A stretch of 46,680 bases of DNA from Amycolatopsis thermalba. GTDB taxonomy: Bacteria; Actinomycetota; Actinomycetes; Mycobacteriales; Pseudonocardiaceae. The stretch spans positions 1 through 46,680 of the forward strand of contig NZ_PQHW01000051.1 in NCBI RefSeq assembly GCF_003385215.1. Reading direction: 5' to 3'. The position numbers and the translations under genes are program-made. The notes under the pieces were generated by a model. The model was not told the DNA's origin and made no database searches. It was given only the letters and a program-made list of their open reading frames with translations. Of the stretch, positions 1 to 46,680 are shown one piece after another (position 1 is the stretch's first letter; the number at the start of each line of letters is the position of its first letter).

Positions 1-78
1 CGCGCTCAGGGGTGGCGGCTCCGGTGGGCGGCGAGCCCAGGGGCGGACCCAGGGGCGGCGGGCCCAGCGGTGGCGGCT
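1..78. repeat. GC-rich degenerate repeat downstream of poxB-like gene
   Basis: No convincing gene is seen here. Read on the minus strand, the stretch after the poxB-like stop repeats short variants of CCGCCCCTGGG. These resemble the last codons and stop of the gene itself (CCGCCCCTGA). The glycine-rich plus-strand reading frame is a by-product of this composition. The left edge of the window truncates whatever lies beyond. Confidence 0.4.
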
Positions 79-1812
79 TCAGGGGCGGGGGATGTTGCGC
101 AGGTTGCTGCGCGCCAGCTCGACCATCTTGCCCACCCCGCCGTTCAGCACTGTCTTGCTCGCGGCCAGCGCGAAGCCCCGCAGCATTTCGCTTGTGATCT
201 TGGGTGGGATGGACATCGCGTTGGGGTCGGTGGTCAGTTCGACCAGTGCGGGGCCCTGGTGCTCGAACGCCTTGGTCAGCGCGGCGCGCACCTCGCCCGG
301 CTGGTCGACCCTCGTGGACCAGATCCCGCACGCCGCCGCGATCGCGCTGAAGTCGACCGGCGCGTGGTCCGTGCCGTAGGACGGCAGGCCGTCCACGAGC
401 ATCTCCAGCTTCACCATCCCCAGCGAGGCGTTGTTGAACAGCACCACCTTCACCGGCACGTCGTACAGCGACAGCGTCAGCAGATCACCCATCAGCATCG
501 CCAGACCGCCGTCGCCCGAGATGGACACCACCTGGCGGCCCGGGGCGGACAGCGCGGCGCCGATCGCGTGCGGCAGGGCGTTCGCCATGCTGCCGTGGCG
601 GAACGAGCCGATCACCCGCCGCCGCCCGTTCGGCGTCAGGTACCGGGCCGCCCACACGTTGCCCATCCCGGTGTCCACAGTGAACACCGCGTCGTCGGCG
701 GCGACCTCGTCCAGGACCGCCGCGGCGTACTCCGGGTGGATCGGCGTGTGCCGCTCGATGTCCCGCGTGTACGCGTCGACCACCTTCTCCAGCCGCCGCG
801 CGTGCTCGCGCAGCATCCGGTCCAGGAAGGACCGGTCGGTGCGCTGCCGCAGCCGGGGCAGCACCGCCGCCAGCGTCTCCTTCACCGACCCGTGCACCGC
901 CAGGTCCAGCGGCGTCCGGCGGCCCAGGTGCGCCGGGTTCGTGTCGATCTGCACCGTGTGCGCCTGCGGCAGGAACCCGTCGTACGGGAAGTCCGTGCCC
1001 AGCAGCACCACCCGATCCGCCTCGTGCATCGCGTCGTAGCACGCGCCGTACCCGAGCAGCCCGCTCATGCCGACGTCGTAGGGGTTGTCGAACTGGATCC
1101 ACTCCTTGCCGCCCAGCGAGTGGCCCACCGGCGCGAGCAGACGGCCGGCCAGCGCCATCACCTCGTCGTGCGCGTCCCGGCAACCCGCGCCGGCGAACAG
1201 CATCACCTTCTCGCCGCTGTCGAGCACCTCGGCCAGCTCCGCGATCGCCGCCTCCCGCGGCACCACCGGCGACGGCTCGACCAGGTGCACCGTCTCGGCC
1301 CCCGAACCGGTGGCCCGCCGCTCCGCCACGTCACCGGGGATGCTCAGCACCGACACCCCGCCCCGCCCGACCGCGGTCTGCATCGCGATCCGCAGCAGCC
1401 GCGGCATCTGGTCCGCCTGCGACACCAGCTCGCTGAAGTGGCTGCACTCGGCGAACAACTGCTCCGGGTGCGTCTCCTGGAAGAACCCGGTGCCGATCTG
1501 GCCGGACGGGATGTGTGAGGCGATCGCCAGCACCGGCGCGCCGCTGCGGTGCGCGTCGTACAGACCGTTGATCAGGTGCAGGTTGCCCGGCCCGCAACTG
1601 CCCGCGCACACGGTGAGCCGCCCGGTGATCTGCGCCTCCGCGGCCGCCGCGAACGCCGCCGTCTCCTCGTGCCGGACGTGCACCCACTCGATGCCCGGAG
1701 TGCGCCGCACCGCGTCCACGACCGGGTTCAGGCTGTCGCCGACGATCCCGTAGATGCGGCGAACCCCGCAGTCCCGCAGGATCCGCACCATCTGCTCGGC
1801 CACTGTCGCCAT
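79..1812 (-). CDS. poxB: Pyruvate oxidase (PoxB-like, thiamine-pyrophosphate dependent)
   Basis: The 577-residue protein matches the size of E. coli PoxB (572). That enzyme decarboxylates pyruvate to acetate and CO2, passing electrons through FAD to membrane quinones. The N-terminal ThDP domain has the activating Glu in RHEE (residue 50). A central FAD/transhydrogenase-like domain follows, then a C-terminal ThDP domain with the SGDGG...NNAS magnesium/diphosphate motif. The C-terminus (KTVLNGG...ELARSN) resembles the PoxB tail rather than acetolactate synthase. The ATG at 1812 is preceded by AGGAGAGAAAGGG; an upstream in-frame ATG at 1911 lacks a ribosome site and overlaps the promoter region. 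The regulator gene lies immediately upstream on the same strand and may control it. An acetolactate-synthase-type enzyme is the main alternative. Confidence 0.85.
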   Translation of the reverse strand: MATVAEQMVRILRDCGVRRIYGIVGDSLNPVVDAVRRTPGIEWVHVRHEETAAFAAAAEAQITGRLTVCAGSCGPGNLHLINGLYDAHRSGAPVLAIASHIPSGQIGTGFFQETHPEQLFAECSHFSELVSQADQMPRLLRIAMQTAVGRGGVSVLSIPGDVAERRATGSGAETVHLVEPSPVVPREAAIAELAEVLDSGEKVMLFAGAGCRDAHDEVMALAGRLLAPVGHSLGGKEWIQFDNPYDVGMSGLLGYGACYDAMHEADRVVLLGTDFPYDGFLPQAHTVQIDTNPAHLGRRTPLDLAVHGSVKETLAAVLPRLRQRTDRSFLDRMLREHARRLEKVVDAYTRDIERHTPIHPEYAAAVLDEVAADDAVFTVDTGMGNVWAARYLTPNGRRRVIGSFRHGSMANALPHAIGAALSAPGRQVVSISGDGGLAMLMGDLLTLSLYDVPVKVVLFNNASLGMVKLEMLVDGLPSYGTDHAPVDFSAIAAACGIWSTRVDQPGEVRAALTKAFEHQGPALVELTTDPNAMSIPPKITSEMLRGFALAASKTVLNGGVGKMVELARSNLRNIPRP

Positions 1813-1896
1813 CGCCCCACCCTTTCTCTCCTGGGGCCCAGGGTCCTCTCGAAGCCGTGCCGGCGTCCACCCGACTTCACTCGTTACGGGCGAAAA

Positions 1897-1906
1897 TCGA
1901 ATTCGA
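1897..1906. promoter_or_regulatory. Palindrome upstream of poxB-like gene, possible operator
   Basis: A perfect 10-bp palindrome, TCGAATTCGA, lies in the 99-bp gap between the regulator stop and the poxB-like start, in an otherwise GC-rich stretch. A GntR-family operator here is an inference; short palindromes of this size can occur by chance. Confidence 0.25.
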
Positions 1907-1911
1907 CACAA

Positions 1912-2589
1912 TCAGGTGAGCCGGCCGCGGACCTCGTCGAAGTGGTGCCGCACGGCCGCCCCGATCGCCTCCGGATCGCCCGCGGCGATGGCGTCCACGA
2001 TCCGCTGGTGCTTGGCCACCAGCGCGTCCGAGGGCGTGCGAGGCGCCCCGATGAGCGCCTCGGTCTGCCGGTAGACGCTCCAGAACAGGCGGATCAGCTC
2101 GGCGGCCAGCTCGTTGCCGGCCGCGGTGCAGATCAGCTCGTGGAACTCGCCGTCCGCGGCCGCCGACGTCGCCGGATCGGCCATCCGGCGCACCCGCTCC
2201 GCGAGCTGTGCCAGCAGCTCGTCGTCCCGCTGCCGGGCGAGCTTGCGGGTCAGGTCGGTCTCCAGGATCTGCCGGACCTCCAGCAGATCGCGCAGCCCGC
2301 TCAGGTCGTCGCGCGAGCGGGCGCGCGTGCGGAACAGCAGCGACGGGCTGAGCGCGGTCATGCTCGCCGCGCCGACGAACGTGCCGTAGCCGTGCCGGAT
2401 CTCCACGATGCCCAGGGCCTGCAACGTGCGCAGCGCCTCGCGGACGGAATTGCGCGCCGCGCCGAACTCCGCCATCAGCCGCGGTTCCGGCGGCAGCGGA
2501 TCGCCGGGCCCGAGCCCGCGCCGGTCGATCAGCTCGACGATCGAGTCGGCCAGCTCCTGGCTGCGCGGTGTCCGCACTCTTGCCACCAT
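1912..2589 (-). CDS. FadR-type GntR transcriptional regulator (FCD domain)
   Basis: This 225-residue protein has an N-terminal winged helix typical of GntR (PLPPEPRLMAEFGAARNSVREALRTLQALGIVEIRHGYGTFV) followed by an all-helical FCD ligand domain, as in FadR, NanR and LldR. FCD regulators bind small carboxylates such as lactate, pyruvate, sialate or gluconate. It is divergent from the NanT-like transporter and co-oriented with the poxB-like gene, so control of both is likely. The GTG/ATG region is ambiguous; the ATG at 2589 gives a normal N-terminus, with an extended alternative at 2622. No strong Shine-Dalgarno is seen for either start, so leaderless translation is possible. The ligand cannot be read from the sequence. 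Confidence 0.85.
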   Translation of the reverse strand: MVARVRTPRSQELADSIVELIDRRGLGPGDPLPPEPRLMAEFGAARNSVREALRTLQALGIVEIRHGYGTFVGAASMTALSPSLLFRTRARSRDDLSGLRDLLEVRQILETDLTRKLARQRDDELLAQLAERVRRMADPATSAAADGEFHELICTAAGNELAAELIRLFWSVYRQTEALIGAPRTPSDALVAKHQRIVDAIAAGDPEAIGAAVRHHFDEVRGRLT

Positions 2590-2609
2590 CCGGAATCGTC
2601 GGCTAACGT
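2580..2609 (+). promoter_or_regulatory. Candidate promoter for the NanT-like gene
   Basis: TTGCCA and TAACGT hexamers are separated by 18 bp in the divergent gap between regulator and transporter. The match to a housekeeping actinobacterial promoter is only partial. It overlaps the regulator start, which would allow autoregulation. This is an inference from pattern only. Confidence 0.25.
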
Positions 2610-2670
2610 TCCGCGGCATCATACGACGTCCAACGTCCCATGACTACCCCTCGATGCAGAGGTGAGGAAC

Positions 2671-4059
2671 ATGATCCCGTGGTACCGCAGGCTGGGCCCC
2701 GGCCAGTGGAAGGCGTTCGGCGCGGCGTGGCTGGGCTACCTGCTCGACGGCTTCGACTTCGTGATCATCACGCTGGTGCTCACCGAGCTGAGCGAGGAGT
2801 TCGACCTGTCGCTGGCCACGGCCGCCACGCTGGTGTCGGCCGCCTTCGTGTCGCGCTGGCTGGGCGGGCTCGCACTCGGCGCGTTCGGCGACCGCTTCGG
2901 CCGCCGCCCCGCGATGATCGCCTCCATCGTGCTCTACGCCGTCGGCACCGCGCTGTGCGGGTTCGCCTGGGACTACTGGTCGTTGTTCGTCTTCCGCGCG
3001 ATCGTCGGCCTCGGCATGGCCGGGGAGTACGGCTCCAGCAGCACCTACGTCATGGAGAGCTGGCCGAAGGGCCTGCGCAACCGCGCCACCGGGTTCCTGC
3101 TGTCGGCCTACCCGATCGGCACGGTGCTGGCCGCCCGCGCCTACGACCTGATCGTGCCGAACCTCGGCTGGCGCTGGCTGTTCTGGCTCGGGATCGTGCC
3201 GGTGTTCGTGGCGCTGTGGCTGCGGCGCGCGCTGCCCGAGGCGCAGGACTGGACCGAGGAGGTGGCCTCCGGCAAGGCCGGTCCCACGAGCGCGTCCGCG
3301 CTGCTCGACCGGCGCTGGACCGCGCTGAACGTCGTGGTGACGCTGGTGCTCGCGACCTGCCTGGTGCTGATCTTTTCCGGTCACGCGGGGAACCTGTACC
3401 CGCTGTGCATCGCGTTGTGCGTGGCCGGGTTCGTGGTGTTCGGCGCGCAGATCAGCGGCCGCGCGTGGCCGGTGGCGGTGGGGCTGATGCTGACCGTGTT
3501 CTGCGCGTTCCTGTACTCGTGGCCGATCCAGTCGCTGCTGCCCACCTACCTGAAGACGGAGCTGCACTACAACGCCGGGCAGGTGGCCAACGCGCTGACC
3601 TGGGCCGGGCTCGGGTACGCGGCCGGGTCGTGCCTGGCCGGGATCCTCGGCGACCGGTTCGGCACGCGCACCACCTACGTCGGCGGGCTGCTGCTGTCGC
3701 TGGTGTTCGTGTTCCCCGCGTTCGCACTCGGCCCGGGCAGCATCGTGCTGGTGTGGGTGCTGCTGTTCGTGTTGCAGGGCACCAGTTCCGGCATCTCCGG
3801 GCTGCTGCCGAAGTACATCGGCGACCACTTCCCGACGCGCTCGCGCGCGGCGAGCCTCGGGTTCACCTACAACGTCGGCGCGCTCGGTGGCGCGGTCGCT
3901 CCGCTGCTGGGCGCCCAGGTGGCCGGGCACATCGGGCTCGGACCGGCGCTGGGCTGGCTCGCGGCCGGCCTGACGCTGCTCACCGCGCTGCTGGTCGGGT
4001 TCGACGTGCCGGCCCGCCTGGGCCGGATCGGGCGACGGGAGCCCGCGGAGGTCAGCTGA
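2671..4059 (+). CDS. MFS transporter, NanT-like (sialate:H+ symporter family)
   Basis: This 462-residue polytopic membrane protein has the MFS loop signature GDRFGRRP after the second helix. Long stretches follow E. coli NanT closely as I recall it: AGEYGSSSTYVMESWPKGLR, PEAQDW, YSWPIQSLLPTYLKTEL and GLGFTYNVGALGGA. NanT imports N-acetylneuraminate with protons and has two extra helices in its middle; a hydrophobic insert (GNLYPLCIALCVAGFVVFG) is present here too. The ATG at 2671 has GAGGTGAGG just upstream; GTG at 2662 is an alternative. No sialate lyase, kinase or epimerase gene is in the window, so the substrate may be a different carboxylate. Its 3' end overlaps the convergent unknown gene by 8 bp. 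Confidence 0.8.
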   Translation: MIPWYRRLGPGQWKAFGAAWLGYLLDGFDFVIITLVLTELSEEFDLSLATAATLVSAAFVSRWLGGLALGAFGDRFGRRPAMIASIVLYAVGTALCGFAWDYWSLFVFRAIVGLGMAGEYGSSSTYVMESWPKGLRNRATGFLLSAYPIGTVLAARAYDLIVPNLGWRWLFWLGIVPVFVALWLRRALPEAQDWTEEVASGKAGPTSASALLDRRWTALNVVVTLVLATCLVLIFSGHAGNLYPLCIALCVAGFVVFGAQISGRAWPVAVGLMLTVFCAFLYSWPIQSLLPTYLKTELHYNAGQVANALTWAGLGYAAGSCLAGILGDRFGTRTTYVGGLLLSLVFVFPAFALGPGSIVLVWVLLFVLQGTSSGISGLLPKYIGDHFPTRSRAASLGFTYNVGALGGAVAPLLGAQVAGHIGLGPALGWLAAGLTLLTALLVGFDVPARLGRIGRREPAEVS

Positions 4060-4684
4060 ACCACGAGCGGCCGACGTGGGCCTCGGTGCCGTCCGGGAGC
4101 GGAACGTCCTCGCCGTCGGCGAGCCGGCGGCACAGCTCGAGCGCCCGCTCGTGGTGCGTGCCGGAGGAACTGCCGCCGCCGGGGTGCCACTGCGCGTCCC
4201 AGCCGCGTCCGTGCAGCGCCACGAACGGCCCGATGGCGGCGGTGACGGCCTCGTCGATCGCCTCCAGCAGGTCGTCGGAGCCCCAGTCGCACGCGTCGCA
4301 GCCGCAGTCCGGCTGCACCGACACCGCGATCTCCGGCCGGACGACGCCCACGTGCAGGACCGCGAGCGGCGCGTCCTGCTCCAGGAGCAGCAGCGGCAGC
4401 GTGCCCGGCCGGGCGGAGGTGATCCGGGCCCCTCGGTCGAACCGCTCCCCGTCGCCGAGCCGTCCCGGGGCGAGCGCCTCCACCGAGACACCGGACTGGG
4501 TGCCCAGGACCTCGGCCCAGACGCGGGCGCGGGCGTGCACCACGCGGTACCGCCCGGGATCGGTCACCCGCGAGTACTCCTCGTCGCGCGGGAAGTCCGG
4601 GTCCGCGTGCGGATCGGGCCAGGACGGCATGCGCAGGCGCGCGTAGCTCTCCGCCACCCGGGCGCGCAGGTCTTCCGCCGTCAT
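4052..4684 (-). CDS. Uncharacterised protein coupled to LuxR-type regulator
   Basis: I do not recognise a characterised family; it may belong to one of the actinobacterial domains of unknown function. The 210-residue soluble protein has a CGCDACDW segment near residue 130 that could bind metal, and no signal peptide or membrane segment. Its ATG lies in the 4-bp ATGA overlap with the stop of the LuxR-type gene, so the two are translationally coupled and probably made together. It ends convergent with, and 8 bp into, the NanT-like gene. Function is unknown. Confidence 0.7.
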   Translation of the reverse strand: MTAEDLRARVAESYARLRMPSWPDPHADPDFPRDEEYSRVTDPGRYRVVHARARVWAEVLGTQSGVSVEALAPGRLGDGERFDRGARITSARPGTLPLLLLEQDAPLAVLHVGVVRPEIAVSVQPDCGCDACDWGSDDLLEAIDEAVTAAIGPFVALHGRGWDAQWHPGGGSSSGTHHERALELCRRLADGEDVPLPDGTEAHVGRSWFS

Positions 4685-6972
4685 GACTCGTTCGCCGTGA
4701 TCCAGGCGGCGATCTGGCTGCGCGAGGTGAACCCGAGCTTGGCGAGGATGTGCTCGACGTGGGTTTCGGCCGTGCGCTGGGAGATCACCAGCTGCCCGGC
4801 GATCTGCCGGTTGCTCAGCCCCTTCGCCACCAGCGCGGCGATCTCCGACTCGCGGGCGGTCAGCGGGTTGCGGGACGGGCTTTCCGGCGCCGCGCGCGTG
4901 CGCCGCTCGTCCAGCGCGAACGCCACCGCCTTGCCGAACGCCATCGACGCCCCGCGCGCGAACTCCTGCTCGAACACCTGCCGCCCCAATGCTTCCCGGG
5001 CCGGCAGCGCGGCGTGCGTCTGGGACAGCTGCTGCAGCGCCGGCTCGATCCGCCCCGCGCCCGACAGCCGCCACGCGGTCGCCGCCGCGCCGAGCAGCCG
5101 GGCAGCCCGATCGTAGCGGCGCTCGGAGGCCGCGCACCAGGCGAGCGACTCCAGGCTGAGTGCGATCCCGGAGTGGTCGCCCGCCGGTTCGCGCAACCGG
5201 ATCGCGTCGCGCTGCAGGCGTTGCGCGCGCTGCAGATCGCCCCGCCGCCACAGCGCCAGGCCCAGCACCCACACCGCCAGCGCCGTGTACCAGGGCGGAT
5301 TGCCGTGCGCCGCGCACAGTTCCACCGCCTGCTCACCCGCCTGCTCGGCATCCGGTTCGCCGAGCACGAACCGCGCCAGCGCCAGGTACGGCAGGATCTG
5401 CAGGGACAGCCCGTCGTTGCCGATCTCCCGGCACGCCTCGTGCGCCTTCTCCAGCAGTTCGCACGCCCGTCGCGGGTCACCGAGGAAGTAGCGGCTGACG
5501 CCCTCGCACACCAGCAGCTCGACGCTGATCACCGGGTCGTCCAGCTCCGCCGCGATCGACCGGTACTCCCGCAGCCGCCCCGCGAACCCCTTGCGCACCC
5601 CGAGCCAGGTGCAGGTGAGCAGCGACGCGTGCAGCGCGCGGGCCCGTTCCCTTGACGCCCCGCCGTCGAGGCGGAGCACGCGGTCCAGCCACCGGCTGCC
5701 CTCGACCAGGTGCCCGCCGGCGATCCAGAACGTCGACAGGTTCCCGGCCATTTCCAGCGCGGGCCGCGGATCCGGCTCCTCCAGCCAGGACTCCAGCGCG
5801 GCGCGCAGGTTCGCGTGCTCGCTGTGCAGCCGCGCGATCCAGTCCTGCTGGCGCGCGGTGATCTTCTCCGCGGTGAACTGGCGGGCGAGCGCGCGGTAGA
5901 AGTCGCGGTGCCGCCGCGCGGACTCGGCGGGATCACCGTGCTCGGCCAGGCGCGCCGCGCCGAACTCGGCGAGCGTTTCCAGCATCCGGTAACGCGCGCT
6001 GTGCCCGTAGGTCTCCCGCACCCGCACCAGAACTGATTTGTCGACCAGCCCGGCGAGCAGGCCGAGGACCGTCTCACCGCCGATGTCCTCGCCCACGCAC
6101 ACGTACTCGGCCGCCGGCAGGTCGAACCCGCCGCGGAACACCGACAGCCGCTCCCACACCCGCTGCTCGGCGGGCAGGCACAGCCGGTAGCTCCAGTCGA
6201 CGAGCGCCTCCAGGCCCTGCTGGCGCGGCGGCGCGGTGCGGGAGGCCTCGGTCAGCAGCGCGAACCGGTCGGTCAGGCGGTCGTTCAGCTCGGCCAGCGA
6301 CAGCGTGCGCAGCCACACCGCGGCCAGCTCGATGGCCAGCGGCAGCCCCTCGACGTGGCGGCAGATGGCGGCGATGAGCGCCTCGTTCCCGGCGGTCAGC
6401 GCGAACCCCGGCGACACCGCGGCGGCGCGGTCGGCGAACAGCGACATCGCGTCCCAGCCCTCGGTGCCCTCGGTCGTCCCGCTCCGCTCGGGCAGGCTCA
6501 GCGGTTCCACCGGCAGCAGGTGCTCGCCCTCGACGGAGAGCCGCTGGCGGCTCGTGGCGAGCACGCGCAGCCCGCTCGTCGCGGCGAGCAGCTTGCCGAT
6601 CAGGGTCGCGCACGCGTCGGTGAGGTGCTCGCAGTTGTCCAGCACCAGCAGCACCTGCCGGTCGCCGAGGAACTGGGCGAGCCGGTCCGCGGGCTCGACG
6701 GCCTCGTCGCGCAGGCCGATCGCGGTGGCGACGGTCTGCGGCAGCAGCGCCGGATCGTCCAGGGCGGCGAGCTCGGCGAAGTGCACCCCGTCCGGGAACG
6801 CGCGTTTCAGCCCGACCGCGGCCCGCACCGCGAGCCTGGTCTTGCCGACCCCGCCGAGCCCCGTCAGCGTCACCAGGCGCGTGACGGACAGCAGCCGCCG
6901 GATGTCCGCGAGCTCCTGCCGCCGGCCGACGAAGCTGGTGAGCTCGCTCGGAAGTGTGCCCGCCACCGCCAC
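4681..6972 (-). CDS. LuxR-family regulator with N-terminal NTPase domain
   Basis: The 763-residue protein has a short lead (ELTSFVGRRQEL), a P-loop NTPase of the AAA/NB-ARC-like type with Walker A GLGGVGKT at residues 38-45 and Walker B VLLVLDN at 107-113. A helical repeat region typical of TPR-like sensor segments follows, then a C-terminal LuxR helix-turn-helix (LTARESEIAALVAKGLSNRQIAGQL) at about residues 700-763. Such regulators use nucleotide state and a helical sensor to switch transcription; their inducers are usually unknown. The start is GTG at 6972 in the divergent gap with ku, with no strong Shine-Dalgarno. It is coupled to the next gene by an ATGA overlap. Confidence 0.85.
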   Translation of the reverse strand: MAVAGTLPSELTSFVGRRQELADIRRLLSVTRLVTLTGLGGVGKTRLAVRAAVGLKRAFPDGVHFAELAALDDPALLPQTVATAIGLRDEAVEPADRLAQFLGDRQVLLVLDNCEHLTDACATLIGKLLAATSGLRVLATSRQRLSVEGEHLLPVEPLSLPERSGTTEGTEGWDAMSLFADRAAAVSPGFALTAGNEALIAAICRHVEGLPLAIELAAVWLRTLSLAELNDRLTDRFALLTEASRTAPPRQQGLEALVDWSYRLCLPAEQRVWERLSVFRGGFDLPAAEYVCVGEDIGGETVLGLLAGLVDKSVLVRVRETYGHSARYRMLETLAEFGAARLAEHGDPAESARRHRDFYRALARQFTAEKITARQQDWIARLHSEHANLRAALESWLEEPDPRPALEMAGNLSTFWIAGGHLVEGSRWLDRVLRLDGGASRERARALHASLLTCTWLGVRKGFAGRLREYRSIAAELDDPVISVELLVCEGVSRYFLGDPRRACELLEKAHEACREIGNDGLSLQILPYLALARFVLGEPDAEQAGEQAVELCAAHGNPPWYTALAVWVLGLALWRRGDLQRAQRLQRDAIRLREPAGDHSGIALSLESLAWCAASERRYDRAARLLGAAATAWRLSGAGRIEPALQQLSQTHAALPAREALGRQVFEQEFARGASMAFGKAVAFALDERRTRAAPESPSRNPLTARESEIAALVAKGLSNRQIAGQLVISQRTAETHVEHILAKLGFTSRSQIAAWITANES

Positions 6973-7146
6973 AGCCTAGTTCTCCGGCGCGGTGATCGGT
7001 GGGGTCGTGATGGTGCGGAGATGATGCACTCGCGCTGCCCTCCCGCGGGCGGCCGCGCTGCCGCCGGTTGGCCGCCTGGTGGCCGGCCCGGTTCTCGCGT
7101 AACGTCCGACCTGCGGTTATGTCGGCAGGAGCGGAGGGCCCCGGCG

Positions 7147-8004
7147 ATGCGATCGATGTGGAAGGGCTCGGTGTCGTTCGGGCTGGTCACGATCCCGATC
7201 AACCTCTACGCGGCCACCGAGAACAAGAACGTGTCCCTGCGCCAGGTGCACGTCACCGACGGCGGGCGCATCCAGTACAAGCGCTTCTGCACCATCGACG
7301 GCGAAGAGGTGCCCTACGCCGACATCGCCAAGGGGTACGAGACCGACGACGGCGAGATGGTCGTGATCACCGACGAGGACCTCAAGGAGCTGCCGCTGTC
7401 CAGCTCGAACGTCATCGACGTGCTGGAGTTCGTGCCGCTGGAGGCCATCGACCCGCTGCACTTCGACCGGCACTACTACCTGGAGCCGCAGAAGGCCGCG
7501 GTCAAGCCGTACGTGCTGCTGCGCGACGCGCTGCACAAGTCCGGCAACGTCGCCATCGCCAAGGTCGCCCTGCGCCAGCGCGAGACCCTGGCCCTGCTGC
7601 GCGTGCACGCCGACGTCATGGTCATGACCACCATGCTGTGGCCGGACGAGGTGCGCACCCCGGATTTCGGGTTCCTGCGCGACGAGCTGCCTCAGGTCCG
7701 GCCGCAGGAGCTGAGCATGGCCGGCTCGCTGATCGAGTCGCTGTCCGAGCCGGTGTTCGACCCGGACAAGTACACCGACCAGTACCGCGAGGCGCTGGAA
7801 TCGGTGATCGAGGCGAAGATCGCGGGCAAGAAGACCACCCGGCCGAAGGGGCGCGCGCCCCAGACCGACGTGGTCGACCTGATGGCCGCCCTGGAGGCGA
7901 GCGTCAGCGAGGCCAAGAAGGCGCGCAAACCGGCCAAGCGCACGGCCGCGAAGAAACCCGCCGCCCCCTCGGCGCGCACCCGCCGCTCGCCGAAGAGCGC
8001 CTGA
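7147..8004 (+). CDS. ku: Ku protein, DNA double-strand end binding (non-homologous end joining)
   Basis: The 285-residue protein begins MRSMWKGSVSFGLVTIPINLY, the hallmark of bacterial Ku. The conserved core (VHVTDGGRIQYKRFCTIDGEEV, YYLEPQKAAVKPYVLLRDAL) forms the homodimeric ring that threads onto broken DNA ends and recruits LigD. The C-terminal 50 or so residues are rich in Lys, Ala and Pro (KKARKPAKRTAAKK), as in actinobacterial Ku forms that bind DNA internally. GGAGGG lies 8 bases before the ATG. No ligD is in the window, so the ligase must be encoded elsewhere. Confidence 0.95.
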   Translation: MRSMWKGSVSFGLVTIPINLYAATENKNVSLRQVHVTDGGRIQYKRFCTIDGEEVPYADIAKGYETDDGEMVVITDEDLKELPLSSSNVIDVLEFVPLEAIDPLHFDRHYYLEPQKAAVKPYVLLRDALHKSGNVAIAKVALRQRETLALLRVHADVMVMTTMLWPDEVRTPDFGFLRDELPQVRPQELSMAGSLIESLSEPVFDPDKYTDQYREALESVIEAKIAGKKTTRPKGRAPQTDVVDLMAALEASVSEAKKARKPAKRTAAKKPAAPSARTRRSPKSA

Positions 8005-8097
8005 CCTCACCCCGACACGCCGGGACCTCCTCCCACCTTCCGGTGAGGCGTGGTGGTACCAAGGTGCCGCAACACGAACCGGCGGAAGGTGTCAGAC

Positions 8098-8301
8098 ATG
8101 GAGTGCCCCAGCTGCGCACGGGACCTCGACCACTGCCACGGCACCCTCGTCCTGCACGTGGACGCCCTGGTCGAGTGCACCGAACCGGACTGCACCGACA
8201 CCGACCTGGTGCGGCACAGCCTCACGATCCGGTGCGACGAGGTCGACGGTGACTGCGTCTGCACGGCCGACTACGTCGTCGAGTACGCCCGGGCGTCCTG
8301 A
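8098..8301 (+). CDS. Small cysteine-rich protein (possible zinc ribbon)
   Basis: The 67-residue protein has eight cysteines (3, 6, 13, 27, 32, 46, 53 and 55), including a CPSC knuckle at the N-terminus and CxxxxC near the middle, which suggests zinc binding. The ATG at 8098 has a good GGAAGGTG upstream; an earlier GTG at 8050 lacks support. It follows ku on the same strand after 93 bp and stops directly against the convergent dehydrogenase gene. I do not recognise a named family. A role with Ku is possible only by proximity. Confidence 0.65.
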   Translation: MECPSCARDLDHCHGTLVLHVDALVECTEPDCTDTDLVRHSLTIRCDEVDGDCVCTADYVVEYARAS

Positions 8302-9192
8302 TCACCGCACCACGTTGACCAGCGGTTCGCCCTGGGCGAAGCGCTCCAGCTGCTGTTCCACCAGCCGCTTCGCGCGGGGGTGGAACGAGTCCGAACCACC
8401 CGCCACGTGCGGGGTGATGATCGCGCCCGGCAGCTGCCACAGCGGGTGATCCGCGGGCAGCGGTTCCGGGTCCACCACGTCCAGCGCCGCCCGCAGGCGG
8501 CCGTCCGCGACCTCCTTCGTCAGCGCCGCGGTGTCGATCGCGGTGCCGCGGCCGACGTTCACCACCAGCGCGCCGTCCGGCAGGGCCGACAGTTCCGGCG
8601 CCCCGATCAGGCCGCGGGTGGCCGGCGTGTCCGGCAGGATCAGCACGACGATGCTCGCGCCCGGCAGGAGTTCCGGCAGCTCGTCGATGCCGTGCACGCC
8701 GTCGCGCGCGGTGCTCGCCACGCGCACGACGTCGGCCTCCCCGGCTTCCAGGTACCGCTCGATGGCCTTGCCGATCGAGCCGTAGCCGATCAGCAGGACG
8801 CGCTCGTCGGCCAGCGAGCGGGTGTGCTCGCGGTCCCACGAGCCGGTGCGCTGCTGGGCGAACCAGCGCGGCAGGTCCCGCTGCGCGGCCAGGACGAGGG
8901 CGAGGGTGTGCTCGGCGACGCTGAGGTCGTGCAGGCCGCGCCCGTTGGCCAGGGTGACGCCGTCCGGGATCAGCGGCAGCAGGCTGTCCACCCCCGCGGA
9001 CAGCGACTGCACGGCCTTCAGAGACGGCATCTTCGCGATCAGTTCCTGCGGCTCCGGACCGCTGTCGTAGGGCAGCACGTAGAACTCGACGTGCTCCAGG
9101 TCCGGTGGTGCGCCGGTGCCGTCGTAGACGGCGGTGTCCAGGCCGTCCGGGACGGCCAGACCGGACCAGGGCAGCAGAACTCGGGGCGTCAT
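8302..9192 (-). CDS. D-isomer specific 2-hydroxyacid dehydrogenase
   Basis: The 296-residue enzyme carries the Rossmann motif GYGSIG at 136-141, the substrate-binding arginine in NVGRGT (R215), the glutamate in DPEP (E243) and the catalytic histidine in TPHVAGG (H262). Members reduce 2-keto acids to 2-hydroxy acids, or the reverse, using NAD(P)H. The protein is slightly shorter than typical members (310-330), mostly in the first domain. Its ATG overlaps the stop of the MFS transporter by 4 bp, so both sit in one operon. This suggests the transporter brings in or exports the same acid. The exact substrate cannot be told. Confidence 0.88.
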   Translation of the reverse strand: MTPRVLLPWSGLAVPDGLDTAVYDGTGAPPDLEHVEFYVLPYDSGPEPQELIAKMPSLKAVQSLSAGVDSLLPLIPDGVTLANGRGLHDLSVAEHTLALVLAAQRDLPRWFAQQRTGSWDREHTRSLADERVLLIGYGSIGKAIERYLEAGEADVVRVASTARDGVHGIDELPELLPGASIVVLILPDTPATRGLIGAPELSALPDGALVVNVGRGTAIDTAALTKEVADGRLRAALDVVDPEPLPADHPLWQLPGAIITPHVAGGSDSFHPRAKRLVEQQLERFAQGEPLVNVVR

Positions 9193-10493
9193 GCGACCTT
9201 CCTCTTCGGCGTGCGGACGGCGAGCAGGACCAGCGCGGACGCGGCCATCGTGCCCGCCAGCATCAGGAACGCCGCGGCGTCGGTGCCGGTGGCGGTGCGC
9301 AACCAGCCCACCAGATACGTGCCGAGGAAGCCACCGAGCGCGCCGGCGGAGTTGACCAGCGCCACGGCGACACCGGCGGTGCGGCGCGGCAGCAGCTCCG
9401 GGATCATCGCGAAGAACGGGCCGTAGGGCGCGTACATCGCGATCCCGGCGAGGACCAGCAGCGGGAACGACAGCCAGAAGGCGTCGTGCCCGGCGAGGTA
9501 GGAGCCGTAGAAGGTGACCGCGCCGGCGAGCAGCCACGGCCAGATGTAGCGGATGCGCCGGTTGCTGCGGTCGGAACCACGCGAGTTGAGCAGCATCGCG
9601 ACGACGGCGAAGGCGTAGGGGACGGCCGACAGCAGGCCGGTGGCGCCGATACCGGCGGACGACCCGGCCTTGACGATCGAGGGCAGCCAGAACACGAACC
9701 CGTACACGCCGACGCTCCACAGCAGGTACTGCGCGGACAACACCAGCACGGCCGGGGTGCGCAGGGCGTCGATCAGCGGGTGGCGGCCGGTGGTGTCGGT
9801 GGTGGTCGCGAGTTCGGCCTGCTCGGCGGAGATGGCGGCGTCGACGGCCGCGCGTTCGGCCGGGGCCAGCCAGGGCGCGTCGGCGGGCCGGTCGCGGACC
9901 TGGGCGCGGAAGTAGAACGCCCAGATCAGGGCGGGCACGCCCTCGATGATGAACATCCCGCGCCAGCTGGTGGCCTCGATGAGGTAGCCCGACGCGGCGG
10001 ACAGCCACATCACCGTGACCGGGTTGCCGAGGATGAGGAAGGCGTTGGCGCGGCCGCGTTCGGCCTTGGTGAACCAGCGCGCGAGCAGGACCACCAGCGC
10101 GGGCAGCACGGCCGCCTCGACCGCGCCGAGCAGGAAGCGGACGACGATCAGCAGCGGGACGGAGCTGAGCAGGCCCTGCAGCGTGGCGAGCGCGCCCCAG
10201 GCCAGGACCGACCAGAAGATCAGGTCGCGGACGCTGCGGTGGTCGGCGTAGAGCACGCCCGGGACCTGCAGCAGGAAGTAGCCGGCGAAGAACGAGGCCG
10301 CGATCAGGCCCGAGGTCGAGCTCGTGATGCCCAGGTCCTCGGACATGCCCCCGGCCGCCGCGATCGAGAAGTTCGAGCGGTCGAGGTAGGCGAGGCTGTA
10401 GGTCACGAAGACGATCGGGATCAGGCGCAGCCAGCGCTGCCTGCCCAGTTGTGCGGACGCGCCGGTCGTGCCGGTCAGTGGCGGGCTCTCCAA
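9189..10493 (-). CDS. MFS transporter, anion:cation symporter (ACS-like) family
   Basis: The 434-residue, 12-helix transporter opens with LIPIVFVTYSLAYLDRSNFS, which is typical of the ACS family importing organic acids such as hexuronates, phthalate or 4-hydroxyphenylacetate derivatives. The second half contains the usual GFFLGTY-like glycine helix (GALGGFLGTYLVGWL). The best start is TTG at 10493, preceded by AAGGAGG with a 5-base spacer; no ATG gives a full first helix. It is first in an operon with the 2-hydroxyacid dehydrogenase and divergent from the IclR regulator, which probably controls it. Confidence 0.85.
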   Translation of the reverse strand: MESPPLTGTTGASAQLGRQRWLRLIPIVFVTYSLAYLDRSNFSIAAAGGMSEDLGITSSTSGLIAASFFAGYFLLQVPGVLYADHRSVRDLIFWSVLAWGALATLQGLLSSVPLLIVVRFLLGAVEAAVLPALVVLLARWFTKAERGRANAFLILGNPVTVMWLSAASGYLIEATSWRGMFIIEGVPALIWAFYFRAQVRDRPADAPWLAPAERAAVDAAISAEQAELATTTDTTGRHPLIDALRTPAVLVLSAQYLLWSVGVYGFVFWLPSIVKAGSSAGIGATGLLSAVPYAFAVVAMLLNSRGSDRSNRRIRYIWPWLLAGAVTFYGSYLAGHDAFWLSFPLLVLAGIAMYAPYGPFFAMIPELLPRRTAGVAVALVNSAGALGGFLGTYLVGWLRTATGTDAAAFLMLAGTMAASALVLLAVRTPKRKVA

Positions 10494-10511
10494 GGCGGCC
10501 TCCTTGCCGTT

Positions 10512-10548
10512 CTTTCCGTTATATGGAAAGCTCTTCCGTAATGCGGTA
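10512..10548. promoter_or_regulatory. Two inverted repeats in iclR/MFS divergent region, candidate IclR operator
   Basis: CTTTCC-N7-GGAAAG at 10512-10530 is a perfect 6-bp inverted repeat. TTCCG-N5-CGGTA at 10534-10548 is a related imperfect one. IclR-family operators often have TTTCC/GGAAA-type palindromes. The spacer of the first contains TATAAC on the minus strand, a plausible -10 element for the transporter operon, so binding would block transcription. Binding is inferred, not shown. Confidence 0.45.
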
Positions 10549-10595
10549 CTTGATCGAGTGTGGAACGTTGACCGGGTGGCGTCAAGGGGTGGTGC

Positions 10596-11342
10596 GTGGC
10601 TGACATGGTGGGCAAGGCCCTGCGGGTGCTGTCGCTGCTCGGCGAGTACCCGGACGGGGCCGGGGTGTCGGAGCTGGCGCGGCGGGCCGGGTACCCGGTG
10701 AGCACGACGCACCGGTTGCTGAGTTCGTTGCAGGAGCAGGGTTTCGCGCGCAGTGATCCGGGGTCGAAGCGGTACGCGCTGGGGTTGCGGCTGTTCGAGC
10801 TGGGGCAGCGGGTGTCGCACGCGCGGGGGTTCGCCGGGGTGGCGTTGCCGGTGCTGCGGGCGCTGACGGAGCAGACCGGCGAGCCGACGCTGATGGCGGT
10901 GCTGGACGGGCATGAGCAGGTCTACGTGCACTCCGTGCAGGGCCCGCGGCAGATCCAGATCCGCGGCGAGCCGGGGCTGCGCGGGCCGCTGCACTGCACG
11001 GCGATGGGCAAGTGCCTGGTGGCGTTCGCGCCCGCGCCGGTGCGGGAGGAGCTGGTGGGTTCGCTGGAGCTGGCGGAGCTGGCGCCGCGGACGATCACCT
11101 CGCGGGAGGAGTTCGCGCGGGAGATCCGTTCGGTGCGGTCCCGCGGCTACGCGATGGCCGACGAGGAGCACGAGCCCGGCATCCGGGCGGTCGGAGTGCC
11201 GATCCTGGGCCCCGACGGCGTGGCGATGGCCGCCCTGTCCACGGCGGCGCCCGCGTACCGGATCTCGGTGGCCGAGCTGGAGGCCTTCGTACCGGCCCTC
11301 CAGGAGGCGGCGCGGGAGCTGGGCGCGGTGCTGCCCCGCTGA
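10596..11342 (+). CDS. IclR-family transcriptional regulator
   Basis: The 248-residue protein has an N-terminal winged helix (GVSELARRAGYPVSTTHRLLSSLQEQGFARSDP) and the GAF-like IclR effector domain with LHCTAMGKCLVAFAP and a late AALSTAAP segment. Such regulators sense small aromatic or carboxylic acids. The start is GTG at 10596 with AAGGGG six bases before it; ATG at 10605 is possible. Divergent placement points to control of the MFS/dehydrogenase operon. Seven bases after its stop a 21-bp tandem repeat begins. Confidence 0.92.
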   Translation: MADMVGKALRVLSLLGEYPDGAGVSELARRAGYPVSTTHRLLSSLQEQGFARSDPGSKRYALGLRLFELGQRVSHARGFAGVALPVLRALTEQTGEPTLMAVLDGHEQVYVHSVQGPRQIQIRGEPGLRGPLHCTAMGKCLVAFAPAPVREELVGSLELAELAPRTITSREEFAREIRSVRSRGYAMADEEHEPGIRAVGVPILGPDGVAMAALSTAAPAYRISVAELEAFVPALQEAARELGAVLPR

Positions 11343-11349
11343 GGGCACC

Positions 11350-11475
11350 CCCACGCTCCCGCCCGCGAGTCCCACGCTCTCGTCCGCGAGTCCCACGCTC
11401 TCGTCCGCGAGTCCCACGCTCCCGCCCGCGAGTCCCACGCTCTCGTCCGCGAGTTCCACGTCCGGCGCCGCGAGT
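11350..11475. repeat. 21-bp tandem repeat, five good units and one degenerate
   Basis: Units start at 11350, 11371, 11392, 11413, 11434 and 11455, each exactly 21 bp. They share the core GCGAGTCCCACGCTC and differ at a few C/T positions. The array fills most of the gap after iclR. Reading frames stay open through it because 21 is a multiple of three, but neither strand gives a plausible protein. The same family recurs, inverted, at 11551-11612 and again at 31947-32030. Confidence 0.85.
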
Positions 11476-11550
11476 TCGACGGTGCTGCTCCCTATCCGCG
11501 CGCGAACACGCTTCATCTCCCGGGCTCCGTCCGCTGCACGCCACGTCGCC

Positions 11551-11612
11551 AGTGCGGGACTCGCGTGCAGGAGTGTGGGACTCGCGTGACGGAGTGTGGG
11601 ACTCGCGACGTC
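11551..11612. repeat. 21-bp repeats, inverted relative to 11350-11475
   Basis: Three units begin at 11551, 11572 and 11593 (21, 21 and 20 bp) with the core AGTGTGGGACTCGCG, the reverse complement of the first array. The last unit runs into the stop codon of the VOC gene, whose final codons (CCCACACTGA) resemble the repeat. Together with the upstream array this forms a large inverted arrangement between convergent genes. Confidence 0.75.
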
Positions 11613-11961
11613 AGTGTGGGGTGCCCACGCAGAACTGGTTTCCCTCCGGGGCCTCGAGCACCGTCCACGCCAGGCCGGGCACCTCGTGCTCGCCGAGCGC
11701 CGTCGCGCCGAGGCCGACCAGCCGGGCGACCTCGCCCTCCCGGTCGGTGGTCGCCAGGTCCAGGTGCAGCCGGTTCTTCCCGGCCCGCTCCTCCGGCACC
11801 TGCTGGAACCCCAGCCGCACCCCGCCTTCGCGCGCGGGCGTCAGCACCAGGTACTCACCCCAGTCCTGGTCGATCCGCACGCCGAGCGCGCCGCACCAGA
11901 ACGCCGCCATCTGCCGTGGATCCGCGCAGTCCACGGTCACCATCCCCAGTTCGAGAGTCAT
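11611..11961 (-). CDS. VOC (glyoxalase/bleomycin-resistance fold) family protein
   Basis: The 116-residue single-domain protein shows the paired beta-alpha-beta-beta-beta modules of the VOC superfamily: an opening LGMVTVDCADPRQMAAFWCGALG, a central RLHLDLATTD and a terminal VLEAPEGNQFCVG with the usual E-x-N metal-site pattern. Members bind or modify small metabolites or sequester drugs. The ATG is at 11961; the gene is alone, convergent with iclR and divergent from proS. The substrate is not predictable. Confidence 0.85.
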   Translation of the reverse strand: MTLELGMVTVDCADPRQMAAFWCGALGVRIDQDWGEYLVLTPAREGGVRLGFQQVPEERAGKNRLHLDLATTDREGEVARLVGLGATALGEHEVPGLAWTVLEAPEGNQFCVGTPH

Positions 11962-12067
11962 GCCCGGACGGTAGCGCGCCGCACCGACAATTCCGGCCCG
12001 CCCGATAACCGCTGGACGCCCCTGACTACCCTGTTCACACCGTGTTTCGACGCCGAGGAGCAGCCCA

Positions 12068-13819
12068 GTGATCACCAGGATGTCGTCGTTGTTCCTGCGC
12101 ACGCTGCGCGAGGACCCGGCCGACGCCGAGGTTCCCAGCCACAAGCTGCTGACGCGGGCCGGCTACGTCCGCCGGGTCGCGCCGGGCGGGTACTCGTGGC
12201 TGCCGCTGGGCCTGCGGGTGCTGCGCAACATCGAGCGGGTCGTCCGTGAGGAGATGGCGGCGATCGGCGGGCAGGAGATCCTCTTCCCCGCGCTGCTGCC
12301 GCGCGAGCCGTACGAGGCGACCGGCCGCTGGACCGAGTACGGCGACGCCCTGTTCCGCCTCAAGGACCGCAAGGGCGCCGACTACCTCCTCGGCCCCACG
12401 CACGAGGAGCTGTTCGCCCTCACCGTGAAGGGCGAGTACAGCTCGTACAAGGACTACCCGGTCATCCTGTACCAAATCCAGACCAAGTACCGCGACGAGG
12501 CGCGCCCCCGCGCGGGCATCCTGCGCGGCCGCGAGTTCGTCATGAAGGACTCCTACTCCTTCGACCTCGACGACGACGGCCTGTCCCGGTCCTACCAGCT
12601 GCACCGCGACGCCTACATCCGCCTCTTCGACCGGCTGGGCCTGGAGTACGTGATCGTCACGGCCACCTCCGGCGCGATGGGCGGCTCGGCGTCCGAGGAG
12701 TTCCTCGCCGTCTCCGAAACGGGTGAGGACACCTACGTCCGCAGCAACGCCTCCGGGTACGCGGCCAACGTCGAGGCCGTCGTCACCCCGCCGCCGCCCG
12801 CGCAGTCCACCGAGGACAAGCCGGACGCGCAGGTGCACCACACGCCGAACACGCCGACCATCCAGACGCTGGTCGACTACCTCAACACCAAGACCGATCT
12901 GGGCCGCACCTTCACCGCTGCGGACACACTCAAGAACGTGATGGTGAAGATCCGCCAGCCGGGCGAGAAGGACTGGCAGATCCTCGGCATCGGGATCCCC
13001 GGTGACCGCGAGGTCGACCAGAAGCGCCTCGAAGCGTCGCTGGATCCGGCCGAGGTCGCGCTGCTCGAGGAGGCCGACTTCGCCGCCAACCCGTTCCTCG
13101 TCAAGGGTTACATCGGCCCGAAGGCGTTGCAGGACAACGGGGTTCGCTACCTCGTCGACCCGCGCGTGGTCACCGGCACGGCGTGGGTCACCGGCGCCGA
13201 CAAGGCCGACCACCACGTCGTCGACCTCGTCGCCGGCCGCGACTTCCACCCCGACGGCACGATCGAGGCCGCCGAGGTGCGCGAGGGCGACGCCTCGCCG
13301 GACGGGCAGGGCACGCTGGTCGCGGCGCGCGGCATCGAGATCGGGCACATCTTCCAGCTGGGCCGCAAATACACCGACGCGTTCCAGGTCGACGCCCTCG
13401 GCGCGGACTCGAAGCCGATCCGCATCACGATGGGCTCCTACGGCGTCGGCGTGTCCCGCCTGGTCGCGGTGATCGCCGAGCAGAGCCACGACGAGCTGGG
13501 CCTGGTGTGGCCGCGCGAGATCGCGCCGTACGACGTGCACGTGGTGATCGCGGGCAAGGACGAGTCGATCGCGGCGGGCGCCGAGAAGCTGGCCGCCGAC
13601 CTCGACGCGGCCGGCGTGCAGGTCCTGCTGGACGACCGCAAGGCCACGCCGGGCGTCAAGTTCGCCGACGCCGAGCTGGTCGGGGTGCCGACGATCCTGG
13701 TCGTCGGCCGCGGCCTGGCGAAGGGCGTGGTCGAGGTCAAGGACCGCAAGTCCGGCGACCGCGAGGAGATCGCGGTGGACGCCGTGGTGGACCACCTGGT
13801 CAAGCTCGTCCGCGGCTGA
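12068..13819 (+). CDS. proS: Prolyl-tRNA synthetase
   Basis: The 583-residue class II synthetase has motif 1 around [18 protein letters not shown], motif 2 at [21 protein letters not shown] and motif 3 at [17 protein letters not shown]. Between motifs 2 and 3 lies a YbaK-type editing insert (about residues 230-400), which marks the bacterial long form that hydrolyses Ala-tRNA(Pro). A C-terminal anticodon-binding domain follows. The start is GTG at 12068 with GAGGAG upstream. A strong hairpin terminator lies just after the stop. Confidence 0.97.
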
Positions 13820-13829
13820 CCGAGCTTCC

Positions 13830-13859
13830 GGAAACGGCCCGCCCCGGCGGGCCGTTTCC
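13830..13859. terminator. Strong GC-rich hairpin terminator between proS and HAD gene
   Basis: The arms GGAAACGGCCCGC and GCGGGCCGTTTCC pair perfectly around a 4-base loop. It lies 11 bp after the proS stop and 8 bp after the stop of the convergent HAD gene. With an AAAC/GTTT base on both sides it could end transcription from either strand. Confidence 0.85.
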
Positions 13860-13866
13860 CGTTCGG

Positions 13867-14565
13867 TCAGCCGAACACCGCGGACAGCACCAGCTTCGTG
13901 TCGCTGAGGTCGCGCAGCACCACCTGCGCCCCGGCCTCCCGGAGTGCCTCCGAATCGAAGCGGCCCGTCGCCACGCCGACCGCGACCGCGCCGTGGGCAC
14001 GTGCGGCGTCGATGTCGTGCGGTGTGTCGCCCACGACGATCACCGACGCCGGCTCGAACGGCCGCCCGAGCGCGGCGTGCGCCCGGTCCACCGCGTACGC
14101 CACCAGGTCCGGCCGGTACGCGGACAGGTCGCCGTAGCCGCCGATCTCGAAGTCGAGATGCGTGTGCAGCCCGAACGCGGACAGCTTGTGCCACGCGACC
14201 TCCCGCAGGTTCCCGGTCACCAGCGACTGCACCGCGCCCGCCTCGGCCACCCCCGCCAGCGCCGTCGCCGCGCCGGGCAGCGCCAGGCCGCGCTTCGCCA
14301 GCTCCGGCAGCGCCAGCTCGGACACCGCGGTCAGCGCCGCCCACATCTTCCGGATCAGCTCTTCGGTCGGCTCGATCCCGTGCCGCGTCAGCACTTCGGC
14401 GGTGATCGCGCGCTCGGTCCGCCCGAAGAAGTCCGGCATCTGGGTCATCGCGACGCCGGTCACCTCCTCGAGCACCTGCCGGTACCAGCCGCGGCCGGCT
14501 CCGCGCAGGTCGATGAGGGTCTGGTCGATGTCCCACAGCACCAGGCGGTGCGCACTGCTCGTCAC
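13867..14565 (-). CDS. HAD-family hydrolase (phosphoglycolate phosphatase-like)
   Basis: The 232-residue enzyme has the DxDxT nucleophile motif as WDIDQT (D12, D14), motif II as LVTGN, and motif IV as VVGDTPHDIDAA. A helical cap (residues 18-85) is typical of subfamily I phosphatases such as Gph and PGMB. The N-terminus is uncertain: GTG at 14565 is chosen because it places motif I at the usual position, while TTG at 14583 is possible. It is convergent with proS. The substrate is unknown. Confidence 0.85.
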   Translation of the reverse strand: MTSSAHRLVLWDIDQTLIDLRGAGRGWYRQVLEEVTGVAMTQMPDFFGRTERAITAEVLTRHGIEPTEELIRKMWAALTAVSELALPELAKRGLALPGAATALAGVAEAGAVQSLVTGNLREVAWHKLSAFGLHTHLDFEIGGYGDLSAYRPDLVAYAVDRAHAALGRPFEPASVIVVGDTPHDIDAARAHGAVAVGVATGRFDSEALREAGAQVVLRDLSDTKLVLSAVFG

Positions 14566-14677
14566 ATCCGCTGACGCTACCAAGACCGTTATTCATCAAG
14601 CGTTGACTTCGATCGCCCCACCGGGCTAGCGTGAACCCTGAATTCAACGTGTGCAGAAATTATTCAGGGAGGTCCCC

Positions 14678-15716
14678 ATGGCCGGCACATCCCGGAGGCC
14701 GACAGCCGGACTGGCGGCCCTGGCCGGTGCGGTGATCGCGGTGGTGCTGGGATTCCTCACCGTCGGGGTCCAGGCGTCGGTCGAACCACACGGGCTGCCC
14801 GTGGCGGTCGCGGTGCCCGACAACGCCCCGCCGCAGCTGCGCGCCGCGGCCGGGCAGCTTTCGACCCACAGCGGCGAGGCCCTGAGCTGGCAGGTCACCT
14901 CACCCGCGGAGGCCAGGCGGCTGCTCGACGACAAGGACGTCTACGGCGTCCTGGAACTGGCGCCCGGGCAGGTCGGCGTCGTCGTGTCGGGCGCGGTGAA
15001 CCCGAGCGGTACGCAGATCGCCCAGCAGGCCCTCACCGGCGCCGGGCAGGCGCTCTCGACGGCCATGAGCCAGGCGACCGGCACCCCGGCCGCCCCGGTG
15101 CGGGTGGAAACCGTGCACCCGGCGAGCCCGGCCGGCCGGACCGCGCCGCTCGCGGTGAGCGTTCTCGCGTGGGTGGGCAGCCTGGCCGCGGGCGCGCTGC
15201 TGGTCGTCCTCGCCCAGCGCGCCGGGCGGCGGGTCGGCCTGACCGCGCGCCTCACGCAGGTGACCGTCACCGCGGTACTGATCACCGGGGTCGCCGCCGG
15301 GTTCCTGGCGCTGTGGGACTCGTCCCTGCCGCTGGGCTGGGACGTGCTCGGCTACATCCTGCTGACCGCGGCGGCGTTCGCGGCCGTGCAGACCGCGTTG
15401 CTGCGGCTGCTGGGCATCCGGGCGATGGCGATCCTCGCGCCGCTGTACCTGCTCGCGCCGAACGTCGCCGGGCAGGTGCCGGAGCTGCTCAACCCGGCCT
15501 ACCGGATCCTGCTGTGGTCGTGGACGCCGTTCCGGTTACCCACCGAGGGCACCCGCAGCCTGCTGCAGGGGCACCCCGGACGCACCCGACGTCACCACCG
15601 GGATCTGGGTGCTCGGCGCGATGCTGGTCGCCGGCCTGGTGGTCGTCCTCTGGCCGGGGCGCGCGAAGCGGTCCGCGCCGGCGGAGGCGGCGCCGGAGCT
15701 TCAGCCGGCCAGGTAG
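14678..15716 (+). pseudogene. Membrane protein (ABC-2 permease/YhgE-like) with apparent frameshift
   Basis: The ATG at 14678 follows AGGGAGG. The N-terminus has one membrane helix (LAALAGAVIAVVLGFLTVGV) and an external domain, with four or more helices from residue 165 on, as in YhgE/Pip or ABC-2 type export proteins. Near 15570 the reading frame shifts. In the first frame the text becomes basic and nonsensical; one base earlier in the run CAGGGGCACC the alternate frame continues TPDAPDVTTGIWVLGAMLVAG and a final helix, ending at TAG 15716. Removing one G restores a protein of about 345 residues. This is either a real +1 frameshift or a base-calling error in a G run. The end overlaps the convergent yjbQ-like gene by 16 bp. 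Confidence 0.7.
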
Positions 15717-16111
15717 CTGAACCGGACGCGCCGGACCGGGTTGTCGATGTTGGTGTCCACCAGGCAGATCGACTGCCAGGTACCCAGCGCCGGCGACCCG
15801 CCCAGCACCGGGACGCTCGCGTAGGGCGGCACCAGCGCGGGCAGCACGTGGTCACGCCCGTGGCCCTTGCTGCCGTGCTGATGCCGCCACCGGTTGTCCC
15901 GCGGCAGCAGCTCGTCCAGCGCGGTGAGCAGGTCGTCGTCACTGCCCGCGCCGGTCTCCAGGATCGCCAGCCCCGCGGTGGCGTGCGGCACGAAGACGTG
16001 CAGCAGCCCGTCGGACGCCTCGGCCTCGGCCAGGAACGCCTCGACCTGTTTGGTCAGGTCGTGCACGACGGCGCGGCCGCCGGTTGTCACCTCGATCTCC
16101 GTGAAGTACAT
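15701..16111 (-). CDS. YjbQ family protein (UPF0047, secondary thiamine-phosphate synthase-like)
   Basis: The 136-residue protein contains HVFVPHATAGLAILE, RHQHGSKGHGRDHVLPAL and LGTWQSICLVDTN, the signature blocks of the YjbQ/UPF0047 family with conserved histidines in a metal-like pocket. The family is sometimes annotated as secondary thiamine-phosphate synthase because E. coli YjbQ can replace ThiE weakly; its true role is unsettled. The ATG at 16111 gives the standard N-terminus MYFTEIEV. Confidence 0.9.
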   Translation of the reverse strand: MYFTEIEVTTGGRAVVHDLTKQVEAFLAEAEASDGLLHVFVPHATAGLAILETGAGSDDDLLTALDELLPRDNRWRHQHGSKGHGRDHVLPALVPPYASVPVLGGSPALGTWQSICLVDTNIDNPVRRVRFSYLAG

Positions 16112-16200
16112 GCCTCCCACGGTAGGCGTCCCAACGGGTGGTACGCGAAATAGCGCGCGCCACCCGGTCGCTGGACGGGGGGAGGCGAAAGGAGCGAGGC

Positions 16201-17295
16201 ATGGTTCATCTCGCGGTGGCACTGGAGGGCGCGGGCTGGCATCCGGCCGCGTGGCGGGAGCCGGACGCGCGCCCGGACGCGCTGTTCCGCCCGCGGTACT
16301 GGGGCGATCTGGTGGTCGAAGCCGAACGCGGCCTGCTGGACTTCGTGACGATCGAGGACTCGCTCGGACCGGGGACCGACCGCACCGACCGCGTGCGGGG
16401 GCGGCTGGACGCGGTGCTCGTCGCGTCCCGCGTCGCGCCGCTGACCCGGCACATCGGGTTCCTGCCGACGGCGATCGTCACGCACACCGAGCCGTTCCAC
16501 CTGTCCAAGGCGATCGCCACCCTCGACTACGTCTCGCAGGGCCGGGCGGGGGTGCGCGTCCGGATCACGAGCAGCCCGGAGGACGCCGCGCACTTCGGTC
16601 GCCGCGAGTTCCCGGTCCCGCTGCCCGACCTGGTCGAGGAGGCCGGCGACTGGGTCGAGGTCGTGCGGCGCCTGTGGGACAGCTGGGAGGACGACGCGGA
16701 AATCCGCGACGTCGCCACCGGCCGTTTCATCGACCGCGACAAGCTGCACTACATCGACTTCACCGGCCGGTTCTTCAGCGTCAAGGGCCCGTCGATCACG
16801 CCGCGCCCGCCGCAGGGGCAGCCGCCGGTCGCCGTGCTCTCGCACGTCGCCGAGGTCCACCGGCTCGCCGCCCGCTCGGCCGACCTCGTGTTCGTCACCC
16901 CGCACGACGTCGAGGAGGCGGGTGCGCTGGCGCGGGAACTCGACGGCCTGCTGGTGTTCGGCGACGTCGTGGTGTTCCTCGACGAGACCGAGCAGGCGGC
17001 CCGCGACCGCAAGGCGCGCCTGGACGACCGCGCCGAGTTCACCTCCGACGCCCTGGTCTTCACCGGCACGCCCGCCCGGCTGGCGGACCAGCTGCTGGCC
17101 TGGCGCGACGCCGGCCTGTCCGGGTTCCGGTTGCGCCCGGGCGCCCTGCCGCACGACCTGACCGCCATCACCCGCGGGCTCGTGCCCGAACTGCAGCAGC
17201 GCGGCGCGTTCCGCCGCGAGTACGAGGCCACCACGCTGCGGGGTCTGCTCGGCCTGGAGCGTCCCGCCAACCGTTACGCAGGAGCGACGCGATGA
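16201..17295 (+). CDS. LLM-class flavin-dependent oxidoreductase
   Basis: The 364-residue protein has a luciferase-like TIM barrel (FVTIEDSLG, IGFLPTAIVTHTEPFHLSKAIATLDYVSQGRAG) that uses FMNH2 or F420 with oxygen. AAAGGAG precedes the ATG at 16201. It overlaps the next LLM gene by ATGA and the two are probably used together, as in NtaA/DszA-type desulfurisation or amine oxidation sets. No separate flavin reductase is adjacent. The exact substrate is unknown. Confidence 0.9.
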   Translation: MVHLAVALEGAGWHPAAWREPDARPDALFRPRYWGDLVVEAERGLLDFVTIEDSLGPGTDRTDRVRGRLDAVLVASRVAPLTRHIGFLPTAIVTHTEPFHLSKAIATLDYVSQGRAGVRVRITSSPEDAAHFGRREFPVPLPDLVEEAGDWVEVVRRLWDSWEDDAEIRDVATGRFIDRDKLHYIDFTGRFFSVKGPSITPRPPQGQPPVAVLSHVAEVHRLAARSADLVFVTPHDVEEAGALARELDGLLVFGDVVVFLDETEQAARDRKARLDDRAEFTSDALVFTGTPARLADQLLAWRDAGLSGFRLRPGALPHDLTAITRGLVPELQQRGAFRREYEATTLRGLLGLERPANRYAGATR

Positions 17296-18620
17296 AGCAG
17301 ATCCACCTCGCCGCGCACTTCCCCGGCGTCAACAACACCACCGTGTGGAGCGATCCGGAGGCGGGCAGCCACATCGAGTTCTCCTCGTTCGCGCACCTCG
17401 CGCGGACCGCGGAGCGGGCGAAGTTCGACTTCTTCTTCCTCGCCGAGGGGCTGCGGCTGCGCGAGCACGCGGGCCGGATCTACGACCTCGACGTGGTCGG
17501 CCGCCCGGACACGTTCACCGTGCTGGCCGCCCTCGCCGCGGTCACCGACCGGCTCGGCCTGACCGGGACGATCAACTCGACGTTCAACGAGCCGTACGAG
17601 GTGGCCCGCCAGTTCGCGAGCCTCGACCACCTGTCCGAGGGGCGTGCCGGGTGGAACGTGGTGACCTCGTGGGACGCGTTCACCGGGGAGAACTTCCGCC
17701 GCGGCGGGTACCTGCCCGAGGAACAGCGCTACCAGCGGGCGAAGCTGTTCCTGGACACCGCGTTCGAGCTGTTCGACTCGTGGGGCGCGGACGATGTCGC
17801 CGCGGACAAGTCGTCCGGGGTGTTCGTGCGGAATCCGCGGGCGGGTGAGTTCGAACGGCACGACGCGCAGTTCGACATCGCGGGGCGGTTCACCGTGCCG
17901 CGCGGGCCGCAGGGGCGGCCGGTGATCCTGCAGGCCGGCGACTCGGACGAGGGACGCGAGTTCGCGGCGGCGACGGCGGACGCGATCTTCACCCGGCACG
18001 GGACGCTGGAGGCGGGGCGGAAGTTCTACGCCGACGTGAAGCGCCGGTTGCCCGCGTACGGGCGCGAGCCGCACCAGCTGCTGGTGCTGCCCGCGGCGAC
18101 GTTCGTGCTCGGCGACACCGACGCCGAGGCCGAGGAGCTGGCGAGCATCGTGCGGTACCAGCAGGTCAGCGGGCAGACGGCGATCAAGTTCCTGGAGCAG
18201 GTGTGGAACCGGGACCTGTCCGGCTACGACCCGGAGGGGCCGCTGCCCGACGTGGATCCGGTGGTCGGTGCGGACGCGCTCGCGAAGGGGCGCGCGCAGA
18301 CCCGCGTGTACCGGGACCCGGTGGCGACCGTGCGGCAGTGGCGGGAGCTGGCCGAGGCGAAGAACCTGTCGATCCGGGACCTGGTGGTGGAGGTCAGCGG
18401 ACGGCAAACGTTCGTGGGTGCCCCGGCGACGGTCGCCGAGGCGATCAACACCTACGTCCAGGCCGACGCGAGCGACGGTTTCATCCTGGTGCCGCACGTG
18501 ACGCCCGGGGGTTTGGACCCGTTCGCCGACAAGGTGGTGCCGTTGTTGCAGGAGAGGGGCGTTTTCCGCGGCGACTACAGCGGCACCACGCTGCGGGAGC
18601 ACCTGGGCATCGACCGGTGA
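17292..18620 (+). CDS. NtaA/SnaA/DszA-type FMN-dependent monooxygenase
   Basis: The 442-residue monooxygenase starts MKQIHLAAHFPGVNNTTVW, followed by AERAKFDFFFLAEGLRL, HLSEGRAGWNVVTSW and RPVILQAGDS. These are typical of the NtaA/SnaA/DszA/DmoA branch of luciferase-like enzymes, which oxidise nitrilotriacetate, sulfides or antibiotic precursors with FMNH2 from a partner reductase. It is translationally coupled to the first LLM gene. The 280 bp after the stop carry degenerate repeats rather than a recognisable terminator. Confidence 0.92.
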   Translation: MKQIHLAAHFPGVNNTTVWSDPEAGSHIEFSSFAHLARTAERAKFDFFFLAEGLRLREHAGRIYDLDVVGRPDTFTVLAALAAVTDRLGLTGTINSTFNEPYEVARQFASLDHLSEGRAGWNVVTSWDAFTGENFRRGGYLPEEQRYQRAKLFLDTAFELFDSWGADDVAADKSSGVFVRNPRAGEFERHDAQFDIAGRFTVPRGPQGRPVILQAGDSDEGREFAAATADAIFTRHGTLEAGRKFYADVKRRLPAYGREPHQLLVLPAATFVLGDTDAEAEELASIVRYQQVSGQTAIKFLEQVWNRDLSGYDPEGPLPDVDPVVGADALAKGRAQTRVYRDPVATVRQWRELAEAKNLSIRDLVVEVSGRQTFVGAPATVAEAINTYVQADASDGFILVPHVTPGGLDPFADKVVPLLQERGVFRGDYSGTTLREHLGIDR

Positions 18621-18688
18621 GGTGACCGGCTCACCACCCCACGAGCGGCGAGCCGGCCTGCCACGCACCGCCGCTGGGCGGCGTATGG

Positions 18689-18934
18689 CTGGTTGCCCGC
18701 GGAGAACGCCACGGGCGCCTTGCTGGTTGCCCGCGGACACCACGGATGGCACCTGGCCAGTTGCCTGCCGAGAACACGACGGGTGGCGTGAGCCGGCCGC
18801 CGGCTGCGGACACGCTGGTGGCTCTGGCTAGTTGCCTGCCGCTGAGTACATGACGGCGGCGCCTTGCTCGTTGCCTGCAGACACCACGGGTCGCGTGTAG
18901 CTAGTTGCCTGCCGCGGAGAACACGACGGGCGGC
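18689..18934. repeat. 34-bp degenerate tandem array copying the 3' end of the lsr2-like gene
   Basis: Units beginning C-T-x-G-T-T-G-C-C lie at 18689, 18723, 18757, 18828, 18867 and 18901. The spacings are 34, 34, 71, 39 and 34. The last unit is the true 3' end of the lsr2-like CDS (its TAG stop lies at 18901-18903), and the others repeat its final codons (encoding PPVVFSAAGN) in degenerate form. The region 18621-18900 holds no other gene that I can support. Confidence 0.75.
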
Positions 18935-20115
18935 GCCTTGCGGACGGTCTTGCGCGGCGCCTTCTCCGCCGGGGCGGCCTTTTTGGCGGCCGGCTTCTTG
19001 GCGGTGGCGTTCTCCTTGGCCGGCGCCGTCTCGACCGGCTTGATGTTGGCGGCTTTCGCCTTGGCGCGCGACGGCTTCGCCGCGGGCTTGGTGGCGGCCT
19101 TGGCCGCCTTGCCACCGGCAGCGGGCTTCGCTGCCGGGGTGGCGGTTTTGCCACCGGTGGCTGCCTTGTTGGTGACGGGCTTCGCCGCCGGGGTGGACTT
19201 GCCACCGGGATCGGCCGTGGCGGCCGTGGCTGCCTTGCCATCGGCAGCGGGCTTCGCCGCCGGGGTGGCGGTTTTGCCGCCGGTGGCTGCCTTGTCGGTG
19301 ACGGGCTTCGCCGCCGGGGTGGGCTTGCCACCGGTATCGGCCGTGGCGGACTTGGCCGCCTTGCCACCGGCAGCGGGCTTCGCTGCCGGGGTGGCGGTTC
19401 CGCCGCCACCGGTCGCCTTGCTGGCGGCGGGCTTCGTCGCCGGGGTGATCTTGCTCGCGGTGGTCTTGGCTTCGGTGGGCTTCGCCGCGGTGGCGGTGGC
19501 CGCCTTGCGGCGGGTCGCGGGCGTGGTGCCGGTGGCGGCCTTGCCCGCGGCGGGCTTCACGGCGGCGGGGGCGGCCGCCTTGCGGCGAGTCGCCGGCTTC
19601 GTCGCGGGCGTGGTGCTCTTCGCGGCAGCGGCGGTGCCGCTGGCGGTCTTGCGAGCGGCCGGCTTCGCCGCCGTCCCGGTCGTGCTCTTCGACGCGGCTC
19701 CGGTGGCGTTCTTCGCCGTGCTCTTCGTGGACTTGCCCGCCGCCGTCTGTGCCGCCTTCGCGGTGGCGCTCTTGGCCGTGCCCCGGCGCGTGGCCTTCGC
19801 AGCAGCCTCCGCCGGTTCCGTGGCCTTCGCGGCGGCCGTCTTCGCCGGAACCTTGCCCGTGGTTTTCGCCGTCGTGGCAGGGGAGTTCGCGCGACGGGTG
19901 CGCTTCACCGGCGCGAGGCGGCGCGGCGGGCGCTTGCGGCCCCCCGTGCGGCGGCCCGCCTCGACGTAGGTCGCCAGCAGCTCCCGCAGGCTGTTCGCGT
20001 TCGAGTCCGAGAGGTCGATGTCGTACTCGACGCCGTCCAGGCCGAACCGCACCGTCTCCGCGGCCGGTTCGCCGTTCAGGTCGTCCAGTAGTTGCACCGC
20101 GGTGTTCTTCGCCAC
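18901..20115 (-). CDS. Lsr2 N-terminal domain fused to a long histone-H1-like tail
   Basis: The first 60 or so of 404 residues (MAKNTAVQLLDDLNGEPAAE, GVEYDIDLSDSNANSLRELLATYVEAGRR) match the Lsr2 dimerisation/oligomerisation domain. The usual Lsr2 C-terminal DNA-binding domain with its RGR AT-hook is missing. Instead about 340 residues are made almost only of Ala, Lys, Thr, Pro, Gly and Ser in AAKPA-type repeats, like histone H1 or the tail of mycobacterial HupB. A 42-residue (126-bp) unit is repeated nearly three times (DNA copies at 19121, 19247 and 19373). The start is GTG at 20115 with GGAGGT upstream. The likely role is a nucleoid-associated protein that bridges and compacts DNA; gene silencing is inferred from Lsr2. 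Confidence 0.85.
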   Translation of the reverse strand: MAKNTAVQLLDDLNGEPAAETVRFGLDGVEYDIDLSDSNANSLRELLATYVEAGRRTGGRKRPPRRLAPVKRTRRANSPATTAKTTGKVPAKTAAAKATEPAEAAAKATRRGTAKSATAKAAQTAAGKSTKSTAKNATGAASKSTTGTAAKPAARKTASGTAAAAKSTTPATKPATRRKAAAPAAVKPAAGKAATGTTPATRRKAATATAAKPTEAKTTASKITPATKPAASKATGGGGTATPAAKPAAGGKAAKSATADTGGKPTPAAKPVTDKAATGGKTATPAAKPAADGKAATAATADPGGKSTPAAKPVTNKAATGGKTATPAAKPAAGGKAAKAATKPAAKPSRAKAKAANIKPVETAPAKENATAKKPAAKKAAPAEKAPRKTVRKAPPVVFSAAGN

Positions 20116-20199
20116 CGATAACCTCCAGTACTTACGATTTGCCGCTGAGAATACCCGCCCCACTTGCGCCGGCCGCCGGGCTGGTGTGCGCTGTGACCC

Positions 20200-21594
20200 A
20201 TGTCCGAGGAGACTTTTGACGTCATCGTGATCGGTGGCGGACCGGTGGGGGAGAACGCGGCGGACCGGGCGGCCAAGGGCGGCCTCTCCGCCGCGCTGGT
20301 CGAGCAGGAACGCTTCGGGGGTGAGTGCTCCTACTGGGCCTGCATCCCGAGCAAAGCGTTGCTGCGACCGGGAAACGCGCTCGCCGCGGCCAGGCGGCTG
20401 CCCGGTGTTCCGGTGGGTGACGCCCTCGATCCGGCGGCGGTGTTCGAGCGCCGCGACTACTTCACCGGCAAGGGCGACGACAGCGGCCAGGCCGAGTGGG
20501 CCCGCGGCGCCGGCATCGAGCCGATCCGCGGACGCGCCCGCATCACCGGTGAGCGCGAGATCACTGTGGACGGCGGCCGGGTGCTGCGCGCGCGGCACGC
20601 CGTGGTGGTCTGTACCGGTAGCGTGCCGAAGACTCCCCCGATCCCCGGCCTGGACGAAGTGCCGGTCTGGGGCTCGCGCGAGGCGACGTCCAGCAGCACG
20701 GTCCCGGCACGGCTGGCCGTCGTCGGCGGCGGGGTGGTCGGCGTCGAGATGGCGCAGGCCTGGGCCCGGCTCGGCGCGCGGGTGGACCTGATCGTCACCG
20801 GCCCGCGCCCGCTGCCCCGGTACCCGGACTTCGCCGGTGACGCCGTCGCGGAGGGGCTGCGCGCCGACGGCGTGCGCGTGCACACCGAATCCGGCCTGGC
20901 GCGAGCCTCCCTTGTGGACGGTGCCGCCCGGCTGGAGCTGACCGGCGGCGCGGTCGTCACCGCCGATCAGGTGCTCGTCGCGACCGGACGGCGCCCCGCC
21001 ACCGACGACCTCGGGCTGGAGGTCATCGGGCTCGCGCCGGGCAAGCCGATCACCGTGGACGACAGCGGGCTGGTGTCCGAAGTGGACGGGGACTGGCTGT
21101 ACGCGGCGGGCGACGTCACCGGCCGGGCGTTGCTGACCCACCAGGGCAAGTACGCCGCCCGCGTGGTCGGCGACGTGATCGCCGCGCGCGCCACCGGCAA
21201 GCCCGTGGACACCCGTCCGTGGGGCAAGCACAGCGCCACCGCCGACCACCACGCGGTGCCGCAGGTCGTGTTCACCGACCCGGAGGTCGCCTCGGTGGGG
21301 CTGACCGAACCGGAGTCCGGCGCGCCGCACCGGGTGGTCGACATCGACATCGCCGTGGCCGGGTCGTCGCTGCACGCGGACGGCTACGCGGGCAAGGCCA
21401 GGATGATCGCCGACACCGAGCGCGAGGTCCTGGTCGGCGTCACGTTCGTCGGCCAGGACGTGGCGGAGCTGCTGCACTCGGCGACGATCGCCATCGCGGG
21501 CGAGGTGCCGCTGGGCCGCCTGTGGCACGCGGTCCCGTCGTTCCCGACGATCAGCGAGGTGTGGCTGCGGCTGCTGGAGGAGTACGGGCTCTGA
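20200..21594 (+). CDS. FAD-dependent pyridine nucleotide-disulfide oxidoreductase
   Basis: The 464-residue flavoprotein has FAD-binding GGGPVGENAA near the N-terminus, a redox-active CSYWAC pair (C43, C48), a second nucleotide-binding VVGGGVVGVEMAQ and the FAD contact LYAAGDVTG. Class I members reduce disulfides or act as dihydrolipoamide, mycothione or mercuric reductases. The usual catalytic His of the C-terminal HPT motif is absent: the aligned text reads VPSFPTISE, with Phe in that place. So dihydrolipoamide or mycothione reductase activity is doubtful and a quinone- or metal-directed NAD(P)H oxidoreductase is possible. The ATG at 20200 has no strong ribosome site. Confidence 0.88.
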   Translation: MSEETFDVIVIGGGPVGENAADRAAKGGLSAALVEQERFGGECSYWACIPSKALLRPGNALAAARRLPGVPVGDALDPAAVFERRDYFTGKGDDSGQAEWARGAGIEPIRGRARITGEREITVDGGRVLRARHAVVVCTGSVPKTPPIPGLDEVPVWGSREATSSSTVPARLAVVGGGVVGVEMAQAWARLGARVDLIVTGPRPLPRYPDFAGDAVAEGLRADGVRVHTESGLARASLVDGAARLELTGGAVVTADQVLVATGRRPATDDLGLEVIGLAPGKPITVDDSGLVSEVDGDWLYAAGDVTGRALLTHQGKYAARVVGDVIAARATGKPVDTRPWGKHSATADHHAVPQVVFTDPEVASVGLTEPESGAPHRVVDIDIAVAGSSLHADGYAGKARMIADTEREVLVGVTFVGQDVAELLHSATIAIAGEVPLGRLWHAVPSFPTISEVWLRLLEEYGL

Positions 21595-21619
21595 AAACCG
21601 CTTGCCGGGCGCGGCCACG

Positions 21620-22465
21620 GTGATCGACCCTGGCCGCGTGTCCGTCGATCACGAGCTGTCGCTGCCCGGCGGCCGGGTCCTCGCCTGGTCCGAGACCGGC
21701 GCCGGCGCCCCGGTTCTGTTCCTGGCCGGCGCGGCGACCGGCCGTGCGATGACCTTCGGCGACGAGCACCTGGCCCGGCTCGGGGTCCGGCTGGTGACGG
21801 TGGACCGCCCCGGTATCGGCGCGTCGACGCACGACCCCGGCCGGTCGGCCGCGTCCACCGCCGCCGACCTCGGCTGCCTCGTCACGCGGCTCGGCGGGCC
21901 GCTGCCGGTCGTGGCGAACTCGCAGGCCGCGGTCTTCGGGCTAGCGGCCGCCGCGCGCGGGATCGCGTCCCGGCTGCTGCTGGTCTCCCCGGCCGACGAG
22001 GTCGCCGACCCGCGGGTGTTCGCGCGGCTGCCCGGCCCGGTGCGCGACGTCGTCACGGGAGTGCGGCAGGACCCGGCGGCCGCGCGGGCGTTCTTCGCCG
22101 GACTCGGCCCGGCCGGGATGGAACGGATGGTGCTGGACGGCGCGGACCCGGGCGATCGCGAGGTGTACACCGACCCCGCGTTCCTCGCCCGGTACCGCGC
22201 GGCTCTGCGCGAGGGGTTCGCGAACGACGGCGCCGGCTATGCGACCGACACGCTCATCGCGATGTCGCCGTGGCAGCTGGACTGGTCCGCGATCCGGGTG
22301 CCCGTGCGGGTGTGGTTCGGCGAGCGGGACCGCGTCCACTCGCCGGACCTGGGCGCGCTGCTCACCTCTCGCATCCCGGGGGCCGAACGGCGCGTCGTGC
22401 CCGGTGCCGGCGGCGCCCTCCTGTGGACGCACGCCGAGGAGATCCTCGCCGCGGCGATCGGCTAG
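21620..22465 (+). CDS. Alpha/beta hydrolase
   Basis: The 281-residue protein has the alpha/beta-hydrolase layout: oxyanion-hole region FLAGAATGR, VDRPGIGAST, nucleophile elbow ANSQA in VVANSQAAVFG, a late acid in GERDRVHSP and a C-terminal His in LLWTHAEEIL. The elbow keeps small residues around Ser but lacks the classical glycines. The start is uncertain: GTG at 21620 is used, GTG at 21638 is possible, and neither has a clear Shine-Dalgarno. It follows the flavoprotein closely (25 bp) and could be co-transcribed. The substrate is unknown. Confidence 0.8.
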   Translation: MIDPGRVSVDHELSLPGGRVLAWSETGAGAPVLFLAGAATGRAMTFGDEHLARLGVRLVTVDRPGIGASTHDPGRSAASTAADLGCLVTRLGGPLPVVANSQAAVFGLAAAARGIASRLLLVSPADEVADPRVFARLPGPVRDVVTGVRQDPAAARAFFAGLGPAGMERMVLDGADPGDREVYTDPAFLARYRAALREGFANDGAGYATDTLIAMSPWQLDWSAIRVPVRVWFGERDRVHSPDLGALLTSRIPGAERRVVPGAGGALLWTHAEEILAAAIG

Positions 22466-23805
22466 CTGATCCGCACTCCCAGCGCCGCGCCCGCCGCCCG
22501 CAGCAGGACCGGGTCCTCCGGGGAGGACTGGCCGTCCAGGTAGGCGGCCAGCACCAGCCGGACGGCGGCCCCGGAGATCGCGCTCTGGTAAGCGGCCCCG
22601 GCGGTGTCCGGTTCCCGCGGCCACTGGTGCGTCTCGGTTGCCAGGTCGGTGATCCCGCCGCTGCCCGGGGTGTCGGCGAGCTGCTTGAACGCCGCGGCCT
22701 GCTCGTCGCTGCCGAAGGTGAGCACGGCGACCGACACCGCGACCACCCGCCCGTCCACGGTGGCCTCGAAGCTGCCGCGCTCCATGCCCGCGCAACCGCC
22801 CGCCTGCAGCCGCGCCTGCAGGTCGCCGTAGGCGCGGGCGGCGCAGGTGCGTTCCGTGCCCGAGGCGCGCTTGGTGAACTCGATGCCCGCCACGGCCTGC
22901 CGCACCGGCGTGACCGCGGTGGTGGTCGTGGGCGCGGTGACCGGTTCGTCGTCCCCGCCGGTCGTCACCAGGACGAGCACGACGACCACCAGCACCAGCG
23001 CCACGGCGATCGCCCCGACCGGCCGCCACGGCACGGGCCCGGGAGGCGGGGGCGTGCGCACGGGCGCGGCCGCGGTGACGCGGGGCACCGGCATCGTCAC
23101 CTCGGCGGGCGGGACGACCGGCGGCACGGCCGCGGGCCCGGCGGGGCGCGTCCGCCGCGGGCGCGGCTTGACCGGTGGCAGCTTCACCGTGGCCGACTCC
23201 TCGGTGACGGTGAAGCCTTCCGCGGCCAGAGCGTCCCCGGTCAGGTCGGTGTCCGGGGCGAGGGTGTCGATCAGCGCGCGCGCCTGGGCCGGGGTGCACG
23301 GCCACGGCGCCGGGGTCAGCGAGGCGATCGCGGCGAGCAGGCTGTTCTGCGTCGGGAACAGGACGCGGACGTTGCCGGCGAGGTCGGCCGGCGGCTGCTC
23401 GATCTCCTCGACGAACGGCCCGACGGCGATGATCGTGGCGATCGGCAGGTGCTCCGGGACGTCCGGGCGCAGGCGTTCGGCGACGGCGTCGGCGAACGCG
23501 AGGGCCTCCGTGGCGGGGTTGACGACCTCGCCGTCGGCCACGAGCGGCCAGCCGTCGGCCTTCCACTGCCCGGTCAGGGGCGCGTCGAGGCGGATCGCCG
23601 GGTCCGGCAGGTCGACGCCGATCACGACGAGCACGGCGCGGGGGAGGACGACGATCGCCTCGACCGGCGGCCTGCCCGGCAGCGGCCGCGGCCCGGCCAG
23701 CGCGATGCCGCCCGCGAAGTCGTCACCGCGGCCGAGCGCGGCGAGCGCGGCCCGCACGTCTTCGGCGACGCGCGAGGGTTGTCGTTCCAGGCGGACCAGC
23801 CGCAC
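22462..23805 (-). CDS. Single-pass membrane protein of unknown function
   Basis: The 447-residue protein has a soluble N-terminal domain of about 165 residues (RLVRLERQPSRVAEDVRAAL; VEAIVVLPRAVLVVIGVDL) that faintly recalls NERD-type nuclease-related domains. A Pro/Thr-rich linker follows, then one hydrophobic helix (AIAVALVLVVVVLVLV) around residue 285, a Thr-rich spacer and an outer C-terminal domain. The N-terminal half is probably cytoplasmic and the C-terminal half outside. The start is GTG at 23805 with GGGAGG six bases upstream. It overlaps the convergent hydrolase by 4 bp. Function is unknown and the NERD resemblance is weak. Confidence 0.7.
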   Translation of the reverse strand: MRLVRLERQPSRVAEDVRAALAALGRGDDFAGGIALAGPRPLPGRPPVEAIVVLPRAVLVVIGVDLPDPAIRLDAPLTGQWKADGWPLVADGEVVNPATEALAFADAVAERLRPDVPEHLPIATIIAVGPFVEEIEQPPADLAGNVRVLFPTQNSLLAAIASLTPAPWPCTPAQARALIDTLAPDTDLTGDALAAEGFTVTEESATVKLPPVKPRPRRTRPAGPAAVPPVVPPAEVTMPVPRVTAAAPVRTPPPPGPVPWRPVGAIAVALVLVVVVLVLVTTGGDDEPVTAPTTTTAVTPVRQAVAGIEFTKRASGTERTCAARAYGDLQARLQAGGCAGMERGSFEATVDGRVVAVSVAVLTFGSDEQAAAFKQLADTPGSGGITDLATETHQWPREPDTAGAAYQSAISGAAVRLVLAAYLDGQSSPEDPVLLRAAGAALGVRIS

Positions 23806-23992
23806 CTCGCACCTCCCCGGTCCCGTCCGCGTGCGCGCATACGCTAGCGCGCCGGCCGGTCCGCGCCGCTCGATGGTGTGAAAATCACCCGCCCTTGTTG
23901 CACAGTTGGTGATCAGTTCGTGACCGCCGTCACTCATCCGTGTGCTACTCGTTGGTAGGTCGTACGGCTGCTCGACAGATCAGGAGATCCCG

Positions 23993-25447
23993 ATGAGATG
24001 GCGCTCCGTCCGGTGGGCGACGACCTTCGTCGCCGCTCTCGTCGTCCCGCTCGCCGGCGCCGTCCCCGCGGCGAACGCCCAGGCCCCGCTCGCGCCCGTG
24101 TCGGACACGCTGGGCCGGGTGCTCGCCACCGCGAGCGGGCCGACTCCGCTCACCACGCTGGTGCACGCGGCGGACGCGGGCACCGCCGCGCGGGCTGTCC
24201 AGGCGGCCGGGATGCGGGAGATCACCCGGTTCCCGCGCATCGGCGTCGTGGCCGCGACGGGCACCGCCGCGCAGGTCGCCGCGGTCCGCAAGGCGGCCGG
24301 GGTCAGCTACGTGGAGAACAACGACCCGCTCGTCGCGTTCGGCTCGTCCGGCACGCCGGCCACCCGCAGCGCCGAAGCACGCACGACCCTCACCGGCGCG
24401 GACGGCGCTCCGCTGGACGGGCGTGGGGTGTCGGTGGCGATCATCGACACCGGCATCGACCCGACGCACCCCGCCTTCCGCGGCGCCGACGGCTCGACCC
24501 GGGTCGTGCGCAACCTCAAGAGCCTGTGCCTCGGCGGCACCACCACCTCGTGCATCGTCGACGTGCCCACCTCGCTCGACACCGACGCGACCGCGCTCGG
24601 TGGGCACGGCACCCACGTCGCCGGGATCGCGGCGGGCGCGCCGTACACGCTGGCCGGCGGATCGTCCGTGGGCGGGTCGGCGCCGGGCGCGAAGATCGTG
24701 TCGATCTCGACCGGCCTGGCGATCCTGGTGCTGGGTACGGACGCCGCGCTGAACTGGGTGCTGGAGAACCACGCCGCGCCGTGCGGCGCCGGGGTGCCCG
24801 CCACGGTGTGCCCGCCGATCAAGGTGATCAACAACTCCTACGGCCCGAGCGGCGGCGGCGAGTTCGACCCGCAGTCGGCGACGGTGAAGCTGCAGCGCGC
24901 CCTGGCGGCCGAGGGGGTCGTGACGGTGTGGGCGAACGGCAACGACGGCGGGGACGGTTCGGCGGACCTGTCGAACCCGCCGGGCAAGGACCCGACGCCG
25001 GGTGTGATCTCCGTGGCCTCGTACAACGACCAGGGCACCGGCACCCGCGACGGCACGGTGTCGGACTACTCCTCGCGCGGGCTCGCCACGGACCCGTCGA
25101 CGTGGCCGGACGTGTCCGCGCCCGGTGAGAACATCCTGTCGGCGTGCCGCCCGTACCTGGTGATCTGCGCGACCGGGTTGCAGCCGTCGAACGGCCCGGG
25201 GCCGCTGGATCTGGGCACCTACAACGTGATCAGCGGGACGTCGATGGCGGCGCCGCAGATCACCGGGATCGTGGCGCAGCTGTTCCAGGCCCGGCCGGGT
25301 GCCACGCCGGGCGACATCGAGACCGCGATCAAGTCGACGGCGTACAAGTACCGTGATGGTGCGCCGTACGAGGGCGGTTCGAGCTTCGACAAGGGGGCCG
25401 GGCTGGTGGACACTGTTGCCGCGGTGGGGGCGCTCGCGGGGCCGTGA
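23993..25447 (+). CDS. Secreted subtilisin-like serine protease (S8 family)
   Basis: The 484-residue preproprotein has a Sec signal (TTFVAALVVPLAGAVPAANAQ, likely cleaved after ANA-Q). An inhibitor-like propeptide covers about residues 50-110. The catalytic domain carries Asp152 in IIDTGID, His205 in GGHGTHVAG and Ser417 in SGTSMAAP. Cysteine pairs in inserts (SLCLGG/TSCIVD; APCGAG/TVCPP) suggest disulfides suited to an extracellular enzyme. AGGAG precedes the ATG at 23993. No C-terminal anchor is visible. Confidence 0.93.
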   Translation: MRWRSVRWATTFVAALVVPLAGAVPAANAQAPLAPVSDTLGRVLATASGPTPLTTLVHAADAGTAARAVQAAGMREITRFPRIGVVAATGTAAQVAAVRKAAGVSYVENNDPLVAFGSSGTPATRSAEARTTLTGADGAPLDGRGVSVAIIDTGIDPTHPAFRGADGSTRVVRNLKSLCLGGTTTSCIVDVPTSLDTDATALGGHGTHVAGIAAGAPYTLAGGSSVGGSAPGAKIVSISTGLAILVLGTDAALNWVLENHAAPCGAGVPATVCPPIKVINNSYGPSGGGEFDPQSATVKLQRALAAEGVVTVWANGNDGGDGSADLSNPPGKDPTPGVISVASYNDQGTGTRDGTVSDYSSRGLATDPSTWPDVSAPGENILSACRPYLVICATGLQPSNGPGPLDLGTYNVISGTSMAAPQITGIVAQLFQARPGATPGDIETAIKSTAYKYRDGAPYEGGSSFDKGAGLVDTVAAVGALAGP

Positions 25448-25534
25448 TGGCGGCCTCCGCGCGGTGGTGGTGCTGCGACATCTGAGGTTCCTGTGGCGAA
25501 GTGCCACTGCCGGGGTGCACAATATAAGCAGTCA

Positions 25535-25552
25535 CGTCAAGGTTGTTTGACG
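25535..25552. promoter_or_regulatory. Inverted repeat upstream of the DUF3145 gene
   Basis: CGTCAA-GGTTGT-TTGACG is a perfect 6-bp inverted repeat in an unusually AT-rich stretch (AATATAAGC just before it), 67 bp upstream of the DUF3145 start. It may be an operator or part of the promoter; the role is inferred. Confidence 0.35.
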
Positions 25553-25618
25553 GCAGGCGCGCCGAGGCTCGCGAGGTCGTAGGGGAAGACGCCCCTCGTC
25601 GAGTAGCGGAGGTCAGCA

Positions 25619-26110
25619 GTGAGCACCCGTGGCGTGGTTTACGTCCACTCGTCGCCGTCTGCGGTGTGCCCGCACGTCGAGTGGGCGATTTCGGGCACCC
25701 TCGGTACCCGGGTGGATCTGAAGTGGACGGCGCAACCCGCCGCTCCAGGGCAGCTCCGCGCCGAGTGCACGTGGAGCGCGCCCGCCGGAACCGGCGCCAA
25801 GCTGGCGGCCGGTCTGAAGGCGTGGCCGATGCTGCGCTTCGAGGTGACCGAAGAGCCGAGCGCCGGTGTGGATGGCGAGCGGTTCTGCTACGTGCCCGGG
25901 CTGGGGCTGTGGCGCGGCCGCACGAGCGCCAACGGGGACATCGTCGTGGGCGAGGACCAGCTGCGCACGCTGGTCGCGACGTGCCGCGCGGGGGAGCAGC
26001 TGGCGCACAAACTGGACGAGCTGCTGGCCTCGAGCTGGGACGAGGCGCTGGAGCCGTTCCGGCACGCGGGGGATGGGGCGCCGGTTACCTGGCTGCATCG
26101 GGTGGGGTGA
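25619..26110 (+). CDS. DUF3145 family protein
   Basis: The 163-residue protein begins MSTRGVVYVHSSPSAVCPHVEWAISGTLG, the characteristic start of DUF3145, a conserved actinobacterial family of unknown function. It ends with a helical part (LRTLVATCRAGEQLAHKLDELLASSWDEALEPFRHA). No signal peptide or membrane segment is present. The start is GTG at 25619 with GGAGG. The 3' side is immediately followed by simple and then 52-bp repeats. Confidence 0.88.
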   Translation: MSTRGVVYVHSSPSAVCPHVEWAISGTLGTRVDLKWTAQPAAPGQLRAECTWSAPAGTGAKLAAGLKAWPMLRFEVTEEPSAGVDGERFCYVPGLGLWRGRTSANGDIVVGEDQLRTLVATCRAGEQLAHKLDELLASSWDEALEPFRHAGDGAPVTWLHRVG

Positions 26111-26114
26111 GTTG

Positions 26115-26165
26115 CCGGGGTTCGGGGTTTCCGGGCCGGGTTTCCGGGTTTCGGGTTTCCGGTGG
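26115..26165. repeat. Short simple repeat after the DUF3145 stop
   Basis: About 50 bp of near-tandem GGGTTTCCGG variants begin within a few bases of the stop codon. It is separate in sequence from the 52-bp array that follows. Confidence 0.6.
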
Positions 26166-26182
26166 TGCTGACCGTTCGCTAG

Positions 26183-26943
26183 GGCGCGAGGTGCCCAGCC
26201 GCGGGCCCAGGAATGGACCGTTCACGCCTTGGTGCGCCCGAGGTGCCCAGTCGTGCGCCGATGAATGGACCGTTCATGCCTTGGCGCCCCCGAGGCACCA
26301 GGCGCGGCGATGAATGTCCATTCATGCCTTGCCCGCCGCGAGGTGCCCACTCGTGGGGCCGTGAGTGGACACCTCGCTGGCGCACGAGATGCCCAACGGT
26401 GCGGTGGTGAATGGTCCATTCATGCCTTCGCCGCCACCAGGTGGCCAGTCGTGTGGCGATGAATGGACCATTCATGCCTTCGCCGCCACCAGGTGGCCAG
26501 TCGTGTGGCGATGAATGGACCATTCATGCCTTGTCGGCCGCGAGGTGCCCAGCCGCGCAGCGATGAATGGACCGTTCATGTCTCGGCGCTCACGAGGTGT
26601 CCAGCCGCGTGGTGATGAATGGTCCGTTCATGCCTTCGCCGCCACGAGGTGCCCAGTCGTGGAGCGATGAATGGACCGTTCATGCCTTGTCGGCCGCGAG
26701 GTGCCCAGCCGCGCGGCGGTGAATGGTCCGTTCATGCGTTCCCCGCCACCAGGTGTCCAGCCGCGCGGTGATGAATGGACCGTTCATGCCTTCGCCGCCA
26801 CGAGGTGCCCAGTCGTGGAGCGATGAATGGACCGTTCATGCCTTGTCGGCCGCGAGGTGCCCAGCCGCGCGGCGGTGAATGGTCCGTTCATGCCTTCGCC
26901 GCCACCAAGTGTCCAGTCGTGCGGTGATGAATGGTCCGTTCAT
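26183..26943. repeat. 52-bp tandem array of 15 units, each with a palindrome
   Basis: A core of ATGAATGG-A/T-CC(A/G)TTCAT, a 17-bp palindrome or near-palindrome, recurs with GAATGG starting at 26211, 26263, 26312, 26363, 26409, 26461, 26513, 26565, 26617, 26669, 26721, 26773, 26825, 26877 and 26929. The last ten spacings are exactly 52 bp; the early ones are 52, 49, 51 and 46, and the fourth unit is decayed. The 35 bp between palindromes are also conserved (CGAGGTGCCCAG) and come in two alternating subtypes. Units 9-11 and 12-14 form a duplicated 156-bp higher-order block. Because 52 is not a multiple of three and both strands carry stops, it is not a protein repeat. It is not a CRISPR, as the spacers are conserved. 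The gap from 26111 to 27089 holds no gene that I can support. Confidence 0.95.
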
Positions 26944-27089
26944 CCACCCGTGACGTGACCACTCGCAGCAGCCAAGCCCGGAGGCCAACCGCCGGGTCGG
27001 CTCAGTCCGTTCACCGGAACGGCCCAACCCCAACCGGCAGCCACCGATGCGGGACAGCACTCGGTAACGATCGCTACTACGCTGCCGAT

Positions 27090-27683
27090 GTGACAGCCAT
27101 GCCGGCGCCTCCCGCAGCACCGCCGCGATGGCTGGTGCCCGTCGTCATCGTCGTGGTGTCGATCATGGTCGGCGGCGGTCTCCTGGCCCGCGAGCTGTAC
27201 CGGCTGCCCGAAGCCGCCCCGGACGCGATCCTCGCTCAGACCTCGCCCGCCCGGCCGCTGGCCGAGCAACCCGGCCCGGGCATCGTCGAGCTCACCCCGG
27301 ACGCCGCCGCGCACCCGCAGAACGCCACGGTCCGCGGGCTGCTGCAGACCTACTTCGACTCGATCAACAACCGCGACTACGAGCTGTGGAAAACGGCCGT
27401 CACGCGGGAACGCGTCCAGGCCAAACCGAAGAGCACCTGGCTCAACGACTACCGCACCACGAAGGACGGCAGCATCCTCGTCTACCGGATCGACCCGGTC
27501 ACCGACGACGAACTCCGCGCCCTGGTCGGCTTCACCAGCACCCAGGACGTCAAGGACGCCCCGGCCGAGCTCCCGGAACCCTGCGTGCACTGGCGGCTCG
27601 TGCTCCCGCTCGCCCTGGAGTCCGGCGCCTGGAAGGTGGACACCGTGACCGGCTCCACCACACCCGAACTGTCCCGCTGCTGA
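27090..27683 (+). CDS. Small membrane-anchored protein of unknown function
   Basis: The 197-residue protein has a short Pro-rich N-terminus, one membrane helix (WLVPVVIVVVSIMVGGGLLA) and an extracytoplasmic domain of about 150 residues. That domain (NATVRGLLQTYFDSINNRDYELWKTAVT) resembles the SnoaL/NTF2-like accessory domains found in many actinobacterial anchored proteins; this is a weak resemblance. The start may be GTG at 27090 or ATG at 27099; no clear Shine-Dalgarno is present. It is isolated between two repeat arrays. Confidence 0.7.
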   Translation: MTAMPAPPAAPPRWLVPVVIVVVSIMVGGGLLARELYRLPEAAPDAILAQTSPARPLAEQPGPGIVELTPDAAAHPQNATVRGLLQTYFDSINNRDYELWKTAVTRERVQAKPKSTWLNDYRTTKDGSILVYRIDPVTDDELRALVGFTSTQDVKDAPAELPEPCVHWRLVLPLALESGAWKVDTVTGSTTPELSRC

Positions 27684-27689
27684 CGGGAC

Positions 27690-28145
27690 GCCCGGCTGAT
27701 GCCTGCCCGGCTTCGAGGCGACCGAATGGAGCTTGGCTAGCGCGTGGCGCGAGAGTGGTCACCCCTGGGGGCTCCGCGGCGGGGCGACTGGCGCCCGGCT
27801 GCTTCAGGGAGCGCGGTTGCTTCCGTACAAAGAGCGCGGGCGACGGATGGGCTGGTGCCTGGCCGACTGTGGGCGCCCGGGTGGAGCTGGCTGGCGCTGG
27901 CGCGAGGGTGGTCCCCCTGGGGAGGACCCGGCGGCGCGGGGACTGACGCCTGGCTGTTCAAGGACAAGCGGCTGCTTCCGTACCAAGGGCGCGGCTGCTG
28001 CCTGCCCGGCGTTGAGGCGCCCGGGTGGAGCTTGGCCGACGCCGGCGCGAGAGTGGCCACCCCTGGGCAGAACCCGCCGGCGCGGCAACTGACGCCCGGC
28101 TACTTCAGGAAAAGCGGCTGCCTCCCACAGAAGGGCCGGGCGGTA
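27690..28145. repeat. About 150-bp imperfect tandem repeat, three copies
   Basis: Marker GCGAG(A/G)GTGG occurs at 27749, 27902 and 28047 (spacings 153 and 145). Around it each copy repeats CCCGGGTGGAGCTTGGC-like, GACTGACGCCCGGCT-like and AGCGGCTGCTTCCGTAC-like blocks in the same order. Frames are open on both strands but not conserved between copies, so it is not judged to be coding. It fills most of the 600-bp gap before the fatty-acid operon terminator. Confidence 0.75.
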
Positions 28146-28244
28146 CCGCCCCCTGGGCACCCCAGAGCCGTCCGACCGCCCCCGGGCGAGAGCAGCTACT
28201 CCTGCCGAGGCAGAGTCCACGAACCGGCACGAAAATGCAAAGAA

Positions 28245-28268
28245 CCCCGGCCACCCACGGCCGGGGTC
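28245..28268 (-). terminator. Terminator of the fab operon
   Basis: ACCCCGGCC-ACCCAC-GGCCGGGGT forms a perfect 9-bp stem with a 6-base loop, 16 bp after the fabF stop on the minus strand. It is followed in that direction by TTCTTTGCATTTTCG, a T-rich tail, fitting intrinsic termination. Confidence 0.85.
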
Positions 28269-28283
28269 CCCGCAAAAACGAAC

Positions 28284-29531
28284 TCACACGCCGGTGAACA
28301 GCAGCGCCGTGTTGTGGCCGCCGAAACCGAACGAGTTGCTCAGCGCCGCGGTCAACTCGACCTTCCGCGGCTCGCCGGCCACCACGTCCAGCCCGACCTT
28401 CGGGTCCAGGTTCTCCAAGTTCAGCGTCGGCGGCACCAGCCCGTGGTACACCGACAGCAGCGTGAGGATGCCCTCGACCGCCCCCGCGCCACCGACCAGG
28501 TGCCCCAGCGCCGACTTCGGCGCCGTCACCACCGGGTGCTCACCCACGGCCTTGCGGATCGCCGCGGCCTCGCCGATGTCGCCGACCACCGTGGACGTCG
28601 CGTGGGCGTTCACGTGCCCCACCTCGGCCGACGTGAGGCCCGCCATGGTCATCGCGTTCGCCATCGCGGCGATCTGCCCGATTCCCTCCGGGTGGTTGCC
28701 GGTGATGTGGTGCGCGTCCGAGGTGATGCCGTACCCGGCCAGCCGCCCGTAGATCCGCGCGCCGCGGGCCTTCGCGCGGTCGGCCCGCTCCAGCACGACC
28801 ACCCCGGCGCCCTCGCCGAGCACGAACCCGTCCCGGTCGGCGTCGAACGGGCGTGACGCGCGCTCCGGCTCGTCGTTGCGCGTCGACACCGTCCGGGCCT
28901 GCGCGAAACCGGCCACGGTGATCGGGTGGATGCAGGACTCCGCACCACCCGCCACCACGACGTCGGCCCGCCCGTTCTGGATCATCTGGTAGCCGTTGGC
29001 GATGCCCTCGGCACCGGAGGCACACGCCGACGCCGGCGAGTGCACCCCCGCCCTGGCCTTGAGGTCGATGCCGACGTGCGCGGCAGGCCCGTTCGGCATC
29101 AGCATCGGCACGGTCAGCGGCGAGACCTTCCGCAGACCCTCCTGCTCGAGCAGGTCGTCCATCGCCAGCAGCGTCAGCGGCCCGCCGATGCCGGTGCCGA
29201 TGGACACGCCGAGCCGGTCCGGGTCGACGTCGGTGTGCTCCTCGCTGGGCTGCTCGAAACCGGCGTCGGCCCACGCCTGCCGGGCCGCGATGAGCGCGAT
29301 CTGCTCACACCGGTCCAGCCGGCGCGCCTGCACGCGCGGCAACTTCTCCGCCGGATCCTCGGCGAGCGTGGCGCCGATCTTGACCGGCAGGTCGAACTTC
29401 TCGACCCAGTCGGCCTCGATCCGCCGGATGCCGCTGCGGCCGGCGAGCAAGCCCTCCCACGTGGACGCGACGTCCCCGCCGAGTGGCGTCGTCGCGCCGA
29501 TCCCGGTGATCACGACGTCGATGTTGCTCAT
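28284..29531 (-). CDS. fabF: 3-oxoacyl-[acyl-carrier-protein] synthase II (FabF)
   Basis: The 415-residue condensing enzyme extends acyl-ACP with malonyl-ACP. The catalytic Cys170 in SACASGAEG, His310 in NAHATST and His344 with Lys339 in KSALGHLVGGAGA are all present. It resembles KasA of mycobacteria and FabF of Streptomyces; there is no second KasB-like copy here. The ATG at 29531 has GGGGAG upstream. It is the last gene of fabD-fabH-acpP-fabF, 42 bp after acpP, and a terminator follows. Confidence 0.96.
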   Translation of the reverse strand: MSNIDVVITGIGATTPLGGDVASTWEGLLAGRSGIRRIEADWVEKFDLPVKIGATLAEDPAEKLPRVQARRLDRCEQIALIAARQAWADAGFEQPSEEHTDVDPDRLGVSIGTGIGGPLTLLAMDDLLEQEGLRKVSPLTVPMLMPNGPAAHVGIDLKARAGVHSPASACASGAEGIANGYQMIQNGRADVVVAGGAESCIHPITVAGFAQARTVSTRNDEPERASRPFDADRDGFVLGEGAGVVVLERADRAKARGARIYGRLAGYGITSDAHHITGNHPEGIGQIAAMANAMTMAGLTSAEVGHVNAHATSTVVGDIGEAAAIRKAVGEHPVVTAPKSALGHLVGGAGAVEGILTLLSVYHGLVPPTLNLENLDPKVGLDVVAGEPRKVELTAALSNSFGFGGHNTALLFTGV

Positions 29532-29573
29532 GAGGAGTCTCCCCGAGGTTCAGACGAAGAATTCAGCTCGTGC

Positions 29574-29819
29574 TTACTTGGCGTTCGCGGCGACGTAGTC
29601 CACCGCGTCGCCGACGGTCTTCAGGTTGGCCAGCTCGTCGTCCGGGATCTTGACCCCGAACTTGTCCTCGGCCTGCACCGCGATCTCCACCATCGACAGC
29701 GAGTCGATGTCCAGGTCGTCGACGAAGGACTTCTCCAGGCTCACGTCGTCCTGCGCGACACCCGCGACCTCCTCGACGATCTCCGCGAGGCCGCTGAGGA
29801 TCTCCTGCTTGTCCGCCAC
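29574..29819 (-). CDS. acpP: Acyl carrier protein
   Basis: The 81-residue acidic protein holds the phosphopantetheine attachment site DIDSLSMVE with Ser40. It lacks the long C-terminal tail of mycobacterial AcpM and is thus of the Streptomyces/E. coli size. The start is GTG at 29819 with AAGGGA about ten bases upstream; the upstream in-frame ATG at 29885 belongs to the leader. It lies between fabH and fabF, so it serves the dissociated type II fatty-acid synthase. Confidence 0.96.
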   Translation of the reverse strand: MADKQEILSGLAEIVEEVAGVAQDDVSLEKSFVDDLDIDSLSMVEIAVQAEDKFGVKIPDDELANLKTVGDAVDYVAANAK

Positions 29820-29881
29820 GATGGTTGTTCCCTTCTGGTGGTTGATACCGGCAGGCTCCGCGCCTGCCGGCGATAGTGGTA

Positions 29882-30859
29882 TCACGGGCAGATGACGACC
29901 TGTCCGGCGTAGGACAGGCCCGCGCCGAATCCAACCATCAGCACGACGTCACCCGATTTGACGGTGCCCGCTTTCCGCATGTGGTCCAGCGCCATCGGGA
30001 TCGACGCGGACGAGGTGTTGCCCGAGAACTTGATGTCGTCGGCGACGACGAGGTCCTCCCGCGCGCCCTTGGCCTTCAGCCGCTTGGCGATCGCGTCGAC
30101 GATCCGCAGGTTCGCCTGGTGCGGGATGAGCACGTCGATGTCCGATGGCTCCAGCCCGGCCAGCTCGACCGCCTTCAGCGCGATCGGCGCGATCTGCGTG
30201 GTCGCCCACCGGAAGACCGACTGGCCCTCCTGGTAGATGTACTTGTGGTCGCGCATGTAGATGGTGTCGACCAGATCGCCCGCGCTGCCCCACGACACCG
30301 GCCCGATGCCCGGCTCGTCGGACGGGCCGACCACCGCGGCGCCCGCGCCGTCGGCGAAGATGATCGCGTTGGCCCGGTCCACCGGGTCGACCACGTCGGT
30401 CAGCTTCTCCGCCCCGATCACCAGCACCTTGCCCGCCGAGCCGGCGCGGATCAGGTCGGAGGCGACACCCAGGCCGTAGCAGAACCCGGCGCACGCGGCG
30501 TTGAGGTCGAACGCGCCGGCCGCCTTCACCCCGATCCGGTCGGCGACCTGGCCGGCCGCGTTCGGGATGGGCGCGGGCATCGTGCAGTTCGGCACGATCA
30601 CGGTGTCCACTTCGGACGGCTGCAGGCCCGCGTCGGCGAGCGCGGCGTTGCCCGCCTTGACCGCCATGTCGACCAGCAGCTCGTCCTTCTCGGCGAAGCG
30701 GCGCTCGATGATGCCGACCCGGTCGCGGATCCACTGGTCGTTGGTGTCCATGATCTGCGACAGGTCGTCGTTGGTGACGACCCGGTCCGGCTGGTAGCTG
30801 CCGACGCCCAGGATGCGGGTGGCGGCCGGACCCTGCTTCTGGCGCAACACCGGGCTCAC
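29882..30859 (-). CDS. fabH: 3-oxoacyl-[acyl-carrier-protein] synthase III (FabH)
   Basis: The 325-residue enzyme starts fatty-acid synthesis by condensing acyl-CoA with malonyl-ACP. The catalytic triad is visible: Cys123 in NAACAGF, His247 in IPHQANLR and Asn281 in SGNTSSAS. In actinomycetes it usually accepts branched as well as straight primers. The start is GTG at 30859 after AAGGAGAT, overlapping the fabD stop by GTGA, hence translational coupling. Its place between fabD and acpP is the Streptomyces order; mycobacteria keep fabH elsewhere. Confidence 0.96.
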   Translation of the reverse strand: MSPVLRQKQGPAATRILGVGSYQPDRVVTNDDLSQIMDTNDQWIRDRVGIIERRFAEKDELLVDMAVKAGNAALADAGLQPSEVDTVIVPNCTMPAPIPNAAGQVADRIGVKAAGAFDLNAACAGFCYGLGVASDLIRAGSAGKVLVIGAEKLTDVVDPVDRANAIIFADGAGAAVVGPSDEPGIGPVSWGSAGDLVDTIYMRDHKYIYQEGQSVFRWATTQIAPIALKAVELAGLEPSDIDVLIPHQANLRIVDAIAKRLKAKGAREDLVVADDIKFSGNTSSASIPMALDHMRKAGTVKSGDVVLMVGFGAGLSYAGQVVICP

Positions 30860-31761
30860 AGGATCTCCTTCGCGGCGGGCAGGTCGGCGGGGGTCTTCAA
30901 CGCGACGGTCTGGGTGACCGTGCCCTTGAGCTGGCGCTTGACCAGGCCGGTCAGGGTGCCCGCGGGCGGCAGCTCGACCGTCGCCGTGACGCCCAGCTCG
31001 ACCAGGCCGTCCATGGTGAGGTCCCAGCGGACCGGGCGGGTGACCTGCTTGATCAGCCGCTCCAGGTACTCGGCGCCGCTGGTGACCACGGTGCCGTCGG
31101 CGTTGGACAGCAGCGGGCGGACCGGGTCCTTCGGCGTGATCGACGCGGCGTGCGCGCGCAGGGCCTCCTCGGCGGGGGCCATGTAGGAGGTGTGGAAGGC
31201 GCCGGCGACCTTCAGCGGCCGGACCTTCGTGCCCTCGAGCGGCTCGGCGACGATGCGCTCGATGGCGTCCTTGGCCCCGGACGCGACGATCTGACCGGCG
31301 CCGTTGCGGTTCGCCGCGGTCAGGCCGTGGCCCTCCAGCCAGGCGACGACCTCGTCCGGGTCGCCCAGCATGACGGCCGCCATGGACGTCGGCTCGATCG
31401 CGCAGGCCTTGGCCATCTCGGCGCCGCGGACGGCGGCCAGCGCCACGGCGTCCTCGGCGGTGAGCACAGCGGCCGCCGCGGCGGCCGCCAGCTCGCCGAC
31501 CGAGTGGCCGGCGACCGGGGTGTCGCCCGGGACGTCGCCGAGGGAGTCGAAGGCCAGCAGCGAGAGCGCGACGATCAGCGGCTGCGTGATCGCGGTGTCC
31601 TGGATGGTCTCGGCGTCGGCCTCGGTCCCGAGGTGGACCAGGTCGAGCCCGGTGCGCTCGGACCAGCGCGCGAGCTTCTCGCGGGCGCCGTCGAGGTCGA
31701 GCCAGGGGGAGAACATGCCGGGCGCTTGGGAGCCCTGTCCGGGAGCGAGCACTGCTGTCAC
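30856..31761 (-). CDS. fabD: Malonyl-CoA:ACP transacylase (FabD)
   Basis: The 301-residue enzyme moves malonyl groups from CoA to ACP. It has the GQGSQ loop near the N-terminus, nucleophile Ser87 in GHSVGE and His190 in GAFHTSYM. The GTG start at 31761 has AGAGGC close by, a weak ribosome site. It is first in the operon and its upstream region holds a perfect-arm palindrome at 31830-31846 that may bind FasR. Confidence 0.95.
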   Translation of the reverse strand: MTAVLAPGQGSQAPGMFSPWLDLDGAREKLARWSERTGLDLVHLGTEADAETIQDTAITQPLIVALSLLAFDSLGDVPGDTPVAGHSVGELAAAAAAAVLTAEDAVALAAVRGAEMAKACAIEPTSMAAVMLGDPDEVVAWLEGHGLTAANRNGAGQIVASGAKDAIERIVAEPLEGTKVRPLKVAGAFHTSYMAPAEEALRAHAASITPKDPVRPLLSNADGTVVTSGAEYLERLIKQVTRPVRWDLTMDGLVELGVTATVELPPAGTLTGLVKRQLKGTVTQTVALKTPADLPAAKEIL

Positions 31762-31829
31762 GCCTCTAAGGGAACATGCTCCCCCGGCGGGCCCGGGATG
31801 CCGCCGTTCACCAAGTCGGAGCGGCGATC

Positions 31830-31846
31830 TTGTAGAGGCCCTACAA
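31830..31846. promoter_or_regulatory. Candidate FasR operator upstream of fabD
   Basis: TTGTAG-AGGCC-CTACAA is an inverted repeat with perfect 6-bp arms, 69 bp upstream of the fabD start and flanked by an A5 run. It is the most AT-rich, symmetric site in the 374-bp gap between fabD and the fasR-like gene. The remaining gap holds 21-bp repeats (31947-32030) and a 62-bp direct repeat. Its role is inferred from position. Confidence 0.5.
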
Positions 31847-31946
31847 AAATGGCGCCCGTAGGCCGTCTTCCAGCTCTGATGTGTTGTCGGTTCCGGGCAG
31901 GGCGGAAGTGAGACCGGTCACCCAGGGCAGGCTCGCGGGGCCCGGA

Positions 31947-32030
31947 CGTGGATCTCGCGCGCACGAGCGTGGGACTCGCGTTCCTGAACGTGGGACTCGC
32001 GGGCGTTGACGGGGGACTGGCCGCGCGAGC
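31947..32030. repeat. 21-bp repeats, third locus of the family
   Basis: Four 21-bp units start at 31947, 31968, 31989 and 32010, with the core CGTGGGACTCGCG (first and last units degenerate). The sequence is the same family as 11350-11475 and 11551-11612, about 20 kb away. Confidence 0.8.
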
Positions 32031-32150
32031 TGGCGCCCTGTCGGCTGCCGCGGTCGTCGGCTACGTGCAACATCACCGGAGGTTGTGTGAGCTGGCGCCC
32101 TGGGAGCTGCCGTGGTCGTCGGTTGCGTGTGAACGTCACCAGAGGCCGCG
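32027..32150. repeat. 62-bp direct repeat copying the 3' end of the fasR-like gene
   Basis: Two copies begin GAGCTGGCGCCCTG at 32027 and 32089, 62 bp apart. They share CTGCCG(C/T)GGTCGTCGG and CATCACCGGAGG/CGTCACCAGAGG. The second copy ends in the last codons and stop of the regulator gene, so the first is a duplication of that 3' end. Confidence 0.7.
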
Positions 32151-33347
32151 TGCTCGGGCCAGCCGGCCCACCGTCAGTGCCACCCGCGGCCGCGGCGCGT
32201 CCCGCGGCTCGGTGGCGTTCCGGCCGGTCAGCTCGGCCGCCCTGCGCAGGCGGTAGCGCACCGTGTTGGGGTGCACGAACAGCTTCTTCGCGCACGTCTC
32301 CAGCACGCCGCCGGACTCCAGGTACTCGTCCACCGTCTGCAGCATCGTCGGGCCCGCGGCCTCCAGCGGCTGCGCGATCTCCTCGATCAGCAGCCGCTCG
32401 GCCTCGGCGTCGCCGGACAACGCGCGCTCGGGCAACAGGTCGGACGACCGCACCGGGCGCGGCGCCCCCGGCCAGCCCACCACCGCACGCAACCCGGACA
32501 GCGCTTCCGCCGCGCTGCGGTGCGCCTCGGCCAGGCTGCCCACCGTCGGCCCGGCCACCACCGGCCCCTCGCCGAACGCGCCGGCCAGCTTGCCGAGCAC
32601 CTCCTTCTGCTTGGCGTCTCCCTCGGTCGGCCCGCCGGCCACGACGATCAGCCGCGACCCCTGGACGCTCAGCAGCACCGGCCGCCCCAGGCGCGCGGCC
32701 AGGCGCCGCACCTCGAACACCACGCTCGGCGGATCGTCCGAGGGCGGACGGCCGGCCAGCACGGTCGCCATCGCCGACGGCTCCCACCCCAGCGCCGCCG
32801 CCCGCGACAGCACCGCCTCCTCGGCGTCGCCGCGGACGATGCCGTCCACGACCAGCGCCTCCAGCCGGGCGTCCCACGCACCCCGGGCCTCGGCGGCCGC
32901 GGCGTAGGAGTTGGCCGTCGCGAAGGCGATCTCCCGGCCGTACCGGAGGATGCCCTCGATGAGCGCGGCGTGCTCGGCCTCGGTGGCGGCGAATTCCGGC
33001 AGCTGCTCCTCGAACACCTCGATCGCCAGCCGCACCAGCCCGACGGCCTGCCGCAGGCTGATCCACCGCGACAGGTCCTCCGGGGCGCCGCGGAAGGCCT
33101 CGGTGGTGAGCTTGAGCGCCTCCTGCGAGTCGCGCAGCCAGTCGACGAACCCGGCCGCGCCGGTCTGGGTGATCAGCAGGATGCTCGCCCGCTGCTCGGC
33201 GGGCAGACGCCCGAACCACGGCAGCCGCTGCTCCATCGCGGCGACGCTGGCCGAGGCGAGGCGTCCGGAGGCGCGCTCCAGCCTGCGCAGCGTCTTCGCC
33301 GAGAGGCCGTGGTGCTTGGCCGGCCGTCTGCTGTTGGTTTGGGTCAT
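32136..33347 (-). CDS. fasR: PucR-family regulator of fatty-acid synthesis (FasR-like)
   Basis: The 403-residue protein ends in a PucR-type helix-turn-helix (VDEYLESGGVLETCAKKLFVHPNTVRYRLRRAAELTG). The middle is a GGDEF-like/CdaR-type domain and the N-terminal half is helical. In Streptomyces a protein of this kind, FasR, activates the fabD-fabH-acpP-fabF operon directly downstream; the mycobacterial counterpart is Rv2242, just before fabD. Position and orientation here match. The ATG at 33347 has a weak ribosome site. A strong hairpin lies 36 bp upstream of the start. Confidence 0.9.
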   Translation of the reverse strand: MTQTNSRRPAKHHGLSAKTLRRLERASGRLASASVAAMEQRLPWFGRLPAEQRASILLITQTGAAGFVDWLRDSQEALKLTTEAFRGAPEDLSRWISLRQAVGLVRLAIEVFEEQLPEFAATEAEHAALIEGILRYGREIAFATANSYAAAAEARGAWDARLEALVVDGIVRGDAEEAVLSRAAALGWEPSAMATVLAGRPPSDDPPSVVFEVRRLAARLGRPVLLSVQGSRLIVVAGGPTEGDAKQKEVLGKLAGAFGEGPVVAGPTVGSLAEAHRSAAEALSGLRAVVGWPGAPRPVRSSDLLPERALSGDAEAERLLIEEIAQPLEAAGPTMLQTVDEYLESGGVLETCAKKLFVHPNTVRYRLRRAAELTGRNATEPRDAPRPRVALTVGRLARARGLW

Positions 33348-33382
33348 CGTGAACCGACTCTAACCGGCTGCCCGGTAAACGC

Positions 33383-33426
33383 GAGGCCGCCCGGCGCACG
33401 CGGTTCTCGCAGCGCCGGGCGGCCTC
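33383..33426. terminator. 15-bp-stem hairpin between divergent fasR and pnuC
   Basis: The arms GAGGCCGCCCGGCGC and GCGCCGGGCGGCCTC pair perfectly around a 14-base loop. Because the flanking genes diverge, there is no obvious transcript for it to end. It may be an attenuator in the fasR leader or a relic of earlier gene order. Two smaller hairpins follow: CCGGT-CCCC-ACCGG at 33433-33446 and AGGTCCA-CTA-TGGACCT at 33448-33464, the latter followed by a T5 run. Confidence 0.6.
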
Positions 33427-33447
33427 ATCTCCCCGGTCCCCACCGGT

Positions 33448-33464
33448 AGGTCCACTATGGACCT
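33448..33464. promoter_or_regulatory. 17-bp palindrome in the fasR/pnuC gap
   Basis: AGGTCCA-CTA-TGGACCT is perfect over seven base pairs per arm, followed by TTGTGGATATTTTT. It could be an operator for either divergent gene or a small terminator. The rest of the gap up to pnuC contains a further small hairpin, CTCAC-TGCGG-GTGAG at 33531-33545, and no gene. Confidence 0.4.
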
Positions 33465-33593
33465 TGTGGATATTTTTCCGCCAGTCTTCTCACTCGATCG
33501 TGCAAGTAATTTTCGACCGGTGTAGCGGGGCTCACTGCGGGTGAGGGAATCAGTGCCGGATGTGGCAGGTTGTTGCGGCAGACGGGAGGCGCC

Positions 33594-34223
33594 ATGCACG
33601 TTCTGTTGCAGCACGGTTTGTCCGTTTTCGGGCAGTGGATCTCCATCGCGGAGCTGATCGGCCAACTGTGCGCGCTCGCCGTGGTCTTCCTGGCGCAGCG
33701 GCGCACCCTGTGGACCTGGCCGGTGCAGGTCGGCGCGACGGTGCTGCTGTTCGCCGTCTACGCTTCCGCACACCTGGGCGGGCTCGCGGCCCGGCAAGTC
33801 GCGATCCTGCTGATCTCGGTGTACGGCTGGTGGGCCTGGACCCGGCGCCGCGACCCGGTGTACGGGGTGGTCGTGCGCCGCGGCCGCGCCGTGGAACGGC
33901 TGGTGATGGCCGGGGCGTTCGGGGCGGGCACGGTGGCGATGGCGCTCGTGCTCGACGCGCTGCACGCGTCCTGGGCGCCGTGGCCGGACGCGGCGATCTT
34001 CATCGGCACGCTGGTCGCCTTCGCCGCGCAGGGCCGCGGTCTGGTCGAGTTCTGGCTGGTGTGGCTGGTCGTGGACGCGATCGGCGTACCGCTGCAGATC
34101 TCCTCGGGCCTGTACTTCTCCGCGGCGGTCTACCTCGTGTTCGCCGTCCTGGTCGTGCACGGCTGGTGGAGCTGGCACCGCGCCGCCGTCCGCCGCCCGG
34201 AACTCACGGCAGCATCCCGCTGA
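33594..34223 (+). CDS. pnuC: Nicotinamide riboside/mononucleotide transporter PnuC
   Basis: The 209-residue protein has about seven membrane helices and the PnuC features YGWWAWTRRR and WSWHR-like C-terminus, with an AQGRGLVEFWLVWLVVDAIGVPL block. PnuC facilitates uptake of nicotinamide riboside for NAD salvage. GGGAGG precedes the ATG at 33594. The 3' end overlaps the convergent lactate permease by 20 bp. No NadR-type kinase is next to it. Confidence 0.88.
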   Translation: MHVLLQHGLSVFGQWISIAELIGQLCALAVVFLAQRRTLWTWPVQVGATVLLFAVYASAHLGGLAARQVAILLISVYGWWAWTRRRDPVYGVVVRRGRAVERLVMAGAFGAGTVAMALVLDALHASWAPWPDAAIFIGTLVAFAAQGRGLVEFWLVWLVVDAIGVPLQISSGLYFSAAVYLVFAVLVVHGWWSWHRAAVRRPELTAASR

Positions 34224-35817
34224 GGAAGCTCGCCTGCGCCACCACGATCAGGCACATCACGAGCAGCAGCCCCAGGCTCCACGGCAGCACCTTGCGCAAC
34301 AGCGTGCCCTCCTCGCCGGGCAGCATCGCCGCCGCGCACGCGATGCTGAGGTTCTGCGGCGAGATCATCTTGCCCAGCACGCCGCCCGAGGAGTTGGCCG
34401 CGGCGAGCAGCTCGGGCGACAGCCCGGCCTGGTGCGCCGCCGTCACCTGGAGCGCGCCGAACAGGGCGTTGGCCGAGGTGTCCGAGCCCGAGACCGCCAC
34501 GCCGAACCACCCGAGCACGGGCGACAGGAACGCCAGCCCCGCGCCCGCGCCGGCGATGAAGTAGCCGATCGTGGTGGCCTGGCCGGACAGGTTCATCACG
34601 TAGGCCAGGGCGAGCACGCTCGTCACGGTCAGGATCGCGAACCGCAGCTCGTGCACCGTGCCGCCCCACTCGCGCACCGCGTCGCGCGCCCGGACCCGCA
34701 GGAACACCGCGGTCAGGACGCCCGCGATCAGCACGAGCGTGCCGCCGGTGCTCAGGAACGGCAGCGAGAACGTGTTCCCGGAGACCGGCTTGCCCGCCGA
34801 GTTCGCCACCGACAGCGCGGGCCAGTCGAACTTCCAGGTGGCCGCGTCGAGCAGCCGCTTGACCGGCGGCAGCTGGCCGATCGAGAAGATCACGATGATC
34901 AGCCCGTACGGCAGGTAGGCGCGGACGACCTCGCCGCGGTCCTCCGGCCGGTCCAGCGTCTCGGTGGCGACGCCGGTCAGCACGGCGGTCCGGACCTCCG
35001 CGCGGGCCGGCTTCCGGGCGGCAGGCAGCGCGACCAGGGCCGCCGCGCCGGCGAGCGCGGCGCCGATGTCGGCCAGCTGGGCGGAGACGTAGTTGGCGGC
35101 GGCGAACTGCACCACCCCGAACGCCGCGCCGCACACCAGCGCGGGCAGCCAGGTTTCCCGCAGCCCGCGGCGCCCGTCGACGATGAAGACCAGCAGCAGT
35201 GGCACGAACACCGCGAGGATCGGCGTCTGACGGCCGACGATCGAGGAGACGGTGTCCAGCGGCAGCCCGGTGACCTGCGCGAGGGTGACGACCGGGGTGC
35301 CCATGGCGCCGAACGCGACCGGCGCGGTGTTGGCGACCAGCGCGACGACCGCCGCGCGCACCGGGGTGAACCCGAGCGCCACGAGCATCACCGAGCTGAT
35401 CGCGACCGGCGCCCCGAACCCGGCCAGCGCCTCCATCAGCGCGCCGAAGCAGAAGGCGATGATCAGCGCCTGGATGCGCGGATCGTCGGAGACCCGGCCG
35501 AACGACCGCCGGAGCACGTCGAAGTGCCCGGTGCGCACGGTGATCCGGTAGATCCACAGCGCGTTGACGACGATCCACATGATGGGGAACAGCCCGAACG
35601 CGGCGCCCTGGAAGCCGCTGGAGACGGCCTGGCCGATCGGCATGCCGAAGATCGTGACGGCGACGATCAGGGCGACGGCCAGGCCGATCAGGCCGGCCTG
35701 GTGGGCCTTCATGCGGACCACGCCGAGCAGGACGAGCACGGTGGCCAGGGGGAGCGCCGCGACCAGCGCGGACAGGCCGAGCGACCCGGCCAGCGGGGCG
35801 AGTTCCTGCACGAACAT
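34204..35817 (-). CDS. lldP: L-lactate permease (LldP/LctP family)
   Basis: The 537-residue membrane protein has 12 or more helices and the LctP landmarks FGALMEALAGFGAPVAISS, TAPVAFGAMGTPV, GSDTSANALFGALQ and SPQNLSIACAA. The family takes up lactate or glycolate with protons. The ATG at 35817 has GAGG upstream. It is on the same strand as the lldD-type gene 2 kb upstream, from which it is separated by the nuclease gene, so it may once have been in one operon with it. Confidence 0.9.
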   Translation of the reverse strand: MFVQELAPLAGSLGLSALVAALPLATVLVLLGVVRMKAHQAGLIGLAVALIVAVTIFGMPIGQAVSSGFQGAAFGLFPIMWIVVNALWIYRITVRTGHFDVLRRSFGRVSDDPRIQALIIAFCFGALMEALAGFGAPVAISSVMLVALGFTPVRAAVVALVANTAPVAFGAMGTPVVTLAQVTGLPLDTVSSIVGRQTPILAVFVPLLLVFIVDGRRGLRETWLPALVCGAAFGVVQFAAANYVSAQLADIGAALAGAAALVALPAARKPARAEVRTAVLTGVATETLDRPEDRGEVVRAYLPYGLIIVIFSIGQLPPVKRLLDAATWKFDWPALSVANSAGKPVSGNTFSLPFLSTGGTLVLIAGVLTAVFLRVRARDAVREWGGTVHELRFAILTVTSVLALAYVMNLSGQATTIGYFIAGAGAGLAFLSPVLGWFGVAVSGSDTSANALFGALQVTAAHQAGLSPELLAAANSSGGVLGKMISPQNLSIACAAAMLPGEEGTLLRKVLPWSLGLLLVMCLIVVAQASFLSGMLP

Positions 35818-36027
35818 GGCCGACCTCGATTCCACATCGCGGAAGTTGGGTTCCGCTGGACGTGGGGAGGAATGGTCCGGTCCTGCCGGGGTGTGGTCAA
35901 GTGGGGCGTTTCACTGATCGAGATGGGGTCCGGCTGACGTGGAAAGATCGCCGATTCGGCGCATCGTCAATCAAGCTGTATCTGGGATACGGTCGCTTGT
36001 CGAATCGGTGGGTTGTGGGGGTGTGCT

Positions 36028-37617
36028 GTGGCACGCAAACGTGGTTTCTTCGCCGAGCTCCAGCATCAGCAGATGTTGCAGGAGCGAGAAAGGCAGCGGC
36101 AGCTCAAGCAGGCGGCGAAGGAAGCCGAACAGGCGGCCCGCGCTCGGGAACGAGCATTGGCGCAGGAAGCCCGCGAACAGCGGGAATTGCATGTCAAGCA
36201 GCAACAGGACGAAGCGGCGGCCTACACCGTCGCCGCACAGGACCGGATGAATGAACTCGGCCGAGTGCTGGTGGACGGTCTTCGTCATCGAGGAGTGTTT
36301 TCATTCCGCCAAATGCGCAGGTCGTTCAGGCCGCGGCCGTTCGAAGCCCCGTCCGCTCTCGCCACCCCCGCGCGGCAACCGCGATGGGAGCGGTATGCGC
36401 CGCCGCCTCCTTCGGGTGTGGGCCGTTTGTTCAAGGGAACTCACAACAGAGCAATCGAGCAGGCCAAGGCCAGTTTCGCCCGCGACATGGCGCTTTATCA
36501 GCATAGCGAGCACGAACGTCTCACTGCGCTGGCAGCTGCCGAGGCGCGGCATCGCCAGGGTGAGGAATCTCGCCGACAAGAAGTGGAACAACACAACGCC
36601 CAGGTAGACGACCTGGAGAAACGAGTGATGGCAGGACTGCCGGAGGCGGTCGAGGACTATTTCGAGTTGCTGATAGAACGGTCGCCGTTGCCGGCCGACC
36701 TGCCAGTCGACGTCGAAGTCGCCTACCAGCCGGATTCGAAGAAGTTGCTCATGATCCGGGAGTTGCCCGGGGTCGACGTGATTCCTCAGAACCGTGAATA
36801 CACGTATGTCAAGTCGCGAGACGAGATCGTCGCAAAGCCGCGGCTTGTGAAGGAGATCAAGCAGGCTTACGCGAACCTGGTTGCGCAGATCGTCCTGAGG
36901 ACCATGCGCGACGTGTTTGAAGTCCGGCCGAGTGAGCTCGTGGACGAGGTGGCTGTCAACGCGCATGTGTCGACGCGTAACAGAGCTACCGGTAAACCCG
37001 AGCGCCCATGCCTGGTAAGCGTTTCTGCGACTCGCAAACAGTTTGAGGAACTCGTCCTCACCGAACTTGATCCCGCTGAATGCCTTAAGTACTTCAACGC
37101 GCTCGTGTCGCCCCACCCGTGGGACCTTGAGGCAGTGCGACCGATATTCGATCCGGACTTGTCGAAGTATCGGCTGGTGGACGCCCATGACGTGGCAGCG
37201 GGCCTGGGTGGTCGTCCGGTGCTCTTGGAGATGAAGCCCTTCGAGTTCGAGGTTCTCGTCAAACAGCTCTTCGAGGCAATGGGGATGAAATCCTGGGTTA
37301 CACAGGCATCCCGTGATGACGGGCTCGATGCGATCGCTGTCAACGAAGACCCGATCATGGGTGGGGTGTGCGTTATTCAAGCGAAGAGGTACAAGGGGAC
37401 TGTTGAACCAGATGCCGTCCGTGCGCTTGCCGGAGTGATGGATGACAAGCGCGCGAGTCGAGGCGTGCTGGTCACTACTTCACGTTTTGGCAAAGCATCG
37501 CACGATTTCGTTGCTCGTCACGGACGGATCCAACTCATTGAGGGGCCGCACCTCAAGCATCTACTGAGCGAATACTTGAATCTCGACGTACTGCTGGGGC
37601 CGCCATCGGGACGATGA
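36028..37617 (+). CDS. Mrr-type restriction endonuclease with N-terminal coiled coil
   Basis: This 529-residue protein starts with a long charged coiled coil (residues 8-75, QERERQRQLKQAAKEAEQ). A middle region of unknown fold (about 200-400) follows, then a C-terminal Mrr_cat nuclease domain from residue 402: FEFEVLVKQLFEAMG, catalytic Asp434 in DDGLDAIA, and Q451-A-K453 in VIQAKRY, then GVLVTTSRFGKASHDF. This is the PD-(D/E)xK variant with Gln for Glu, as in Mrr. Codon use is visibly less GC-rich than in neighbouring genes, suggesting transfer. It stands alone with no methylase, opposite in strand to the lactate genes on each side. The start is GTG at 36028. A role in defence against foreign or modified DNA is inferred. 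Confidence 0.85.
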   Translation: MARKRGFFAELQHQQMLQERERQRQLKQAAKEAEQAARARERALAQEAREQRELHVKQQQDEAAAYTVAAQDRMNELGRVLVDGLRHRGVFSFRQMRRSFRPRPFEAPSALATPARQPRWERYAPPPPSGVGRLFKGTHNRAIEQAKASFARDMALYQHSEHERLTALAAAEARHRQGEESRRQEVEQHNAQVDDLEKRVMAGLPEAVEDYFELLIERSPLPADLPVDVEVAYQPDSKKLLMIRELPGVDVIPQNREYTYVKSRDEIVAKPRLVKEIKQAYANLVAQIVLRTMRDVFEVRPSELVDEVAVNAHVSTRNRATGKPERPCLVSVSATRKQFEELVLTELDPAECLKYFNALVSPHPWDLEAVRPIFDPDLSKYRLVDAHDVAAGLGGRPVLLEMKPFEFEVLVKQLFEAMGMKSWVTQASRDDGLDAIAVNEDPIMGGVCVIQAKRYKGTVEPDAVRALAGVMDDKRASRGVLVTTSRFGKASHDFVARHGRIQLIEGPHLKHLLSEYLNLDVLLGPPSGR

Positions 37618-37630
37618 TCGTGCGGGTGGT

Positions 37631-37650
37631 GCGCAAAGTTGGGTTTGCGC
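37631..37650 (+). terminator. Hairpin after the Mrr-type nuclease gene
   Basis: GCGCAAA-GTTGGG-TTTGCGC is a perfect 7-bp stem with a 6-base loop, 13 bp after the nuclease stop. It probably ends that transcript, although no T-run follows. Confidence 0.6.
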
Positions 37651-37723
37651 TGCAGGGCTGGAAGCGCCGGCTTCGCTTCGCTACGCCCGGATTTGCCCCT
37701 CCCGGACCCGATCTTTCAGTGTT

Positions 37724-37785
37724 CGGTTGCCGAGAAGCGGCGTCAAGGCTGGAAAGAGTACCTTGACCCCGCTGCTCGGCAACCG
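37724..37785. repeat. Long near-perfect inverted repeat (25-bp arms, 12-bp loop)
   Basis: The left arm (37724-37748) begins CGGTTGCCGAGAAGCGG and the right arm (37761-37785) is its reverse complement at 23 of 25 positions. The loop is CTGGAAAGAGTA. The 249-bp gap 37618-37866 between nuclease and lldD holds this and the smaller hairpin but no gene. It may be a mobile or REP-like element, a boundary of the nuclease cassette, or a structured RNA. Confidence 0.85.
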
Positions 37786-37866
37786 ATGTGGCTGGGGATC
37801 GGGTTGCGGGAGAGGGGCGGCTCGTGGGCCGTGGGGGCTTTCAGTGCCGGGTGGCGGTTTCGTTGT

Positions 37867-39078
37867 TTAGCGCAGGGTGGCGTGGGTTGGTTGTAGGTCG
37901 CTGATCGTGCGTACGCCCAGCAGCTGCATCGTGCGGATGATCTCCTGTCGCAGGATGTCCACGCACCGCTGGACTCCCCGCTCGCCCCCGGCCATCAGGC
38001 CGTAGAGGTATGCGCGGCCGATCAGGCACATCGACGCGCCGCGGGCCATCGCGGCCACGATGTCGCCCCCGGACAGGATTCCGGTGTCCACCCAGACTTC
38101 CGCGTCGTCGCCGATCGTGTCCAGTGTGGGGGTCAGGAGTTCCAGCGGGGTGGGTGCTCGGTCCAGCTGGCGGCCGCCGTGGTTGGACAGCACCACCGCG
38201 TCCGCGCCGTACTTCACCACGTCCCGCGCGTCGTCCGGGTTCTGGATGCCCTTCACGACCAGCTTGCCCCGCCACGTCTCCCGCACCCAGGCCAGGTCGT
38301 CGAAGCTCAGCGTCGGGTCGAACAGGCTGTTGATCAGCTCCGCGACCGTGCCGTCCCACGAACCGAACGACGCGAACTCCAGCGGCTCCGTGGTGAGCAG
38401 GTTGAACCACCACGCCGGGTGCATCGCGCCGTCGAGGAACGTGCGCAGCGTCAGCGTCGGCGGGATGGTCAGGCCGTTGCGCACGTCCCGCATCCGCGCG
38501 CCGCCCACCGGGGTGTCCACCGTCAGCAGCAGCGTGTCGTAACCGCTTTCCTCCGCCCGCCGCATCAGCTCCGCGCCCGCCGCGTGATCGCGCCACACGT
38601 AGAGCTGGAACCACTTCCGCGCGTGCGGTGCGGCCTTCGCCACGTCCTCGATCGACGTGGTGCCCATCGTCGACAGCGCGTACGGGATGCGTTCCCGTTG
38701 CGCCACCCGGACCACCGCCCGTTCGCCCTCGTGGTGCATCATCCGCGTGAACCCGGTCGGCGCGAAGGCGAACGGCAGCGCCGAGTGCTCGCCCAGCACC
38801 GTCACACTCGTGTCCACATCGGACACCCCGCGCAGCACGTTGGGGTGGAACTCCACGCCGCGGAACGCCTGCCGGGCGCGGCGCAGGCTGTCCTCCAGCT
38901 CCGCGGCGCCGTCGGTGTAGTCGAACACCGCCCGCGGCGTCCGTTTGCGGGCGATGGTGCGCAGGTCGGCGATGGTGTGGGCGTTGGACAGGCGCCGGTC
39001 GGTCGGGTTCAGCTTCACCGGCTTGGGTCGCAGGATCTGCTGCAGCTCACTGGGCCTGGGCAGGCGGCGTCGCGTCAT
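37867..39078 (-). CDS. lldD: FMN-dependent L-lactate dehydrogenase / alpha-hydroxy acid oxidase
   Basis: The 403-residue TIM-barrel flavoenzyme carries the family pattern: FDYTDGAAELEDSL near the N-terminus, FAPTGFTRMMHHEGE, the substrate-binding block LLTVDTPVGGARMRDVRNG, catalytic SNHGGRQLDRAPTP and a late FMN phosphate site GASMCLIGRAYLYGL. It resembles mycobacterial LldD2. It oxidises L-lactate, or a similar 2-hydroxy acid, to pyruvate and passes electrons to the respiratory chain. The ATG at 39078 is used. It lies just after the aceE terminator on the same strand. Confidence 0.92.
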   Translation of the reverse strand: MTRRRLPRPSELQQILRPKPVKLNPTDRRLSNAHTIADLRTIARKRTPRAVFDYTDGAAELEDSLRRARQAFRGVEFHPNVLRGVSDVDTSVTVLGEHSALPFAFAPTGFTRMMHHEGERAVVRVAQRERIPYALSTMGTTSIEDVAKAAPHARKWFQLYVWRDHAAGAELMRRAEESGYDTLLLTVDTPVGGARMRDVRNGLTIPPTLTLRTFLDGAMHPAWWFNLLTTEPLEFASFGSWDGTVAELINSLFDPTLSFDDLAWVRETWRGKLVVKGIQNPDDARDVVKYGADAVVLSNHGGRQLDRAPTPLELLTPTLDTIGDDAEVWVDTGILSGGDIVAAMARGASMCLIGRAYLYGLMAGGERGVQRCVDILRQEIIRTMQLLGVRTISDLQPTHATLR

Positions 39079-39099
39079 CGGACCATCCTCGCGCACACA

Positions 39100-39140
39100 A
39101 CCGTGGAGGCCACCCCCGCGACGGGGATGACCTCCACGGT
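39100..39140 (-). terminator. Terminator downstream of aceE
   Basis: ACCGTGGAGG pairs with CCTCCACGGT (10 bp) around a 21-base loop that has its own CCCC-GCGA-CGGGG pairing. It sits 12 bp after the aceE stop and before the lldD start, separating the two transcripts. Confidence 0.75.
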
Positions 39141-39151
39141 GAACGGACAGA

Positions 39152-41959
39152 TCAGGCGTTCCCGGCGTCGGTCAGCTGCGGACCGGCGGCCGACACGTCG
39201 TCGATCCGGTACTTCCGCGCGGCCTCGGCCACCTTGTCCTGCGGCACCTCACCGCGCTTGGCGAGCGCGGCCAGCGTGGCGACCGTGATCGACTCGGCGT
39301 CGACCAGGAAGAACCGCCGCGCCGCCGGACGCGTGTCGGAGAAGCCGAACCCGTCGGTGCCCAGGGTGACCATGTCGGTCGGCACCCACGGGCGGATCAG
39401 GTCGGGCACCGCGCGCATCCAGTCCGACACCGCCACGACCGGCCCGGTCGCGCCGGACAGCGCCTGCGTCACGTACGGCACGCGCGGCGACTCGCCCGGG
39501 TGCAGCAGGTTGTCCCGGTCGATCTCCACCGCCTCGCGGCGCAGCTCCGACCACGACGTCGCCGACCACACCGCGGCGCGCACGCCCCACTCCTCGGCCA
39601 GCATCTGCTGCGCCTTGAGCGCGTCCGGCATCGTCACGCCGGACACCAGGATCTGCGCCTCCGGACCGTCGCCCGACGGCGCCTCCGCGTACCGGTACAG
39701 GCCCTTGAGCAGGCCCTCGACGTCCAGGTTCGCCGGCTCGGCGGGCTGCCGGTACGGCTCGTTGTAGATCGTCAGGTAGTAGAAGACGTTCTCGCCGTTG
39801 CCGTCCGGGCCGCCCTCGCCGTACATGCGGCGCAGGCCGTCCCTGACGATGTGGGCGATCTCGAACGACCACGCCGGGTCGTAGGCCACCACGGCCGGGT
39901 TCGTGTGCGCCAGCAGCAGCGAATGCCCGTCGGCGTGCTGCAGGCCCTCACCGGTCAGCGTGGTGCGCCCGGCGGTGGCGCCCAGCACGAAACCGCGGGC
40001 CATCTGGTCGGCGGCCGCCCACAGGCCGTCACCGGTGCGCTGGAAGCCGAACATCGAGTAGAAGATGTAGATCGGGATCATCGGCTCGCCGTGCGTGGCG
40101 TAGGACGTGCCCACCGCCGTGAACGACGACGTCGACCCCGCCTCGTTGATGCCCTCGTGCAGCAGCTGGCCGTGCTCGGACTCCTTGTACGCCAGCATCA
40201 GGTTGGCGTCCACCGACGTGTACGTCTGCCCGTGCGGGTTGTAGATCTTGGCCGTCGGGAACATCGAGTCCAGGCCGAACGTGCGGGCCTCGTCCGGGAT
40301 GATCGGCACGATCCGGTTGCCGATCTCGCCGTCCTTGGCCAGCTCGCGCACCAGCCGGACGAACGCCATCGTGGTGGCGACCTCCTGCTTGCCCGAGCCC
40401 TTGCGGACGGCCTCGTACACCTTGTCGCCCGGAAGCACCAGCGGCTTCGCCCGGTTGCGCCGCTCCGGGACGAACCCGCCGAGGGTCTTGCGGCGGCCCA
40501 GCATGTACTCGATCTCGGGCGAGTTCGCGCCCGGGTGGTAGTACGGCGGCAGCTTCGGGTCGCGCTCCAGCTCCTCGTCGCTGATCGGGATGCGCTGCGC
40601 GTCCCGGAACAGCTTCAGGTCGTCGAGGGTGAGCTTCTTCATCTGGTGGGTGGCGTTGCGGCCCTCGAACGCCGGGCCCAGGCCGTAACCCTTGATGGTG
40701 TGGGCCAGGATCACCGTCGGCTGGCCGTGGTGCTCCATCGCCGCCTTGTACGCCGCGTACACCTTGCGGTAGTCGTGGCCACCGCGCTTGAGGTTCCAGA
40801 TGTCGGCGTCCGACAGGTCCTTGACCAGGTCCTTCGTGCGCGGGTCGCGGCCGAAGAAGTGCTCGCGGACGTAGGCGCCGTCGTTGGCCTTGTAGGTCTG
40901 GAAGTCACCGTCCGGGGTGACGTTCATCAGGTTGACCAGCGCGCCGTCGCGGTCGGCGTGCAGCAGCGCGTCCCACTCGCGGCCCCAGATGACCTTGATC
41001 ACGTTCCAGCCGGCGCCGCGGAAGTACGCCTCCAGCTCCTGGATGATCTTGCCGTTGCCGCGCACCGGGCCGTCGAGCCGCTGCAGGTTGCAGTTGATCA
41101 CGAAGGTCAGGTTGTCCAGGCCCTCCCCGGCGGCCACGTGGATGAGGCCCCGCGACTCCGCCTCGTCCATCTCGCCGTCGCCGAGGAACGCCCACACGTG
41201 CTGGTCGGAGGTGTCCTTGATGCCGCGGTCGCGCAGGTACCGGTTGAACCGGGCCTGGTAGATCGCGTTCATCGGGCCCAGGCCCATCGACACCGTCGGG
41301 TACTCCCAGAACGACGGCATCAGCCGCGGGTGCGGGTACGACGGCAGGCCGCCGCCCTCGCCCGCGTGCGACAGCTCCTGCCGGAACCCGTCGAGCTGCT
41401 GCTCGGACAGCCGGCCCTCGAGGTAGGCGCGGGCGTAGATGCCCGGGGAGGCGTGGCCCTGGATGAAGACGTGGTCACCGCCGCCGGAGTGGTCCTTGCC
41501 ACGGAAGAAGTGGTTGAACCCGACCTCGTAGAGCGCCGCCGACGACGCGTAGGTGGAGATGTGGCCACCGACGCTGACGCCGGGGCGCTGCGCCCGGTGC
41601 ACCATGATCGCCGCGTTCCAGCGGATGTAGGCCCGGTAGCGGCGCTCGATCTCCTCGTCGCCGGGGAACCACGGCTCGTTCTCCGTGGGGATGGTGTTGA
41701 CGTAGTCCGTCGCGGTCAGCGGCGGGACACCGACGTTGCGCTCGCGGGCGCGTTCCAGGATCCGCAGCATCAGGTAGCGAGCCCGCTGCTGGCCGCCCCG
41801 GGCGAGAGCCTCGTCGAACGAGTCCAGCCATTCGGCTGTCTCCTCGGGGTCGATGTCGGGCAGGTGGGCCGCCAATCCGTCACGGATGACGCGGACCCGG
41901 GCCGGGGCCCGATCGGTGCTGGCGCCGGTGCCTGCGGCCTGGTCGTTCTGGGGGGCCAA
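39152..41959 (-). CDS. aceE: Pyruvate dehydrogenase E1 component, homodimeric (AceE)
   Basis: The 935-residue enzyme is the single-chain E1 type: ThDP motif [12 protein letters not shown]...[23 protein letters not shown], the VIWGREWD and [12 protein letters not shown] blocks, and the middle and C-terminal transketolase-like domains ([28 protein letters not shown]). It decarboxylates pyruvate and loads acetyl groups on the E2 lipoyl domain, feeding acetyl-CoA production. The start is TTG at 41959, preceded by GAGGAGATCCC; no ATG is near. In mycobacteria aceE lies directly before the fasR-like gene; here 5.7 kb separate them. Confidence 0.96.
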
Positions 41960-42088
41960 GGGATCTCCTCGCCGGTTGTCACTTCGCGTGCGGGCACGGA
42001 TGCCTCAGTCTGGCCGTGCCCTCTCTGTCATGGTCGTCTAGTCCGGGCTTCCCGTCATCGCTACTGAGCGGTAACGTTCACCTAAGTC

Positions 42089-42109
42089 CGCGCGCGCACG
42101 CGCGCGCGT
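42089..42109. other. 21-bp alternating purine-pyrimidine tract, Z-DNA candidate
   Basis: Twenty-one bases alternate C/G strictly apart from one A and the final T (CGCGCGCGCACGCGCGCG core) in the 360-bp divergent gap between aceE and the DUF3052 gene. Such tracts flip to Z-form under negative supercoiling. The rest of the gap (41960-42327) probably holds both promoters; a near-palindrome GGTAACGTTCACC at 42071-42083 is a weak operator candidate. Confidence 0.5.
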
Positions 42110-42327
42110 TATGCCTACCCTAGGCCAGGTGTGCCCGAACGGGTCCCGCCGAGGGTCGTTTTGCGGTCGCGAACACCTCCGGCGAGGCCCTACGCTGCGC
42201 TACGAGTTGAGAGAGATCCGGTGTGGACGGTTGCGCCGGAGGCTCCGGGCGTGTTCGCTACACCCATCCGTATGTCGAGCGCGGCGGCGCTGTGCCGCCC
42301 GCGTCGTGAGTTGGAGGAGTGACTGCA

Positions 42328-42759
42328 GTGGTCGCCGCTGGAGACGCTGAGTACAGCAGCGTCGCCGAGAGGCTTGGCATCAAGCCGGACATGGTGGTTC
42401 AGGAGATCGGGTGGGACGAGGACGTCGACGACGACCTGCGTGCCGCGATCGAAGAACATATCGGCGGCGATCTCCTCGACGAGGACGCCGACGAGGTCAT
42501 CGACGTGGTTCTGCTCTGGTGGCGGGAGGACGACGGGGACCTGGTCGACGCGATCATGGACGCGCGGTCGCCGCTCGACGAGAACGGTTTCATCTGGGTG
42601 CTGACGCCCAAGACCGGGCAGCCCGGGCACGTGCAGCCGAGTGAGATCGCCGAGGCGGTGCCCACCGTCGGGCTCGCGCAGACGTCGAACATCAGCGTCG
42701 GCCCGAACTGGGCCGGGACCAAGCTGGTGCCGCCGAAGACCAAGTCGAAGCAGCGCTGA
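42328..42759 (+). CDS. DUF3052 family protein
   Basis: The acidic, 143-residue protein (LGIKPDMVVQEIGWDEDVDDDLRAAIEE, VDVVLLWWREDDGDLVDAIMDAR, FIWVLTPKTGQPGHVQPSEIAEA) belongs to DUF3052, conserved across Actinobacteria with unknown function (mycobacterial relative Rv2239c). GTG at 42328 lies ten bases after GGAGG; GTG at 42319 is nearly on top of it. It sits between aceE and the ahpE-like gene as in mycobacteria, and the next gene starts 62 bp downstream. Confidence 0.9.
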   Translation: MVAAGDAEYSSVAERLGIKPDMVVQEIGWDEDVDDDLRAAIEEHIGGDLLDEDADEVIDVVLLWWREDDGDLVDAIMDARSPLDENGFIWVLTPKTGQPGHVQPSEIAEAVPTVGLAQTSNISVGPNWAGTKLVPPKTKSKQR

Positions 42760-42821
42760 ACGGCCGCACGCTAAGGTGGGCGTGCGGCAAGTGCAACGTT
42801 GGCGATGCGAAAGGTGCTTCG

Positions 42822-43286
42822 ATGGCGGTCGAGGTCGGTTCAGCTGCTCCGGATTTCACCCTGAACGACTACAACAAACAGCCGGTGACGCTGTCGTCGT
42901 TCCAGGGCGACAAGCCGGTCCTGCTGGTCTTCTACCCGTTCGCGTTCAGCGGGATCTGCCAGGGCGAGCTCTGCCAGCTGCGCGACGAGTTCGCCGAGTA
43001 CGACGGCCAGGGCGTCCAGGTGCTCGGTGTGTCGGTCGACACACCGTTCTCGCTGAAGGCGTGGGCCGAGCAGCAGGGCTACCAGTTCCCGCTGCTGTCG
43101 GACTTCTGGCCGCACGGTGAGGTCGCCAAGCTGTACGGCGTGTTCAACGAGGGTGCCGGGCTGGCCAACCGGGGCACCTTCCTGATCGACAAGAGCGGCG
43201 TGGTGCGCTACGCCGAGGTCAACCAGCCGGGTGAGCCGCGCGACCAGCTCGCCTGGAAGCGAGCGGTGGCCGAGCTGCCGCAGTGA
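42822..43286 (+). CDS. ahpE: AhpE-like peroxiredoxin
   Basis: The 154-residue thioredoxin-fold peroxidase reduces peroxides and peroxynitrite. The peroxidatic Cys46 lies in FAFSGICQGEL, and FPLLSDFWPHG, YGVFNEGAGLANRGTF and QPGEPRDQ closely match mycobacterial AhpE. Unlike mycobacterial AhpE (GELDQL as I recall it), it has a second cysteine at 51 (GELCQL), giving a CxxxxC pair that could form a disulfide during catalysis. The ATG at 42822 follows AAAGGTG. It neighbours DUF3052 and aceE, as in mycobacteria. Confidence 0.93.
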   Translation: MAVEVGSAAPDFTLNDYNKQPVTLSSFQGDKPVLLVFYPFAFSGICQGELCQLRDEFAEYDGQGVQVLGVSVDTPFSLKAWAEQQGYQFPLLSDFWPHGEVAKLYGVFNEGAGLANRGTFLIDKSGVVRYAEVNQPGEPRDQLAWKRAVAELPQ

Positions 43287-43329
43287 TGCTCGCACCGGCG
43301 TCGCCTCGTGTGGGGTGCCGCCGGTTCGA

Positions 43330-43401
43330 GGGCGCATAGCTCAGCGGAAGAGCACCTCCCTTACAAGGAGGGGGTCGCAGGTTCGAACCCTGCTGCGCCC
43401 A
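43330..43401 (+). tRNA. tRNA-Val (anticodon TAC)
   Basis: A 72-nt cloverleaf: acceptor GGGCGCA pairs with TGCGCCC, the D arm begins GCTC, the anticodon stem CCTCC/GGAGG encloses loop CTTACAA with anticodon TAC, and the T arm is GCAGG-TTCGAAC-CCTGC. The discriminator is A; CCA is not encoded. The 254 bp after it, up to the methyltransferase, hold no gene that I can support. Confidence 0.95.
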
Positions 43402-43655
43402 CCGTTTTCGGTGGCTGGTGCCTGCCTGTTCTGGCGTCCTGTCTCGTTGTGGGGCGGGCGCCGGGTGACTCGGCCCACCCACACGGGTCCTTTTCACGAA
43501 GCGGCGCCGGACGGGCGCACCCGTTGCTCCGTCCGGCGGCGTTCCCCGGGCGGTGTTCTTCTGTCACCGTCATCGGGTGCCGCCGGAGCCGGGTCCCCCG
43601 GACGATCGCCGGAAATTGGAGTGCGCCCCATCCCGCCACGGGGCAGGGTGCCGTC

Positions 43656-44372
43656 GTGGAACGTGACTTGATCTCGCGCCTCGCGCATGCCGACCATCCC
43701 ATCGCGGCGCCCCTCGGGGACGCCTCGGTGAGCGCCCTGCTGGAGCGGGCCCTGCCGCGCGGGGACGAGCGTCTTCTCGACCTCGGGTGCGGTGGCGGCG
43801 AGTGGCTGCTGCGCGCCCTCGCCCTGGCGCCCGGGGCCACGGCGGAAGGCGTGGACGTCTCCGAGCCTGCCCTCGGCCACGCCCGCCGGGAGGCCGAGCG
43901 CCGCGGCCTCGCGGAGCGGCTCACGCTCCACCAGGCCGACGCGGCCGGCTTCGCGCCCGAGCGGCCGGCCGACGTCGTGCTCTGTGTCGGCGCTACCCAC
44001 GCCTTCGGCGGCCTCCTGCCTGCCCTCGCGGCGGCCCGGAAGGTTCTCGCGCCCGGTGGGCGGGTCGTCGTCGGCGAGGGGTACTGGGAGCGCGAACCGA
44101 GCGCGGCCGCTGTCGAGGCCCTCGGCGACCTCCTGGACCTCCCCACCACGGTCGACACGATCACCGCCGACGGCTGGGTGCCGCTCTACGGTCACCTCAG
44201 CACGCGCCACGAGCTGGACGACTACGAGTGGAACTGGACCGGCTCACTCGCCGCCCGCAGCCTCGACCAGCCCGACGTGCTCGCCATCGCCGCCGCCCAC
44301 CGGGACGGGTGGCTGCGCGGCTACCGGGACTGCTTCGGCTTCGCCACGCTCCTGCTCGCGCCGCTTGGCTGA
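43656..44372 (+). CDS. Class I SAM-dependent methyltransferase
   Basis: The 238-residue protein has motif I as LLDLGCGGGEWLL, an acidic residue after beta-2 (AEGVDVSEPAL), motif at LTLHQADAAGF and post-motif VLAPGGRVVVGEGYW. The substrate is not evident; small-molecule or ubiquinone-like methyltransferases share this layout. GTG at 43656 with GGCAGGG upstream is the likely start. It is followed after 74 bp by the GH15-type gene. Confidence 0.85.
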   Translation: MERDLISRLAHADHPIAAPLGDASVSALLERALPRGDERLLDLGCGGGEWLLRALALAPGATAEGVDVSEPALGHARREAERRGLAERLTLHQADAAGFAPERPADVVLCVGATHAFGGLLPALAAARKVLAPGGRVVVGEGYWEREPSAAAVEALGDLLDLPTTVDTITADGWVPLYGHLSTRHELDDYEWNWTGSLAARSLDQPDVLAIAAAHRDGWLRGYRDCFGFATLLLAPLG

Positions 44373-44446
44373 CCGGCCCCTTTCCCGCGATCCGCGGCGC
44401 TGGTAGATGTTGCCCAGGCCGGGCATCACGTTGTGGGAGGTTCACG

Positions 44447-46594
44447 ATGACTACCTCGAGGCGGGATTTCCTGCGAGCGGCGGCGCTCGTCGGGGCGACG
44501 GCGGTGGCGGCACCGGCGGTGCCCGCGAGCGCGGGCCAGGGCGGTGCGGCGCCGGGCGGGCCGGGTGCCGACACCACCTTCACCCCGGCGGACAAGCTCG
44601 GGTTCGGCACGGCCCGCTCGGCCAGCCCGGTCTGGTTCACCCTCCAGGACGGGCGGCTCTCCGAGGTCTACCACCCCGACCTGAGCACCCCGGCGAGCCG
44701 CGAGACCCAGATCGTGGTCACCGACGGCGAGTCCTTTGTGGAGCGCGTGTCGGACGTCGAGCACCGCACCGAGCTGCCGGACGCCGGGATGCCCGCGTAC
44801 CGGCAGACCGCGCGCGGCACCGGCTGGACGCTGACCACCCGGTACGTCACCGACCCGGACCGCGACTCCGTGCTGATCGACGTGGAGTTCCGGTCACGGC
44901 GGCCGTTGCGCGTGTACCTGCTGCACGATCCGGCGCTGGGCGGCGAGGGCACCGCCGACCGGGCCTTTCCGCAGGCCGGGGCGCTGGTGGCGTCCGACGG
45001 TTCCACCGCCAGCGCCATCCTCGCCCGTGGCGGGTTCAGCGAGTCGACGGTCGGCTACGCGGGCGTCAACGACGGCTGGACCCAGCTGGTGGCCGGCCGG
45101 GGACGGCTGGACCGGCGCTACGCGACGGCCGGGCCGGGCAACGTCGTCCAGCTGGGGCGGTTGCGGCTCGACGGCACTTCGCGGACCCGCGAGCTGGTCG
45201 CGCTGGGTTTCGGGACCGACGGGGACGCCGCGGTGCGCGCGGCGCGCGGTTCGCTGGCGCGGGGCTTCGGATCCGCCGCGTCGGCGTACGCCGCGGGGTG
45301 GCGGGAGTACCTGCGTGGCCTGCCCGCGGCGCCGGAGGGTGCCGACCGGCGGATCTACCTGACGTCCGTGGTGGCGCTGGCGTGCAGTGAGGACAAGCGG
45401 AACCCGGGGGCGTTCATCGCGTCGCCGTCGATGCCGTGGGCGTTCGGGTTCGACCGGGCGGTGGCGCCGGAGTACGGGTCCTACCACCTGGTGTGGCCGC
45501 GGGACCTGTACCAGATCGCGACCGGGATGCTCGCCGCCGGGGATCGCGCGGCGGCTGAGCGGGCGCTGGACTACCTGCTGCGGATCCAGCAGCCGGACGG
45601 GCACTGGCCGCAGAACACGAAGGTGTCGGGGGAGCCGTTCTGGACGTCGATCCAGCTCGACGAGACCGCCGCGCCGATGCTGCTGGCCTGGCTGCTCGAC
45701 CGGGATGACGTGGTCACTGTGGACAGTCTGGTGCGGGGTGGGGACTTCCTGTTGTCCTACGCCAAGGACGGGTACTCCTCGCCGTACACCGAGCAGGAGC
45801 GGTGGGAGGAGCAGAGCGGGTACTCGCCGTCGACGATCGCGTCCGTGATCGCCGGGCTGGTGTGCCTGGCCGACCTGATGCGCCGCGCGGGACGCGACCC
45901 CGCCCGGTTCCTGGACGCGGCGGACCGGTGGCGCGCGGCGGTCGACGGCTGGACGGTCACGTCGACCGGGCCGTACGCGCCGCGCCCGTACTTCGTGCGG
46001 CTCACCAAGGACGGCGACCCGGACGCCGGAACCACCTACAACCTGGGCAACAACAACCCGGACCCGACCGACCAGCGAGCGGTCGTGGACGCCGGTTTCC
46101 TGGAGCTGGTGCGGCTGGGGGTACGGTCGCCGGAGGACCCGGTGGTGGTGAACTCGCTGGCCGTGGTCGACGAGCGGATCTCGACGGTGACGCCGTCGGG
46201 CCGGCACTGGCACCGGTATTCCGGCGACGGCTACGGCGAACAGGCCGACGGCGGCCCGTGGAACGTGAACCGGCCCGAGTTGCACCGCACGTACGGCCGG
46301 TTGTGGCCGATCTTCGCCGGCGAGCGCGGCGAATACGAACTACTGGCCGGCGACCGGGACGCGGCGGCCGGGCGGCTGCGGGACATGGCGGCGTGCGCGG
46401 GGGAGACGGGGTTGCTGCCGGAGCAGGTGTGGGACCGGAACCCGCCGTACCCGGCCGTACGCCCCGGGACGCCGACCGCATCGGCGACCCCGCTGGCCTG
46501 GACGCACGCGCAGTACCTGAGGCTGGCGTGGTCCGTGGCGCGGGGACGGCCGGTGGAGTACCCGGACGTGGTGGCGGAGCGGTATCTGGGGTAG
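44447..46594 (+). CDS. Tat-exported GH15-type glucoamylase/glucodextranase-like hydrolase
   Basis: The 715-residue protein starts with a twin-arginine signal, SRRDFLRAAALVGATAVAAP, so it is folded before export. An N-terminal beta domain of about 250 residues (ADKLGFGTARSASPVWFTLQDGRLSEVYHP) is followed by an alpha/alpha-barrel of glycoside hydrolase family 15 (YHLVWPRDLYQIATGMLAAGD, QQPDGHWPQNTKVSGEPFW, IQLDETAAPMLLAWLL). It resembles bacterial glucodextranase and glucoamylase, which release glucose from alpha-glucans. The extra C-terminal domains of glucodextranase are absent. GGGAGG precedes the ATG at 44447. The 86 bp after its stop show nothing. Confidence 0.9.
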   Translation: MTTSRRDFLRAAALVGATAVAAPAVPASAGQGGAAPGGPGADTTFTPADKLGFGTARSASPVWFTLQDGRLSEVYHPDLSTPASRETQIVVTDGESFVERVSDVEHRTELPDAGMPAYRQTARGTGWTLTTRYVTDPDRDSVLIDVEFRSRRPLRVYLLHDPALGGEGTADRAFPQAGALVASDGSTASAILARGGFSESTVGYAGVNDGWTQLVAGRGRLDRRYATAGPGNVVQLGRLRLDGTSRTRELVALGFGTDGDAAVRAARGSLARGFGSAASAYAAGWREYLRGLPAAPEGADRRIYLTSVVALACSEDKRNPGAFIASPSMPWAFGFDRAVAPEYGSYHLVWPRDLYQIATGMLAAGDRAAAERALDYLLRIQQPDGHWPQNTKVSGEPFWTSIQLDETAAPMLLAWLLDRDDVVTVDSLVRGGDFLLSYAKDGYSSPYTEQERWEEQSGYSPSTIASVIAGLVCLADLMRRAGRDPARFLDAADRWRAAVDGWTVTSTGPYAPRPYFVRLTKDGDPDAGTTYNLGNNNPDPTDQRAVVDAGFLELVRLGVRSPEDPVVVNSLAVVDERISTVTPSGRHWHRYSGDGYGEQADGGPWNVNRPELHRTYGRLWPIFAGERGEYELLAGDRDAAAGRLRDMAACAGETGLLPEQVWDRNPPYPAVRPGTPTASATPLAWTHAQYLRLAWSVARGRPVEYPDVVAERYLG

Positions 46595-46680
46595 CGGACG
46601 GCAAGCCGGGAGCGGGAGTGGGCAGGCTGCGCACTGGGGCCGGAGGGTTCTGGATGGCCGGGGGCCGGCAGTGGGGGTGG

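Follow-up and report, generated by a model that had tools for sequence, protein, structure and literature searches.

Bacterial minisatellites or VNTRs, such as the mycobacterial MIRU, are intergenic tandem repeats of 50-100 bp units that differ in copy number from one strain or species to another. Operator arrays and stoperators of the phage L5 type repeat a single protein-binding site many times over, gene ends included, and are believed to stop RNA polymerase. The dyad arrays described here share intergenic tandem units and variable copy number with the MIRU-type minisatellites, but differ in that their units are united by one constrained dyad, which is found again at numerous loci and in more than one genus next to spacers that are unrelated. 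Like the L5-type operator arrays and stoperators, they repeat a candidate protein site, also at gene ends; however, they are chromosomal and tandem, and searches of phage and viral collections returned no copy.

The dyad family is nearest to the REP elements, but it has no such tag, and most array genomes that were tested do not encode the REP transposase. With REP/BIME elements (GTAG and CGTC families) it shares short palindromes in many copies that are extragenic, located mostly behind genes and sometimes clustered, whereas a short dyad with a free centre and long regular arrays set it apart. Inspection of the site listings by eye revealed no GTAG or CGTC end tag beside the dyad sites. A REP/BIME-like placement, extragenic and mainly between convergent or unidirectional genes, was found for 45 of 46 arrays; an array of G031 is a further exception. 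According to PMC3733652, GTAG REPs have a RAYT/Y1 transposase while CGTC REPs are without a dedicated one. A match to this transposase family (PF01797) occurred in one of 19 Amycolatopsis genomes (G011), itself without an exact dyad site, and none was found in four array genomes, namely those of three Actinosynnema (G063, G100 and G274) and of the relative G193. Two of the three other array genomes tested, from Saccharopolyspora and Rhodococcus KRD162, contained matches. A REP-type transposase was considered and rejected: the array genomes of Amycolatopsis, of Actinosynnema and of G193 do not have one, and the two others do. Searches of the open-licence PMC literature turned up none of six forms of the dyad 15-mer and no description of the dyad or array family.

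Structure and surroundings of the array

The window, i.e. the whole stretch of 46,680 nucleotides that was analysed, carries a tandem array at 26187-26943 with a period of 52 and 14.8 copies (Tandem Repeats Finder). Thirteen dyad sites with at most three mismatches from ATGAATGGNCCATTCAT were identified in the window, all within the array, compared to a mean of 0.01 and a maximum of 1 in window shuffles (n = 100). The preliminary description had placed a 17-bp palindrome in each of 15 units. The array is real and has about 15 unit positions, but only 13 hold a recognisable site, and the palindrome is perfect in only 2 of these 13; by eye, one base has been lost near 26310, and the site near 26361 is of another type. 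The commonest site form is ATGAATGGNCCGTTCAT, in which seven of eight pairs are self-complementary.

An older, degenerate part (26187-26406) includes the sites at 26209 and 26261, the base-loss site at ~26310 and the different dyad at ~26361. It is followed by a regular part (26407-26943) with 11 dyad sites at 26407, 26459, 26511, 26563, 26615, 26667, 26719, 26771, 26823, 26875 and 26927. The ten successive 52-bp spacings noted earlier are exact from 26407 to 26927, and the same spacing separates 26209 from 26261. As copies of one repeat unit, these ten equal spacings do not constitute ten independent lines of evidence for phasing. Two three-unit blocks of 156 bp (26615-26770 and 26771-26926) differ at six bases and agree at the other 150, which bears out their reported near-identity and marks a recent duplication.

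Upstream of the array lies a gene for a 163-aa DUF3145 protein (25619-26110, + strand; Pfam PF11343, E 3e-74) with its 3′ end towards the array. The downstream gene (27090-27683, + strand) encodes a protein of 197 aa that matched no Pfam family and has, by eye, a probable N-terminal membrane segment; it served as the conserved neighbour defining the array locus in relatives. Between the upstream gene and the array, the left flank (26111-26186) is G/T-rich on the + strand and contains 8-bp GTTTCCGG-like repeats, with skews of +0.21 (GC) and +0.70 (TA) over the 98 nt preceding the first site. The right flank (26944-27089) is C/A-rich on the + strand and mirrors the left. The region looks non-coding, as had been proposed, with a longest stop-free run of 114 residues over 26111-27100. 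A Pfam scan of six window proteins identified no Cas family, and the window spacers are near-copies of one another, unlike those of a CRISPR; other arrays, such as those of G016, have more varied spacers. Rfam returned no match up to E 1 over 25500-28400.

Other repeats were also observed in the window. Directly behind the 197-aa gene, 27694-28125 holds a second tandem repeat of ~155 bp in 2.9 copies. Between two convergent genes, 11350-11620 holds 21-bp repeats of the CGCGAGTCCCAC type that all share one orientation in the left part and the opposite one in the right part, forming a long inverted repeat, and the same repeat family recurs at 31946-32001.

Distribution of the dyad and the single site upstream of the recQ-like gene

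The dyad TGAAYGGNCCRTTCA was found in tandem arrays in 8 of the 19 Amycolatopsis genomes examined; Actinosynnema, Rhodococcus and Saccharopolyspora have such arrays too. Within its own genome (7.24 Mb, 222 contigs), RTGAAYGGNCCRTTCAY gave 41 exact matches, clustered on several contigs, versus none for the reversed control, and 103 versus 8 with up to two mismatches. Further arrays of this genome carry a related dyad, CGAGWGGNCCWCTCG, with 87 matches at one mismatch or fewer versus 10 in the control. Exact sites numbered 11-43 in eight of the 19 Amycolatopsis genomes and 1-2 in four, and seven had none. Four of 18 genomes from other genera of the same family had 2-3 exact sites, and none of 24 genomes from other families of the order had any. 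With one genome per species, a search for two sites 25-55 bp apart returned 17 stretches (six in Amycolatopsis, seven in Actinosynnema, three in Rhodococcus and one in Saccharopolyspora), and closer site pairs were found in 12 of 249 genomes in a family-wide scan.

The steps of the arrays recur at 23, 45-54, 73-76, 83-85 and 92-97 bp. Spacers are mostly unrelated between loci. From locus to locus, and from one species or genus to the next, the core is conserved, whereas the spacer, the length of the unit and the number of copies differ. When the unit was searched in its own genome and in relatives, as the preliminary description had proposed, the outcome was not one of scattered copies lacking the palindrome, but the phase varied. 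The window locus carries an array in 6 of the 18 genomes that hold the locus, with intergenic lengths of 589-1233 bp and 4-13 sites; in the other 12 (three close relatives and all nine members of the other clade with a match) it is array-free, with 51-169 bp and no site. In G015, one of the 19 Amycolatopsis, the search with the DUF3145 gene returned no match. In G003 the window locus is built of 84-bp units of other sequence that resemble the units of a second G003 array. Blastn with the window array returned no plasmid or phage match, and three dyad patterns had no match in the viral contigs searched; an origin from phage, plasmid or virus was ruled against on the basis of these collections.

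Outside the arrays, a RecQ-like helicase gene is preceded by one copy of RYGANNGGNCCNNTCRY in 18 of 19 Amycolatopsis genomes (15 exact, three with one mismatch), whether or not the genome has arrays, G015 being the only one without it. The RecQ-like gene is divergent from a nadD-like gene, identified by a CTP_transf_like match that we take to be nadD, and the site is at the same place throughout. Its footprint reaches 1.7-2.0 bits at GA, GG, CC and TC, compared to 0.39-1.37 in the ten left columns and 0.34-1.02 in the right ones, and positions 5 and 13 vary without compensation. In 11 genomes of other genera looked at, the site was present in G033, degraded in G032 and absent from nine. Loci L134-L152 and L154 are such recQ-site loci upstream of the nadD-like gene.

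In the array-free genome G001, 48 bp separate the site from the RecQ-like start codon as called, and no other strict intergenic match occurs in ~800 kb, with one further strict match inside a gene; as the recQ site is the only strict intergenic match, this region yielded no regulon or regulator gene. A near-match in G001 was considered as the site of a regulator near its own gene and was rejected, since it precedes a permease gene. Likewise, the genes beside single or divergent sites in G031, G033 and G008 encode a hydrolase and an AMP-binding enzyme, or the nadD-like and RecQ-like proteins, and include no regulator. The last residues of the G001 RecQ-like protein gave weak matches to phosphoribosyltransferase/ComF models, below cut-offs.

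Constraint on the core, placement and dispersed elements

Repeat copies were compared along diagonals within arrays, with sites annotated by similarity, and 12 core positions were found to diverge at ~0.25-0.6 of the spacer rate. Depending on the setting, core divergence was 0.044-0.156 against 0.170-0.275 for the spacer, with 0.044 versus 0.173 in the narrowest setting and 0.156 versus 0.269 in the laxest; the ratio was below 1 in 9/9, 9/9, 9/10, 17/17, 18/18 and 18/19 arrays under six settings. The degenerate positions 1, 6, 9, 12 and 17 drift as fast as the spacer. For the window alone, core mismatches were 6/768 versus 537/2203 in the spacer among sites with up to three mismatches, and 84/1083 versus 478/1999 with up to five. 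Orthologous arrays, in the pairs with enough data, gave 0.005-0.19 for the core and 0.31-0.38 for the spacer. A comparison using consensus copies as reference, which is biased, gave a modest gap within arrays (core 0.064 versus spacer 0.090) and, in its smallest set of 23 between-species matches at 85%, 0.123 for the core versus 0.102 for the spacer. The earlier claim that palindrome and phasing are kept while the spacer varies holds for the slower divergence of the core, but not for the phase, which is not conserved.

Centres of the GGNCC type number 23.4 per kb in array DNA versus 8.3 in genes, the arrays having originally been found by such sites. Around these centres in array DNA the half-site reads R-Y-G-A-R-Y-G-G, and about 548 of 1010 half-sites are GAAC, GAAT or GAGT. 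At positions 6/12, clade I showed TG 85, CG 69, CA 51 and TA 15; the excess of T6/G12 and C6/A12 over the paired combinations indicates that pairing inside the site is not favoured there. Pooled with other genera, the counts were CG 144, TG 90, CA 65 and TA 31, without clear association. The constraint on the site amid the arrays looks base-specific with free positions, as an array of protein-binding sites would be.

In 46 of 50 array rows both neighbouring genes were called, and 18 of these arrays were convergent, 27 tandem and one divergent, compared to 40 convergent, 154 tandem and 61 divergent among 255 other gaps of these loci. The gene calls come from a home-made codon model and may be wrong in places, and blastn matches served to group orthologous arrays manually; merging orthologous rows in this way left 27 loci, one of them divergent, whereas the locus-level p-value for divergent placement was computed with 28. 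The right gene of the single divergent array (L034) is 1144 bp off. G031 departs from the gene-end rule, with four palindromes in 30-bp steps at L102:2128-2234 between divergent genes for a hydrolase and an AMP-binding enzyme, and this is perhaps an operator array. Folding of the 60 nt behind 42 array-adjacent gene ends did not differ from that behind 79 others. With no deficit of RNA hairpins at the array-side gene ends relative to the others, the arrays do not obviously stand in for terminators.

In Amycolatopsis, G and T are enriched on both sides in the strand that leads to the array, irrespective of gene orientation (e.g. L059, L060 and L057). The left GC skew had the corresponding sign in 17 of 19 loci, each of the three remaining skews in 16 of 19, and the background pooled by context ranged from -0.13 to +0.18 (87 other intergenic gaps, only 10 of them convergent). 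In Actinosynnema the switch in strand composition was inconsistent.

A different arrangement was observed in G193, which contains 149 half-sites matching TTATGAACGGNCCGTTCATAA with up to three mismatches, perhaps representing 75 dispersed elements. Among the 29 at the top of the listing, a non-random selection, 28 are 55-bp double palindromes, and 20 are located between convergent genes, seven between tandem genes, none between divergent genes and two inside called genes; background gaps in the same loci were five convergent, 43 tandem and 20 divergent. The nearer stop codon was 2-16 nt away in 25 of the 27 listed elements with called context. Target-site duplication was discounted for 28 elements, as exact direct repeats of 2-9 bp at the assumed ends amounted to one 2-bp match. 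Double palindromes of this genome were seen at L094-L101, L114-L133 and L174.

Candidate explanations and their meaning

Taken on sequence evidence, the array is best read as a sequence-specific dyad that was amplified in tandem in particular lineages and whose copies are candidate protein-binding sites at gene ends, a reading to which we give a probability of roughly 45%. The dyad, in which two RYGARYGG half-sites flank one free base, is probably the binding site of a candidate conserved DNA-binding protein, and it is this site that has been multiplied at gene ends. A dimeric protein, conserved in Amycolatopsis and possibly beyond, would occupy it; we infer such a conserved protein because one copy upstream of recQ is kept even in array-free genomes. 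The proposal of a multi-site array for a DNA-binding protein, already made in the preliminary description, looks well founded given the constrained core, the changing spacers and the single footprinted site near the recQ-like start. The protein bound to gene-end arrays might, more tentatively, act as a transcriptional roadblock or insulator between neighbours, and the array would incidentally titrate it. Judging from the block duplications and the changing unit lengths, the arrays probably grow and renew themselves by unequal recombination.

An unlikely alternative is a new REP-like family of extragenic palindromes acting as RNA, whose hairpins within or between copies would end or protect the 3′ ends of transcripts and which would have expanded to arrays in Amycolatopsis. 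The arrays are placed behind genes, as this explanation would have it, and PMC3733652 places the REPs of other bacteria mainly between unidirectional and convergent genes. The double palindromes of G193, mostly convergent and 2-16 nt from stop codons, also fit, and their halves are mostly complementary, sometimes where one half is not self-complementary. Folds were strong relative to shuffles for the G193 element (z -11.5 and -11.7), the Rhodococcus array (-6.3 and -5.1) and an Actinosynnema pair (-4.5). Of 35 Actinosynnema pairs at a distance of 22-24 bp, 18 had complementary and 13 had equal bases at the centre. Positions 6/12 are paired in Rhodococcus (TA in 13/13), G193 (CG in 16/16) and Actinosynnema (CG in 120/136); together with the compensation between halves in most listed G193 elements, the paired states in Rhodococcus and G193 fit hairpins in those genomes. 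The Amycolatopsis arrays argue against this explanation, however: stem compensation is absent within their sites, including between the site halves of clade I, the centre bases of clade I neighbours at 20-60 bp are more often equal (56) than complementary (21, with 42 other), and the array pieces tried outdo their shuffled versions in folding by no more than a moderate margin (z -1.9 to -3.0). Additionally, hairpins leave the occurrence of one conserved sequence across genera unexplained. The protein-site and RNA-hairpin roles could both be true, in different lineages.

We regard as improbable that the array is a palindrome-driven minisatellite without benefit, in which palindromes cause breaks or slippage, recombination copies units inside a locus and from one locus to another, and the core persists for no other reason than that it drives its own amplification. 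The recent block duplications, the difference in unit length between species at one locus, the similar 84-bp units at two G003 loci and the empty sites in relatives are all consistent with it, as is the switch of strand composition at the arrays, which is the pattern that repeated resection of breaks would leave. The constraint nevertheless looks base-specific rather than structural, with T/G and C/A common and GA, GG, CC and TC kept, and the conserved single site at the recQ-like gene stands outside any array. Far less probable is a phased nucleoid, silencing or partition array, in which protein along one helix face would shape the chromosome. A 52-bp unit is close to five turns, spacings in Actinosynnema favour multiples of 10.5 bp per locus (8 loci, p 0.002-0.014, suggestive), and of the 17 array loci that could be placed relative to dnaA, in five genomes, 13 fall on the same side of it by hand count (G013, G017, G003, G009 and G016; p ~0.05, borderline). 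The 10.5-bp periodicity was significant with every array counted and related ones taken separately, but helical phasing was lost in Amycolatopsis once orthologous arrays were merged (per-locus R 0.15-0.19, p 0.23-0.45). With other steps ranging over 23-97 bp and those of 23 and 46-50 bp being common, the earlier placement of all palindromes on one helix face is not supported, and the partition or nucleoid role found no specific support. Such a role would also have to be dispensable, given that the arrays are missing from close relatives.

A wider form of the protein-site reading appears doubtful to us: a conserved, undescribed protein of Amycolatopsis and related actinobacteria would recognise RYGARYGG-N-CCRYTCRY and guard the recQ-like gene as a single site, the site would have been independently multiplied in several lineages, either into at least 10 arrays on the chromosome or into double sites scattered by the dozen, in both cases at gene ends, and the bound protein would end or insulate transcription, as roadblock termination from repeats. 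If the family is REP-like instead, it would extend such elements to a bacterial group for which none was found described in the literature searched. If one protein binds the dyad, the arrays would provide many natural clusters of binding sites at conserved gene ends, with the empty-site relatives as controls. It would then be testable whether DNA-bound protein at repeats separates transcription units, or how the cell copes with decoy sites.
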